A DNA stretch of 51,174 nt from Bacilli bacterium (GTDB lineage: Bacteria; Bacillota_I; Bacilli_A; RF39; UBA660), in contig JAFYER010000011.1 in the NCBI GenBank assembly GCA_017544165.1, positions 1 through 51,174 on the forward strand, written 5' to 3'. Shown here piece by piece: positions 1 to 51,174 of the stretch (within the stretch, counting starts at the first letter, position 1; every line of letters starts with the position of its first letter). Below the pieces are notes generated by a model. The model made no database searches and had not been told where the DNA came from. It saw only the letters and a program-made list of their open reading frames with translations. The position numbers were made by a program, and so were the translations under genes.

Positions 1-463
1 TCATAATCTTGTCCATGTTGATAACAATTATTTTAAAATTGTTAATATATAAGTCATTACCATCTTTATTACATACATAATAATCCGTAAATACAGGTTT
101 ATTAAGTCCCATGTGATATGATAGATCAATATGAATAAATTTTGTTTTATAATCATATCTTTCACCAATATTTGCATTTGAACTATAAAAAGCAGTAAAA
201 TAATTAAAATTTCTAATTTTAGTAGCATCATCAAAGCTAGTATTTAATTCAATATTAATTTTTTCACCATTAGTTTCAACGAGTAAATCTAATCTTTTAA
301 CTCTTTCTTTGCTAGAATTAACACTAAGTTCAGTTTTTAATAGTTTAATAATTTTAATATCTTTATCTAAACACTTAGATAAAAGGGCCTCAAGTAAGTG
401 AAAATCAGTATCATCTACAAAAATAGTACGAAAAATACGATCATATCTAGATGTAAAAAACAT
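1..463 (-). CDS. Rpn-type PD-(D/E)XK nuclease, 3' end outside window
   Basis: About 154 residues are visible; the reading frame runs off the left edge, so the C-terminus is missing. The start is the ATG at 461-463, with AGGAGG just upstream. The N-terminus SRYDRIFRTIF and the stretch RLDLLVETNGEKINIELN resemble the N-terminal part of the Rpn/PDDEXK_2 family of recombination-promoting nucleases or putative transposases. Asp59 and Glu72 fit the nuclease metal sites. The third position is Asn74, where many family members have Gln or Lys. These proteins are often multicopy and of uncertain role (DNA cleavage, defence or recombination). Family assignment comes from motif resemblance only. Confidence 0.72.
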   Translation of the reverse strand, partial: MFFTSRYDRIFRTIFVDDTDFHLLEALLSKCLDKDIKIIKLLKTELSVNSSKERVKRLDLLVETNGEKINIELNTSFDDATKIRNFNYFTAFYSSNANIGERYDYKTKFIHIDLSYHMGLNKPVFTDYYVCNKDGNDLYINNFKIIVINMDKIM

Positions 464-530
464 TTAACCTCCTTTCACCCTTATATATACAGAATTTTTA
501 TTCAATTTCCTTTTTTTTAACCAAATTTGT

Positions 531-562
531 TAAAAAAACTTTATCATTTTTTTGATAAAGTT
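531..562 (-). terminator. rho-independent terminator of typA
   Basis: A 10-bp perfect inverted repeat, AACTTTATCA / TGATAAAGTT (537-546 and 553-562), overlaps the typA stop codon. On the minus strand a run of seven T follows it. Confidence 0.75.
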
Positions 563-2381
563 ATTTTTTTGCATCAAATTTTTTCCTTGCTTCCGTATTA
601 AGTATTCTTTTTCTAAGCCTAATGTTATGCGGTGTTACTTCGACAAGTTCATCTTGATTGATATAGTCGAGTGCATATTCAAGAGTTATAGGTCTTGGTC
701 TTTTTAATACAACAGTTTTATCGGCATAAGCACTTCTTGTATTGGTTAGTTCTTTACCCTTAACGACATTTACCGCAAGATCATTGTCTCGATTGCATTC
801 ACCAACAATCATTCCTTCGTAAACTTCGGTATTTGGTTCAACAAACATGATACCGCGATCTTCAAGGGCACCTAGTGAATAGGCAGTTGCTTTTCCTTGT
901 TCGCTTGAAACTAAGACACCTAATTTTCTTTCACCAATGTTGATATCAGTACAAGGAAGGTATTCTTTGAAAGTGTGATTCATAATACCATAACCTTTAG
1001 TAAGTGTCATAAAGTTTGTTGTAAAACCAATTAAGCCACGTGAAGGAATAGTGTAAGTAATTCGAAGTAAATTGCCTAAATGAGTCATATTATCCATGAT
1101 AGCTCCTCTTGTGGATAATTCTTCGATAACGCCACCCATAAACTCATCGGCTATTTCAATTTGTAAATCCTCATATGGTTCACATTTTATGCCATCGATT
1201 TCTTTAATAATTACTTTTGGTTTAGATACTTCAAGTTCAAAACCTTCGCGACGCATATTCTCGATAAGAATGGATAGGTGAAGTTCACCACGGCCTAGAA
1301 CCATAAAGCTTTCACTATCAATTTGTTCAACTTTTAATGATACATCTCTTTGAGTCTCTTTAAATAATCTTTCACCAATTTTTCTAGAAGTTAGTATTTT
1401 GCCATCTTGGCCAGAAAAAGGTGAGGAATTAACGCCAAAGGTCATTTGTAAAGTTGGCTCATCGATATGTAAAATAGGTAATCTTTCATGATTGTTTACT
1501 TCGGTAATTGTTTCTCCAACACCAATATCCTCAAGGCCGGCTATAGCTACGATATCGCCAACACTAGCGGATTCTATTTCTAATCTTTTAAGGCCTTTAA
1601 AACCAAATAGTTTTTGAACTCTAAATTGCTTTTCTGTTCCATCAAGTCTTAAACAATTAACCATTTGTCCGGTTTTAACTTTACCATTAAAGATTCTTCC
1701 GATAGCAATTCTACCTACATAATCATTGTAATCTAAAAGGGCTGGTTGAAATTGAAATGGTTTGTCTTCTTCGCCAGATGGATCATCAATTTCCGAAATA
1801 ATTAGATCAAGAAGCCCTTCGAAAGAATGCTCTTGCGTTGCAGGATCATCAGAAAGGGAAGAAGTACCATTAGCAGCAGAAGCATAGACAACTTTAAAAT
1901 CTAGTTGTTCATCAGTTGCTCCAAGCTCTAAGAAAAGTTCCAACACTTCGTCCACAACGGCTTTAACTCTCGAAGTAGGTTTGTCAACTTTATTAATTAC
2001 GACAATTGGTTTACATCCTGATTCTAGAGCCTTTTTTAAAACAAACCTTGTCTGAGGCATAGGACCTTCATAAGCATCCACGACTAAAAGAACACCGTCA
2101 ACCATTTTCATAATTCGTTCAACTTCGCCACCAAAATCGGCATGGCCTGGAGTATCAACAATGTTTATTATATAATCCTTATATAATACGGCTGTTGTTT
2201 TAGCAAGGATTGTAATACCTCTTTCTTTTTCAATATCATTTGAATCCATTGAAAGAGCACTAACATTTTCATTGTCTCTAAATGTTCCTGTATATTTTAA
2301 TATTTCATCCACTAATGTTGTTTTTCCGTGGTCAACATGGGCTATAATAGCCACATTTTTAATTTTATTCATCTGTATCAC
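561..2381 (-). CDS. typA: Translational GTPase TypA/BipA
   Basis: This 606-residue ribosome-binding GTPase of the EF-G/LepA class acts in ribosome assembly and stress or cold adaptation. The G1 motif AHVDHGKT lies at residues 14-21, followed by DTPGHADF (G3) and NKVD (G4). Length and the domain order (GTPase, beta-barrel, EF-G III/V-like folds, BipA C-terminal domain) match the family. The start used is GTG (2379-2381), with AAAGGA eight bases upstream and an N-terminal length matching the Bacillus protein. The ATG at 2370-2372 is an alternative. A -10 box (TATAAT on the minus strand, 2399-2404) lies just upstream, so the gene is probably monocistronic. Confidence 0.97.
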
Positions 2382-2500
2382 CCGTTTTTTCCTTTGGTAT
2401 TATAGCACAATATTATAAAAAAAGGACAAAAATATGTAAACTCATGATGATAATTTACGTTATTTTTGTTAATATTAAAATGTAGGGTTTTGGTGATGAC

Positions 2501-3448
2501 ATGAGCGAAAAAGAATTAATTAATAAACTTCGATATATGATATGTAAGAAAAAAACTACTGAAGAAATATGTTCTAAACTTGATGTTGATTTAAAAAGAC
2601 TACATGACCTCGTTATAAAACTTCGGGAAACAAATGATGATTGTGATTTAGTAAATGGTGTTTTAACAAAAGATCCAATATTAAGAAAAAGTGATTTGTT
2701 TTCAATTAAACCACACAATAGGGAACTCGTTTGTTTTATATCAGATATTCACTACGGTTCTGTATTTGATCGCCCTGATTTAATTAGAAAGATTTATAAA
2801 ACTTGTGAATATTTGCAAATTGACACGATTTTTTGTTGTGGTGACCTTACTGATGGTTATTACCCGAGAAGGTCTTCATATGGAAAGTATCAAAAAGTCT
2901 CTAGAGCGCGCGATGTGATAGAGTATGTGGTAAATGAACACCCTTTTTCAAGAAATATTACATTTTATTCGATAGCAGGCAATCATGATCGGACGTTTGT
3001 CGACAGTGATGATGTTGAAATAATCAAACAAATAGCATATATAAGACCAGATATAGTCTACTTGGGCCAAGATAATGCTGATGTCGATTTCGATGGTGTA
3101 AAAATTCATTTATATCATGGCTATGGTAAAGTAAAAAAGAATATTGAAGCAAGAGTACAAAAATGTTATGATTTATTTGATGAAGATGCCAAACCAGATA
3201 TTATTCAGTTAGGCCATATTCATCATAGTTTTTGTAGAAAAATTAATCAAACTACAATTATTCAAAATGCAGCATTAATTGATCAAATGCCTCTTTTAGA
3301 TGAACGCGGCTATTCATGTGAAAAAAGTTATTGGTTTGCTACCCTCAAATACGATGATGATGGCAATCTAATTGATGTTATTCCTTCGTTACAAGAATTT
3401 AACCAAGCTAGAAATAGAATTAGAGTAGTTAGTAAAAATTCACATTAA
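2501..3448 (+). CDS. Calcineurin-like metallophosphoesterase with N-terminal helical domain
   Basis: This is a 315-residue cytoplasmic protein with no signal or membrane segment. Residues 76-300 carry the dinuclear-metal phosphoesterase motifs in order: SDIHYG (Asp82, His84), GDLTDG (Asp115), GNHDR (Asn161, His162), a YHGYG His and LGHIHHS. Residues 1-55 are charged and helical, suggesting a small HTH-like or dimerisation domain (TTEEICSKLDVDLKRLHDLV). The substrate cannot be told; members of this fold hydrolyse phosphoproteins, cyclic nucleotides or nucleic acids. It is transcribed away from typA and stands alone. Confidence 0.85.
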   Translation: MSEKELINKLRYMICKKKTTEEICSKLDVDLKRLHDLVIKLRETNDDCDLVNGVLTKDPILRKSDLFSIKPHNRELVCFISDIHYGSVFDRPDLIRKIYKTCEYLQIDTIFCCGDLTDGYYPRRSSYGKYQKVSRARDVIEYVVNEHPFSRNITFYSIAGNHDRTFVDSDDVEIIKQIAYIRPDIVYLGQDNADVDFDGVKIHLYHGYGKVKKNIEARVQKCYDLFDEDAKPDIIQLGHIHHSFCRKINQTTIIQNAALIDQMPLLDERGYSCEKSYWFATLKYDDDGNLIDVIPSLQEFNQARNRIRVVSKNSH

Positions 3449-3473
3449 AACAATATCAGTTTAGCGTTATTTT

Positions 3474-3482
3474 TGGTATAAT
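3474..3482 (+). promoter_or_regulatory. extended -10 promoter of the LtaS-like gene
   Basis: TGGTATAAT (TGn plus a perfect -10) lies about 20 bases before the start at 3503, with GGAGG between them. No good -35 is visible, as is usual for extended -10 promoters. Confidence 0.55.
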
Positions 3483-3502
3483 TTGCTTGGAGGGATTAAT
3501 CT

Positions 3503-5377
3503 ATGCATTTTTTTAAGAAAGTATATAATAAATATAAATTTCTCATAATAACATTATTGTGTTTGGGTGGAATTATTTTTTCGTTTTTAATTATTGATGT
3601 TCTTATGCGCTGTTTTTTATGGAAAGAAATAGGCTTTGTTAGTTATAAATCTTTTTCACCTTTAGCTTTTTCTTTAAGTTATGTATTAGTTTTACTTTTT
3701 ATTTTTTATGTATTCCCTAAAGCTTTTAAGCCAATTTATATAACGACAATTGTTTTAACAAATCTTTATCTTTTAGCCCAAATGATTCATTTTTCAATAT
3801 TAGATAACTTTTTTTCGGTTACTAGTTTATTTGCGGCAGGTGAAGGGATGGATTATCTAGGATATGCTCTTTCTGTTATTAGCTTCAAAATGATTATGAT
3901 TATTCTATTATCGCTATTGGCAATGATAGCAGTCTTATTAATATTCAAAAAAAGTAATTTAAATATTTTTGACATTAAGCAAAAAGTTAAGTTTATTCCG
4001 GTTAAAGTAATAGTTTTAATAGCTATTGTATTATTATTTGTTACATGTAGGGTTACAGCTGTATATAAGCTTGGTAAATCCGTTCCATATTATACATGGA
4101 ATGCTTGGGATATTCCTAAAAATATTTATAATGATTATAACAATAAAAATAGAAGTTTAATGGTAAGCGGAATATATGAATATCTTTTTAGAGATATCTA
4201 TGTCTATACGTTAAATAAGCTAAACTCAAATAATAAAGAGAATATTAACGATATAAATGCTTATATTGATAAATTGAATATTACTACCGAAGAAAACGAT
4301 TATACTGGTATTTTTAAAGATAAAAACTTGATAATGATAATGTTTGAAAGCATAGATACTTGGATGATTACCCCGGATGTCATGCCAACTTTATATAATA
4401 TGCAACAAGAAGGTTTAAACTTTACTAAACGATATTCACCTTTTTTTGGTGGCTCAATGACTATCAATAGTGAATTCGCATCCGTTTCAAGCTTATATTC
4501 TGTTTTAACTGATAAAGCAATTTATAATTACGATGAAAACGATTTTACATATAGTTTACCATATTTATTTAGACAAGAAGGGTATACAGCAAACTCAATT
4601 CATATGAATAAGGGTTCTTTTTATAATCGATTAAACTTTCATAAAGCATTAGGATTTGAAAATCATTATGCTCTACGTAATATAGATATCGAAGGTAGAT
4701 TTGAATTTGATTCACAATTAACCGCTATTGATGAAAGCTATAAAATGATTGCACCTGGTGGTAAGTTTATGACATTTATTACAACATATTCTACGCATGT
4801 ACCATATACAAATAATGATATGTGTAAAGAAATACCTAATGATCGTAAAGATTTATTAATCGACGGGAATGAAGAAATGTCATGTATTAGGTTCCTTGCA
4901 AATGATACAGATGAATTTTTAAGAATATTAATAGAACGGTTGGAAGAAGATGGCCTTTTAGATGATGTTGTATTAGTAATGTTTGCAGATCATTATGCTT
5001 ATGGTTATAGTGAAGAGGCGACTATCAAAGGGGAATCTGATAGTAATTTGATTCAAAACACACCATTTATTATTTGGAGTAAGGATATTGAACATCAAGA
5101 TATAGATATTATTAACGATACTGCAGATATTCCAATAACTTTATTTAATATGTTTGGCATTGATTATAATCCTAAGCTTTATATGGGAACTGATATCTTT
5201 AGCAATAATCATGAACAATTTGTATATTTTAGTGATAATAGTTGGTATGATGGAGAGTATTATTCAAAAGATGGTGGAGAAAGTGATTATATTAAAGAGA
5301 TATCATCTGTTGTTAATAAAAAAATTGAAATTAATCGAAAGATTTTAGCTAGTGATTTTTATCGGTATTATAAATAG
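3503..5377 (+). CDS. LtaS-like membrane sulfatase-fold phosphoglycerol transferase
   Basis: This 624-residue membrane enzyme has about five hydrophobic segments in residues 10-200 and then an extracellular sulfatase-fold domain from about 270 to 610. The core begins NLIMIMFESIDTW. GGSMTINSEF supplies Thr320, aligned with the catalytic Thr of lipoteichoic acid synthases, and FADHYAYG supplies metal-binding Asp496 and His497. LtaS-type enzymes transfer glycerol-phosphate from phosphatidylglycerol onto a glycolipid anchor. Related enzymes modify other glycans with phosphoglycerol. It is followed by a terminator, so it forms its own unit before the polysaccharide genes. The exact acceptor is unknown. 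Confidence 0.85.
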   Translation: MHFFKKVYNKYKFLIITLLCLGGIIFSFLIIDVLMRCFLWKEIGFVSYKSFSPLAFSLSYVLVLLFIFYVFPKAFKPIYITTIVLTNLYLLAQMIHFSILDNFFSVTSLFAAGEGMDYLGYALSVISFKMIMIILLSLLAMIAVLLIFKKSNLNIFDIKQKVKFIPVKVIVLIAIVLLFVTCRVTAVYKLGKSVPYYTWNAWDIPKNIYNDYNNKNRSLMVSGIYEYLFRDIYVYTLNKLNSNNKENINDINAYIDKLNITTEENDYTGIFKDKNLIMIMFESIDTWMITPDVMPTLYNMQQEGLNFTKRYSPFFGGSMTINSEFASVSSLYSVLTDKAIYNYDENDFTYSLPYLFRQEGYTANSIHMNKGSFYNRLNFHKALGFENHYALRNIDIEGRFEFDSQLTAIDESYKMIAPGGKFMTFITTYSTHVPYTNNDMCKEIPNDRKDLLIDGNEEMSCIRFLANDTDEFLRILIERLEEDGLLDDVVLVMFADHYAYGYSEEATIKGESDSNLIQNTPFIIWSKDIEHQDIDIINDTADIPITLFNMFGIDYNPKLYMGTDIFSNNHEQFVYFSDNSWYDGEYYSKDGGESDYIKEISSVVNKKIEINRKILASDFYRYYK

Positions 5378-5407
5378 CATTGTAGATAAATTACAATGCT
5401 TTTTTTA
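5376..5407 (+). terminator. rho-independent terminator after the LtaS-like gene
   Basis: A hairpin AGCATTGTA / TACAATGCT (5376-5384 and 5392-5400) is followed by seven T. Confidence 0.85.
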
Positions 5408-5427
5408 AAGACAGCCTCTTAAATATA

Positions 5428-5436
5428 TGTTATAAT
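5428..5436 (+). promoter_or_regulatory. extended -10 promoter of the polysaccharide operon
   Basis: TGTTATAAT lies 25 bases before the flippase start and directly follows the terminator of the preceding gene. It is the only clear promoter seen before the tightly packed genes running to 15092. Confidence 0.6.
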
Positions 5437-5460
5437 ATACCTATATTAGGAGATTTTGTT

Positions 5461-6936
5461 ATGGAACAAAAATCATTGTTTAAAAACATTATTTATAAAG
5501 CTATTTTAAGTTTTGTAAATATAATGGTTCCCGTTATAATTGGTTCATATATTGTTAAGTTATTAGATGTTGATCTATATGGTGCATATAATAAAGTTTA
5601 TTCTGAGTTTCAAGTGTTTTTAACATTCGCTTCATTTGGTATTTACACATATGGAATAAGAGAAATTAGTAAAGTGCGTGATGATAAAAAGAAGATTTCT
5701 GCTTTGTTTACTAATTTATTTGTTATATCCATCATTACTAATTTGATTACGATAGGTATATATGTAATTTATAGTTTATTATCCTCGACGGGTATTACAA
5801 CAACAATATACTTATTGATGATGATCCAACTTTTTGCAAACATTTTTTACATAGAATTTGTTAACGAAGCCTTAGAAAATTATAAATTCATTACCATTAA
5901 ATCTGTAATAATAAAAATACTCTACATGATATCTTTATTTTTGTTTGTTAAAAAGCCTGAAGATATTATAATTTATACAATTATTGTTAGCATGACAGCG
6001 GTATTAAATAATCTAGCAAGTTTTATATATGCTAAAAAAAGAATCTCTTTTGATTTTAGTAAAATAAGTTTAAAAAAATGCTTAGTTCCTTTATTTACTA
6101 TCTTAATTATTACTAACGTCGATTTACTTTATTCCCAACTAGATAGAATAATGCTTGGAAAGTTTGTTAGTGATGTTTCCGTTACAATGTATTACATTCC
6201 ATATTATTTAATATCGATGTTAGTATCGATTCCTTATGCAATTATCAATGTTTCTATTCCAAGACTTGCTTACGTCCTTGAAAATAAGGGTAAAGAAGAA
6301 TATTTACTTAATTTATCAAGAATTATTTCATCCTTATACTTTGTTATTTTACCGATGTGTTTTGGCGTACTCGTTTTAGCTCATGAAGCAATATTACTAT
6401 ATGCCGGAGAAAAGTATATGGCAATGGTCCCTACTTTAATACTTGCTTGTTTATCGCGGGTAATAATTAGCACTGAATCTATTATGACTAATTTAGTATC
6501 TTATCCAAATAATAAAGAAAAGCAAATATTACGGTTTTCACTTTGTTTTGGGTTAAGTAACTTAATTATGAATAGTATATTAGTCTATTTTAAAGCATTT
6601 AATCCTTTGACGGCGCTTATAACAACCACTATTGCAGAACTTGGTTTTGCTATAGGTCAATATATTTATGCTAAAAAGAAATTGAATCTAAATATTCCTA
6701 TTTTAACAAAACAAAATATTACTTATCTATTATTATGTGTTTTATTCATTCCAATTTCTTATGTAATTAGACTATTTAAGTTGAATTTTTGGATTAATTT
6801 TGGACTAATAGTAATTACATGTGCTGCTGTATATTTAGGTGTTTTATTATTAAAACGCGATGATAATTTATTTTTAGCCGCAAGTAAGGTGTTTGGAAAG
6901 ATAAAAAAGGTTATAAGGAGAAAGGCAAATGGATAG
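5461..6936 (+). CDS. Wzx-like polysaccharide flippase (MOP superfamily)
   Basis: This 491-residue polytopic protein has about 12-14 hydrophobic segments spread over its whole length and no large soluble domain. That pattern, the start (FKNIIYKAILSFVNIMVPV) and the neighbouring glycosyltransferases fit the RfbX/Wzx family, which flips undecaprenyl-linked repeat units across the membrane. AGGAGA precedes the ATG. Its last bases overlap the next gene by 8 bp. It is the first gene of the surface-glycan operon. Confidence 0.88.
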   Translation: MEQKSLFKNIIYKAILSFVNIMVPVIIGSYIVKLLDVDLYGAYNKVYSEFQVFLTFASFGIYTYGIREISKVRDDKKKISALFTNLFVISIITNLITIGIYVIYSLLSSTGITTTIYLLMMIQLFANIFYIEFVNEALENYKFITIKSVIIKILYMISLFLFVKKPEDIIIYTIIVSMTAVLNNLASFIYAKKRISFDFSKISLKKCLVPLFTILIITNVDLLYSQLDRIMLGKFVSDVSVTMYYIPYYLISMLVSIPYAIINVSIPRLAYVLENKGKEEYLLNLSRIISSLYFVILPMCFGVLVLAHEAILLYAGEKYMAMVPTLILACLSRVIISTESIMTNLVSYPNNKEKQILRFSLCFGLSNLIMNSILVYFKAFNPLTALITTTIAELGFAIGQYIYAKKKLNLNIPILTKQNITYLLLCVLFIPISYVIRLFKLNFWINFGLIVITCAAVYLGVLLLKRDDNLFLAASKVFGKIKKVIRRKANG

Positions 6937-7981
6937 AATAATTGTTCCTACAGGGTATATGGGATCTGGTTCTTCGGCAATCACCGATTTGATATCAGAA
7001 TTTAGAGATTGTCAAAATGAGTTTAAGGATTTTGAATATATATTTTTGCATTGCCCGAATGGGTTATTTGATTTAGAAGATAAACTTTTGAAGGGCAATA
7101 ATGCCATAAGAAGTGATGAGGCAATTCGCTCTTTTGAAATGCAAATGAATAAACTATTTAATAAAAAATTTTGGTGGGTTGGCAATTACCAAAAAGTAAT
7201 AGGGCCGGAGTTTAAGAACTTAACTGATAAGTTTATTAATGAAATTCAAGAATTTAACTTTGAAGGCTTTTGGTATACTCATGAAGAAGTAAATAACAGG
7301 ATGTTTTTCCGTTTATTATTTCAAAAACCATTTAAGATTATTTCCAGAGGAAAAATAAAATTTAAAAGAGTATTAAAATATGATGATGGCATGCGAATTT
7401 CTTTCATTAAGGATAAAGATTTCTACAAGTATGCTCATGATTATATTTATGATATAGTGTCAATTATTGGTAAAGATAAAAAGAATGTAATTCTCGATCA
7501 GTTTTTATTGCCGTTTAATTTGTATAGGGTAGATAATTATTTTTCGGATGAGTTAAGAGCGATTGCTGTTTCAAGAGATCCAAGGGATGTTTATATTTTA
7601 AATAAATATATTTGGCCTTCGAAGAATTTAGTTGTTCCGATGCCTAAAGAAGTTAATGAATTTTGTAATTTTTATAAAAAAATGCGGGAAAGCGAGATTA
7701 TCGTAGACTCTAAAAAAGTCTTGCGAATCAGATTTGAAGATTTAATTTATAATTATGATATTGAACTCAAAAAAATAATGAATTTTTTAGATTTTAAAGA
7801 ACAAGATCATATTAATAAGAAGAAAAGATTTGATCCAGCAATATCGATTAAAAATACCCAACTATTTAGAAAAGAAGAATATCAAGAAGAAATAAAAATA
7901 ATAGAAAAAGAATTAAAAGATTATCTATACGACTTTAAACAAAAAATGGATAACGATGTAAAAAATACTGTTGAATTTTAA
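6929..7981 (+). CDS. Sulfotransferase-like P-loop protein
   Basis: This is a 350-residue cytoplasmic protein. The N-terminus PTGYMGSGSSAITDL (residues 7-21) is a glycine-rich phosphate-binding loop of the kind that binds the 5'-phosphosulfate of PAPS. AVSRDPRDVY (213-222) matches the 3'-phosphate-binding motif of sulfotransferases. The rest is charged and helical. In this operon it could sulfate a sugar before export. Carbohydrate sulfation is uncommon in this bacterial group, and no PAPS-synthesis genes are in the window. A nucleotide-sugar kinase or another P-loop fold is the alternative. It overlaps the flippase gene by 8 bp. Confidence 0.6.
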   Translation: MDRIIVPTGYMGSGSSAITDLISEFRDCQNEFKDFEYIFLHCPNGLFDLEDKLLKGNNAIRSDEAIRSFEMQMNKLFNKKFWWVGNYQKVIGPEFKNLTDKFINEIQEFNFEGFWYTHEEVNNRMFFRLLFQKPFKIISRGKIKFKRVLKYDDGMRISFIKDKDFYKYAHDYIYDIVSIIGKDKKNVILDQFLLPFNLYRVDNYFSDELRAIAVSRDPRDVYILNKYIWPSKNLVVPMPKEVNEFCNFYKKMRESEIIVDSKKVLRIRFEDLIYNYDIELKKIMNFLDFKEQDHINKKKRFDPAISIKNTQLFRKEEYQEEIKIIEKELKDYLYDFKQKMDNDVKNTVEF

Positions 7982-7999
7982 TAGAAAGAAAAGGATTAT

Positions 8000-9748
8000 A
8001 TGAAAAATATCTTGTTTATAGTAATCGACTCCGTAACTAATGATGTTCTATTTAATAAAGAAAATAGTTCGGAAATAGCACCATTTTTGAATACTTTAAG
8101 AAAAAAATCAATATCAGGAGATAAAATGTTTTCTGAAGCTCCGTATACTGAGGCAGCTTTGATGAGCTTACTTGGCTCTATTGATACTTTAGATTATGGA
8201 GGATATTTAGAAAGATTAAAGAATTGCTCTTGTGTATTTGAGGATTTTAAAAATAATGATTTCAATGTTTTTTATCCTAATTATTATCCAGCAATATATC
8301 CATCGTACGTTGCCCCAGGGCCTAATGAGATAAGATATATTGAAGGTTTTAATTTTAATCATATTTGGGAATATCGTTTTTCATATTATGCTGATTTATA
8401 TTTAAGTGGTAAAACCTCTAAAAAAGAAAATAATATGTTAGAGGAAATGTTAGATGACAATTTTAAATCTTGGATTAAATATTTAGAAAAATTAAGAGAT
8501 AATGATTTAGAAACCTCAATGCTAAATGATAATGTTAATAAGAGTAATATCGATAATGATTTAATTAGTTTGAATAAGGAATATAATTTATTTTTAAAAG
8601 ATAAAGTAACTTATTTAAAAGAATTATTTACTTCGAAAGAGGGACATCGACTATTTAAAATAGATAACTATCAAATGATTGATAAAATTCATGATGATAA
8701 TATTAGAAAAAACGTTATTAGTAGATATCGAGAGACTTTTAAAAGAATTGCTAAATTGGATTTTAAAAAGAATTTATTGAATAATAAATACCCATATCGT
8801 AAAACTTTTAAGGCGCTTTTTAAAGGTAAGTTTGATATAGTAAAAGGATTAATGGCGGGTTACAAAAATTCCCTAATCGATAAGGATTTATATGAACGGA
8901 TTAATAATCATTATGATTTGTTTAAAATTCAAAGATCGTTTTATACCGTTTCTCAGGAATTCTTCAAGTGGTTAGATAATAACAAGAATTCTAAATGGAT
9001 TAGTTATATCCATGTCGATGATGCACATTTTCCAGAACAAATATTTACATACGATACAAAAGACATAAATGTCGTTGACGGGGATTTTAAAAGAATTAAT
9101 CAGTACTTAGATAAAATACCTAAAAAATATAAGGGTTCTATTACTTATGATTTATCTTTAAATTATTGTGACCACATTATTAAAAATATCTTTGATTATT
9201 TAGAAAAATACAAGTTATTAGATAATACATCGGTTGTCATAACTGCTGATCATGGTTTTTCATATTATTTTTCGCCCGTAAGAGAAAAATATGTGATTTC
9301 TAATTATCGTGAGAATTATAATGTACCATTTATTATATATAATAAGGATATTAAACCTAGAATGATTGAGGGATATCTTCAGACAAAAGACATTCCGGCA
9401 ACACTTTTAGCTCTTGGTAATATAAGTCAAGATACCAAATATAAAGGAAATAATTTATTAAATTATCAAGGAGGCGATTATAGTTTGCTTGAATATATGG
9501 GTGGTGGTTGCCCAGATGTAAAACGGAGACCAATTATATTAGGGGTTAGAGATGATAATTACTCTGTCAATATCAAGATTAGTATTAACAATGATTTTAA
9601 AGATTATTCTTTAGAGGAAGTATATGATTTAAAAAAAGACCCATTTGAGCATAATAATTTAAATAATAAAAAAAGTATTAAAGGTAAGATTAATAAAGAA
9701 ATGTCTATATTAGAAAAAAGATTTAACGAAATAAAAAAGCAATATTAA
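8000..9748 (+). CDS. Soluble sulfatase/alkaline-phosphatase-fold hydrolase or transferase
   Basis: This 582-residue protein has no signal peptide or membrane anchor. The N-terminus MKNILFIVIDS has the first metal-binding Asp (Asp10). EAPYTEAALMS provides Thr50 at the nucleophile position, and ITADHGFSYYF provides Asp417 and His418 at the second metal site. NVPFIIYNKDI and DIPATLLALG are typical late sulfatase motifs. A Thr rather than Cys/Ser nucleophile points to phosphoglycerol or phosphoethanolamine transfer or phosphodiester hydrolysis instead of a formylglycine sulfatase. Residues 130-330 form a long charged helical insertion. The lack of export signals is odd for this group. Confidence 0.7.
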   Translation: MKNILFIVIDSVTNDVLFNKENSSEIAPFLNTLRKKSISGDKMFSEAPYTEAALMSLLGSIDTLDYGGYLERLKNCSCVFEDFKNNDFNVFYPNYYPAIYPSYVAPGPNEIRYIEGFNFNHIWEYRFSYYADLYLSGKTSKKENNMLEEMLDDNFKSWIKYLEKLRDNDLETSMLNDNVNKSNIDNDLISLNKEYNLFLKDKVTYLKELFTSKEGHRLFKIDNYQMIDKIHDDNIRKNVISRYRETFKRIAKLDFKKNLLNNKYPYRKTFKALFKGKFDIVKGLMAGYKNSLIDKDLYERINNHYDLFKIQRSFYTVSQEFFKWLDNNKNSKWISYIHVDDAHFPEQIFTYDTKDINVVDGDFKRINQYLDKIPKKYKGSITYDLSLNYCDHIIKNIFDYLEKYKLLDNTSVVITADHGFSYYFSPVREKYVISNYRENYNVPFIIYNKDIKPRMIEGYLQTKDIPATLLALGNISQDTKYKGNNLLNYQGGDYSLLEYMGGGCPDVKRRPIILGVRDDNYSVNIKISINNDFKDYSLEEVYDLKKDPFEHNNLNNKKSIKGKINKEMSILEKRFNEIKKQY

Positions 9749-9760
9749 ATAGGAGTATAT

Positions 9761-10696
9761 ATGATTAAAATAAGTATAATAGTTCCCGTATGGAATGTTT
9801 ATGATTACATCGGTGCATGCTTAGAAAGTTTAATAAATCAAAGTGAAAAAAATCTTGAGGTAATAGTAGTCAATGATGGTTCACCTGATAATTCTCAAGA
9901 GATTATCGATAAATATGTAGAAAAGTATCCTAATAAGGTAAAATCGTTTATAAAAGAAAATGGTGGGCAAGGTTCCGCAAGAAATCTTGGTATTAAACAT
10001 GCAAAGGGTAAATATTTAAGTTTTGTCGATAGTGATGATTTTATTGATAAAGACTTTATTAAAAAGATGGTAGGATTAGCTGAAAAGGATAATGCCGATG
10101 TCGTTGTCTGTGATATGGTTGATTTGTATAAAGATAAGAAGATTTATCATGATTGTACGCATTTTGATAGTATTCTTAAAACTACGCCATCTGTATGTAA
10201 CAAGATTTTTAAAAGAGAATTATTCGAGGGTATAGAGTTTAAAAATAAAATATGGTATGAAGATTTAAATGTTATGTTAAAACTAGTAAGTAAAATTAAA
10301 AAAATATCAGTTATTCATGAGGGTTATTATATATGTAATTGTCGGGAAACCTCTACGATGAAGAACAATAATTCCGAAAAGAATTTGGATATTATAACCG
10401 CAATCGAAGATTCTAAGAATTACTTAAAAGATAAAAATGATTATAATTATGTTGTATTCAATCATGTTTTAATTGAGACGATTAATCGTGTTTCTTTGCA
10501 AAAAAACTCACAAAAAAAAGAAGTAATAAAGAAAATAACAAAGTATTGTCACGAGAATATTCCTGATTATTGTAATTTCCCTTTTTATAAGAACGTTTCT
10601 AAGAATCGCAAGATAATTGCTTGGCTTAATTATCACTATTTATCATCATTTTCTAAGCTCATTCTTGGCATTAAAAACGTTATTAAGAAAGGATAA
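9761..10696 (+). CDS. Family 2 glycosyltransferase
   Basis: This 311-residue protein has a GT-A fold. The N-terminus ISIIVPVWNVYDYIGACLES, then VNDGSPDNS, the glycine-rich GGQGSARN and FVDSDDF (the DXD-type metal site) are all present, as is WYEDL, typical of EpsJ/CpsI-like enzymes. It probably adds one sugar to the lipid-linked repeat unit at the cytoplasmic face. The C-terminus has a basic amphipathic stretch that may touch the membrane. It lies two bases from the next GT2 gene, which is clearly a paralogue. Confidence 0.92.
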   Translation: MIKISIIVPVWNVYDYIGACLESLINQSEKNLEVIVVNDGSPDNSQEIIDKYVEKYPNKVKSFIKENGGQGSARNLGIKHAKGKYLSFVDSDDFIDKDFIKKMVGLAEKDNADVVVCDMVDLYKDKKIYHDCTHFDSILKTTPSVCNKIFKRELFEGIEFKNKIWYEDLNVMLKLVSKIKKISVIHEGYYICNCRETSTMKNNNSEKNLDIITAIEDSKNYLKDKNDYNYVVFNHVLIETINRVSLQKNSQKKEVIKKITKYCHENIPDYCNFPFYKNVSKNRKIIAWLNYHYLSSFSKLILGIKNVIKKG

Positions 10697-10698
10697 AA

Positions 10699-11646
10699 AT
10701 GATTAAAGTAAGTATTATAATTCCCGTATACAACGTCGAAAAATATTTGCCAAAATGTCTTGATAGCTTAGTAAATCAAACATTAAAGGATATCGAGATT
10801 ATTCTTGTTAACGATGGATCGCCAGATAATAGTCAAAAGATTATTGATGATTATGCAAAAAAATATCCTAAAATAGTAAAATCATATATAAAAGAAAATG
10901 GTGGGCAGGGTTCTGCAAGAAATTACGGATTAGAAAAAGCAACAGGGGAGTATATTGGCTATGTCGATAGTGATGATTATGTCGAATTAGACATGTATGA
11001 AAAACTATATAATAAAGCCAAAAAGGAAGATTTAGATATTGCTATATGTGAAAACTATGTGGTATATGAAGACAATGACAAGAAACTTACTGAAAAGACT
11101 ATTCACGTTTTAGAGGATAAAGTTAAAAATGCTTTTTTTGGCAAAATGGCAGTTTGGAATAAAATCTACAAAAAATCACTAGTTGACGATTTAAAATTTC
11201 GTAGTAAGCTATGGTACGAAGATTTAGATTTTAGTGTAAAAGTTTTATCTAATGCTAAAAAAATTGGCTATGTCGATGAGCCGCTATATGACTATTTACT
11301 TCGCGAAGGCTCGACGATGAATAATGATAATGTAAAAAGAAATCTAGAGATTCTTCAGGCATTCGATGAACTTAAAGATTGTAGCGATAGGGAAATGGTA
11401 GAATTGTTAGCTATTTCACATATTTATATTGCTGCTATTGTTAGAGTTATTAATGCTAAAGCAGACGGCAAAAAAGAAATTATTAATACACTAAGGGACT
11501 ATGTTCAAAAGGAATTTCCTAATTATAAGAATAATAAATATTTAAAATTTCTTGATAGAAATAAAAAAATTATTTATAATTTAATTACTGCCAAACAATA
11601 TTGGCTTGTAAAATTTATTTTTTTAGTAAAATCAATATTAAAATAG
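10699..11646 (+). CDS. Family 2 glycosyltransferase, paralogue of the preceding gene
   Basis: This 315-residue protein shares motifs and order with the gene before it (PVYNVEKYLPKCLDS, VNDGSPDNS, GGQGSARN, YVDSDDY, WYEDL). The two probably arose by tandem duplication and then diverged in the C-terminal half, as expected for different acceptors or donors. The repeated blocks are at residues 6-25, 37-45, 67-80 and 90-100 in both. The SD AAAGGA lies eight bases before the ATG. Confidence 0.92.
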   Translation: MIKVSIIIPVYNVEKYLPKCLDSLVNQTLKDIEIILVNDGSPDNSQKIIDDYAKKYPKIVKSYIKENGGQGSARNYGLEKATGEYIGYVDSDDYVELDMYEKLYNKAKKEDLDIAICENYVVYEDNDKKLTEKTIHVLEDKVKNAFFGKMAVWNKIYKKSLVDDLKFRSKLWYEDLDFSVKVLSNAKKIGYVDEPLYDYLLREGSTMNNDNVKRNLEILQAFDELKDCSDREMVELLAISHIYIAAIVRVINAKADGKKEIINTLRDYVQKEFPNYKNNKYLKFLDRNKKIIYNLITAKQYWLVKFIFLVKSILK

Positions 11647-11656
11647 AGGGTTGTGT

Positions 11657-14140
11657 ATGAATACAAAACAAAAAATAATATATATTTATTTTTTGATGCT
11701 TCCATTTGTTGATCTTGCAACATCACTAATTACAAGAATGACAAATTTTAGTATATCATTAGGAACAATTGTTAAAGGTTTAACAATCATTTTTAGTGTT
11801 TGTTATATCCTTTTTTTTAGTAAGTCAAAAATGCGAAAAAAGTCGATATATTATATAATTATTTTGGCTGTTTTTGCATTATTTTATTTTCTATTTAAAA
11901 GAGAAATATGGACTGTTTCAAACCTAATATCGGAAACAATAACAGCTTCTAGATATTTATATTATCCAATAATGATATTAGGAGTATATAACATTTTTGA
12001 TGATTGTAAAATAGATAGTAAATTTATTAAAAAAATATTAGTTTTTAATTGCCTTACATATATAGCTCTAATACTAATACCTTATTTTACAAATACAAGT
12101 TTTAATTCTTATAAAGAAGAGGGCGTATACGGCGTAAGCGGTTGGTTTTATTCTGCGAATGAAATAAGCATATTAATAATCATCTTAACATCTAGTATCT
12201 ATTATTTTATGGATTCTAAAAAGCCTTATAAAATTGTTGTTACTTTTCCTATTATTTATGCTATTACTCGTATTGGAACAAAAGTAAGCTATTTTGGCTT
12301 AATAATATCTTTAATAATAGTTTCTTTATACTACATTGTTAAAAACAAAAGAGTATTATTACCAATTATTTTAGCAATTTTTTTAATTATATCTTCGAGT
12401 GATACACCAACTATTGTAAATTTTCAGGAAGCAATTAATCGTGTATTTATTAGTAATAAAACAAATACTAACACAACGAATACTATAAATACAACCATTA
12501 TAGATAATACTACTGATGATAAAACGTTACCTGAAGAGGAAATACCAATAAAAATTATAGTTAAACCAATCGAGAAACCTGAACCGGAACCTCAAAAAAT
12601 CATTACTGTAGTTCTTAATGGGCGTTCTGATTTTTTTAGAGTAAACTATAGCGTTTATAAGAATAGTGGCATTATTAACCAATTATTTGGGTTAGGATGG
12701 AGCAATCGTCCCTCAATTAGATATACGATTGATGCTAAGCTTATTGAAATAGATTATTTAGATATTGTTATTCATTATGGAATAATCGGTATGATTATTT
12801 ATTTTATTCCTTTTCTATACTTTGTATATAAAAGTTTGATTAGAATAAGACAATTTAATCTAAAGGTAATTTATTATTATTTGTATTTAGGCTTAGGTTT
12901 TTCTGTAGCCCTTTTTGCTGGTCATGTTTTGTCTGCTCCTGCTGTCTCAATTTATATTATCTTACTAATGTATATTATTTCTGATGAGCTAAAGAAAAAC
13001 GTTAAACTAAAAGAAAAAGAAATAACCATCATGGCTCTTCATTTAAATTATGGTGGTATTGAAAAGTATATTTCTTCACTTTGCAAAATGTTAGATAAAG
13101 ATTATAAGATTAATATTATCGTAACTTATAAGTCGAAACCGGCATTTGAATTCAGCGATAGAGTTAATATTAAATATTTAATAAATGCTATGCCAAATAA
13201 GGAAGAATTTATCTCTGCATTAAAAAATAAACAACTATTTAGAATTATTAAAGAGGGATTTAAAGCTGTCTGGTTATTAATCCTTAAAAAACAAAAAAAT
13301 ATTAAAGCAATTATGGGGATTCGAAGTGAATATATTATAACAACAAGAGATTTTCATAGTAAATTAGTAGGAAAATATGCTAACGAAAATATTATAAAGA
13401 TAGCTACCGAACATAATCATCATAATGATGATGAAGTATATATTGAAAAACTAATTAATTCTATAAGGGGTTTTGATTATTTTGTTGTCGTTTCAAAAGA
13501 TTTAGAGAATTACTATAAAAATATGGTAGGTAATACTAAATGTATATATATTCCTAATACATTAGATAGTTTACCTAAGGTATCATCTAATCTAAAAGAG
13601 AATAATATTATTAATGTTGGCAGATTAGAAACTGTAAAAGGTCAAAAAGACTTAATCGATGTAGTAAAAATAGTAAAAGAAAAAATTGGCGATTTAAAGT
13701 TATTTTTGATTGGCGATGGTTCTCTAAAAGGGGAACTAAAAGAATATATTCATCAAAATAATCTCGATGATACTGTTGTGATGACTGGCTTTTTAAAACC
13801 AAAAGAAATGGAAAAATATTTGAAAAAATCGAAATTATTTGTCATGACCTCTTTAAGTGAATCATTTGGTTTAGTTCTTATCGAAGCAATGAGTTACAAA
13901 ATTCCATGTATTGCTTTTGATTCAGCGCAAGGCGCTAAGGAGTTATTAAAAGGTGATATTGGTATTCTTGTTAAAAAACGAAATGTTGATAAAATGGCCG
14001 AAGAAATAATAAAATTAATGAAAGATGATAAAAAACTATTAGAGTATTCAAAAAAGTCTTATGATAAATGTCAAGAGTTTTTACTAGAAAACGTTCGAGA
14101 TAAATGGATTAATTTATTAGAAAAAGGAAGTATTAAATGA
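11657..14140 (+). CDS. O-antigen polymerase-like membrane domain fused to a GT4 glycosyltransferase
   Basis: This 827-residue protein has two halves. Residues 1-450 contain about ten or more hydrophobic segments and a large extracytoplasmic loop (about 265-320, rich in Thr/Asn and then Pro/Glu), followed by DYLDIVIHYGIIGMIIYF. This is the layout of Wzy/O-antigen ligase proteins. Residues 455-825 form a GT-B enzyme: LHLNYGGIEKYI, VGRLETVKGQKDLI, and SLSESFGLVLIEAM with the E-x7-E pair. Polymerase and transferase are normally separate proteins. The ATG at 11657 is chosen because AGAGGG stands six bases before it; an upstream TTG at 11651 has no room for an SD. Confidence 0.8.
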   Translation: MNTKQKIIYIYFLMLPFVDLATSLITRMTNFSISLGTIVKGLTIIFSVCYILFFSKSKMRKKSIYYIIILAVFALFYFLFKREIWTVSNLISETITASRYLYYPIMILGVYNIFDDCKIDSKFIKKILVFNCLTYIALILIPYFTNTSFNSYKEEGVYGVSGWFYSANEISILIIILTSSIYYFMDSKKPYKIVVTFPIIYAITRIGTKVSYFGLIISLIIVSLYYIVKNKRVLLPIILAIFLIISSSDTPTIVNFQEAINRVFISNKTNTNTTNTINTTIIDNTTDDKTLPEEEIPIKIIVKPIEKPEPEPQKIITVVLNGRSDFFRVNYSVYKNSGIINQLFGLGWSNRPSIRYTIDAKLIEIDYLDIVIHYGIIGMIIYFIPFLYFVYKSLIRIRQFNLKVIYYYLYLGLGFSVALFAGHVLSAPAVSIYIILLMYIISDELKKNVKLKEKEITIMALHLNYGGIEKYISSLCKMLDKDYKINIIVTYKSKPAFEFSDRVNIKYLINAMPNKEEFISALKNKQLFRIIKEGFKAVWLLILKKQKNIKAIMGIRSEYIITTRDFHSKLVGKYANENIIKIATEHNHHNDDEVYIEKLINSIRGFDYFVVVSKDLENYYKNMVGNTKCIYIPNTLDSLPKVSSNLKENNIINVGRLETVKGQKDLIDVVKIVKEKIGDLKLFLIGDGSLKGELKEYIHQNNLDDTVVMTGFLKPKEMEKYLKKSKLFVMTSLSESFGLVLIEAMSYKIPCIAFDSAQGAKELLKGDIGILVKKRNVDKMAEEIIKLMKDDKKLLEYSKKSYDKCQEFLLENVRDKWINLLEKGSIK

Positions 14141-14613
14141 AAAAGAAAAGAGTTTTGTTTATTGCATCCACGGGTGGACATTTAAATGAATTAATGCAGT
14201 TAAAACCGATGTTTAATGATTATAATTATCATGTCATAACAGAAAAGACTAAGTCGACAAAATCATTAAAAAATGAGTATGGAAAAAAGATAAATTTTTT
14301 AGTATATGGTACAAAGGATAAAAAATTAAGTTATCCATTTAAATTCATTTATAATGTTATTAAATCCTTATTTTTATTTATTAAAATCAGGCCAAAATAT
14401 ATTGTAACAACCGGAACGCATACAGCAGTTCCAATTTGTTATATAGGAAAGCTTTTTGGTTCAAAGATTATATTTATAGAAACATATGCTAATAGTAAAA
14501 CGAAAACATTGTCTGGAAAATTAATATATCCAATAGCTAATTTATTTATAGTTCAATGGGAAAGCATGTTAGAGTTATATCCAAAAGCAGTATATGGAGG
14601 TTGGATTTATTAA
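14137..14613 (+). CDS. Alg14-like membrane subunit of a UDP-sugar glycosyltransferase
   Basis: This 158-residue protein has the N-terminus FIASTGGHLNELMQL, a hydrophobic helix near 65-82 and KYIVTTGTHTAVPICYIGK. These are the marks of Alg14/CpsF/EpsE-like proteins, which anchor the catalytic Alg13-like partner to the membrane. The start overlaps the previous stop (ATGA at 14137-14140) and the stop overlaps the partner's ATG, so the pair is translationally coupled. Together with the next gene it forms one split GT28-type transferase. Confidence 0.88.
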   Translation: MKKKRVLFIASTGGHLNELMQLKPMFNDYNYHVITEKTKSTKSLKNEYGKKINFLVYGTKDKKLSYPFKFIYNVIKSLFLFIKIRPKYIVTTGTHTAVPICYIGKLFGSKIIFIETYANSKTKTLSGKLIYPIANLFIVQWESMLELYPKAVYGGWIY

Positions 14614-15092
14614 TGATATTAGTTACGTTAGGAACACAAGACAAGAGTTTTAAAAGATTACTTGTTGCAATAGATGATTTGATTGAAAAGAAGATAATTA
14701 AAGACAAAGTAGTTGTTCAAGCTGGATGTACCAAGTTTGATAGTCAAAATATGGAGATTTTTGATCTAATTCCTTACGACAAATTTGATAGTTATATTAA
14801 AGATTGTGATTTATTAATTACCCATGGTGGAGTGGGATCAATTATTACAGGATTAAAAAAAGGTAAAAAGGTTATTGCTTGTCCAAGACTAAAAGAGTTT
14901 AAGGAACATACAAATAATCATCAAAAGGAAATCATTGAAATTCTTTCCAAACAAGGTTATATTCTCGCTTTAGATAATCCCAATGATTTAGAGAATGTTT
15001 TAAAGAAAGCTAAAAACTTTAAACCAAAATCTTTTAAAAGTAATACTAATCATATGATTAAAATAGTGAAGGATTATATCAATAATAATTAG
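14613..15092 (+). CDS. Alg13-like catalytic subunit of a UDP-sugar glycosyltransferase
   Basis: This 159-residue protein resembles the C-terminal half of MurG/GT28 enzymes. The start MILVTLGTQDKSFKRLL is diagnostic of Alg13/CpsG/EpsF proteins. THGGVGSIITGLKKGKKVI (about residues 70-88) forms the UDP-sugar site. The ATG at 14613 shares a base with the preceding stop, and GGAGG lies 12 bases upstream. A longer frame from 14556 would run through the partner gene and is not needed. It is the last gene of the polysaccharide block. Confidence 0.88.
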   Translation: MILVTLGTQDKSFKRLLVAIDDLIEKKIIKDKVVVQAGCTKFDSQNMEIFDLIPYDKFDSYIKDCDLLITHGGVGSIITGLKKGKKVIACPRLKEFKEHTNNHQKEIIEILSKQGYILALDNPNDLENVLKKAKNFKPKSFKSNTNHMIKIVKDYINNN

Positions 15093-15246
15093 ATATTTTT
15101 AGTAAGAGCGGTAAAACAAAATTTGTTTTTTAAAAAAAGTGATTTTTAAGCAAATCATTTTTTTGTAATGAAATATTGATTTTATAAGATTGATCACGAT
15201 AATTTGTAAAAAAATGAAGATTTATAATCACCCAAAGACTTAAGCA

Positions 15247-15270
15247 TAATGCTGAAAATATACAGCATTA
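15247..15270 (+). terminator. possible weak terminator hairpin after the glycan operon
   Basis: An inverted repeat TAATGCTG / CAGCATTA (15247-15254, 15263-15270) is followed by an interrupted T-rich stretch. The T tract is poor, so it may be only a hairpin. The rest of 15093-15299 shows no gene. Confidence 0.35.
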
Positions 15271-15299
15271 ACATATTGTTTTATTTAAATTAATAAAGG

Positions 15300-15343
15300 T
15301 TGACTATGTTCAAAAAATAAGATATTATTATAATTGTGAACAT
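15300..15343 (+). promoter_or_regulatory. promoter with flanking inverted repeat, aminophosphonate-type operon
   Basis: TTGACT (15300-15305), 17 bases, then TATTAT (15323-15328) make a good housekeeping promoter. A second TATAAT follows at 15329. The perfect 7-bp inverted repeat ATGTTCA (15306-15312) / TGAACAT (15337-15343) lies in the spacer and over the start of transcription, where a repressor would sit. The winged-helix protein at the end of this operon is a possible binder. AAGGAGG (15347-15353) is the SD. Confidence 0.6.
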
Positions 15344-15359
15344 TTGAAGGAGGAAGAGA

Positions 15360-16343
15360 ATGAAAAAATATAAGTTGTTTGCAATACTATTGATGGGGGT
15401 ATTATTATTGACAACAGGTTGTTCAAAAAAAGACGATACTGTTATCATTTATAGTTGTATGGAAGATAATCGAAATCAAGAACTAAAGAAAATGCTTAAA
15501 GATGAATTTAAAGACATCGATGTTAAAGTTCAAGCTATTTCAACCGGAAATAGTGCTGCTAAAATCAAAACAGAGGGTACAAAAATTGAAGCAGATATTA
15601 TTCTAGATTTAGAAACCTCTCATATGGAGAATCTAAAAGAAAATTTTGCTGATATTTCATCATTTGATGATAGTATTTATCTAGAAGGAGTAAACACCAG
15701 TGATTATTATTTAACTTGGGTTAAATATACAATGAATTTAATCGTTGATACTAATTATTTGAACAGTCACAACTTAGCAATTCCACAAACATATGAGGAT
15801 TTATTAAAACCTGAGTATAAGAATTTAATTGCAATGCCTGATCCAAAAACTTCCGGAACAGGTTATGGATATTTCTTAAATGCAGTTAATGTCATGGGTG
15901 AAGATGAAGCTGTAAATTACTTTAAACAATTAAAGAATAATCTTAGAGAATTTACTGCATCAGGTTCAGGCCCAACTAATTTATTAAAACAAGGTGAAAT
16001 TGCAATTGCTCTAGGAATGACTAGTCAAGGTTCTGAAGCTATTACCGAAGGATACAATTTCCAAATAGTAGAATTATCTACAGGATCTCCTTATAATACG
16101 ACTTCAGCTGGTATTATTAAAGGAAGAGAAAAAAACAAAGACGTTATGAAAGTATTTGAATGGTTAATTAATGATTTCGGAGTATATGATAAAGAAAACT
16201 ATATGCCTGATAAAGTATTAAAGGATCAAAAGGTAAATGTAAAAAACTATCCATTAGATTTGACAGATGCTGATATGACAGGTGTAGATAGTATAGCTAC
16301 AAAGGAAAAATTAATGGAAAGATGGAGCGAAATTAATGGCTAA
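15360..16343 (+). CDS. Lipoprotein substrate-binding protein, AfuA/PhnS (aminophosphonate or iron) type
   Basis: This 327-residue protein has a lipoprotein signal peptide ending TTGC (Cys21), so it would be lipid-anchored outside the membrane. VIIYSCMEDNRNQELKKML, the long helical linkers and DPKTSGTGYGYF are typical of the AfuA/FbpA/PhnS class of periplasmic-binding proteins. The Tyr pair used for ferric iron is not obvious. The fused permease and the cytidylyltransferase in this operon favour 2-aminoethylphosphonate or a related aminophosphonate. It overlaps the ATPase gene by 8 bp. Substrate is inference. Confidence 0.75.
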   Translation: MKKYKLFAILLMGVLLLTTGCSKKDDTVIIYSCMEDNRNQELKKMLKDEFKDIDVKVQAISTGNSAAKIKTEGTKIEADIILDLETSHMENLKENFADISSFDDSIYLEGVNTSDYYLTWVKYTMNLIVDTNYLNSHNLAIPQTYEDLLKPEYKNLIAMPDPKTSGTGYGYFLNAVNVMGEDEAVNYFKQLKNNLREFTASGSGPTNLLKQGEIAIALGMTSQGSEAITEGYNFQIVELSTGSPYNTTSAGIIKGREKNKDVMKVFEWLINDFGVYDKENYMPDKVLKDQKVNVKNYPLDLTDADMTGVDSIATKEKLMERWSEING

Positions 16344-17097
16344 TTTGTTTATCAAAAACTTGACAAAAGTGTATGATAACAGAACAGTCTTAAATAATAT
16401 TTCTTTTGATGTTAAAGATGGAGAATTTTTATCAATCCTTGGCCCAAGTGGCTGTGGTAAAACTACTTTGTTAAAAATTCTTATTGGTATCGAAGATGCA
16501 ACTACTGGTAAAATTTTTAAAGAGGATTTAGATGTAACAAATTTAGATTCATCTAAAAGAGGAATGGGCATAGTTTTTCAAAACTATGCTTTATTTCCCA
16601 ATATGACTGTTTTAAAAAATGTTATGTATGCACTTAATTTAAAAATTAAGAATAAAGAACAAGCTAAGAAGGATGCGTTAAAAATGCTAAAGCTTGTTAA
16701 TATGGAAGACCATATTCATAAATATCCGCATGAGCTTTCTGGTGGTCAACAACAAAGAGTGGCTATTGCTAGAACTTTGGTTCTAGAACCGGACATTGTG
16801 CTTTTTGACGAGCCAATGAGTGCTCTTGATGCTGATAATAGACTTGCTTTAAGAAGAGAAATAAAAGAAATTCAAAAAAAATTAAAAACTACAATTATTT
16901 ATATAACTCATGATCAGGAAGAAGCTTTTTCATTATCTGATCGGGTAATGGTTATGAAAGATGGCAATATAGTTCAAATTGATACTCCTAATAGAATATA
17001 TAATCATCCAAAAAATGAATATGTTAGAAATTTTGTAGTTAGCCATTTAATTGAAAAAGTTTCATCAATTGAAAAATGTACAGGAATTGATTTGTAA
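16336..17097 (+). CDS. ABC transporter ATP-binding protein (FbpC/PhnT/PotA type)
   Basis: This 253-residue ATPase contains Walker A GPSGCGKT (about 36-43), a Q-loop (VFQNYALFPNM), the signature LSGGQQQR and Walker B IVLFDEPMSALD followed by the switch His in THDQEE. It is about 100 residues shorter than many PotA/FbpC ATPases because the C-terminal TOBE regulatory domain is absent. It couples ATP hydrolysis to import through the neighbouring permease. GGAG lies nine bases before its ATG, inside the end of the upstream gene. Confidence 0.92.
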   Translation: MANLFIKNLTKVYDNRTVLNNISFDVKDGEFLSILGPSGCGKTTLLKILIGIEDATTGKIFKEDLDVTNLDSSKRGMGIVFQNYALFPNMTVLKNVMYALNLKIKNKEQAKKDALKMLKLVNMEDHIHKYPHELSGGQQQRVAIARTLVLEPDIVLFDEPMSALDADNRLALRREIKEIQKKLKTTIIYITHDQEEAFSLSDRVMVMKDGNIVQIDTPNRIYNHPKNEYVRNFVVSHLIEKVSSIEKCTGIDL

Positions 17098-18674
17098 TGA
17101 AAAAGATTAGTAAATCAAAACTATTTGTTTGTATATTTCTATTAATATTTGTGGTATATCCTTTGATAGAAATGTTATTGCAAGTAAGTTGGGGTGGTTT
17201 TGGTAAGCTTGTCACTTCTGATAATTTTATCGAGGCACTAACAAATTCTTTAAAAGTTACAACTGCTTCGACAATCGTATCGATATTACTTGGCTATTTT
17301 TTGGCATATACATTAAATAGAACTAATATTAAACATAGAGCTGTTTTGAAGGTATTATTAACATTACCAATGCTCATTCCATCAATATCACACGGATTAG
17401 GACTTATTAATTTATTTGGTGTTAATGGTATCATTTCCAAAAAGTTTGGATTTAATATTATCGGTCCCGTAGGTATAATGATGGGGTCTGTATTATATTC
17501 ATTTCCTATTGCCTTTTTAATGATTGATGATGGTTTTCATTATATAAATCCATCGATGTATGACAATGCTAAAGTATTAGGTTTAAGTAAATGGCAATCG
17601 TTTAAAACAGTTACACTTTGTTATTTAAAAAAGCCATTATTATCCGCTATCTTTTCAGTTTTTACCATGGCCTTCACTGATTATGGAGTTCCATTAGCAG
17701 TCGGTGGTAAATTCTTAACATTACCAGTATTTCTATATAAAGAGGTAATAGGACTACTTGATTTTTCAAGGGGAACGATGATAGGCTTATTCTTATTAAT
17801 ACCGGCATTTATTTCTTTCTTGTTTGATAATTTTACGAGGGATTATACAAGTTCAAATGGTGAAAAAGAAATGATTATTAAAAATAGTAAATTTAAAGAT
17901 ACTATTTTAACTATTTGTACTTATATTGTTTTAATAATCATTTTTGTTATTATTGGTTCTTTTGTTTATTACTCATTTATTGACAACTTTGTTTTAAATA
18001 AAGCTTTTTCTTTGAAACATTTTGATTATGTAATTGGCGACGGTTTATTTGAATATATATTTAATTCATTATTAATAGCCATAGTTGTTTCAATCGTGGG
18101 ATGTATTATAGCTTATACAACAGCATATATTACGGCTAGAAAAAAAGGGAAACTATCAAAACTAATACATATTTTTACAATTTTGTCATTAGCTATTCCC
18201 GGGGTCGTATTAGGTTTATCTTATACCATATCATTTAATAATTTCTTTATTTATAATACTTACATTATATTGATAATTGTAAATATAATCCATTTTATAG
18301 CCTCACCATATTTAATGGCATATAATGCTTTACAAAAGGTTAATAGTAATTTCGAAGCTGTTGCTAAAACTTGTAATATTAGTATTTTCAAATTAATAAT
18401 TGATGTCATTGTACCTTGTACTAAAAAAACTATTAGGGAAATGTTTTCATATTTCTTTGTTAATTCAATGGTAACAATATCTGCAGTGGCATTTTTATTT
18501 AATGTTGAAACCATGCCATTATCGCTTTTAATTAATAATTATGAGGGCACAATGATGCTTGGCGAAGCCGCAATCGTTTCTTTAATAATTTTAATTATTA
18601 ATATGTTTGTAAAAGGAATTATTTATATAATTAATAGAATAGAGCATAATAGGAGTATGTATGGAGTTAACTAA
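17097..18674 (+). CDS. Fused two-domain ABC permease (AepW/FbpB-like)
   Basis: This 525-residue membrane protein has about 12 hydrophobic segments. It contains two binding-protein-dependent permease domains in one chain, roughly 1-260 and 275-525. The EAA-type loops that touch the ATPase are near 155 (YDNAKVLGLSKWQSFKTVTL) and near 420 (FEAVAKTCNISIFKLI). Fused permeases of this type occur in ferric-iron and 2-aminoethylphosphonate importers. The start shares one base with the ATPase stop (TAATG) and the end overlaps the next gene by 14 bp. Confidence 0.88.
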   Translation: MKKISKSKLFVCIFLLIFVVYPLIEMLLQVSWGGFGKLVTSDNFIEALTNSLKVTTASTIVSILLGYFLAYTLNRTNIKHRAVLKVLLTLPMLIPSISHGLGLINLFGVNGIISKKFGFNIIGPVGIMMGSVLYSFPIAFLMIDDGFHYINPSMYDNAKVLGLSKWQSFKTVTLCYLKKPLLSAIFSVFTMAFTDYGVPLAVGGKFLTLPVFLYKEVIGLLDFSRGTMIGLFLLIPAFISFLFDNFTRDYTSSNGEKEMIIKNSKFKDTILTICTYIVLIIIFVIIGSFVYYSFIDNFVLNKAFSLKHFDYVIGDGLFEYIFNSLLIAIVVSIVGCIIAYTTAYITARKKGKLSKLIHIFTILSLAIPGVVLGLSYTISFNNFFIYNTYIILIIVNIIHFIASPYLMAYNALQKVNSNFEAVAKTCNISIFKLIIDVIVPCTKKTIREMFSYFFVNSMVTISAVAFLFNVETMPLSLLINNYEGTMMLGEAAIVSLIILIINMFVKGIIYIINRIEHNRSMYGVN

Positions 18675-19557
18675 AAAACAATTTGAAGTTCTTGTTGCTA
18701 TCGAGGGCAATACTAGAGAAAAGTATTCTCAAAGAGATATTGCAATTGATACTAATTTTTCTATAGGATTGGTTAATAAAATAGTGACATCTCTACTAGA
18801 TATGGAACTTATTGATTTAAAAAATAGAATTACGGAAAAGGGAAAGCAAAGTCTTGAACCATATCGAGTTAAAAGAGCAATTTTTTTAGCGGCTGGTTTC
18901 GGTTCAAGAATGGTTCCTATCACTTTAAATACACCAAAACCACTTGTTAAGGTCCATGGCAAAAGAATTATTGAATCTTTACTTGATGCAGTAGTTGCTG
19001 TAGGAATAAAAGAAATTATTATTGTAAGAGGATATTTAGGAGAGCAGTTTGAAGTACTACTTCACAAATATCCAAATATAAAATTTGTTGATAATGAAAA
19101 ATATAATGAAGCAAATAACATATCTTCAGCGTATCTGGTTAAAGACATGTTAGAAAATGCTTATGTATTAGAATCAGATTTACTATTATCAAATCCTAAT
19201 TTAATTCGTAAATATGAATATTCAAGTAATTTTTTAGGAGTACCAGTTGATAGAACTGATGACTGGTGTTTTGAAGTTAAAAATGGCATAATAACGAAGC
19301 AAAGAATCGGTGGCATTAATTGTTATCAAATGATAGGTATATCTTACTACACTAGTAAAGATGGTAAACAATTAAGTAAAGATTTAGAAGAAGTTTATTT
19401 GTCACCAGGTGGTAAAGAAAAGTATTGGGATCAAGTTCCACTTGAAATAAAAAAACAGAATTATGAAATGAATGTTAGAGAATGCAAAAGTGAAGATATA
19501 ATTGAAATCGATACTTTTAATGAATTAAAAGCCATCGATAAAACATATGATGTATAA
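18661..19557 (+). CDS. Winged-helix domain fused to LicC/PntC-like cytidylyltransferase
   Basis: This is a 298-residue protein. Residues 1-65 form a winged-helix DNA-binding domain (YSQRDIAIDTNFSIGLVNKI), and residues 68-295 form a nucleotidyltransferase. The NTP-binding loop is FLAAGFGSRM and the substrate region is NEANNISSAYLV followed by VLESDLLL. This pattern is seen in CTP:phosphocholine (LicC) and CTP:2-aminoethylphosphonate (PntC) cytidylyltransferases. After import by the upstream transporter, the enzyme could make a CMP-activated headgroup for decorating a surface glycan. The HTH may regulate the operon. AGGAG lies five bases before the ATG. No LicD-like transferase is in the window. 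Confidence 0.78.
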   Translation: MELTKKQFEVLVAIEGNTREKYSQRDIAIDTNFSIGLVNKIVTSLLDMELIDLKNRITEKGKQSLEPYRVKRAIFLAAGFGSRMVPITLNTPKPLVKVHGKRIIESLLDAVVAVGIKEIIIVRGYLGEQFEVLLHKYPNIKFVDNEKYNEANNISSAYLVKDMLENAYVLESDLLLSNPNLIRKYEYSSNFLGVPVDRTDDWCFEVKNGIITKQRIGGINCYQMIGISYYTSKDGKQLSKDLEEVYLSPGGKEKYWDQVPLEIKKQNYEMNVRECKSEDIIEIDTFNELKAIDKTYDV

Positions 19558-19561
19558 TTTC

Positions 19562-19595
19562 AAAAAAGATTTATTTTAAAAATAGATCTTTTTTT
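19562..19595 (+). terminator. terminator of the aminophosphonate-type operon
   Basis: AAAAAAGATTTATTTT pairs with AATAGATCTTTTTTT around a short A loop, with minor mismatches and a strong T run. Confidence 0.7.
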
Positions 19596-19635
19596 ATCGT
19601 TAAATTTTAACCTTTTATTTTATTATTAACTAATG

Positions 19636-19641
19636 TATAAT
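19636..19641 (+). promoter_or_regulatory. -10 box of the tagO-like gene
   Basis: A perfect TATAAT lies 18 bases before the ATG at 19660. It falls inside a longer open frame starting at 19633, which rules that upstream start out. Confidence 0.5.
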
Positions 19642-19659
19642 AGACTCAGGAGTAATAAA

Positions 19660-20703
19660 ATGAATTTTATTGTTAATAATCATAATGTTGTCGAGATTAT
19701 TTTGATGACATTTTTAATAAGTTTTTTCTTGGTTTTTATTACAAAAAAAGTCGCTCATCATATCGGGGCTCTTGATATGCCAAATGAACGTAAGGTCCAT
19801 AAAGTACCTATGCCAAGGCTTGGAGGGCTTGCAATTTTTGGTGGCTTTTTATTCGGCTATATTGCCTATGGCAGTATAGAAACAAGAATGATTTCTATAT
19901 TAATTGGTTCGTTTATTATTGTGATGCTTGGCTTACTTGATGATATAAAACCAATTAGTGCTAAATATAAATTTCTAGTGCAAATAGTAGCAGCATGTAT
20001 CGTTGTTTTTTATGGAAAATTATTTTTTGATGAAATAACTCTTTTAGGATTAAAATTTGTTTTTCCAGATATGGTTAATAAGTTATTATCAGTATTTTTT
20101 ATAGTTGGGGCTATTAATGCTATTAACTTAATTGATGGACTTGATGGACTTTGTGCTGGAATAAGTTCGATATATTTTGTTACAATAGCTATTATAGCCT
20201 TTGTTTTAAATAAACTTGAAGGATTAGATGTTATATTATGTTTAATAATGCTTGGTTCGACACTTGGCTTTTTAGTTCATAATTTTCCACCGGCAAAATT
20301 ATTTATGGGTGATTGTGGAAGTACCTTTTTAGGATTTATGATAGCGGTCATTGCTTTATTAGGTTTTAAAGTTGCTACAATTACTTCGCTTGCTATACCA
20401 ATTCTAATATTAGCTGTGCCAATATTTGATACAGCCTTTGCGATATTAAGGCGTGTTATTCATCATCGTAGTATTGGTGAACCTGATAAACAACACTTTC
20501 ATCATCAACTTTTAAAAATGAAGTTTAGCACAAAAAAAACTGTGTTAGTTATTTACATAATTAACATTTTATTCTCAGTTGTTTCTATTTTCTATGTACT
20601 TGGAAATAATAAGGTCGCAATAGGTATATATGTTATTTTAATGCTCTTACTACTATTTGTTGTGGCTAAAACAGATATATTATTTGAACATAAAAAGAAA
20701 TAA
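19660..20703 (+). CDS. tagO: Undecaprenyl-phosphate N-acetylglucosaminyl 1-phosphate transferase (TagO/WecA family)
   Basis: This 347-residue integral membrane enzyme with about 10-11 helices starts lipid-linked glycan synthesis by moving GlcNAc-1-phosphate (or a relative) to undecaprenyl phosphate. Motifs in order are NERKVHKVPMPRLGGLAIF, LDDIKPISAKYKF (Mg-binding DD), NLIDGLDGL, FMGDCGSTFLGF and the cytoplasmic HHRSIGEPDKQHFHH loop. The start at 19660 is chosen because CAGGAG stands seven bases before it. It could initiate wall teichoic acid or the polysaccharide made by the upstream block. Confidence 0.93.
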   Translation: MNFIVNNHNVVEIILMTFLISFFLVFITKKVAHHIGALDMPNERKVHKVPMPRLGGLAIFGGFLFGYIAYGSIETRMISILIGSFIIVMLGLLDDIKPISAKYKFLVQIVAACIVVFYGKLFFDEITLLGLKFVFPDMVNKLLSVFFIVGAINAINLIDGLDGLCAGISSIYFVTIAIIAFVLNKLEGLDVILCLIMLGSTLGFLVHNFPPAKLFMGDCGSTFLGFMIAVIALLGFKVATITSLAIPILILAVPIFDTAFAILRRVIHHRSIGEPDKQHFHHQLLKMKFSTKKTVLVIYIINILFSVVSIFYVLGNNKVAIGIYVILMLLLLFVVAKTDILFEHKKK

Positions 20704-20729
20704 ATATATTTTTTATTTAGGGAGGATTT

Positions 20730-21656
20730 ATGGATAAAATTGCAGTATTAATACCATGTTATAACGAAGCAAAAACTATTGAAAAGGTGGTAAAAGATTA
20801 TAAAAAGGCTTTACCTGAAGCAACTATTTATGTTTATGATAATAATTCTTCGGATAACACAGATAAGATTGCTAAGAAAGCAGGAGCGGTTGTTAGATAT
20901 GAATATAAACAAGGTAAAGGTAATGTTGTAAGAAGCATGTTTAGGCAAATTGATGCCGAGTGTTATATAATGATTGATGGCGATGATACATATCCTGCAG
21001 AGCATGCTAGGCAGATGTGTGATTTAATTTTGGAGGGTAAAGCAGATATGGTAATCGGTGATAGATTATCATCTACTTATTTTACTGAAAACAAAAGACC
21101 ATTTCATAATTTCGGCAACAAAATGGTTAGATTCTTTATTAACAAGTTATTTAAAAACAATGTAAAAGATATTATGACTGGTTATCGGGCTTTTAATTAC
21201 GAATTTGTTAAAGGTTTTCCAGTTTTATCAAAGGGTTTTGAAATTGAAACGGAAATGACAATACACGCTGTTGATAAAAACTATCATCTGGTGGAAATCC
21301 CCGTTAACTATAAAGATCGCCCGGAAGGCAGTGAATCAAAGTTAAATACATTTAAGGATGGTTTTAAAGTTTTAAAAACAATTGCTATTTTATTTAAAGA
21401 ATACAAACCATCTGCCTTTTTTAATATTTTTTCTGTGATTTTCTTAGTTCTTGCCTTGGGTTTCGGTGTTCCTGTCGTTGTCGAGTATTATAAGACCGGT
21501 CTTGTACCAAGATTTCCAACTTTAATAGTAGCTTGTATATTTTTAATTATTTCTCTTCTTTTGTGGATAACCGGTGTAATACTACAGGTAATTGTAAAAA
21601 AACATAAGCAATTATATGAAATACTAATGAATATGATGGATAAGCATAATGAATAA
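20730..21656 (+). CDS. DPM1/GtrB-like polyprenyl-phosphate glycosyltransferase
   Basis: This 308-residue protein has a GT2 domain (IPCYNEAKTIEKVV, YDNNSSDNT, MIDGDDTYPAE with the DXD-like site, MTGYRAFN) followed by two membrane helices (about 225-250 and 260-290). This is the form of enzymes that load a sugar onto undecaprenyl phosphate at the cytoplasmic face. It overlaps the gtrA-type gene by 8 bp, and the two are a known functional pair. GGGAGGA precedes the ATG. Confidence 0.9.
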   Translation: MDKIAVLIPCYNEAKTIEKVVKDYKKALPEATIYVYDNNSSDNTDKIAKKAGAVVRYEYKQGKGNVVRSMFRQIDAECYIMIDGDDTYPAEHARQMCDLILEGKADMVIGDRLSSTYFTENKRPFHNFGNKMVRFFINKLFKNNVKDIMTGYRAFNYEFVKGFPVLSKGFEIETEMTIHAVDKNYHLVEIPVNYKDRPEGSESKLNTFKDGFKVLKTIAILFKEYKPSAFFNIFSVIFLVLALGFGVPVVVEYYKTGLVPRFPTLIVACIFLIISLLLWITGVILQVIVKKHKQLYEILMNMMDKHNE

Positions 21657-22026
21657 ACTTTTTAAACAACTATTTCGTTTTGGTATAGTGGGTGGTATAG
21701 CTTTTTTAATTGATTTTGGTATTTTTGCCTTATTAACTCATTTGGGAATGCATTATTTAATAGCTCAAATTATTTCCTTTAGTATTTCGCTTGCATTTAA
21801 TTATGTTGCTAGTATAAAATGGGTATTTGATGCTAAAAAGCAGACTCCAAAAGAAATAATAATTTTTGTTTCATTAAGTGTTGTAGGCCTTGGCATCAAT
21901 GAGTTGTTATTATTTATTGGAATTGATAAATTACATTTCCATGAACTTATTGTAAAATTGTTTGCTACTGCTGTGGTAATGGTATTTAATTTTGTTACTA
22001 GAAAATTAATTATCGAAAAAAAATAA
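21649..22026 (+). CDS. GtrA family membrane protein
   Basis: This 125-residue protein has four hydrophobic helices. LFRFGIVGGIAFLIDFGIFA and FNYVASIKWVF are typical of GtrA/DPMS2, proposed to flip or hold polyprenyl-phosphate-linked sugar for extracytoplasmic transfer. It partners the GT2 enzyme just upstream (8-bp overlap). The distant acceptor transferase is not evident next to it. Confidence 0.88.
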   Translation: MNKLFKQLFRFGIVGGIAFLIDFGIFALLTHLGMHYLIAQIISFSISLAFNYVASIKWVFDAKKQTPKEIIIFVSLSVVGLGINELLLFIGIDKLHFHELIVKLFATAVVMVFNFVTRKLIIEKK

Positions 22027-22045
22027 CGCCTATTGGCGTTTTTTT
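22025..22045. terminator. bidirectional terminator between convergent genes
   Basis: A 6-bp GC-rich hairpin AACGCC-TATT-GGCGTT has T runs on both strands. It overlaps both stop codons and serves gtrA on plus and the peptidase on minus. Confidence 0.85.
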
Positions 22046-23112
22046 AGTGTTCGAGAAAGCATTACTCTTTCTTTATGAAGTTCGCGAGAATTGGCATTTG
22101 GAAATAAACCTAAATTACCGAGTTCTCTAGTATACCTTACATCATCTTCATATTCCATCATAATAAATTTTTTTAAAGTATTTAATGCTTTTTCTCGATT
22201 TCCTTTATATAAGTAATAAAACTCTATAGCAAATATATAGTCAAGTGTTGGAACAATTGGGGTGTCATCAAGTACGCTATCTAAATTAGTTATTCCACAT
22301 TCTGTTGCTCTTCTTCTTAAATCCCGATTACACTTAAAACAACCAAGTTCAGATTCTACTTCATATAAACTCATTAAGTGAGACATATTATGTGCATCAT
22401 CACAAAACTTTTTATGCAGTGCTACTTTTAAAGCGTCCATTTTATGATCTTTAAAAACACCTTCAAAATAGTCACAAGCAAGAAGCTCTACCAAAGTGGA
22501 ATCTATTTCGGAATAGGGTTCTTTACTATACAAAAAGTGTTCTGCATTAATTAAAAAACTAGTTGCATGCATATATTCGTGAGCTGTTGTTATTAAATCA
22601 TCATACGTAAACTCTCTTTTTACTTTTAGAAAAGACTCTTTGGTTGTATTAATGCTAAAAGATTCTTCTTTAAGACCTGGCGTATTTGCTGGTTCAAAAA
22701 GAATATGATCTCTGCGGCGATAAAAGCTTTTCATAAAATTACCAAAGAAAAAATGATCAAAACAATGTTTATAAAAATCATGGGTAAGATCTAGCAAATC
22801 CTTTCTAGATAAACTACATGTTTTAATAGGTACTGTAGCAAAATCTTCTTTAGTGCAAATAGAAAAATCACGGATTTCACCCCATAAATAATCTATATCT
22901 TCAAGTTGCTCAGTTTTTCCATGGTATCTTTCAAGTAAACTTGCATCGTGGCATTCTAAACATTTATCTTCTAACATGCTTTTTAAAAGTGCCAAATCTT
23001 CGATTAATTTTTGTCTTTGTTCTTCGTTATTTATTTTATTTTCTGAATAGAGATGACATAAATAGCTATATCTATCTCTTATTTGATCAATTGTCCAATT
23101 AAAGTGTACCAT
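22030..23112 (-). CDS. M3-like zinc metallopeptidase
   Basis: This 360-residue soluble protein has no signal peptide. TTAHEYMHATSF carries the HExxH zinc motif and the downstream SEIDSTLVELLACDYF supplies the third Glu. The HExxH plus ExxSTxxE arrangement is that of M3 oligopeptidases (PepF/thimet type). It is much shorter than the usual 560-680 residues and so lacks most of the N-terminal helical lobe. The start is ATG 23110-23112 with AAGGGAG five bases upstream; a frame from 23142 would run into the palindromic control site. Role: probably intracellular peptide trimming. Confidence 0.7.
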   Translation of the reverse strand: MVHFNWTIDQIRDRYSYLCHLYSENKINNEEQRQKLIEDLALLKSMLEDKCLECHDASLLERYHGKTEQLEDIDYLWGEIRDFSICTKEDFATVPIKTCSLSRKDLLDLTHDFYKHCFDHFFFGNFMKSFYRRRDHILFEPANTPGLKEESFSINTTKESFLKVKREFTYDDLITTAHEYMHATSFLINAEHFLYSKEPYSEIDSTLVELLACDYFEGVFKDHKMDALKVALHKKFCDDAHNMSHLMSLYEVESELGCFKCNRDLRRRATECGITNLDSVLDDTPIVPTLDYIFAIEFYYLYKGNREKALNTLKKFIMMEYEDDVRYTRELGNLGLFPNANSRELHKERVMLSRTLKKRQ

Positions 23113-23140
23113 ATAAACTCCCTTATAGTTAAAGTCTATC

Positions 23141-23158
23141 ACAAATACCGGTATTTGT
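23141..23158. promoter_or_regulatory. 18-bp perfect palindrome between divergent genes
   Basis: ACAAATACCGGTATTTGT is a perfect two-fold repeat lying 29 bases upstream of the peptidase ATG and just upstream of the yebC promoter. There is no T run, so it looks like an operator and not a terminator. Confidence 0.6.
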
Positions 23159-23167
23159 TAATAATAT

Positions 23168-23197
23168 TTGTCAGAAAATAAGCATATATGTTATAAT
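23168..23197 (+). promoter_or_regulatory. promoter of yebC-ftsY-ylxM
   Basis: TTGTCA (23168-23173), 18 bases, then TGT-TATAAT (23189-23197, extended -10). The SD AAGGAAG follows before the ATG at 23224. Confidence 0.65.
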
Positions 23198-23223
23198 CAT
23201 GCATAGAAAAAGGAAGTGAAATT

Positions 23224-23940
23224 ATGGGTAGAGCTTATGAAGTTAGAAAAGCAAGTATTCAAAAAACTGGTGCTGCCAAGGGCAAGATTTATACTACATA
23301 TGCCAAAGAAATATATCTTGCGGCTAAAAAAGGAGTTCCTGACCCGGATAGTAATGTCATATTAAAAAGACTCGTAGATAAAGCTAAAAAATTACAAGTT
23401 CCAAGCGACATTATTCAAAGGGCAATTGATAAGGCTAAAGGCGCTGGTGGCGAGGATTATACTGAAGTTGTTTATGAGGGCTTTGGACCTGGTGCTTCAA
23501 CTCTAATAATTAAAACTCTTACTGATAATGTTAACAGAACGGTTGGTATGGTAAGAGCGGCTTTTAATAAGGTTCATAAGAATTTAGGGGTTTCCAATAG
23601 TGTTTCTTATAATTATGATTATTTAGGTGTTGTATCATTTAAATGTGATAACGAGGAAGCTATTTTAGATAAGCTTATCGAAGAGGGTATTGAACCAATT
23701 GATTTTGAATGTGAAGATGGCATATTAACCATTTCTGTTAATCCTTCGGATGAAAACAAATTAAAAGATGCTATTGAAAGTATTATACCTGATGTCGAAT
23801 ATCTATTTGATGAAGTAGGCATGTTTGCCAAAGAAAAAATAACATTGGAAGGTGAAGATAAAGAACTTTTTGAGCGACTTCTTTCTTTACTCGAAGATAT
23901 CGAAGATGTTTCAAATATTTATCATAATGTGGAATTGTAA
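23224..23940 (+). CDS. yebC: YebC/PmpR family protein
   Basis: This 238-residue cytoplasmic protein starts MGRAYEVRKASIQKT. It continues with the conserved IYTTYAKEIYLAAKKG and VPSDIIQRAIDKAKGAG, then YEGFGPG and NRTVGMVRAAF. These are hallmarks of the YebC/YeeN family, studied as transcription regulators and more recently as factors easing translation of proline-rich stretches. It is the first gene of an apparent operon with ftsY (two-base gap). Confidence 0.95.
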   Translation: MGRAYEVRKASIQKTGAAKGKIYTTYAKEIYLAAKKGVPDPDSNVILKRLVDKAKKLQVPSDIIQRAIDKAKGAGGEDYTEVVYEGFGPGASTLIIKTLTDNVNRTVGMVRAAFNKVHKNLGVSNSVSYNYDYLGVVSFKCDNEEAILDKLIEEGIEPIDFECEDGILTISVNPSDENKLKDAIESIIPDVEYLFDEVGMFAKEKITLEGEDKELFERLLSLLEDIEDVSNIYHNVEL

Positions 23941-23942
23941 TT

Positions 23943-24932
23943 ATGTCATTATTTAGTAAGATAAAAGAAAAATTTACGAAACAAAAAATAGATGAACCTA
24001 AAGAAAAAGAGATTTTAGAAACTTATGATAAGGGTTTGGAAAAAACTAGAGATGAATTTGTTTCTAAGCTTAATTTACTTGGAATCAAGTATACAAAAGT
24101 AAGTGATGAATATTTCGAAGAGCTTGAAAATCTTTTGATAATGGCGGATATTGGTGTTAATACTGTGTTTTCCTTTATGGATAGAATAAAAGATCGGGTA
24201 AAAAAAGAAAATATTATTGATACTAAATACCTAAATGAAGTTATTGTCGATGAGTTATTTATCATTTACGTTAATAATCAAAGCCTAACAGATAAAATAA
24301 ATTTTGCTGAGGATGGCCCAACTGTTATTTTAGTAGTAGGAGTTAATGGAGTTGGTAAAACAACTACTATTGCTAAACTTGCTTATAAATATAAAGAAAT
24401 GGGTAAAAGTGTCATGATGATTGCGGGCGATACTTTTAGAGCAGGTGCTGTTTCCCAATTAAAGTTATGGAGTGAAAGAGTTGGTACTGACTTTTATGGT
24501 AAAGACGAAAGTGATCCAGCTGGGGTAATATTTGATGGCTTACATAAAGCTATCGATAATAAGAATGATATTGTTCTTATTGATACCGCTGGTAGGCTTC
24601 AAAATAAAGTCAATCTTATGGCTGAACTTGAAAAAATTAACAAAGTAATAGGTAGAATTATTCCCGATGCTCCTCATGAGACACTTTTAATTATTGATGC
24701 TACAACTGGCCAAAATGGAATAATGCAAGCAAAAAGTTTCAAAGAAATTACTAATATTACAGGCATCGTACTGACAAAACTAGATAGTACGGCTAAAGGT
24801 GGAATTGTTTTAGCTATTAAAGAAGAAGTTAATATTCCAGTTAAATTTGTAGGTTTGGGAGAAAAGATGACTGATTTAGAAACCTTCGATATTGAAAATT
24901 ATATCTATGGTTTATTTAAGGATTTAATGTAA
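23943..24932 (+). CDS. ftsY: Signal recognition particle receptor FtsY
   Basis: This 329-residue SRP-family GTPase docks SRP-ribosome complexes at the membrane. A short charged N-terminal region (about 1-35, the reduced A domain) precedes the NG domain. The G1 loop is VVGVNGVGKTTTIAKLAYK (about 130-148), followed by GDTFRAGAVSQL, IDTAGRLQ, ATTGQNG and TKLDSTAKGG. The length matches Gram-positive FtsY. Its stop overlaps the ylxM start by one base. Confidence 0.97.
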   Translation: MSLFSKIKEKFTKQKIDEPKEKEILETYDKGLEKTRDEFVSKLNLLGIKYTKVSDEYFEELENLLIMADIGVNTVFSFMDRIKDRVKKENIIDTKYLNEVIVDELFIIYVNNQSLTDKINFAEDGPTVILVVGVNGVGKTTTIAKLAYKYKEMGKSVMMIAGDTFRAGAVSQLKLWSERVGTDFYGKDESDPAGVIFDGLHKAIDNKNDIVLIDTAGRLQNKVNLMAELEKINKVIGRIIPDAPHETLLIIDATTGQNGIMQAKSFKEITNITGIVLTKLDSTAKGGIVLAIKEEVNIPVKFVGLGEKMTDLETFDIENYIYGLFKDLM

Positions 24933-25180
24933 TGAATGAATTTGTATATTATTCTGATCTTTATAATATTTATGGCTTTTTACTAACTAAAAATCAACAA
25001 GAAATTTTTAGCCTATATTACGAAGATGATTTATCTTTTAGTGAAATAGCTGGGTTTAAAAAAGTTTCTAAAAGCTATATAGGAAAAATAATTTTACAAA
25101 CGAAGAAAAAATTAGATTATTATGAAGCTAATTTACATCATTACGAATTATTAAAAAAGATCGAAGAAAAAAGAAGCTAA
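24932..25180 (+). CDS. ylxM: YlxM/p13-like helix-turn-helix protein
   Basis: This 82-residue protein is related to sigma-factor region 4. LLTKNQQEIFSLYYEDDLSF, then SEIAGFKKVSKSYIGKII, is the usual YlxM helix-turn-helix. YlxM normally sits before ffh and stimulates SRP. Here it follows ftsY (TAATG overlap), which keeps the link to the SRP pathway although ffh is not in the window. The C-terminus overlaps the convergent membrane-protein gene by four bases. Confidence 0.88.
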   Translation: MNEFVYYSDLYNIYGFLLTKNQQEIFSLYYEDDLSFSEIAGFKKVSKSYIGKIILQTKKKLDYYEANLHHYELLKKIEEKRS

Positions 25181-26751
25181 TTATTTTTAACTTCTTTTTC
25201 TTTGGCTTCAGCTTTTGCTTTTTCAAGTGCGTCAGAGTAGGAATCTATTACTTGTTGTCTAGTTTCTGCATCAAAAACATCGTTACGAACAAATACCATA
25301 TATTGTTTTTCTGAATCATCGTATAGTACAAAATACTTTGTACTTTCTTGCATTGTTGCTTTAAGGGCATCGCTATAACCTACAAGCATAAAATCAAATT
25401 TATATTTATCAACAAATTCCTCACGATTTAAAATATTGTGTTGTAAATCGTAGTATTCTTTGAAAAGGTCTTCTTTTTTATTATTCTTTTTTAAATAAAG
25501 TTCAGCTCTAGGATCCATATATGGTTTATATCCCCGGAATTCAACATAACCGCCATCATTAAATGAAGAATAAATAGTATGTTTATTTTTATCAGCATAT
25601 TGGCTTATTACATCTATAGCTACTTCGGCATTATGCGTTAATTTTACAGTAATAATTTTATAAACAAATAATGCTGAAGTTCCGGCAATAATTAACACAC
25701 CCACAATACAATAAAATATATTTAATGCTTTTCTTAATTCAGGAAAAATATCATTGAACGATTTGGGAAATAAATCTTTAAAAAAGTAGGCAAGAGGGAA
25801 TGTACTTACTAATACAAAATGACTAAATCCCTTGATAGACATAAGCCCTAAAATCATTGTTCCACAGTATAAACAAATATATCTTACTCTAATATTTCCT
25901 TCTCTGAAGAATACATAAATTAAAGATGTTATTAATATTAAAAGGAACATATGATTTGCTAGATTGTTCGAAGAAAATGTAAAGGGCAAAAGTTCATTAA
26001 TATATGAGTGCATATATTTATCGCCATAACTAGTAAAAATAAATGTAATAGCTTTATAACCATATGGATTAATAAAACCAACTAAAAGAGCAACAATAAT
26101 TGCTATAAAAAGTGGCTTTTTTCGGTAACCTTGAGTTCTTAAAAAATTATTTTTAAATGAGTCAATGACATATGGTAGAATAAATAAGAATATCATCCAC
26201 CATAATGAAGCGTGTATATTTATTTCTATAAATGAAAAAATAGGAATCCATATTAAGTACTTTCCATTATCAGTTTTAATATACAATTCTAAGACGTATA
26301 AGAGAGCCAGCAAAATAATAAAACTCAGTATTTGGGGTCTAGTAACAATATAATGAGATGATAATGTTATTGAGGTGGCAAACATTAATAGCATAGAGAG
26401 AATTTTGTTATCATCACTAATTGTCAAGCATAATTTATAAGCAAAAAAACAAATAAAAAAATTACAGATAAGAACCAAAACTATCATTCCAGGTTCTTTA
26501 AAAAGATTATAAATAATCCAAAAAAGTGAAGCAGATGCCCAGTTTTGAACTGTTACATGAAGACCCTTATGCATTGAAAGAGGATCGATTTTATAAATTC
26601 CATTTTGGACAATATAACGTCCCTCACTTAATAAATACCATAAATCATTATCTAAATTTCTAATTACTAATAAAGTAAAAAATAAAGGTAATGTAAAAAA
26701 TATAACATATATCCATTTACTTGGTTTATATTCTTTGATCTTCTTGACCAT
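25177..26751 (-). CDS. Polytopic membrane protein, GT-C glycosyltransferase-like
   Basis: This 524-residue protein has about ten or more hydrophobic segments and a soluble C-terminal part (about 385-524). The first extracytoplasmic loop, NLDNDLWYLLSEGRYI followed by YKIDPLSMHKG and NWASASLFW, resembles the acidic catalytic loop of GT-C enzymes that use polyprenyl-phosphate sugars. It could be the acceptor-side transferase for the GtrB/GtrA pair at 20730-22026, but that is inference. The extreme C-terminus is Glu/Lys/Ala-rich. A GGAGTGA SD precedes the ATG. Confidence 0.62.
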   Translation of the reverse strand: MVKKIKEYKPSKWIYVIFFTLPLFFTLLVIRNLDNDLWYLLSEGRYIVQNGIYKIDPLSMHKGLHVTVQNWASASLFWIIYNLFKEPGMIVLVLICNFFICFFAYKLCLTISDDNKILSMLLMFATSITLSSHYIVTRPQILSFIILLALLYVLELYIKTDNGKYLIWIPIFSFIEINIHASLWWMIFLFILPYVIDSFKNNFLRTQGYRKKPLFIAIIVALLVGFINPYGYKAITFIFTSYGDKYMHSYINELLPFTFSSNNLANHMFLLILITSLIYVFFREGNIRVRYICLYCGTMILGLMSIKGFSHFVLVSTFPLAYFFKDLFPKSFNDIFPELRKALNIFYCIVGVLIIAGTSALFVYKIITVKLTHNAEVAIDVISQYADKNKHTIYSSFNDGGYVEFRGYKPYMDPRAELYLKKNNKKEDLFKEYYDLQHNILNREEFVDKYKFDFMLVGYSDALKATMQESTKYFVLYDDSEKQYMVFVRNDVFDAETRQQVIDSYSDALEKAKAEAKEKEVKNN

Positions 26752-26844
26752 TTTATCACTCCATTCCTAAGAAAATTATATCAAACTATTATTGTGTTTG
26801 TCATTTTTTTTGCATAAAATAATACATTTTATAAGAGGTGTCAT

Positions 26845-27984
26845 ATGAAAAAAATTTTTTTAATCATATTAATGCTTATTTTTATTATTCCAAATGTTAA
26901 TGCTTTAGATATGGAGGTCAGTGCCAAAAGTGCAATTTTGATTGATCAAAATACAGGAACAATTTTATATAAGAAAAACGAAAATGAAAGACTTCCTATG
27001 GCTTCTATGACCAAAATAATGAGCCTAATTTTAATAATGGAACAAATAAATGAAGGAAATCTATCCTATGATACTAAAGTAGAAATATCCTCGGAAGCTT
27101 CTTCGATGGGTGGATCTCAAATATTTTTACAGACGGGAGATGTTTATAAAGTTGGCGAACTTTTAAAAAGTATTGCTATGGCTTCAGCTAATGATGCAGT
27201 TGTAGCTCTTGCCGAAAAAACATATGGCTCTAAAGAGGAATTTATTAATAAAATGAATGAAAAAGCTAAAAAAATGGGCCTTAAAAATACAAACTTTGTC
27301 AATGTTCATGGCCTTGATGAGGAAAATCATTATTCCTCTGCTTATGATATGGCTTACATGGCAAAAGAACTATTAAAGTATGATGAAATTTTAAAATTTA
27401 CTTCTGTATATGAAGAGTATTTACAAAAAAGTGATGGATCTAAAATATGGCTTGTTAACACTAACAAACTTGTAAGATTTTATCCAGGTGTTGATGGACT
27501 TAAAACTGGTTATACGCAAAATGCAGGTTATTGTCTTACTGCTACTGCTAAAAAGAATAATCTTCGCCTTATAAGTGTCGTTATGGGTGAGGATTCAATT
27601 GAAAAAAGAAGTCAAGATACGGTTAAACTTTTAAACTATGGTTTTAATAGTTATAAAGTTAATCTCATTAAAAGTAAAGATGAAGTTTTAGGCAAAATAA
27701 AAGTTGAAGGAGGCAAAAAACAATATGTTGATGTTAGCCTTACTGATGATGCGATTGAACTTTTAAAAACAAATGATAAAATTAGTAAATATCAATTTAA
27801 TTTAAAAATAGATAAAATTAAGGCTCCAGTAAAAAAAGGTGATATAGTAGGTAAGGTTGAAATATTAAACGATAATAACAAAAAAATGAATGAATACGAT
27901 ATAACAGTTAATGAAAATGTATTAAAAGCCAATTATTTTGATTATTTAAAAAGAAATTTAAAAAGTGTATTTTTATTTAGTTAA
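26845..27984 (+). CDS. dacF: D-alanyl-D-alanine carboxypeptidase (DacF-like, S11)
   Basis: This 379-residue exported penicillin-binding protein trims peptidoglycan stem peptides. The signal peptide is residues 1-20. ASMTKI (SxxK), MASANDAVV (SxN) and DGLKTGYT (KTG) are all in place, and the C-terminal beta domain (about 265-379) is present with a tail that may bind the membrane. In Bacillus dacF directly precedes spoIIA. Here it lies in the same order, with two other genes inserted, which supports a sporulation-linked role. Confidence 0.92.
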   Translation: MKKIFLIILMLIFIIPNVNALDMEVSAKSAILIDQNTGTILYKKNENERLPMASMTKIMSLILIMEQINEGNLSYDTKVEISSEASSMGGSQIFLQTGDVYKVGELLKSIAMASANDAVVALAEKTYGSKEEFINKMNEKAKKMGLKNTNFVNVHGLDEENHYSSAYDMAYMAKELLKYDEILKFTSVYEEYLQKSDGSKIWLVNTNKLVRFYPGVDGLKTGYTQNAGYCLTATAKKNNLRLISVVMGEDSIEKRSQDTVKLLNYGFNSYKVNLIKSKDEVLGKIKVEGGKKQYVDVSLTDDAIELLKTNDKISKYQFNLKIDKIKAPVKKGDIVGKVEILNDNNKKMNEYDITVNENVLKANYFDYLKRNLKSVFLFS

Positions 27985-28022
27985 TAGTTTTATTATTATT
28001 AAAAAAATATTATAATAATTAT

Positions 28023-29060
28023 GTGAAAAGTTTTTATGATTATCTCAAAAAAAATAAGGATGTGACAATTAAAGAAAAACCATGGAATGCTATGGATGAT
28101 CTTTTTTGCGCATGCATTTCTTATATTCCATTACTTCAAAACTTTGAATTTAAAACATTTGATGAGCTTTGTAGTGAAGTTATCAATTTTGATTATCCCT
28201 CAAAACCAGAATATGTTTCTTATACCGATAAAAAAATTTTTACTATTTTAAAAGATTCAAAGAGATATCATAATATGTGTTTCTTTAATTATGTCAAAAT
28301 AATCGATAATAATACCCAATTTGGAGCTATAACAATTACACTTGGTAGTAAAAAAGTTATCAGTTTTCAAGGATCTGATGGTTCAATGATAGGCTGGATT
28401 GAAAACTTACGACTTATTTATGAATATCCGACGTATACTCAAAAATTAGCTATTGATTATTTAAAAGAAAATGTTCATATGTTTGATTATAATGTCGATG
28501 TTGTGGGCCACTCAAAAGGTGGAAATTTAGCCATAGTTGCAGCAATGGAAATGAAATGGTATAAAAAAATTAGAATAAAAAAAGTATATAATTTTGATGG
28601 CCCGGGATTAACGGAAACTGAGTATAATTCAAAAAGGTATCAACAAATTTTCCAAAAAATAGAGAATTATCTTCCTAATAAATCGTATGTAGGTACTCTT
28701 TTATATAGTGATAACAATGTTGTTGTTGATACAAACGCCATGTTTATTGGCGTGCATTATCCAACAAACTGGAAAATAAATGAAAATGATGATTTTGTTT
28801 TAAGCAATTTATCATCACTTAGTAAAAAAATTCATCAAATGACAACGAGCAATTTAAAAGACTTAGATAAAAAGTCTATAAAAAAAGTTTTAGAGGAAAT
28901 ATTTAAAGTTTTTGATGAGCGCAAAAAAGAACATTTCAGTATAACTTTAAGGGATATTCATAATATTATTAAAAAAATAGATAATGCCCCAACTAAGGAA
29001 AAAGAATATGTTTTAGCACTTATTAAATCAATGTTTGATCTTTCAAATAATAAAGAATAA
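28023..29060 (+). CDS. Mbeg1-like/DUF2974 alpha/beta-hydrolase
   Basis: This 345-residue protein has VDVVGHSKGGNLAIVAA (about residues 160-176), the lipase nucleophile elbow with a GHSKGG motif, and the helical N-terminal region (NAMDDLFCACISYIPLL) typical of the DUF2974 family. No signal peptide is seen. The start is GTG at 28023. TATAAT at 28011-28016 ends only six bases before it and no SD is visible, so the transcript may be leaderless. A terminator follows at 29060-29091. Substrate is unknown. Confidence 0.78.
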   Translation: MKSFYDYLKKNKDVTIKEKPWNAMDDLFCACISYIPLLQNFEFKTFDELCSEVINFDYPSKPEYVSYTDKKIFTILKDSKRYHNMCFFNYVKIIDNNTQFGAITITLGSKKVISFQGSDGSMIGWIENLRLIYEYPTYTQKLAIDYLKENVHMFDYNVDVVGHSKGGNLAIVAAMEMKWYKKIRIKKVYNFDGPGLTETEYNSKRYQQIFQKIENYLPNKSYVGTLLYSDNNVVVDTNAMFIGVHYPTNWKINENDDFVLSNLSSLSKKIHQMTTSNLKDLDKKSIKKVLEEIFKVFDERKKEHFSITLRDIHNIIKKIDNAPTKEKEYVLALIKSMFDLSNNKE

Positions 29061-29091
29061 AAAAGATTATGTTTTTTCATAGTCTTTTTTT
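29060..29091 (+). terminator. terminator after the lipase-like gene
   Basis: AAAAAGATTATG / CATAGTCTTTTT forms a 12-bp stem with one mismatch around six T, followed by a T run. Confidence 0.8.
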
Positions 29092-29133
29092 ATATATAGA
29101 TATTAATCGGTAAATCAGATAAGGAGGTAATTT

Positions 29134-29940
29134 ATGAATAATGATTTAGCATTAATTGTACTTGATAATTTTAAGGAAATGGGGGATAAAGTCAACAAAG
29201 TAATTAAAAAACTTAAGAAAAATGAGGATGATTATATCATTCCCATAAAACTCGATCGCTTTGCAAATGGGGAAGGAAAAGCAACAATTTTAGAAACAGT
29301 TCGGGATAAAGATGTCTACGTTCTAACTGATATCGGTAATCATAGTTTGACATATAAAATGCATGATTTTGATAATCATTATTCACCTGATGATCACTAT
29401 CAAGATTTAAAAAGAATTATTCTTGCTATGTGTGGGCATGCTAAAAAAATTACTTTAATAATGCCGCTTTTATATGAATCAAGACAACATCGAAGAAAAG
29501 GTAGAGAATCACTTGATTGTGCATATGCCATGCAAGAACTTGCCAGTATGGGTGTTAAGGAAATAATAACGTTTGATGTTCATGATCCAAATCTATGTAA
29601 TGCTGTACCTTTACTTGCATTTGAAAATTTTTATTCGACTGGTAATATTCTAGAACAATTTGCTAAAGATAATAAAGATATATTAAATGATATGCTAATT
29701 GTTAGCCCTGATTTTGGAGCTATGGAAAGGGCAAGATATTATGCTGAAATGCTTTCATGTGAAGTTGGAGTTTTTTATAAACGAAGGGATTTATCAAAAG
29801 TTGTCAATGGCAAAAATCCCATCATTGAACACGCTTATATGGGGGCTGATGTCAAAAATAAAAACATAATTGTTGTAGATGATATGATAGCTTCCGGAAA
29901 TTCTATTTTAGAAGTCGCTCATGAATTAAAAAGGCGCTAA
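29134..29940 (+). CDS. prs: Ribose-phosphate pyrophosphokinase, N-terminal part before a frameshift
   Basis: This 268-residue frame holds most of PRPP synthase, which makes PRPP from ribose-5-phosphate and ATP for nucleotide, His and Trp synthesis. Visible motifs are RFANGEG, PLLYESRQHRRKGRES (catalytic flexible region), TFDVHDP and the PRPP loop VVDDMIASGNSI. The frame stops at TAA 29938-29940, straight after five A (29928-29932). The missing C-terminus continues in the +1 frame from GGC at 29933. It is a divergent member of the family. AGGAGG precedes the ATG. Confidence 0.85.
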   Translation: MNNDLALIVLDNFKEMGDKVNKVIKKLKKNEDDYIIPIKLDRFANGEGKATILETVRDKDVYVLTDIGNHSLTYKMHDFDNHYSPDDHYQDLKRIILAMCGHAKKITLIMPLLYESRQHRRKGRESLDCAYAMQELASMGVKEIITFDVHDPNLCNAVPLLAFENFYSTGNILEQFAKDNKDILNDMLIVSPDFGAMERARYYAEMLSCEVGVFYKRRDLSKVVNGKNPIIEHAYMGADVKNKNIIVVDDMIASGNSILEVAHELKRR

Positions 29941-29944
29941 TAAA

Positions 29945-30223
29945 GTGTTTTTATGCTCAACATTTTCCCTTTTTACCGAAGGCATAGAAAGATTTGAATT
30001 AGCTTATGAAGATAATACCTTTGATGGTCTTTATACAACTAATCTAACTTATATTAAAGATGAAGTAAAAAAGCAAAAATGGTTTAATAGTGTAGATTGT
30101 TCAGAAAAAATAGCAAAAGCAATTGTCACTTTAAATGATGGAAAATCAATATCACCACTTTTAAATGGAAAAGCCGATTTATATAAGAAAATGGAGAAAA
30201 TACAAGGAAGTCATACTAAATAA
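29945..30223 (+). CDS. prs: Ribose-phosphate pyrophosphokinase, C-terminal part in the +1 frame
   Basis: Read from GGC at 29933 the sequence gives GANKVFLCSTFSLFTEG, the expected strand after the PRPP loop, and then about 80 further residues. The whole enzyme would be about 362 residues. The GTG at 29945 has no SD and is probably not a real start. Either the gene carries an inserted A (or an assembly error) or the ribosome shifts +1 at AAA-A before a slow AGG codon. A terminator begins at 30208. Confidence 0.75.
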   Translation: MFLCSTFSLFTEGIERFELAYEDNTFDGLYTTNLTYIKDEVKKQKWFNSVDCSEKIAKAIVTLNDGKSISPLLNGKADLYKKMEKIQGSHTK

Positions 30224-30237
30224 GGTATGACTTTTTT
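30208..30237 (+). terminator. terminator after prs
   Basis: A perfect 9-bp stem AAGTCATAC / GTATGACTT (30208-30216, 30225-30233) is followed by a T run. Confidence 0.85.
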
Positions 30238-30295
30238 GTCGAATTATATTCATATTTTAAAAAAACTGTTAAAACAATTGCTATCTTTTGTCGAA
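30237..30295 (+). promoter_or_regulatory. two Spo0A-box matches upstream of the spoIIA-type operon
   Basis: TGTCGAA occurs at 30237-30243 and again at 30289-30295, each preceded by a T run (TTTTTTGTCGAAT, TTTTGTCGAATC). This is the core of the Spo0A~P binding site TTTGTCGAAA. A candidate -10, TATTAT (30325-30330), would place the nearer box about 45 bases before transcription start. In Bacillus, spoIIA is a direct Spo0A~P target. That Spo0A acts here is inference. Confidence 0.6.
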
Positions 30296-30350
30296 TCTGT
30301 TTAAAACTGTTTCAAAAGTCTCTATATTATTTATAGAAAAGGTGATACCA

Positions 30351-30671
30351 GTGTTAAAAATGGATTTGAGATATGAAAAAAACATATTGTTTATTAACCT
30401 CGAAGGAACACTTAATCGAGGTACTTCATATAAAATAAATAATTTTTTGATTCCTTCGATTTTAAAACATCGTATAAAATATGGCATTTTAAATATAAAA
30501 TCATTAAGAGAAATAGATGAAGATGGAATTGATTCATTATTGAATATTAAATCGTCTTTTAAAAACAATAAGGGTTTATTATTACTACATGAAACAAATG
30601 ATGAAATAATCAAAAGTATTAATAAACTTCATTTAAAAAAAGTTAAATCATTAGATAAAATGGGTGTTTAA
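30351..30671 (+). CDS. spoIIAA: SpoIIAA-like STAS protein with Asp at the phospho-site
   Basis: This 106-residue single STAS domain starts DLRYEKNILFINLEGTLN, like anti-anti-sigma factors. In SpoIIAA the anti-sigma kinase SpoIIAB phosphorylates Ser58 in the DSSG loop. Here the aligned loop is IDEDG, with Asp58 in place of that Ser, so it cannot be switched in the usual way. The GTG at 30351 is preferred because AAAGG stands eight bases before it; ATG 30360 is an alternative. The stop lies one base before the sigF ATG. Identity rests on synteny (dacF ... sigF-spoVA) and the fold pattern. Confidence 0.72.
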   Translation: MLKMDLRYEKNILFINLEGTLNRGTSYKINNFLIPSILKHRIKYGILNIKSLREIDEDGIDSLLNIKSSFKNNKGLLLLHETNDEIIKSINKLHLKKVKSLDKMGV

Positions 30672-30672
30672 A

Positions 30673-31314
30673 ATGCAAATTGAAAAGTTAATCGAAGAAA
30701 ACCAGAAACTTATTTATAAAATTGCTTCCAGCTTTTATAATGTCGATAAAGATGATCTTTATCAAGCGGGTGTTTTAGGTTTGCTTAAAGCTATTAAAAA
30801 ATATAAAAGAGGAAGTAACGCTAAGTTTTCTAGTTATGCTTATGAATATATATATGGAGAAATGTATGCCCTTGTAAATAATCGTAATATTAAAATAAGT
30901 AAAGATATTTTAAAATTATACAAGATGATTGAAAAAACAAGATATGCTTTATGTCAAAAAAATGGGTACATTCCTTCAGATGGGCAAATTGCCGACTTTT
31001 TAGAAATTGATGAAAAAAAGATTAATGAAGCTATTATGGCGGGAAAGGAAATTATGAGTCTTGATGTACATGAATTAATGCCTGTTTATGAGACAATTGC
31101 GTGTGAAGAAAAAACAAGTATAGATGATCAAATAATACTATCTGAAGGGTTAGAAAAATTATCTGATGATGAAAAACAAATAATAAAAGCCCGTTATTAT
31201 GAGGACATGACACAAAGTGAAGTTGCCAAAAAACTTGCCATGACTCAAGTAATGGTTTCTAGATATGAGAAAAAAGGATTATCTAAAATGCAAGAATATA
31301 TGCGACTTTATTAG
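30673..31314 (+). CDS. sigF: Sporulation sigma factor, SigF-like
   Basis: This 213-residue factor belongs to the SigF/SigG/SigB group. Region 2 is DDLYQAGVLGLLKAIKKY followed by FSSYAYEYIYGEMYALV. Region 3 lies around PSDGQIADFLEIDEKKI. Region 4 is LSDDEKQIIKARYYEDMTQ with the helix-turn-helix SEVAKKLAMTQVMVSRYEKK. The ATG at 30673 has GGGTG just upstream; a GTG at 30664 inside spoIIAA is the alternative. Position between spoIIAA-like and spoVAC points to sigma-F, the first forespore factor, though a sigma-G identity cannot be excluded from sequence alone. The usual spoIIAB between it and spoIIAA is absent. Confidence 0.88.
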   Translation: MQIEKLIEENQKLIYKIASSFYNVDKDDLYQAGVLGLLKAIKKYKRGSNAKFSSYAYEYIYGEMYALVNNRNIKISKDILKLYKMIEKTRYALCQKNGYIPSDGQIADFLEIDEKKINEAIMAGKEIMSLDVHELMPVYETIACEEKTSIDDQIILSEGLEKLSDDEKQIIKARYYEDMTQSEVAKKLAMTQVMVSRYEKKGLSKMQEYMRLY

Positions 31315-31325
31315 TATATTATTAT

Positions 31326-31332
31326 CATACTA
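31326..31332 (+). promoter_or_regulatory. sigma-G/F-like -10 element before spoVAC
   Basis: CATACTA matches the forespore -10 pattern CATNNTA and lies 17 bases before the spoVAC ATG. The -35 side (GACTT at 31304-31308, 17-base spacing) is only a partial match. No SD precedes the ATG. Confidence 0.4.
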
Positions 31333-31348
31333 AGTTAATAATATTATT

Positions 31349-31786
31349 ATGAATAAAGAAGAGTATCAAAAATTAATTAAAGCTAAAAAGCCAAAGGAAC
31401 CAAAGCTAAAAAATGCATTAATTGCTTTTTTTACCGGAGGATTTATGGGCTTTTTTTGTGAAATATTATCAAAATTATTAATTGTTTGGTTAGGCATACC
31501 AAAATCTTTTAGTTATGGAATTATTTGTTTTTTACTAATCCTTTGCGCATCATTTTTTACAGCGTTAGGTTTTTTTGATAACTTAATAGTTAAATATAAA
31601 TGTGGTCTTATTATTCCTACGACTGGCTTTGCACATAGCGTTACATCATCAGCTTTAGAATATAAAAATGATGGTATGATAACTGGACTTGGTTCTAATT
31701 TTTTTAAATTAGCAGGATCTGTAATTTTGTATGGAATTGTTTCGGCATTCTTTTTATGCTTATTGAAGGTGATTTGTTATGCCTAG
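31349..31786 (+). CDS. spoVAC: Stage V sporulation protein AC
   Basis: This 145-residue membrane protein has about four hydrophobic helices. LKNALIAFFTGGFMGFFCEIL, PTTGFAHSVTSSALEYKNDG and GLGSNFFKLAGSVILYGI are conserved in SpoVAC. It is part of the inner-membrane channel that loads dipicolinic acid into the spore and releases it in germination. The end overlaps spoVAD by 8 bp. spoVAA and spoVAB are absent, as in clostridia, leaving the C-D-E core. Confidence 0.95.
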   Translation: MNKEEYQKLIKAKKPKEPKLKNALIAFFTGGFMGFFCEILSKLLIVWLGIPKSFSYGIICFLLILCASFFTALGFFDNLIVKYKCGLIIPTTGFAHSVTSSALEYKNDGMITGLGSNFFKLAGSVILYGIVSAFFLCLLKVICYA

Positions 31787-32738
31787 TTTAAAATTCAAAA
31801 ATGTTTATTTAAAAGATTATTTTACAATTGTTGGACCTAAAGAGAAACAGAGTAAATTAAAAAAGTATGATTTAGATTTTGATGATTATTATTTTGAAAC
31901 TAAAACTTTTGAAATGGCTGAAATAAAAATGCAAAAAATGGTTATCGATAATCTTTTGAAGAAAAATAATATTGATTATATCATAGGTGGAGATTTAATT
32001 AATCAGATTGCTATATCTTCATATGCCGCTAGAAATTGTGGTATTCCATTTGTTGGTATTTATTCCGCATGTTCTAGTTTCGTTGAAGCACTTTTACTAG
32101 CAAGTACCATAATAGATAGTGAAAATGCCCAAAATATTATATGTCTCACATCTTCTCACAATCTAACAGCAGAAAAACAATATCGTTATCCTACTGAGTA
32201 TGGTAATACTAAACCTCATACAGCAACCACAACGGCTACGGGAGCAGTAGGGGCGGTTGTTTCCAAAGAAAAAAGTAGAATAATGATTAAAAATGGTACA
32301 TTTGGCAAAATAATTGATTTAGGAGTAAACGATGCTAATCACATGGGAGCTGTTATGGCTCCAGCTTGTGCAGATACAATTCATAACCATTTAATTAATA
32401 ATAAGAAAAAACCTGATGATTATGATTTGATATTAACGGGTGATTTAGGCAAAATAGGTATTAATATTTTAAAAGAATATTATAAAAATGCCTTCAATGA
32501 AACACTTAACAATGTTGTTGATAGTGGTAGTGAAATATATAAACAAAATCAAGATACCTATTCTGGTGGCAGCGGTCCTTGTTGTCTTCCGTTATATTTT
32601 TTTTGCAACATTTTAACAAAAGAAAAGTATCATAAAATTTTACTTGTTGGAACAGGATCATTACATACCCCGGTACTTGTCAATCAACACCAAACAATTC
32701 CGGCAATATCCCATGTTATAGAAATCGAGGTGCTTTAA
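31779..32738 (+). CDS. spoVAD: Stage V sporulation protein AD
   Basis: This 319-residue protein has a thiolase-like fold, is a peripheral inner-membrane partner of the SpoVA channel and binds dipicolinic acid. GGDLINQIAISSYAARNCGIPF, seen here in two blocks around residues 70-90, is followed by GIYSACSSFVEALLLA, TATGAVGAVV and NDANHMGAVMAPA, all conserved in the family. It is slightly shorter than the Bacillus protein (about 338). Its stop and the spoVAE start share one base. Confidence 0.95.
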   Translation: MPSLKFKNVYLKDYFTIVGPKEKQSKLKKYDLDFDDYYFETKTFEMAEIKMQKMVIDNLLKKNNIDYIIGGDLINQIAISSYAARNCGIPFVGIYSACSSFVEALLLASTIIDSENAQNIICLTSSHNLTAEKQYRYPTEYGNTKPHTATTTATGAVGAVVSKEKSRIMIKNGTFGKIIDLGVNDANHMGAVMAPACADTIHNHLINNKKKPDDYDLILTGDLGKIGINILKEYYKNAFNETLNNVVDSGSEIYKQNQDTYSGGSGPCCLPLYFFCNILTKEKYHKILLVGTGSLHTPVLVNQHQTIPAISHVIEIEVL

Positions 32739-33088
32739 TGATTTATTTAAATGCTTTTTTACTTCCTGCGTTTACTTGCATGATTGGTCAAGTTATATTA
32801 GATAATACGAAACTTACAGCTGGCCATATAACATCGATTTTTACCGTTTTTGGAGCTATATTATCTTTTTTTGGCATTTATCCTATTTTAATTGAAAAAG
32901 CAGGGGCAGGCGCTACTATTTTAATATCCAATTTTGGCCACATGCTTTTTATAGGTGGGATGCAAGGATATAATGAGCAAGGTTTTTTAGGGATTTTTGC
33001 TGGACTTTTAAGCAAAAGTTCTCTTGCTATAACTTCAGCAGTAATAATTGCTTTTGTCTTTTCAATCCTTTTTAAACCAAAAAATTAA
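32738..33088 (+). CDS. spoVAE: Stage V sporulation protein AE
   Basis: This 116-residue membrane protein of the SpoVAEB type has three hydrophobic helices. LPAFTCMIGQVILDNTKLTA GHITS (about residues 8-32) and the glycine-rich GAGATILISNFGH are typical. It completes the C-D-E channel core for dipicolinic acid transport. No terminator is seen before the next gene 66 bases on. Confidence 0.93.
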   Translation: MIYLNAFLLPAFTCMIGQVILDNTKLTAGHITSIFTVFGAILSFFGIYPILIEKAGAGATILISNFGHMLFIGGMQGYNEQGFLGIFAGLLSKSSLAITSAVIIAFVFSILFKPKN

Positions 33089-33109
33089 TTATTTTAAATT
33101 TAGGACTAT

Positions 33110-33140
33110 GAATATTTTGCTTTTTATGTCATAATATAAT
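33110..33140 (+). promoter_or_regulatory. sigma-E-like promoter overlapping a vegetative -10
   Basis: GAATATT (33110-33116) is a perfect sigma-E -35 (KMATATT). After 13 bases CATAATAT (33130-33137) matches the -10 CATACANT at five of seven fixed positions. TATAAT at 33135-33140 could instead be a housekeeping -10 but has no good -35. Confidence 0.45.
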
Positions 33141-33154
33141 AGAGGTAGAATATT

Positions 33155-33841
33155 ATGGAAGAGAATAAAACTATAGAAATGCCAGAAACAAATGAGGAAG
33201 CTAGCGTAAATGTTTCACCACTTTTAGCAGAATTTGCAGAGGAGCCAATTGTAGAGGCTCCAGTAGAAACTCAATCAGAGCCTACGATAGAACCTCCAGT
33301 AGTTGAAGAAACCCCAGAATCTGTAGAGCCTGCTGCACCAGTTATTGAATCGCCAGTTGTAACAGAAGAAACTCATGTAGAACCTGCACCTACAATTGAA
33401 AACCCTGTGGTATCTGAAACAAAGGAAGATGCTTATGTGGCTACTCCTGTTATTCCTGAAAAACCTGTAGAAACCGAAGCAACTGTAGTGCAAGATCCTA
33501 TAGTTAGTGAGGAAAGCAATCAAACAGGGGTAGTATCTGTTTCTAAAGAAACTCCAGTGGTTAATGAAGAACCAATCGCTACGCCAGCTGTTTCAGGTGA
33601 GCCTGTTGTTGTAGAAACTCCAGCAGCTACAACTACACAAGTAGAAGCTCCAGTTCAAAAAGCTGAAGGCGAAGTTGCATTAGTTGTTGATGAGAGTACA
33701 ATTGCTGAAAAACCACAAGAAGTTGAAACAGAAAAGAAAAAAGAACCAAGTAAAGTTGCTCAAATAATTGGTACAGCTGTGGTTTTATTAATTACGGCAG
33801 GTCTAGCATATTTAATAATAAGAAATTTTTTAGCGCTTTAA
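33155..33841 (+). CDS. Pro/Glu/Val/Thr-rich tail-anchored protein of unknown function
   Basis: This is a 228-residue protein. Residues 1-195 are a low-complexity acidic stretch of irregular repeats of the type E-x-P-V-V-x-E and V-E-x-P, with almost no aromatic residues, so it should be extended and unstructured. A short basic patch (EKKKEPSK) precedes one C-terminal membrane helix (VAQIIGTAVVLLITAGLAYL), giving a tail-anchored layout with the bulk in the cytosol or intermembrane space. The gene follows spoVAE, and its promoter resembles sigma-E sites, so a spore-morphogenesis role is possible. I recognise no family. Confidence 0.7.
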   Translation: MEENKTIEMPETNEEASVNVSPLLAEFAEEPIVEAPVETQSEPTIEPPVVEETPESVEPAAPVIESPVVTEETHVEPAPTIENPVVSETKEDAYVATPVIPEKPVETEATVVQDPIVSEESNQTGVVSVSKETPVVNEEPIATPAVSGEPVVVETPAATTTQVEAPVQKAEGEVALVVDESTIAEKPQEVETEKKKEPSKVAQIIGTAVVLLITAGLAYLIIRNFLAL

Positions 33842-34152
33842 TTTATTTTTAAAATTTGTTCAAAGATTAAGATTTGATTATTAAAATAGATTTTATGAAA
33901 TGTAGGATCTATTTTTTTAATGGTACCCGTTTTTTGAACAATTTTATCAGCATAAAAATATTCAATACAAATTATTCTTTGCTCATAGAAAGCTTCGATT
34001 AATTTACTTTCAATGTTTTGTTTTTGTTCATCGGAAAAAATGGGCATTTTAAATTTGTTTCTTTCCTGTTGAACGCTATGAACCACTTCTTTGCTAGAAA
34101 TAACGGAGTTAAAGGGAGCCCATTTAATCATCCCTCGATCAATACTAGGCAT
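33838..34152 (-). CDS. YolD-like protein
   Basis: This 104-residue protein starts MPSIDRGMIKWAPFNSV, diagnostic of the YolD family, which accompanies Y-family lesion-bypass polymerases in Firmicutes. Conserved positions continue through CIEYFYADKIVQKTGTIKKID. The start is ATG 34150-34152 with GGAGG five bases upstream; the longer frame from 34182 lies inside the polymerase gene. It overlaps the polymerase stop by eight bases, so the pair is co-translated. The exact action is unknown. Confidence 0.88.
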   Translation of the reverse strand: MPSIDRGMIKWAPFNSVISSKEVVHSVQQERNKFKMPIFSDEQKQNIESKLIEAFYEQRIICIEYFYADKIVQKTGTIKKIDPTFHKIYFNNQILIFEQILKIN

Positions 34153-35407
34153 GATGACCTCCAATTTTTTTATTTCTTTCAATAGCAGTAGAATCTTCGA
34201 GTAAGCATGATGCTTTTAAAAGACTATTTTTACCAAATCTTTGCTTAATTCTATCAATAGCTTCGTTGATATCTTCCTCATCTTTAATATCTTTATAGCT
34301 TGTAAACAAACTTAATTGAACTCCGACTTTTTCACAAAGTCCACCGCAACAAATGGAAACTTTGCGAATAGGTAATTCTTCATAAAATTTATCAAAAATA
34401 ATTTCACATGTATTTAAAATTTCTTTATTAGTATCAGTCGGAGCATCTAATTTTATCGTATGATAAAAACCACCACCAACATTTTTAGAGTAGCCAATTC
34501 CAAACCCAATAATCGTGCATTGTTTACTGCCTTTACGTAGTCGAGCAGTTAAAACTTCGACCATTTCGGAAATAATAATTTTAATATTTTGCGCATTATA
34601 ATCCTTAAATAAAACTTGGGAATGTGAAAATGATTTATCTTTGGGCATTACTTTATAATCGGAAATAACTGATAAATCAATTCCATTAGCGTGATTCCAA
34701 AGTTCAAGACCCATAACACCATATTTATCTTTTAAAATACCTCTTGGCGTTTTAGCTAAATCCTCAAGAGAGTAGATACCTATTTTATTTAAATTTTTTT
34801 CCATTCTAGAGCCAATTCCCCACATTTCACTAAGGGGACTAATCTTCCACAATTTTGTAGGAATGTCATCATAAGTCCATTTAGCAATGCAATCAGCATT
34901 ATGTTTGGCTTCAATATCCATAGATACTTTAGCAAGAAGCATATTAGGTCCAATGCCACATGTAGCAGTAAGGCCAGTTTTTTCTTTTATTTTATCTAAT
35001 ATTTCTAAAGCAAGTTCATAATCAGTTTTTTTATACATTTTTAAATAATGAGTGACATCTAAAAAACATTCGTCAATAGAGTAGATATGCAGGTCTTCTT
35101 CGGAAATATAATCAAGATATACCCCAATAACTTCTTTACTTTTTTTTATATATAAACTCATTCTTGGCATGGCAATATCATATTTTATGCCTTTAGGTAT
35201 TTCAAAAAGTCTTCCACGTGATTTAACTCCTTGTTTTTTTAAAAAAGGAGTTACCGCAAGAGTCATAGCACCATTTCCTTGATTTTTATTAGCTACCACC
35301 AAAGGATAAGAAAAAGGATCAAGACCACGCTCTACACATTCACATGATGCAAAGAAACTTTTTAAATCAATACATAAGATATTTCGGTTAATATAGATAT
35401 TTTCCAT
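34145..35407 (-). CDS. Y-family DNA polymerase (UvrX/UmuC type)
   Basis: This 420-residue lesion-bypass polymerase begins CIDLKSFFASCECVERGLDP, with the first catalytic Asp. YSIDECFLDVT carries the second acidic pair. ATCGIGPNMLLAKVSMDIEA and MWGIGSRMEKNLNKIGI (helix-hairpin-helix of the thumb) follow, then a little-finger domain (about 240-350). UvrX/YqjW-type proteins with YolD partners copy damaged DNA during the SOS response. An SOS-box match overlaps the expected transcription start. Confidence 0.92.
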   Translation of the reverse strand: MENIYINRNILCIDLKSFFASCECVERGLDPFSYPLVVANKNQGNGAMTLAVTPFLKKQGVKSRGRLFEIPKGIKYDIAMPRMSLYIKKSKEVIGVYLDYISEEDLHIYSIDECFLDVTHYLKMYKKTDYELALEILDKIKEKTGLTATCGIGPNMLLAKVSMDIEAKHNADCIAKWTYDDIPTKLWKISPLSEMWGIGSRMEKNLNKIGIYSLEDLAKTPRGILKDKYGVMGLELWNHANGIDLSVISDYKVMPKDKSFSHSQVLFKDYNAQNIKIIISEMVEVLTARLRKGSKQCTIIGFGIGYSKNVGGGFYHTIKLDAPTDTNKEILNTCEIIFDKFYEELPIRKVSICCGGLCEKVGVQLSLFTSYKDIKDEEDINEAIDRIKQRFGKNSLLKASCLLEDSTAIERNKKIGGHHA

Positions 35408-35419
35408 AATTATTCCTCA

Positions 35420-35445
35420 CAAACAAATGTTCTATAAAAATTATA
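35420..35445 (-). promoter_or_regulatory. SOS (LexA/DinR)-box match and -10 of the polymerase-yolD operon
   Basis: On the minus strand AGAACATTTGTTTG (35420-35433) matches the Gram-positive LexA site CGAACNNNNGTTCG at eight of ten fixed positions. TATAAT (35440-35445) lies just upstream, so LexA binding would cover the transcription start. Confidence 0.6.
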
Positions 35446-35508
35446 TATCAGGAATAAAAATATAGCAATTGGAAATTTTTATCATTTTAAAAAAATATAG
35501 TTTTTCCC

Positions 35509-35537
35509 TTGTTTAATCGTAATTTAAGTATTATAAT
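35509..35537 (+). promoter_or_regulatory. promoter of the T-box/serS operon
   Basis: TTGTTT (35509-35514), 17 bases, then TATAAT (35532-35537). It fits a leader starting near 35544. Confidence 0.6.
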
Positions 35538-35543
35538 TGTTTA

Positions 35544-35740
35544 TATAAATTGTTGACGAAAGACTAGTAATATAATTGATTTTTTAAAGAGAGTTCTTGG
35601 TTGGTGGGAAAGAATAAAAATAATTATACGAATCTCCTTTCTAGAGAGTTTAATAAACTACGGGTAATTCCGTTATCAAAAATCAAGTTAAATAAAGGAT
35701 GGTACCGTCTTAAGACTCCTTAATAGTGCCATCTTTTTTT
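35544..35740 (+). ncRNA. T-box leader (tRNA-Ser sensing) upstream of serS
   Basis: This roughly 200-base leader carries the T-box core AAAGGATGGTACCGTC (35694-35709). The terminator arm is GATGGTAC (35698-35705) paired with GTGCCATC (35726-35733), followed by seven T. Stem I features (GACTAGTAA near 35562, GGTTGGTGGGAAAG near 35603) lie upstream. GAATCTCC (about 35630) offers a UCU or UCC serine specifier. Uncharged tRNA-Ser would favour antitermination and raise DUF1653-serS expression. The specifier choice is inference. Confidence 0.88.
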
Positions 35741-35754
35741 ATTAGGAGGACATG

Positions 35755-35988
35755 ATGGAAAGAATTGTTAAAGCAGGTCAAAAATATAGACATTTTAAAG
35801 GTTATATTTGTGAAGTTTTATTACTTGCTAAGGATAGTGAAACAACGGAAGATGTCGTTGTTTATAATCATGATGGTCAAAATTGGGTAAGACCACTTGC
35901 GATGTTTCTCTCGGAAGTTGACCATGAAAAATATCCAGATGTTAAACAAAAATATCGTTTTGAATTAATAAAGGAGGAAGAAAAATGA
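35755..35988 (+). CDS. DUF1653 protein in the serS operon
   Basis: This 77-residue protein has GQKYRHFKGYICEVLLLA, VVYNHDGQNWVRPLAMF and YRFELI, the conserved blocks of the DUF1653 (SH3-like barrel) family. Function is unknown. The ATG at 35755 is preferred over 35752 because AGGAGGA needs about five bases of spacing. It lies between the T-box and serS and overlaps the serS start by four bases, so it is made together with seryl-tRNA synthetase under tRNA-Ser control. Confidence 0.85.
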   Translation: MERIVKAGQKYRHFKGYICEVLLLAKDSETTEDVVVYNHDGQNWVRPLAMFLSEVDHEKYPDVKQKYRFELIKEEEK

Positions 35989-37274
35989 TAGATATAAATT
36001 TAATAAGAGAAAATAGAGATTTAGTAAAAGAAAATATTAAAAAGAAATTTCAAGATGAAAAATTACCACTTGTTGATGAAGTATATGAAAAAGATATCAA
36101 ATATCGGGAAATAAAAGTTAAAGCCGATGATCTTCGAGCTGAAAGAAATAAAGTAAGTGATAATATTGGCTTATATGTACGTAATAAAGAAATGGATAAA
36201 GTAGAGGAAGCTAAAAAGCGTGTTAACGAAATAAATACGGAAATTTCTGAAATTGAAGTCGAAGAAGAAAGACTTGCTGCTCAAATAAAAGAAATTATGT
36301 TTACAATTCCCAATATTGTGGCACCCGATGTTCCAGTAGGGAAGGATGATAGCGAAAATGTCGAAGAAAAAGTCTTTGGTAATCCAAAGAAAGTAGATTA
36401 TGAAATACCTTATCATGCTGATATTATGGCTTCTTTTAATGGACTTGATAAAGATGCAGCTGGAAGAGTAACTGGTAATGGTTTTTATTATTTAATGGGT
36501 GATATAGCTCGCCTTCATTCAGCGGTTCTTGCTTATGCTAGAGACTTTATGATTGATAAAGGATTTACATACTGCATTCCACCATACATGATTAGAAGTG
36601 ACGCAGTTGATGGGGTTATGTCTTTTACGGAAAAAGAAAACATGATGTATAAAATCGAAGGTGAAGATTTATATCTAATTGGTACATCAGAACACTCAAT
36701 GATTGCTAAATTTAAAGATCAAATTTTAAAAGAAAGTGATTTACCGATAACCATGACTTCATATTCACCTTGCTTTAGAAAAGAAGTGGGTGCTCATGGC
36801 ATCGAAGAAAAAGGTGTATATCGAATTCACCAATTTGAAAAACAAGAAATGATTGTTGTATGTAAACCTGAAGATAGTGAAAAATGGTATGATAAGATGT
36901 GGAATTTTTCAGTGGAATTATTCTTATCGTTAAATATTCCCGTTCGTAAACTTGTTTGCTGTACTGGCGACCTTGCTGATTTAAAATATCGTTCATGTGA
37001 TATAGAGGCATGGAGTCCAAGACAAAATAAATTCTTTGAGGTTTGTTCTTGTTCCAACTTAACTGATGCTCAAGCAAGAAGATTAGGCATTCGTTATAAG
37101 GATGAAAATGGCAATAAAGTATTTGCTCATACATTAAATAATACAGTAATAGCTCCACCTAGAATGTTAATTGCTTTCTTAGAAAACAATTACAATGAAG
37201 ATGGCTCTGTTGATATACCCGAGGTTTTAAGACCATATATGGGTGGGAAAAACAAGTTAGAACCAATAAAATAG
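35985..37274 (+). CDS. serS: Seryl-tRNA synthetase
   Basis: This 429-residue class II synthetase charges tRNA-Ser (and tRNA-Sec where present). The N-terminal coiled-coil arm is residues 30-105. The catalytic core includes FRKEVGAHGIEEKGVYRIHQFEKQE (motif 2, around 263-287) and NNTVIAPPRMLIAFLENN (motif 3). Length matches the family (about 420-430). AGGAGG is eight bases before the ATG. Expression is set by the upstream T-box. A terminator follows at 37282-37307. Confidence 0.97.
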   Translation: MIDINLIRENRDLVKENIKKKFQDEKLPLVDEVYEKDIKYREIKVKADDLRAERNKVSDNIGLYVRNKEMDKVEEAKKRVNEINTEISEIEVEEERLAAQIKEIMFTIPNIVAPDVPVGKDDSENVEEKVFGNPKKVDYEIPYHADIMASFNGLDKDAAGRVTGNGFYYLMGDIARLHSAVLAYARDFMIDKGFTYCIPPYMIRSDAVDGVMSFTEKENMMYKIEGEDLYLIGTSEHSMIAKFKDQILKESDLPITMTSYSPCFRKEVGAHGIEEKGVYRIHQFEKQEMIVVCKPEDSEKWYDKMWNFSVELFLSLNIPVRKLVCCTGDLADLKYRSCDIEAWSPRQNKFFEVCSCSNLTDAQARRLGIRYKDENGNKVFAHTLNNTVIAPPRMLIAFLENNYNEDGSVDIPEVLRPYMGGKNKLEPIK

Positions 37275-37281
37275 AATGTAT

Positions 37282-37307
37282 AAAGGTGCTTTTTACGCAT
37301 CTTTTTT
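37282..37307 (+). terminator. terminator after serS
   Basis: AAAGGTGC / GCATCTTT (one G-U pair) is followed by a T run. Confidence 0.8.
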
Positions 37308-37380
37308 ATTGCTATATTGAAAAAATGAAAGTTTCAAACAAAAAAAATGGTATAATTATTCATGATAGAGGTAAAGTAAT

Positions 37381-37938
37381 ATGAAATTAAAACCATTTTT
37401 AATATTTTTAGTTATTTTTACAATTTGTTATATTATCTTTTTCATTGTGTATGATTTTTTAGTATCATTTATTACCACAAAAAGAGAGTTAAAACAAGCA
37501 AATAAATTAATAAATGATAATGATTTTCAAAAATTTGCTAACTTTTATGGTATTCAATCTTCTGTTACAAAGGATGTAATCAAACAAATATATAAATATT
37601 ATAATGATGAAAAAGATCATAGGATATCAAGCGAAGCTGCCTATTATAATGTAAGTAATATGGAATATGTTATAATCATATTATATTTAGAATATTTAGA
37701 TTTATTATTTGAGGAATCAGTTTACTTAAAAAGTGACATGATTAGTACTCCTTCACTTCAAGAAGATGCACTTAGAAAAAAATATGTTGTTTATTTACAC
37801 GAAAAAAAAGATTTAGAAACAATAACGTCTCTTTTAGGAGATACTGCTAGAAATGATCTTGCATTTTTAGATAGTATTTTTATAATACCTGGAGTTAGAT
37901 TTATTAATTCTAAACTTTATTATTATGGTGATTTATGA
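37381..37938 (+). CDS. Unknown protein with N-terminal membrane anchor
   Basis: This 185-residue protein has one strong hydrophobic segment at residues 6-30 and then a charged helical domain with many Tyr and Asp residues. I recognise no family. Its stop overlaps the start of the transglutaminase-like gene (ATGA at 37935-37938), so the two are co-translated and probably work together at the membrane. TGGTATAAT about 30 bases upstream is a likely extended -10. Absence of Cys clusters or repeats gives no further clue. Confidence 0.7.
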   Translation: MKLKPFLIFLVIFTICYIIFFIVYDFLVSFITTKRELKQANKLINDNDFQKFANFYGIQSSVTKDVIKQIYKYYNDEKDHRISSEAAYYNVSNMEYVIIILYLEYLDLLFEESVYLKSDMISTPSLQEDALRKKYVVYLHEKKDLETITSLLGDTARNDLAFLDSIFIIPGVRFINSKLYYYGDL

Positions 37939-38801
37939 AAAAGAAAAGAGTAGTTTTTTATTTTGCTTTAATTATCTTTATGACCATTTTTAATTTCTAT
38001 CTTAGACCAGTAAAAGGAAATCCTTTGATAGATAATGATTATAAAAATAGCTCTAGTTATATTAATAATTTATATAAAAGTGATGAATATTTTAAAAATA
38101 AATTATTAAAAGAAAGTGATTATCATATATATGATGAAATTATTGAAAATTCAGTTAATGACGAATATGAAGTTACAATCGAGTGTAATAAGGAATGTGG
38201 AGATGTTTTTTCAAATGCTTATAAAGCAGTTTATTTAGACCATCCAGAATTACTAAGCTTTTTAGGCATAAGCAGTTATCGTAAAGAGGGAACTAAGATA
38301 GTTTATAAAAATTATGAAAGCTTAGGTAAAATTAAAAGCCTACTTGGCACAATGAGGATTGAAAGAGTAATTGATAATGTTCGTAGTGATACTATGAATA
38401 TGTCAGATAAAGAGAAAATATTATATGTTTATAATTATGTAGCATCCCATAAATATGATAATTTTTTTAAACTATCTGGAGTAAACCAATCTATATATAG
38501 TTTTTTTACAAAAGGTAGCTCTGTATGCGCCGGTTTTGCTAAAGTATCGCAAATTCTTTTTCAAAATATCGGTATTAATTCATATTTAGTTTTGTCGTCA
38601 AATCATATGTGGAATTATGTTGAATATGAAGGAAAATATTACATATTTGATGCCACGATGGGAGCATCTTTAGCAAATAATCATGCAATGTTTTATGATG
38701 GACTTGGTAGAACAACTACTGGAGCACAAAAGGGATTATTTAGTGAATATTATCCAAAAATAGAAACTAAAACAACCTTAAAGGAAATTTTTGGAATATA
38801 A
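37935..38801 (+). CDS. Membrane-anchored transglutaminase-like protease-fold protein
   Basis: This 288-residue protein has a signal anchor at about residues 5-22. The C-terminal half is a transglutaminase-like domain with the triad Cys (GSSVCAGFAKVSQILF), His (SSNHMWNYV) and Asp (YYIFDATMG). Such extracytoplasmic domains act as peptidases or amide-crosslinking enzymes, often on the cell wall. It is coupled to the anchored protein upstream, a natural candidate partner. Substrate is unknown. Confidence 0.78.
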   Translation: MKKKRVVFYFALIIFMTIFNFYLRPVKGNPLIDNDYKNSSSYINNLYKSDEYFKNKLLKESDYHIYDEIIENSVNDEYEVTIECNKECGDVFSNAYKAVYLDHPELLSFLGISSYRKEGTKIVYKNYESLGKIKSLLGTMRIERVIDNVRSDTMNMSDKEKILYVYNYVASHKYDNFFKLSGVNQSIYSFFTKGSSVCAGFAKVSQILFQNIGINSYLVLSSNHMWNYVEYEGKYYIFDATMGASLANNHAMFYDGLGRTTTGAQKGLFSEYYPKIETKTTLKEIFGI

Positions 38802-38811
38802 CTAGCGTTTT

Positions 38812-38840
38812 TTGACAAATATTTAAATTAAGTATATAAT
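38812..38840 (+). promoter_or_regulatory. consensus housekeeping promoter
   Basis: TTGACA (38812-38817), exactly 17 bases, then TATAAT (38835-38840): a full consensus match, driving the 3D-domain protein and ksgA. Confidence 0.85.
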
Positions 38841-38865
38841 TTTTATGTATCAATTAAGAGGTTAT

Positions 38866-39411
38866 ATGAAAAAATTTTTAAATATTATTAAAAGTCTTAT
38901 ATTGGTTTTAGTAGTATTTTTAAGTACTACAAGCAATGGTAATTTTGAGTCAAAAGTAAAAAACGATAATTTAAATAAAACAGTTAATTTATCTAAAATG
39001 GCTTTAAAAGTATCAGAATTTAATTATGATTTATTATATAGCGCCAAGGATACTTATACTGGTGATTTAACTGGTTATGCATATAACTGCCCTTTATGTA
39101 ATGGTCATTTAGCATGTTTAAGTAGATATAATATAATGGATGGAACTACAACTTATCAAGATGCAGATTATGGTATTGTTAATATTGTAGCCTCTAGTGC
39201 CAATTTGCCATGTGGATCAATAATTAGATTTAATTCTGAAAGAATTTCTTCAACGCCAGTATATGCAATTGTTTTAGACCGCGGTGTTTTAGGCAATGCA
39301 ATAGATTTACTATCGGAAAGTGAAGAGTATGCTTCAAAATATATAGGCAGATCATCAATTACTTATGATGTTTTAAGAAGTGGATGGGAAACACCATCAT
39401 ATGCAAGCTAA
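38866..39411 (+). CDS. 3D-domain (YabE/YocH-like) exported protein
   Basis: This 181-residue protein has a signal peptide of about 25 residues. Its C-terminal half has the double-psi beta-barrel pattern of 3D-domain proteins (TGYAYNCPLCNG, ANLPCGSIIRF, YAIVLDRGVLGNAIDLL), related to lytic transglycosylase/RpfB-type wall enzymes. The conserved Asp trio is visible as D-R-G, D-L-L and an earlier D. In Bacillus yabE lies just before rnmV-ksgA, and the same link is kept here. The start at 38866 follows AAGAGG; the ATG at 38845 sits only five bases after the -10. Confidence 0.7.
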   Translation: MKKFLNIIKSLILVLVVFLSTTSNGNFESKVKNDNLNKTVNLSKMALKVSEFNYDLLYSAKDTYTGDLTGYAYNCPLCNGHLACLSRYNIMDGTTTYQDADYGIVNIVASSANLPCGSIIRFNSERISSTPVYAIVLDRGVLGNAIDLLSESEEYASKYIGRSSITYDVLRSGWETPSYAS

Positions 39412-40174
39412 AAAATCTTTAGGTCAAAACTTTTTAAAAAATGATACTATTATTCAAAAAATAGTATCTTTATTTATGCCTAAAGAAAATGATTTAATTA
39501 TTGAAATAGGCCCAGGAAGAGGGGCGTTAACTAAAAAGCTTTGTAATCTTCCTAGCAAACTTATCTGTATTGAAATTGATGAAGATATGCATGAATATTT
39601 AGATAGGTTTGAATCGGATAACTGCCATATTATTTATGATGATATTTTAAATAATAATTTAAATGATGCATTAAAAGACTACAGTTATGATAATTTATAT
39701 GTTATTGGGAATTTGCCATACTATATTACAAGCCCTATTATAACTCATTTGATTAATAGTGGTGTTAATATTAAAGAAATGGTGTTTATGGTTCAAAATG
39801 AGGTAGCTAATCGCTTTTGTTCGACACCGGGAAATAGAGAATATGGATATGTTACGCTTTTTATAAACTATTATTATGATGTAAAAAAAGAATTATTTGT
39901 CTCTAAAGATAATTTTAATCCCGTTCCTAAAGTTGATAGCGCTGTTATTAAACTGACTAAAAAAAATATTAATTATGATATTGATGAATCAAAATACTTT
40001 AATTTTTTAAAAAAAGCTTTTCAACACAAAAGAAAGACTTTAAAAAATAATTTAACTGGATATGACTTTAATGTAATAAAAAACGTTTTATTAACTAACA
40101 ATCTTGATGAAAGAGCAAGACCTGAAGATATATCACAGGAAATATTTTTAGAAATATTTAAGTCTATTTTTTAA
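39401..40174 (+). CDS. rsmA: 16S rRNA dimethyladenosine transferase KsgA/RsmA
   Basis: This 257-residue SAM-dependent enzyme dimethylates two adjacent adenines near the 3' end of 16S rRNA late in 30S assembly. KKSLGQNFLKN, IEIGPGRGALTKKL (SAM-binding), GNLPYYITSPII (the NLPY catalytic motif) and FQHKRKTLKNNL are all present. The start at 39401 lies inside the end of the preceding gene and matches the usual N-terminus. A frame from 39380 would add seven non-conserved residues. Confidence 0.95.
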   Translation: MQAKKSLGQNFLKNDTIIQKIVSLFMPKENDLIIEIGPGRGALTKKLCNLPSKLICIEIDEDMHEYLDRFESDNCHIIYDDILNNNLNDALKDYSYDNLYVIGNLPYYITSPIITHLINSGVNIKEMVFMVQNEVANRFCSTPGNREYGYVTLFINYYYDVKKELFVSKDNFNPVPKVDSAVIKLTKKNINYDIDESKYFNFLKKAFQHKRKTLKNNLTGYDFNVIKNVLLTNNLDERARPEDISQEIFLEIFKSIF

Positions 40175-40214
40175 ATTTATTTGATATAATATTATCTCGT
40201 TAGGGGATACGTCA

Positions 40215-40868
40215 ATGTTTATCGATATTATACCGGAAAATACAGATGTTTTATATTCTACAGATTACGCTATAAATGGCTGTAATCTTTATTTGTATTT
40301 TGCCAAAATGAAAACTTCTGGTAAATATAACTATTTTTTTAAAGTTTACAAAAAAGAAAATGGCATTGATATATGCCTAGGATATATATATTTTACAATT
40401 AGCAAGGAAGAACATAATAGCAATTTTATTGGACTTTATATAAAACCCGAATATCGTTCTTTAGGTATTTCTTCTTTTTTAGTATCACAATGGATTCATT
40501 TTTGCTTTAATGAAGGTCTTGATTTTCTTGGAACAGTAAAAAAGCAAAGAAAACCTTTCTTAGTTTATTTAGTTAAAACTTTTGGATTTGAAATACTTGA
40601 TCTTTCTTGTTACGAAAAATATGATGATACAATTTATATTTGCCGTAAAACTGGTGATAATCGTAAATTATTATTATTCCAAAATGATGATAAGAAAAAC
40701 GCGTTTATGAGTAGTAATATTGCTACTTCAGATAGTTATGCTGTAGTAAATCCGGAAGATGATTATGAAGTTCTTGATAGAGTAATGCTAATGCGCAAAC
40801 TCCAAATGAAAGAACGTATTACTGCAGAAAATAAAGTAAATATAGTTTTAAAAAGAAGCAAAAAATAA
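40215..40868 (+). CDS. GNAT-like acetyltransferase
   Basis: This 217-residue protein has, at residues about 75-100, GLYIKPEYRSLGISSFLVSQW, with the R-x-x-G-x-S acetyl-CoA loop of the GNAT fold. KTFGFEILDLSCY fits the last strand. The C-terminal 70 residues are charged and unlike the fold's usual end. The substrate is unknown. The SD is AGGGGA, and TATAAT (40185-40190) lies upstream. Confidence 0.62.
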   Translation: MFIDIIPENTDVLYSTDYAINGCNLYLYFAKMKTSGKYNYFFKVYKKENGIDICLGYIYFTISKEEHNSNFIGLYIKPEYRSLGISSFLVSQWIHFCFNEGLDFLGTVKKQRKPFLVYLVKTFGFEILDLSCYEKYDDTIYICRKTGDNRKLLLFQNDDKKNAFMSSNIATSDSYAVVNPEDDYEVLDRVMLMRKLQMKERITAENKVNIVLKRSKK

Positions 40869-40872
40869 CTAG

Positions 40873-40893
40873 TTTTGTCGCTATTTGTCGAAA
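40873..40893 (+). promoter_or_regulatory. tandem Spo0A-box-like sites
   Basis: TTTTGTCGCT (40873-40882) and the perfect 0A-box TTTGTCGAAA (40884-40893) are one DNA turn apart, between the GNAT stop and the following terminator hairpin. A regulatory role is not demonstrated. Confidence 0.35.
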
Positions 40894-40914
40894 GCCTTGA
40901 TTAGGCTTTTTTTA
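40891..40914 (+). terminator. terminator after the GNAT gene
   Basis: AAAGCCT / AGGCTTT (40891-40897, 40903-40909) is followed by a T run. Confidence 0.8.
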
Positions 40915-40932
40915 TGTGTATAATTACTTTTT

Positions 40933-41054
40933 GAAAGCGGGTTTTGGGGAATTATCAACACAATAGTCCTATTTTAATTATATTATTCATACACTGTATA
41001 CCCTTATTATTTTTTATTACTCCTTATAAAGGAATGAGCCTCAAAACCCCTTTC
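40933..41054. repeat. 122-base element closed by a 16-17-bp imperfect inverted repeat
   Basis: GAAAGCGGGTTTTGGGG (40933-40949) can pair with CCTCAAAACCCCTTTC (41039-41054) apart from one bulged or mismatched base near the outer end and one G-U. The ends are GC-rich for this genome; the interior is AT-rich, with an inner hairpin TCCTT/AAGGA. It could be a structured RNA or a short MITE-like element. No reading frame fills it. Confidence 0.5.
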
Positions 41055-41098
41055 AATTTATTTGATGATTTGCTATAATACGGCATGGAAGTGGTTTT

Positions 41099-42505
41099 GT
41101 GAAATTACCAAATTATAATGATGCCAAAAATAGAGAAAAAGTCGATGTTAAATATTTAGATATAAATATCAAATATGATGCCATTTATCAAGGCAAAAAG
41201 TATTTCTTAAGAACATATGGTTGTCAAATGAATGTGCATGATAGTGAGCAAATAAAAGCATATATGCAAATGCTTGGAATGACAAACGTTGAAAAGCTGG
41301 AAGAAGCAGATGTTGTAATTTTAAATACTTGTGCTATTAGAGAAAATGCTCATGATAAAGTATTTGGATATTTGGGTAGGTGTAAGCATCTTAAAAAAGA
41401 AAAACCAAATTTAATCATTGCCATTACTGGTTGTATGGCTGGTCAAGAGGATGTCATCGAAGATATTCAAAAAAATCATAAATATGTTGATATAATTGTT
41501 GGTACCAATAATTTATATGATTTGCCTAAATTACTTATTGAAAAAAGTTCAAAACAAAATATTGAAGTATACTCAAATAGTGATATTGTTCCTGAGAATA
41601 TCAATTATGAAAGGGATTCTAAAATATGTGCTTGGGTAAATATCATGTATGGATGTGATAAGTTTTGTACTTATTGTATAGTTCCTTTTACAAGGGGTAG
41701 AGAACGTAGTCGCAAAATGGAAGAAGTATTAGAAGAATGTAAATGTTTAGTGGATAATAATTATCAAGAAATCACTTTACTTGGCCAAAATGTTAACGCA
41801 TATGGAAATGATTTGCATCTTGATTATGATTTTGCTGATTTACTTGAAAATGTTGCTAAACTAGGTATACCTAGACTACGCTTTGTTACATCTCATCCGT
41901 GGAATTTTACTGATAAAATGATTGATGTTATAGCTAAATATGATAATATCATGCCTTATATTCATTTACCTATACAGTCAGGTAGTGACAAAATACTTAA
42001 GAAAATGAATCGAAGATATACTGCAAAAGAGTACATGGATTTATTTAATAAAATGAAAGAAAAAATACCAAATGTGGCGATAACAACTGATATAATAGTT
42101 GGCTTTCCTGGTGAAACAGAAGAAGATTTTCAAAAAACAATTGATATGGTTAATTTTTGTAAATATGATGGAGCATATACTTTTATTTATTCGGAAAGAA
42201 AGGGTACTGCTTCCTCTTATATGAAAGATGACGTAACTAGTGAAGAAAAAGAGGAACGTTTACACCGTTTAAATGAAGTTGTTAATAAATATTCAAAAGA
42301 AAGTAATATGAAACTCTTAAATAAAATAGTTAAAGTATTAGTTATTGGAAAATCAGTTAAGGATGATAATAAAGTATATGGCTATACTGATACAATGAAA
42401 CTTGTCAATATCGATGCAAGTGATGATGTTATTGGCAAAATAGTAGATGTAAAAATAACTGATGCTAAAAGTTTTAGTATTGATGGTGTAATTACGGAAA
42501 AATAA
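41099..42505 (+). CDS. miaB: tRNA-2-methylthio-N6-dimethylallyladenosine synthase MiaB
   Basis: This 468-residue radical-SAM methylthiotransferase modifies A37 of tRNAs reading UNN codons. The N-terminal UPF0004 domain holds the auxiliary cluster Cys residues (YGCQMNVHDSE, NTCAIRENA, TGCMA). The radical-SAM motif is YGCDKFCTYCIVPFTRGRE. QSGSDKILKKMNRRYTA and a C-terminal TRAM domain (about 400-468) follow. The start is GTG at 41099, with GGAAGTGG upstream and TATAAT at 41074-41079. Confidence 0.96.
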   Translation: MKLPNYNDAKNREKVDVKYLDINIKYDAIYQGKKYFLRTYGCQMNVHDSEQIKAYMQMLGMTNVEKLEEADVVILNTCAIRENAHDKVFGYLGRCKHLKKEKPNLIIAITGCMAGQEDVIEDIQKNHKYVDIIVGTNNLYDLPKLLIEKSSKQNIEVYSNSDIVPENINYERDSKICAWVNIMYGCDKFCTYCIVPFTRGRERSRKMEEVLEECKCLVDNNYQEITLLGQNVNAYGNDLHLDYDFADLLENVAKLGIPRLRFVTSHPWNFTDKMIDVIAKYDNIMPYIHLPIQSGSDKILKKMNRRYTAKEYMDLFNKMKEKIPNVAITTDIIVGFPGETEEDFQKTIDMVNFCKYDGAYTFIYSERKGTASSYMKDDVTSEEKEERLHRLNEVVNKYSKESNMKLLNKIVKVLVIGKSVKDDNKVYGYTDTMKLVNIDASDDVIGKIVDVKITDAKSFSIDGVITEK

Positions 42506-42506
42506 A

Positions 42507-42537
42507 AACCTTCGCATTAATAAGCGAAGGCTTTTTT
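42507..42537. terminator. bidirectional terminator between convergent genes
   Basis: A 7-bp stem CCTTCGC / GCGAAGG (42509-42515, 42524-42530) has T runs on both strands. It ends miaB on plus and the unknown gene on minus. Confidence 0.88.
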
Positions 42538-43183
42538 ATCTAGTTAGTTTTTCCTCTTGCAAAGATCTTTGATATTTTTCTTCAATTGTGTCAGCTTGGC
42601 ATCGTAAATAACAAGCAGTTTGCCTATAGCCATCTTGACATTGCCCAGTTTTTTCTTCAAGTTCATTTGCTAAAGCTTCTAATTTTTCTCCTCTTTCGAA
42701 GAAATATAATGCTCTAAGGGAAGTAAAACCACGCATATTACGATTTTGACGCATAGCCTCTTCAAGATACCCTTTAATATAATCTGGTCTTGAAATTTGT
42801 TCGGTATGAACACCATTAGCTAACATTTCCGGTACTTTAATATTTAACAAAATCTCAAACCAAGCTGCTACAATGTGTCTATGAGAAAATTCAGTACTTG
42901 GTTCATCACTAAGCAAAATAGAGTAGTCTATTTCCCTATAGATACTTTCGGGATCTAATCCGGATAGGACTTGTTTCCAATATTCGCGAACATAAAAACG
43001 TTCATTTTCTTCTGCAGGTATTATACCTTTATTATTGCGATATTTTTCTTCAAAAGACTTTTTAGGAAATAACTCAAAAATGCAGTTTCCTTGATTATGC
43101 TCAGTTTTTAAGTGTTCTCCTGAGATAGAGTAGGTTTTATAAAAACTAGATTGCCAACCCCTGCGACTACTTGTGCCAATCAT
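42536..43183 (-). CDS. Unknown 215-residue cytoplasmic protein
   Basis: The start is clear (GGGAGG five bases before ATG 43181-43183, with TGTTATAAT further upstream). The protein has no membrane segment or signal. It is rich in Arg, Glu and Tyr, with the central stretch DYSILLSDEPSTEFSHRHI and a C-terminus of helices holding three Cys (GQCQDGY, TACYLRCQ). Codon usage seems similar to its neighbours but the composition is less Lys/Asn-rich. I do not recognise the family. It stands alone between two terminators. Confidence 0.75.
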   Translation of the reverse strand: MIGTSSRRGWQSSFYKTYSISGEHLKTEHNQGNCIFELFPKKSFEEKYRNNKGIIPAEENERFYVREYWKQVLSGLDPESIYREIDYSILLSDEPSTEFSHRHIVAAWFEILLNIKVPEMLANGVHTEQISRPDYIKGYLEEAMRQNRNMRGFTSLRALYFFERGEKLEALANELEEKTGQCQDGYRQTACYLRCQADTIEEKYQRSLQEEKLTR

Positions 43184-43248
43184 TTTTTCCTCCCAATATT
43201 ATCCCACTTTTTATCAACTATTATTATAACATGATAGTTAGAATTTGC

Positions 43249-43277
43249 AAAAAAAAACTCGAAATTAATTCGAGTAT
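43249..43277 (-). terminator. terminator of the tRNA-Arg gene
   Basis: ACTCGAA / TTCGAGT (43257-43263, 43269-43275) is followed on the minus strand by a run of T. Confidence 0.8.
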
Positions 43278-43284
43278 TTTTTAT

Positions 43285-43361
<77 letters not shown>

Positions 43362-43407
43362 ATCACGCTTAAGATTATATAATAAAACGGCTAAAATATC
43401 AAGTTTT

Positions 43408-44286
43408 TTAATTAAGCGTTATCGTGATATCCTCAATGTTATACGTATCCCTTAAGGATAGCGATATGGTATATTTTACTTTTTCTTCGATATCTTTTTC
43501 ATCTAAATTGGCAAGTAATAGATTATTGAAAGATAAATGGATAGCATTTTCCATGATTTGATAGTCTTTTAATTCATAAGAGGCATTTAAATAGCTAATT
43601 AAATTAGCTTCATAAATAGGCACACTTTTTAATTCGCTTACTATCACTTCAACAGCTTCTTTCGAGGTATTTGATATTTTAGTAATAGGAACATAGTAAT
43701 AATTATCATTATTTTTACTCAGATAATAGATTGTTGTTTTATTTGTACCCTTAATGTCATCGATATCATACGTTTTATTAATTCCATATTTTTTATCTAA
43801 AACCTCAGGAATATTATTAATAATTTGATTTTCTACAAAAAGCATTATTTTATCGACATTTTCAAGCTCGCAAAGAGAAAATATAAGACTTTCAACAGCT
43901 TTTTCAAATTTTTCTTGCTCAAGAGTTAATAATTCTTTTGAAAAATTGAGTTTTAATAATCCATCCTTTAACTCATACGATAATAATTTGGTGTTTTCCG
44001 GTATAATTCCCATAAAACCAATAGGTAAGTTAATGGAACTTACTGAATTAATAGTCAAAATGTCAATAATGTATTTGATATCCTCGAGTTTTTCATTTTT
44101 AATAGCCATAGTCCTTGCTACATAACCATTTTTATCCATGACATATATTGGCATTGATGGTTCATTTATATAGATGACTTCTTCGGGGATTTGATAATCA
44201 TTTTTAGGAAAAATGCATAATAGCAGTAGAATAAAAAGTGCAATAGTAGTCTTTATTATTTTTTGAAATGCATGTCTTTTTAACAT
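43408..44286 (-). CDS. gerM: GerM-like sporulation/germination lipoprotein-type protein
   Basis: This 292-residue protein has a signal anchor at residues 10-28 and two GerMN-type repeats (about 60-160 and 175-290). Each has the pattern DGLLKLNFSKELL or NAIHLSFNNLLL in its second half. GerM links mother-cell and forespore membranes and helps hold the SpoIIIAH-SpoIIQ channel in Bacillus. No lipobox Cys is obvious here. The start ATG 44284-44286 follows AAGGTG. It lies two genes from spoIIIAH, its known functional neighbour, and next to gerE as in Bacillus. Confidence 0.83.
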   Translation of the reverse strand: MLKRHAFQKIIKTTIALFILLLLCIFPKNDYQIPEEVIYINEPSMPIYVMDKNGYVARTMAIKNEKLEDIKYIIDILTINSVSSINLPIGFMGIIPENTKLLSYELKDGLLKLNFSKELLTLEQEKFEKAVESLIFSLCELENVDKIMLFVENQIINNIPEVLDKKYGINKTYDIDDIKGTNKTTIYYLSKNNDNYYYVPITKISNTSKEAVEVIVSELKSVPIYEANLISYLNASYELKDYQIMENAIHLSFNNLLLANLDEKDIEEKVKYTISLSLRDTYNIEDITITLN

Positions 44287-44330
44287 ATTATTCACCTTAT
44301 TAAAATATATTTATAAAATATTAATATATT

Positions 44331-44353
44331 CAAAAAAAGCCTATTAATAGGCT
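44331..44353 (-). terminator. terminator of gerE
   Basis: The palindrome AGCCTATTAATAGGCT (44338-44353) is followed on the minus strand by seven T. It separates gerE from gerM. Confidence 0.78.
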
Positions 44354-44562
44354 CAGTTAATTGAAATTGCTTGTAGTTTTAAAAGTTCAATGATGGCGTT
44401 ACATCTTCCTTTAACGCCGAGTTTTTGCATGGTATTTGAAATATGGTTACGAACTGTTTTTTCACTGATACCTAATTCTTTGGCAATTTCTTTGGTGGTT
44501 TTATTTAAAACTAAAAGTTCAAATATTTCTTGTTCCCTTTTAGTAAGTATTTTATTTTCCAT
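44353..44562 (-). CDS. gerE: Spore coat/germination transcription regulator GerE
   Basis: This 69-residue LuxR-type helix-turn-helix has no receiver domain. LTKREQEIFELLVLNKTTKE and ISEKTVRNHISNTMQKLGVK agree almost residue for residue with Bacillus GerE (74 aa), the last mother-cell regulator, which turns coat genes on or off. The start at 44562 follows AAAGGAAG. A longer frame from 44619 would pass through its own promoter. Its sigma-K-type promoter and terminator make it a one-gene unit. Confidence 0.92.
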   Translation of the reverse strand: MENKILTKREQEIFELLVLNKTTKEIAKELGISEKTVRNHISNTMQKLGVKGRCNAIIELLKLQAISIN

Positions 44563-44599
44563 AATACTTCCTTTCTTAATATATAAATCTTTTTCATTG

Positions 44600-44626
44600 T
44601 ATTTTATGAAAAAAAGCATATTAAGT
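44600..44626 (-). promoter_or_regulatory. sigma-K promoter of gerE
   Basis: On the minus strand GCAC, exactly 16 bases, then CATAAAATA matches the sigma-K consensus AC-N16-CATANNNTA in full. The leader to the gerE ATG is about 30 bases. gerE is sigma-K-dependent in Bacillus. Confidence 0.75.
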
Positions 44627-44643
44627 GCGGGAATTAGTAATAA

Positions 44644-45132
44644 TTATTGAAATTTAACAGTTATATACATCTGACTATCATATAGTTTTTGAACTCGAGA
44701 TATTATACTATTTGCTGTTTTAATGTCATCGTTTTTACTTGATATTGTAATATTAATTTTATTGCCTTCGATTTTAACACAAGATTCAAAATTAAATTCA
44801 TTTTTGATAATTCTTTCAATTTCAAGTGTTTTGCCTTTCTGAGAATTTAATAGTTGCAAAGTCTTATATGCATCATTCTTGTCATCGGCAGTGGCTGTTT
44901 CATCTAAAAGAACTTTTTGAGCTTCATCCATTTGTGATAATATTTTTTCTTCTTCTTCGACTTTCATGGCAATAATAATATCTGACTCTGTAACCTCGAT
45001 AGCGCTTGAGGTATCTGTGGTGTTACCCGAAAAAACGGTGAGTGCATCACTTGGCATTGATACATAATAAATTCCTAAAATGATAATCAATGAAAAAAGG
45101 GTTATAAACCATAAACTTTGTTTGTTAATCAT
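44644..45132 (-). CDS. spoIIIAH: Stage III sporulation protein AH
   Basis: This 162-residue protein starts INKQSLWFITLFSLIIILGIYYVSMP, the usual SpoIIIAH anchor (in two blocks, residues 2-15 and 16-27). It has an extracytoplasmic helix (about 55-110) and the YscJ/FliF-like ring-building fold (about 105-162, NEFNFESCVKIEGNKINITI). Its ring meets SpoIIQ across the septum to feed the forespore. It is normally the last gene of an eight-gene spoIIIA operon; here it stands alone. A sigma-E-like promoter lies upstream and AGGAGG precedes the ATG. Confidence 0.88.
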   Translation of the reverse strand: MINKQSLWFITLFSLIIILGIYYVSMPSDALTVFSGNTTDTSSAIEVTESDIIIAMKVEEEEKILSQMDEAQKVLLDETATADDKNDAYKTLQLLNSQKGKTLEIERIIKNEFNFESCVKIEGNKINITISSKNDDIKTANSIISRVQKLYDSQMYITVKFQ

Positions 45133-45155
45133 TTCTTTCCTCCTATAACTGTTAA

Positions 45156-45184
45156 ATTATATTTAATAGATTGTAAAAATATGC
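45156..45184 (-). promoter_or_regulatory. sigma-E-like promoter of spoIIIAH
   Basis: On the minus strand GCATATT (45178-45184) matches the sigma-E -35 KMATATT fully. After 14 bases AATATAAT (45156-45163) matches CATACANT at five of seven fixed positions. spoIIIA genes are sigma-E targets in Bacillus. Confidence 0.55.
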
Positions 45185-45298
45185 TTGTAAATTATTTGCC
45201 CATTAAATGTTAATTTTTCGTAAAAATTTTGTTTTTTTCACTCAAAAAAAAGGAAATGAGAAAGAAACTCGGTATATGTATAGGTGAAGGGAGGAAAA

Positions 45299-47350
45299 AT
45301 GAAACAAAAATTAGTAGTAGTAAAACAAAGTGATATAAAAGACTGTGGACCTTGCTGTCTTCAGTCAATTATTCGCTACTATGGTGGGTATGTTTCTTTA
45401 GAAAAGATTAGAGAAGATTGTAGTACCTCGCTGAGAGGAACAACAGTTTATCATTTAGTTAAAAGTGCCCGTAAGTATGGTTTTGATGCATTGGCCAAAA
45501 AATATCTAGATAAAAACATCGACCAAATAAAACTTCCAGCAATAATTCATGTCCATTATGATAGTGGCTTAGATCACTTCATGTGTCTTTATGAAATAAA
45601 AAATGATAAACTCATTTTGATGAATCCTGCTAAAGGGAAAGTTGTTATGAACATTAATGATTTTTATCAAATCTTTACGGGTGTAACCATTGAACTTAGC
45701 CCTAAAAATGAAATTATTTATATTTCAAAAAGCGCAAGTCTTTCAAGTTTGTTTTTAAAGATTATTATTCAAAATAAAGTACTAGTTTTTAAATTGTTGC
45801 TAAGCAGTATGTTATTAATAATATCGACAATTATTTATAGCTTTTATTTTAAATTTAATTATGAGCTATTAACATCTGCAGGTAATATAAGACTTACTAT
45901 TATGATATTATTTCTATTAATAGTATCTTTTAGAATAATAGTGGCTTATTTAAAAACATTTTTTGAAAATGTTTTAAATAAAAATATTGATATATCACTA
46001 TTAAATCAATTTTTGAATCACATTTTTAGCCTCCCTTTAAGGGTTATTAACAATAAATCAACAGGTGAAATAATAACTAGAATTAATGAATTATATAACC
46101 TTAAAGATTTATTCTCACAAATATTTATTAACTTATTTGTTGAATTCATTCTTGCTCTAGGTGCTTTTGTAATACTAATATTCATAAACCCTAGATTAAC
46201 ATTGATTGTAATAATAATGCTATTGTTATATTTACTATTTGCCGTAATTATTAGTTCTTATCTTTATCAAAGAATTAATCAAAATATCGATATACAAACA
46301 GAATTTAATGCAAAACTAATTGATAATATCAACATGATTAATTCCTATAAGAATTTAAATTTGGAAAAGAAGGCAAAAAGCAGTAATAGCAAAAATATCA
46401 ATAAGTTAATATGTGATAATTATGATTTAAATAATAAAATGAATGCTATTAACTTGATAAAAAATAGTATTTTGGAAATAGGTATTTTTATTTTAAACAC
46501 TTATGGTTTTTATTTAATATGGCAAGGAAGATTTACTTTTATTGATTTAGTTTTAATTAATAACGTTATTAATTATCTGATTGAACCAATTCAAAATGCG
46601 GTTAATATCTTACCAAAAATAAATTTTTTACGAGCTAGTTATTTAAAAATATGTGATTTTATTGATATTAATGAAGAAGAGTTGGGAAAAAATGAAAGTT
46701 TTATTAATGGCGATATCGAATTTAATAATGTGTCATTTTCTTATAATAACTATGTTGATAACTTAAAAAATGTTAGTTTTAAAATAAATCAATGTGAAAA
46801 AGTCTTACTTAATGGTAAAAGCGGCTGTGGAAAGAGTACTATTTGTGCTCTTTTAGATAAGATTTATGATCCAAAATCGGGAACAATTTCAATTGCTGGC
46901 AAAAATATTTTAGACTACAATATAGGTACTATACGTCAAAATATTACATATGTAAGTCAAAAAGAAGCCATAGTTACTGGCACAATTAAAGATAATATTC
47001 TTTTTACTGGAGGTAATTCCAAGAATTTTGATTTAGTAAACAAGATTTGCTTAATCGAAGACATTGTTAGCAAGAAAAAATTTCGTTATGAAAGTGGTAT
47101 AGATGGCAACTATAGTGATCTTTCAGGGGGCGAAAAACAAAGAATTATTTTGGCAAGAGCTCTTTTGAAAAATAGTAAGATTCTTTTATTAGATGAAGCT
47201 TTAAGTGAAGTTGATAATGAAACTGAAGAAAAGATTATATGCAATATATATAAGTATTTTCCTCATAAAACCATTATCTACATATCTCATAAAAATCATG
47301 ATAGATTATTTGATAGGGTAATAAATCTTGAAAGTGTTAGTAATACATAA
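45299..47350 (+). CDS. Peptidase C39-ABC peptide exporter
   Basis: This 683-residue bacteriocin/peptide-type processing exporter has an N-terminal C39 domain (1-135) with Gln10, catalytic Cys16 in KDCGPCCL and His93 in GLDHFMCL. The third triad position is Asn109 (MNPAKG) where active enzymes usually have Asp. The membrane domain (about 155-440, six helices) follows, then the ATPase with NGKSGCGKST, LSGGEKQR and ILLLDEALSEVD. It should cut after a double-glycine leader and export the core. The GGGAGG SD fixes the ATG at 45299. The small precursor at 47440 is the natural substrate. Confidence 0.92.
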   Translation: MKQKLVVVKQSDIKDCGPCCLQSIIRYYGGYVSLEKIREDCSTSLRGTTVYHLVKSARKYGFDALAKKYLDKNIDQIKLPAIIHVHYDSGLDHFMCLYEIKNDKLILMNPAKGKVVMNINDFYQIFTGVTIELSPKNEIIYISKSASLSSLFLKIIIQNKVLVFKLLLSSMLLIISTIIYSFYFKFNYELLTSAGNIRLTIMILFLLIVSFRIIVAYLKTFFENVLNKNIDISLLNQFLNHIFSLPLRVINNKSTGEIITRINELYNLKDLFSQIFINLFVEFILALGAFVILIFINPRLTLIVIIMLLLYLLFAVIISSYLYQRINQNIDIQTEFNAKLIDNINMINSYKNLNLEKKAKSSNSKNINKLICDNYDLNNKMNAINLIKNSILEIGIFILNTYGFYLIWQGRFTFIDLVLINNVINYLIEPIQNAVNILPKINFLRASYLKICDFIDINEEELGKNESFINGDIEFNNVSFSYNNYVDNLKNVSFKINQCEKVLLNGKSGCGKSTICALLDKIYDPKSGTISIAGKNILDYNIGTIRQNITYVSQKEAIVTGTIKDNILFTGGNSKNFDLVNKICLIEDIVSKKKFRYESGIDGNYSDLSGGEKQRIILARALLKNSKILLLDEALSEVDNETEEKIICNIYKYFPHKTIIYISHKNHDRLFDRVINLESVSNT

Positions 47351-47439
47351 ACATAAACTCTGACGCAGTATTCTTTAGTTATTATTACTTGTTAACCCTT
47401 AAAAATAAAAGTATCTCAAATACTTTAGAAAGGAGCAAA

Positions 47440-47574
47440 GTGGAAATTTTACGTGAAGATGAATGTCTAGAATATAGTGGTGGAGCCAAATTTAGCATTG
47501 CCTTGGGTGCTGCTTTATCAGCATTAGGTGCTTTTATTCTAGGTGTTATCGATGGGCAAATCAAGCTCAAATGA
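47440..47574 (+). CDS. Double-glycine leader peptide precursor (bacteriocin or signal candidate)
   Basis: This is a 44-residue ORF with GTG start and AGGAG four bases upstream. The 15-residue leader MEILREDECLEYSGG ends in Gly-Gly, with Glu at -8, Leu at -12 and Tyr at -4, in line with C39-processed leaders. The 29-residue core AKFSIALGAALSALGAFILG plus VIDGQIKLK is hydrophobic with several small-x3-small (GxxxG-like) spacings and a basic end, like membrane-active class II bacteriocins. It lies 89 bases after the C39 exporter and overlaps the next small ORF. Whether it kills or signals is unknown. Confidence 0.75.
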   Translation: MEILREDECLEYSGGAKFSIALGAALSALGAFILGVIDGQIKLK

Positions 47575-47699
47575 CAAAAACTCAAAAATACCGAATTTAT
47601 AAGGAATTCAAAAGGAAAACTTTTGATACAAATCCAATAAAAAGATGTAATTATGTTCATCAAATTGTTAGATTTAATGCTTACTTAATCATTGAATAA
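47571..47699 (+). CDS. 42-residue basic ORF coupled to the peptide precursor
   Basis: The ATG overlaps the precursor's TGA (ATGA at 47571-47574), the mark of translational coupling. The 42-residue product begins MTKTQKYRIYKEFKRKTFDT and ends VRFNAYLIIE. It is strongly basic in the first half, with one Cys and no clear membrane helix. It is too short and too compositionally plain to name. It could be an immunity or accessory peptide, or chance. No SD of its own is evident. Confidence 0.42.
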   Translation: MTKTQKYRIYKEFKRKTFDTNPIKRCNYVHQIVRFNAYLIIE

Positions 47700-47715
47700 T
47701 GATTGGAGGTGCATT

Positions 47716-48597
47716 ATGAATCTAGAAAGAATAAAGTTATCAGATATAGATAATTTTAAGAATCATCCATATAAAGTTGAGAATGATGAATCGTTAGAAG
47801 AATTAAAAGAGAGCATCAAAACAAGTGGTTTATTAAATCCTATAATTGTGCGACCAAAAGAAAATGGTAGATATGAAATGATATCAGGTCATAGGAGAAA
47901 ACTCGCATTAGAATTATTAGGTGAAAAAGAAGTTAATGCTACAGTCAAAGAACTTTCGGATGATGAAGCAACTATATTAATGGTGGATTCAAATATATCG
48001 AGAGAAAGAATATTACCTAGTGAAAAAGCAAAAGCATATAAAATGAAATATGATGCAATGAAGCAACAAGGTAAAAAAGTATCTGGACCCGAGGTCCAAA
48101 ATTCAGAAATTGAATCTGATAGGAATATAAGAAGATATATTAGGTTAACTAATCTAATTCCAGAATTACTTGAACTTGTTGATAACTCAGTTACACATGA
48201 TAAAAGAACATTCTTAACTATGGGAATTAAACCTGCTGTAGAGTTATCTTATTTAAATAAAGATGAACAAGAACTTGTTTATGCTAGTATTACTTATAAT
48301 GATTTAACTCCTAGTCATGGACAAGCTATTCAAATTAGAGAATTGAGTAAAAATAAAAAACTGGATTATGATTCTTTAGAAAATATATTAACCCAGAATA
48401 AGGGAAATCAAAATGAAAAAATATCCTTCAATAAGGAAAAGATAGAATCAGTATTACCTCTAGATTTATTAAAGAGAGATAAACGATACATTGAAAAATA
48501 TATTATCAATGCAATTGTTAAGTATAAAGAATTAAATCTTAAAGAAAAAGATTTAATTGATCTTAAAGGGGGTGATACAAATGATTTAGATTTGTAG
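47716..48597 (+). CDS. ParB/RepB/Spo0J-like DNA-binding protein
   Basis: This is a 293-residue protein. Residues 1-100 form the ParB N-terminal (CTP-binding) domain: LEELKESIKTSGLLNPIIVR and MISGHRRKLALELLG, the GxRR-like box. A helix-turn-helix-like middle (110-180) and a Lys-rich C-terminus follow. The form, with SGPEVQNS-type linkers and no parA nearby, resembles ParB-like proteins of integrative conjugative elements more than chromosomal Spo0J. The start is ATG 47716 after GGAGGTG. It may mark the left part of a mobile element. Confidence 0.85.
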   Translation: MNLERIKLSDIDNFKNHPYKVENDESLEELKESIKTSGLLNPIIVRPKENGRYEMISGHRRKLALELLGEKEVNATVKELSDDEATILMVDSNISRERILPSEKAKAYKMKYDAMKQQGKKVSGPEVQNSEIESDRNIRRYIRLTNLIPELLELVDNSVTHDKRTFLTMGIKPAVELSYLNKDEQELVYASITYNDLTPSHGQAIQIRELSKNKKLDYDSLENILTQNKGNQNEKISFNKEKIESVLPLDLLKRDKRYIEKYIINAIVKYKELNLKEKDLIDLKGGDTNDLDL

Positions 48598-48652
48598 CAT
48601 CCTAGTATAGTTATTAAATATACATTAAAATTATAGTAAGAGGTGAAATAGA

Positions 48653-49321
48653 ATGAAAAAAGTACTATTAACTCTTTCATCAATGATTCTACTAATTGGA
48701 GCTTTATTATTTCTTTTGTATCCAAAAAGCAAGTATAAAGAAGCAATTAACTATGAAGTTACAGAAAAAATAATTGAAGAAATTAAGGAGGATAAAGAAG
48801 ATGAAAATATTACAGAAATTAATGAAATTGACAATAACAATGTTGAAAATGACATTTCTAGCATTCATAACTCTAATAAGAATGATTTGGAGAGCAATAA
48901 TGCTAGTAACTCTAATGTCATAAAAAACAAGAATAAAACAGTAAAGGAAGTAAAAACAGAAACCAGTATTAATAATACAAATCAAGAACTTAAGGAAGAA
49001 ATAAAAGAGCCAGAAGTTCCTCAAAAGCAAGAAGAGGTTGAACCTCCAAAAGTAAAAGAGGAAGTTCGTGATGATTTTGTAGATACGAATAGTTGGTTTT
49101 ATTCAATACATCATGGTAAGATTGAAACATCTACTCAAAGTAAATGTTTATCTGCAGGGGAGGAAATAGCTTTTATTGATACTGTAGATATTAATTACTA
49201 TAGATGTTATGAAGTTACTTCAACAACAGGAAAAGTACTAGGATATTATTTAAATATCTTTTGCAACTCGGACAATTGTAATAGATATAAAAATCAAATA
49301 GATATGTCCAAATATAAATAA
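48653..49321 (+). CDS. Membrane-anchored extracytoplasmic protein with disordered linker
   Basis: This 222-residue protein has an N-terminal signal anchor (residues 3-22) and a long Glu/Lys/Asn-rich low-complexity linker (about 40-145). Its compact C-terminal domain of about 75 residues (NSWFYSIHHGKIET, YYRCYEVTSTTGKVLGYYL) holds four Cys (CLSAGEE, YYRCYEV, FCNSDNC), likely forming disulfides outside the cell. The family is not recognised. It lies between the ParB-like gene and a large adhesin and is probably part of the same element. AGGTG precedes the ATG. Confidence 0.72.
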   Translation: MKKVLLTLSSMILLIGALLFLLYPKSKYKEAINYEVTEKIIEEIKEDKEDENITEINEIDNNNVENDISSIHNSNKNDLESNNASNSNVIKNKNKTVKEVKTETSINNTNQELKEEIKEPEVPQKQEEVEPPKVKEEVRDDFVDTNSWFYSIHHGKIETSTQSKCLSAGEEIAFIDTVDINYYRCYEVTSTTGKVLGYYLNIFCNSDNCNRYKNQIDMSKYK

Positions 49322-49336
49322 ATAAATATTTAAAAT

Positions 49337-49359
49337 GCACCTTAATAGGTGTTTTTTTA
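49337..49359 (+). terminator. short terminator before the adhesin gene
   Basis: CACCT / AGGTG (49338-49342, 49347-49351) is followed by seven T. Confidence 0.65.
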
Positions 49360-49382
49360 ATGGAAAAATTTAGGGAGGAATT

Positions 49383-51174
49383 ATGAAAAATAAGATTAAA
49401 TATTTATTGTTTATTGTAGCAATAGCTTTGTGTGGTTTCGTAACTGCACCAGATGTTCATGCTGCAACTTTACATCAAGAAAATACAAATTATTATTATG
49501 ATCGATATTATCCAGATGGAAGTGAACATTCATGGTATTTTAAACACTACACAATGGATAATGAAGTCGCTTATTGTATAGAGCCAGGAGTAGTTGAAGG
49601 TGTAAATTATCCTCAAACCAATTATTCAGCTACAGGATTACCAAATTCAATTAAAGAAAGATTATTATTAATTGGATATTATGGTTATACATACCCTGGT
49701 CATAATACAGAAAAGTATCGTATGGCAACTCAAGGAATGCTTTGGGATACCATTATAGGAATTGGGGATAACACAAAGTTTTCTACTGCTCGTTATGGAA
49801 AAGGTACAGTAGTAGATATTTCAACTGAAAAAGCAGAAATAGAAAGATTGATTGCTCATCATTATGATAAACCATCATTTAATGGTGGCGAATATACATT
49901 ACAAGTAGGAGAAACTATTACACTTACAGATACTAATGATTTATTGCAAAATTATAATGTATCAGTAACTGGTGCAAATTATTCAATTGATGGTAACAAT
50001 TTAACGATAACTCCTACAGTTAATGGAAATATAACAGTTAAATTAACAAAGCAAATGCCTTATAGTGGTGAATATAAAATATTTACAATTGAAGGTAAAC
50101 AAAATATGATGGTTCCAGGTACAGTAGATCCAGTAGTAGCTAGTTTCAAAATCAATTCTTATCTTGGATCACTTGAAATGACAAAAGCAGATAGAGATAC
50201 AGAAATAGCACAAGGACAAGCAACTTTAAAAGGTGCTGTATATGGAATATATAGAACTGATGGAACAGAAGTTACAAGAATTACTACTGATGAGAATGGT
50301 TATGCTAAAAGTGGTAATGTATTAAGTTATGGAACATATTATTTAAAAGAAATAACACCATCAAATGGATATTATTTAGATGAAAGCAAATATGACTTTG
50401 ATTCAAAAGGTCAAGCTAATGTTTCAATGAATGTTACCGAAGAAGTTGTAACTAACTATGTTAGTATTTTAAAACAATATGAGTACATTAATGGTAATAC
50501 AGAGTTCTTAACTGCAGAAAAAGATATTCAATTTGAAATCAGTTATCCAGATAATACAGTTTTAACAACTATTACTACTGATAAGAACGGATATGCAACT
50601 TTTGATCTTCCATTTGGTGTATGGAAATTTCATCAAGTAAATACATCACCAAATTATGAAAAGATTTATGATTTCTATGTAACAGTAGATTATGAATCTG
50701 AAAAAGAACAATACTATAATATATTAAATAATAAGTTAGCTGCTTATGTTGAAATAGTTAAGAAAGATGCAGAAACTGGTAAAGTTATTAAATTAGCAGA
50801 TACATCTTTCAAAATACTAAATACAGATACAAACCAATATGTATCACAATATGTTGGAGGTAAAGTATTAGATACTTTTAAAACTGATGAATCAGGTAAA
50901 ACTCAAACATATTTAAAACTAGAAGCAGGTAATTATAAAATAGTTGAAATTAAAACTCCAAAAGGGTATCTAAGAAATAATGAAGGAGTTGTATTCTCAA
51001 TTGGCGATGAATCAAATTATAAATATACAAGTTATGGATTAATCGTAACTGTAGATTTTGTAGATCAAGCAATTAAAGGACAGATTGAAATTAATAAAAA
51101 AGGCGAGAAAGCTGTAATTGAAAATAATTCTATTACATATGAAGAAATACCTTTAAATAAAGTTAAATTTGAAA
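49383..51174 (+). CDS. Thioester-domain, SpaA/Cna-B-repeat surface adhesin, 3' end outside window
   Basis: 597 codons are visible and the frame is open at the right edge. A signal peptide (residues 1-27, ending VHA) is followed by a thioester domain. Cys65 in AYCIEPG and Gln117 in MATQGMLWDT are the expected pair for an internal Cys-Gln thioester that binds host amines covalently. Then come several prealbumin-like SpaA/Cna-B domains (each with a KxD/AxFxI ... GYxx ... E pattern, e.g. EMTKADRDTE, EIVKKDAETG, YKIVEIKTPKGYL). Lys and Glu/Asn positions suggest intramolecular isopeptide bonds. GGGAGGA precedes the ATG. A sortase motif would lie beyond the window. Confidence 0.85.
   Translation, partial: MKNKIKYLLFIVAIALCGFVTAPDVHAATLHQENTNYYYDRYYPDGSEHSWYFKHYTMDNEVAYCIEPGVVEGVNYPQTNYSATGLPNSIKERLLLIGYYGYTYPGHNTEKYRMATQGMLWDTIIGIGDNTKFSTARYGKGTVVDISTEKAEIERLIAHHYDKPSFNGGEYTLQVGETITLTDTNDLLQNYNVSVTGANYSIDGNNLTITPTVNGNITVKLTKQMPYSGEYKIFTIEGKQNMMVPGTVDPVVASFKINSYLGSLEMTKADRDTEIAQGQATLKGAVYGIYRTDGTEVTRITTDENGYAKSGNVLSYGTYYLKEITPSNGYYLDESKYDFDSKGQANVSMNVTEEVVTNYVSILKQYEYINGNTEFLTAEKDIQFEISYPDNTVLTTITTDKNGYATFDLPFGVWKFHQVNTSPNYEKIYDFYVTVDYESEKEQYYNILNNKLAAYVEIVKKDAETGKVIKLADTSFKILNTDTNQYVSQYVGGKVLDTFKTDESGKTQTYLKLEAGNYKIVEIKTPKGYLRNNEGVVFSIGDESNYKYTSYGLIVTVDFVDQAIKGQIEINKKGEKAVIENNSITYEEIPLNKVKFE

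Follow-up and report, generated by a model that had tools for sequence, protein, structure and literature searches.

A STAS-sigF gene pair as a family-wide variant of the spoIIA operon in uncultured Bacilli

In the window (the whole stretch of 51,174 nucleotides that was analysed), a spoIIAA-like STAS gene, here named spoIIAA*, directly precedes a sigF-like gene. The STAS-sigF pair is real and represents a variant form of the spoIIA operon that is family-wide in small-genome uncultured Bacilli. As in the Bacillus subtilis operon, a STAS gene stands before sigF, spoVA genes follow, a Spo0A box lies upstream, and the STAS and sigma proteins are homologous. Unlike that system, which consists of SpoIIAA, SpoIIAB and sigma-F together with SpoIIE, the family has neither SpoIIAB nor SpoIIE, most of its members have no phosphorylatable serine, and the residues E21, D23 and R67 are eroded. 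We consider it fairly likely that this is a reduced spoIIA operon from which the switch genes have been lost, with a Spo0A-driven supply of sigma-F and a STAS protein in a phosphorylation-free role.

In the textbook account of sporulation, cell-fate asymmetry begins when SpoIIE, SpoIIAB and SpoIIAA activate sigma-F specifically in the forespore. The whole family keeps sigma-F, the output signal SpoIIR and its receiver SpoIIGA, minus this switch. If the family sporulates, asymmetry can be set in another way; if it does not, its genomes hold a clear record of pathway decay. Both readings can be tested through the conserved Spo0A box and the STAS protein that survives.

That spoIIAB and spoIIE have been lost in the order RF39 is already known. 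The accessible text of Field et al. 2024 (PMC10868615) reports both genes as reduced or absent there, with spoIIGA and others kept, and predicts RF39 spores with different regulation. The window's family agrees with this pattern of gene losses, and that text gives presence and absence only. For the residual pair, the decay of the phosphosite, the Spo0A box and the protein family X (see below), no description was found in the literature searched, which included few subscription papers; within that literature, the conservation of the Spo0A box is new here.

The locus and the identity of its proteins

The genes of the locus are as follows.

26845..27984, plus strand: dacF-like D-Ala-D-Ala carboxypeptidase gene (PF00768, 1.3e-81), two genes upstream of the STAS-sigF pair
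30351..30671, plus strand: spoIIAA* (spoIIAA-like STAS gene), likely GTG start (Pfam STAS, 4.2e-9; family profile against SpoIIAA structures, about 1e-20; structure model with pLDDT 91.5)
30673..31314, plus strand: sigF-like sigma factor gene, ATG start (NCBIfam SigF/SigG models; sigma-F of PDB 1l0o, 1.3e-28)
31349..31786, plus strand: spoVAC (TIGR02838, 4.2e-36)
31779..32738, plus strand: spoVAD (PF07451, 7.8e-104)
32738..33088, plus strand: spoVAE (TIGR02839, 2.5e-30)

The GTG at 30351 is the likeliest start of the STAS gene, with AGGTG upstream at 30340-30344. An earlier, sequence-only reading of the window had described a gap of one base between the STAS gene and sigF, with no spoIIAB between them, and this is correct: the STAS gene ends at 30671 and the sigF ATG begins at 30673. 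It had also given the gene order as dacF, STAS, sigF and spoVAC-AD-AE. The order from the STAS gene through the spoVA genes stands, while the dacF part had to be corrected, as two genes lie between the dacF-like and the STAS gene, one of them Mbeg1-like and the other a prs gene that appears to be frameshifted. A contig labelled Clostridia (L034) carries spoIIAA, spoIIAB and sigF, then one gene on the opposite strand and spoVAC-AD-AE. Since this contig shows the order spoIIAA-spoIIAB-sigF, the window lacks spoIIAB relative to the ancestral order.

Some neighbouring genes are noted in passing. An apparent frameshift near 29940, beside a run of A, divides the prs gene (ribose-phosphate pyrophosphokinase, 29134-30223); either an assembly error or a genuine lesion may explain it. 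Just 3′ of spoVAE, the region 33155-33841 codes for a repetitive protein that is rich in Pro, Glu and Val, has a hydrophobic C-terminal segment and matches no Pfam family. A pair of genes for a YolD-like protein and a Y-family DNA polymerase is found downstream of the spoVA genes on the minus strand (33838-35407).

The STAS protein scores 36.6 bits against Pfam STAS (cut-off 22.6). Taken alone, it matches SpoIIAA structures weakly (E 0.002), whereas a profile of 28 family members reaches about 1e-20 with SpoIIAA (1auz, 1th8, 1tid) and 1e-8 with the next STAS protein. RsbS and RsbV share the STAS fold but score far lower than SpoIIAA with this profile. The predicted structure of the window protein is a confident STAS fold, and its best match in the PDB is SpoIIAA complexed with SpoIIAB. 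In fold and closest homology the protein agrees with SpoIIAA, but its score with the SpoIIAA equivalog TIGR02886 (NCBIfam) is 20.1 bits against a cut-off of 114.75. The sigma factor is assigned to sigma-F by closest homology (best PDB match 1l0o) and by spoIIA/spoVA synteny. It scores 139.7 bits with TIGR02980 and 131.6 bits with spore_sigF, both below the curated cut-offs of these SigB/F/G models; for the sigma-F equivalog TIGR02885 the 131.6 bits stand against a cut-off of 321.45. Because both proteins score under the NCBIfam equivalog cut-offs, they are considered divergent members of their families.

Absence of SpoIIAB and SpoIIE

Profile searches of the window's genome (13 contigs totalling 1.05 Mb, completeness 87.8%) found neither SpoIIAB nor SpoIIE, and a single STAS match in total. 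A spoIIAB gene elsewhere and a second, Ser-bearing SpoIIAA were both sought there as evidence against a lost switch, and neither was found. Among 37 sampled family genomes, none had SpoIIAB above cut-off and none had a SpoIIE-domain match. When the search was extended to 386 family genomes from 150 genera, SpoIIAB again did not exceed its curated cut-off in any of them, and with 0 of 386 it is unlikely that incompleteness of the metagenome-assembled genomes is the cause. Outside the family, SpoIIAB and SpoIIE are both present in all eight Spo0A-positive genomes sampled, compared with none of the 35 family members that have Spo0A (p 7e-9 by Fisher's exact test, which is nominal because the genomes are related). 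That the SpoIIAB/SpoIIE partner switch is missing, as the sequence-only reading had proposed for the window, is borne out and applies to the whole family: the SpoIIA module lacks its SpoIIAB component and its SpoIIE component alike.

PF07228 matches occur in nine of the 386 family genomes. No recognisable SpoIIE was found among the six that were examined, and the remaining three are weak. Five of the six prove to be RsbU-like PP2C proteins, whose HATPase domain is encoded either in the same frame or in the one that follows (loci L119-L123, in G307, G153, G130, G214 and G398), and the sixth is on a likely contaminant contig. A Ser-bearing STAS gene adjoins in L120. The RsbU-like PP2C/HATPase proteins form a distinct signalling cassette that a few members of the family carry, and in this respect these members resemble bacteria with an RsbV/RsbW/RsbU system.

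The phosphorylation site and the partner-facing residues

The residue of SpoIIAA that becomes phosphorylated is S58, and both its SpoIIE interface and its SpoIIAB interface include R67 (PMC11418112). The B. subtilis loop is D57-S58-S59-G60; PDB 1tid has D-A-S-G there. The IDEDG loop that had been noticed in the window protein is real. Its Asp58, however, had been placed at the position of the phosphorylated serine, and this is off by one: as S58 is the first serine of the loop, Glu57 of the window occupies the phosphosite and Asp58 matches Ser59. In 117 distinct family sequences the residue at the site is E (24), M (18), I (17), L (15), N (11), Q (6), S (4), T (2) or another. The proposal of a phospho-mimic SpoIIAA has to be rejected, because the residue is Glu rather than Asp and because the family shows no constraint at this site. 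To judge from the alignment, the variable phosphosite looks like the decay of a site out of use. The flanking D57 and G60 are near-invariant in the family.

The kinase and phosphatase contacts E21, D23 and R67 are replaced by T, N and I in the window. In the family, E21 is conserved in 26, D23 in 12, R67 in one and S58 in four of the 117 sequences, while each of these residues is kept in 9 or 10 of 10 SpoIIAB-bearing references. Conversely, E8 and G12 above all, and also R17, C81 and E106, are near-invariant in the family, whereas the references lack them or conserve them little. From these patterns we read that the surface facing the kinase and the phosphatase has been lost, with selection maintained on the rest of the STAS protein.

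The column of sigma-F E149, a putative SpoIIAB contact, was also considered as proof that this contact is lost. It has K in the window and Y, E, S and others in the family, in a numbering that we take from the B. subtilis sigma-F and sigma-G sequences. This argument is weak, as three other columns are equally or more eroded; sigma-G gave no comparable test.

Control of sigma-F and the role of the STAS protein

Three elements are annotated upstream of spoIIAA*.

30237..30243, plus strand: outer Spo0A-box core TGTCGAA, exact match
30289..30295, plus strand: inner Spo0A-box core TGTCGAA, 62 bp before the STAS start, at a position conserved in the family
30323..30328, plus strand: putative -10-like element TATATT, at +34 from the box, the position of TA-A-TT in the family consensus

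An exact TGTCGAA core occurs within 160 bp upstream of 106 of 117 family STAS genes, while 1.0 is expected from base composition. The boxes cluster about 60 bp before the gene, and the -10-like TA-A-TT follows about 34 bp further on. Thirteen loci are listed without an exact forward box, and most of these have a one-base variant. Four loci with sigF but without a STAS gene have the box 59-73 bp before sigF. These predicted boxes support Spo0A-driven transcription as the surviving control of sigma-F. The idea that sigma-F is set by Spo0A through transcription, raised when the window was first read, is thereby strongly indicated, but it leaves compartment specificity unexplained: transcription alone does not account for forespore specificity. 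For an unlinked regulator, which the first reading had raised as the other possibility, no candidate kinase came up; the short HATPase matches examined are histidine kinases or pieces of such proteins. Of eight relatives that have SpoIIAB, five also carry the Spo0A box; it is therefore an inherited feature and does not prove a switch to control by transcription alone.

In the sample of 37 family genomes, 35 have Spo0A, and the numbers for SpoIIR and for SpoIIGA are the same, so the output route of sigma-F is kept. The sigF gene is present in 32 of the 37 and the STAS gene in 28 of those 32, so that the STAS protein is dispensable in the four that keep sigF without it. By the family profile, the STAS gene is found in 285 of 386 genomes and in 122 of 150 genera. 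It is positioned directly 5′ of sigF in nearly all loci read, with its end at -22 to +140 nt from sigF, and no natural STAS-sigF fusion is among them. One genus is an exception, with metK between the two genes in G010 and no sigF in the stretch read from its genus mate G179.

The reduced operon may have arisen as follows. By the time of the family ancestor, spoIIAB would have gone from an ancestral spoIIAA-spoIIAB-sigF operon and spoIIE from the genome; thereafter the SpoIIAA protein would have lost the site of its phosphorylation and the residues that face the kinase and the phosphatase. Spo0A would bind the box about 60 bp upstream and drive spoIIAA*-sigF, so that the supply of sigma-F would be mainly transcriptional, and sigma-F would then act via the retained route through SpoIIR, SpoIIGA and sigma-E. 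With the kinase and phosphatase that control sigma-F lost, this early step of spore formation would be timed otherwise. The STAS protein probably has a phosphorylation-free role, since it is still conserved in most genera, and it would most simply be a direct, translationally coupled partner of sigma-F.

The STAS protein might instead serve another partner now, a membrane or signalling protein, and its place before sigF might be partly historical. We regard this as unlikely, although a candidate is found in other genera. The candidate, a protein family termed X, is encoded by the gene next to spoIIAA* on its 5′ side in 46 of 114 loci (for example L092:92-1417). Members with a complete 5′ end have a signal-peptide-like start and most have a hydrophobic C-terminal segment; in the model of one member, a beta-rich ectodomain is predicted with confidence, together with a helix at the C-terminus. 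No Pfam family scored above cut-off for four members, no NCBIfam for five, and the model had no significant PDB match. In three genomes of 0.5-1.0 Mb (G127, G086 and G144; loci L236, L237 and L241), the X gene overlaps the STAS gene or its remnant, with neither a following sigF nor a Spo0A box between X and STAS in the stretch read. This favours another partner, but X was not found in the window's genome by profile search, is present in only 97 of 386 family genomes, and in most loci the STAS gene is coupled to sigF. As a partner of STAS in other genera of the family, X is a lead only. A combination of both, in which a phosphorylation-free STAS protein binds sigma-F directly and is tied in many genera to the single-pass membrane protein X, in place of SpoIIE-SpoIIAB-SpoIIAA, is doubtful but perhaps marginally easier to accept. 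The accessible account of MlaB (PMC7367683) describes a single-domain STAS protein which acts by partner binding, not as an anti-anti-sigma factor, and controls the ABC transporter MlaFB. The family STAS protein is likewise of a single domain, but its partner is only proposed whereas that of MlaB is a transporter.

That the operon is a decaying remnant in bacteria which no longer sporulate is less probable still. The genomes are only about 1 Mb, and a few in the family have no sigF match at all. In the window's STAS protein five of the 14 family invariants are gone, and the protein diverges faster than the window's sigF (51% identity to the STAS protein of G003, compared with 73% for sigF), so that constraint on it looks relaxed in the window's own species. 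However, among the genus mates of the window, STAS conservation is equal to or above that of sigF, and the protein is well conserved elsewhere in the family. Intact sigF, spoVAC-AD-AE, Spo0A, SpoIIR, SpoIIGA and Spo0A boxes are found across many genera, which also argues against a mere remnant. It is very improbable that a partner switch persists through an unlinked, very divergent kinase and phosphatase, with the acidic loop of the window and its genus mates as a permanent phospho-mimic: most family genomes do have weak HATPase matches, but the five short ones examined are histidine kinases or fragments and include no candidate SpoIIAB, and most of the family has M, I, L, N or other residues at the phosphosite and has lost the contact residues.
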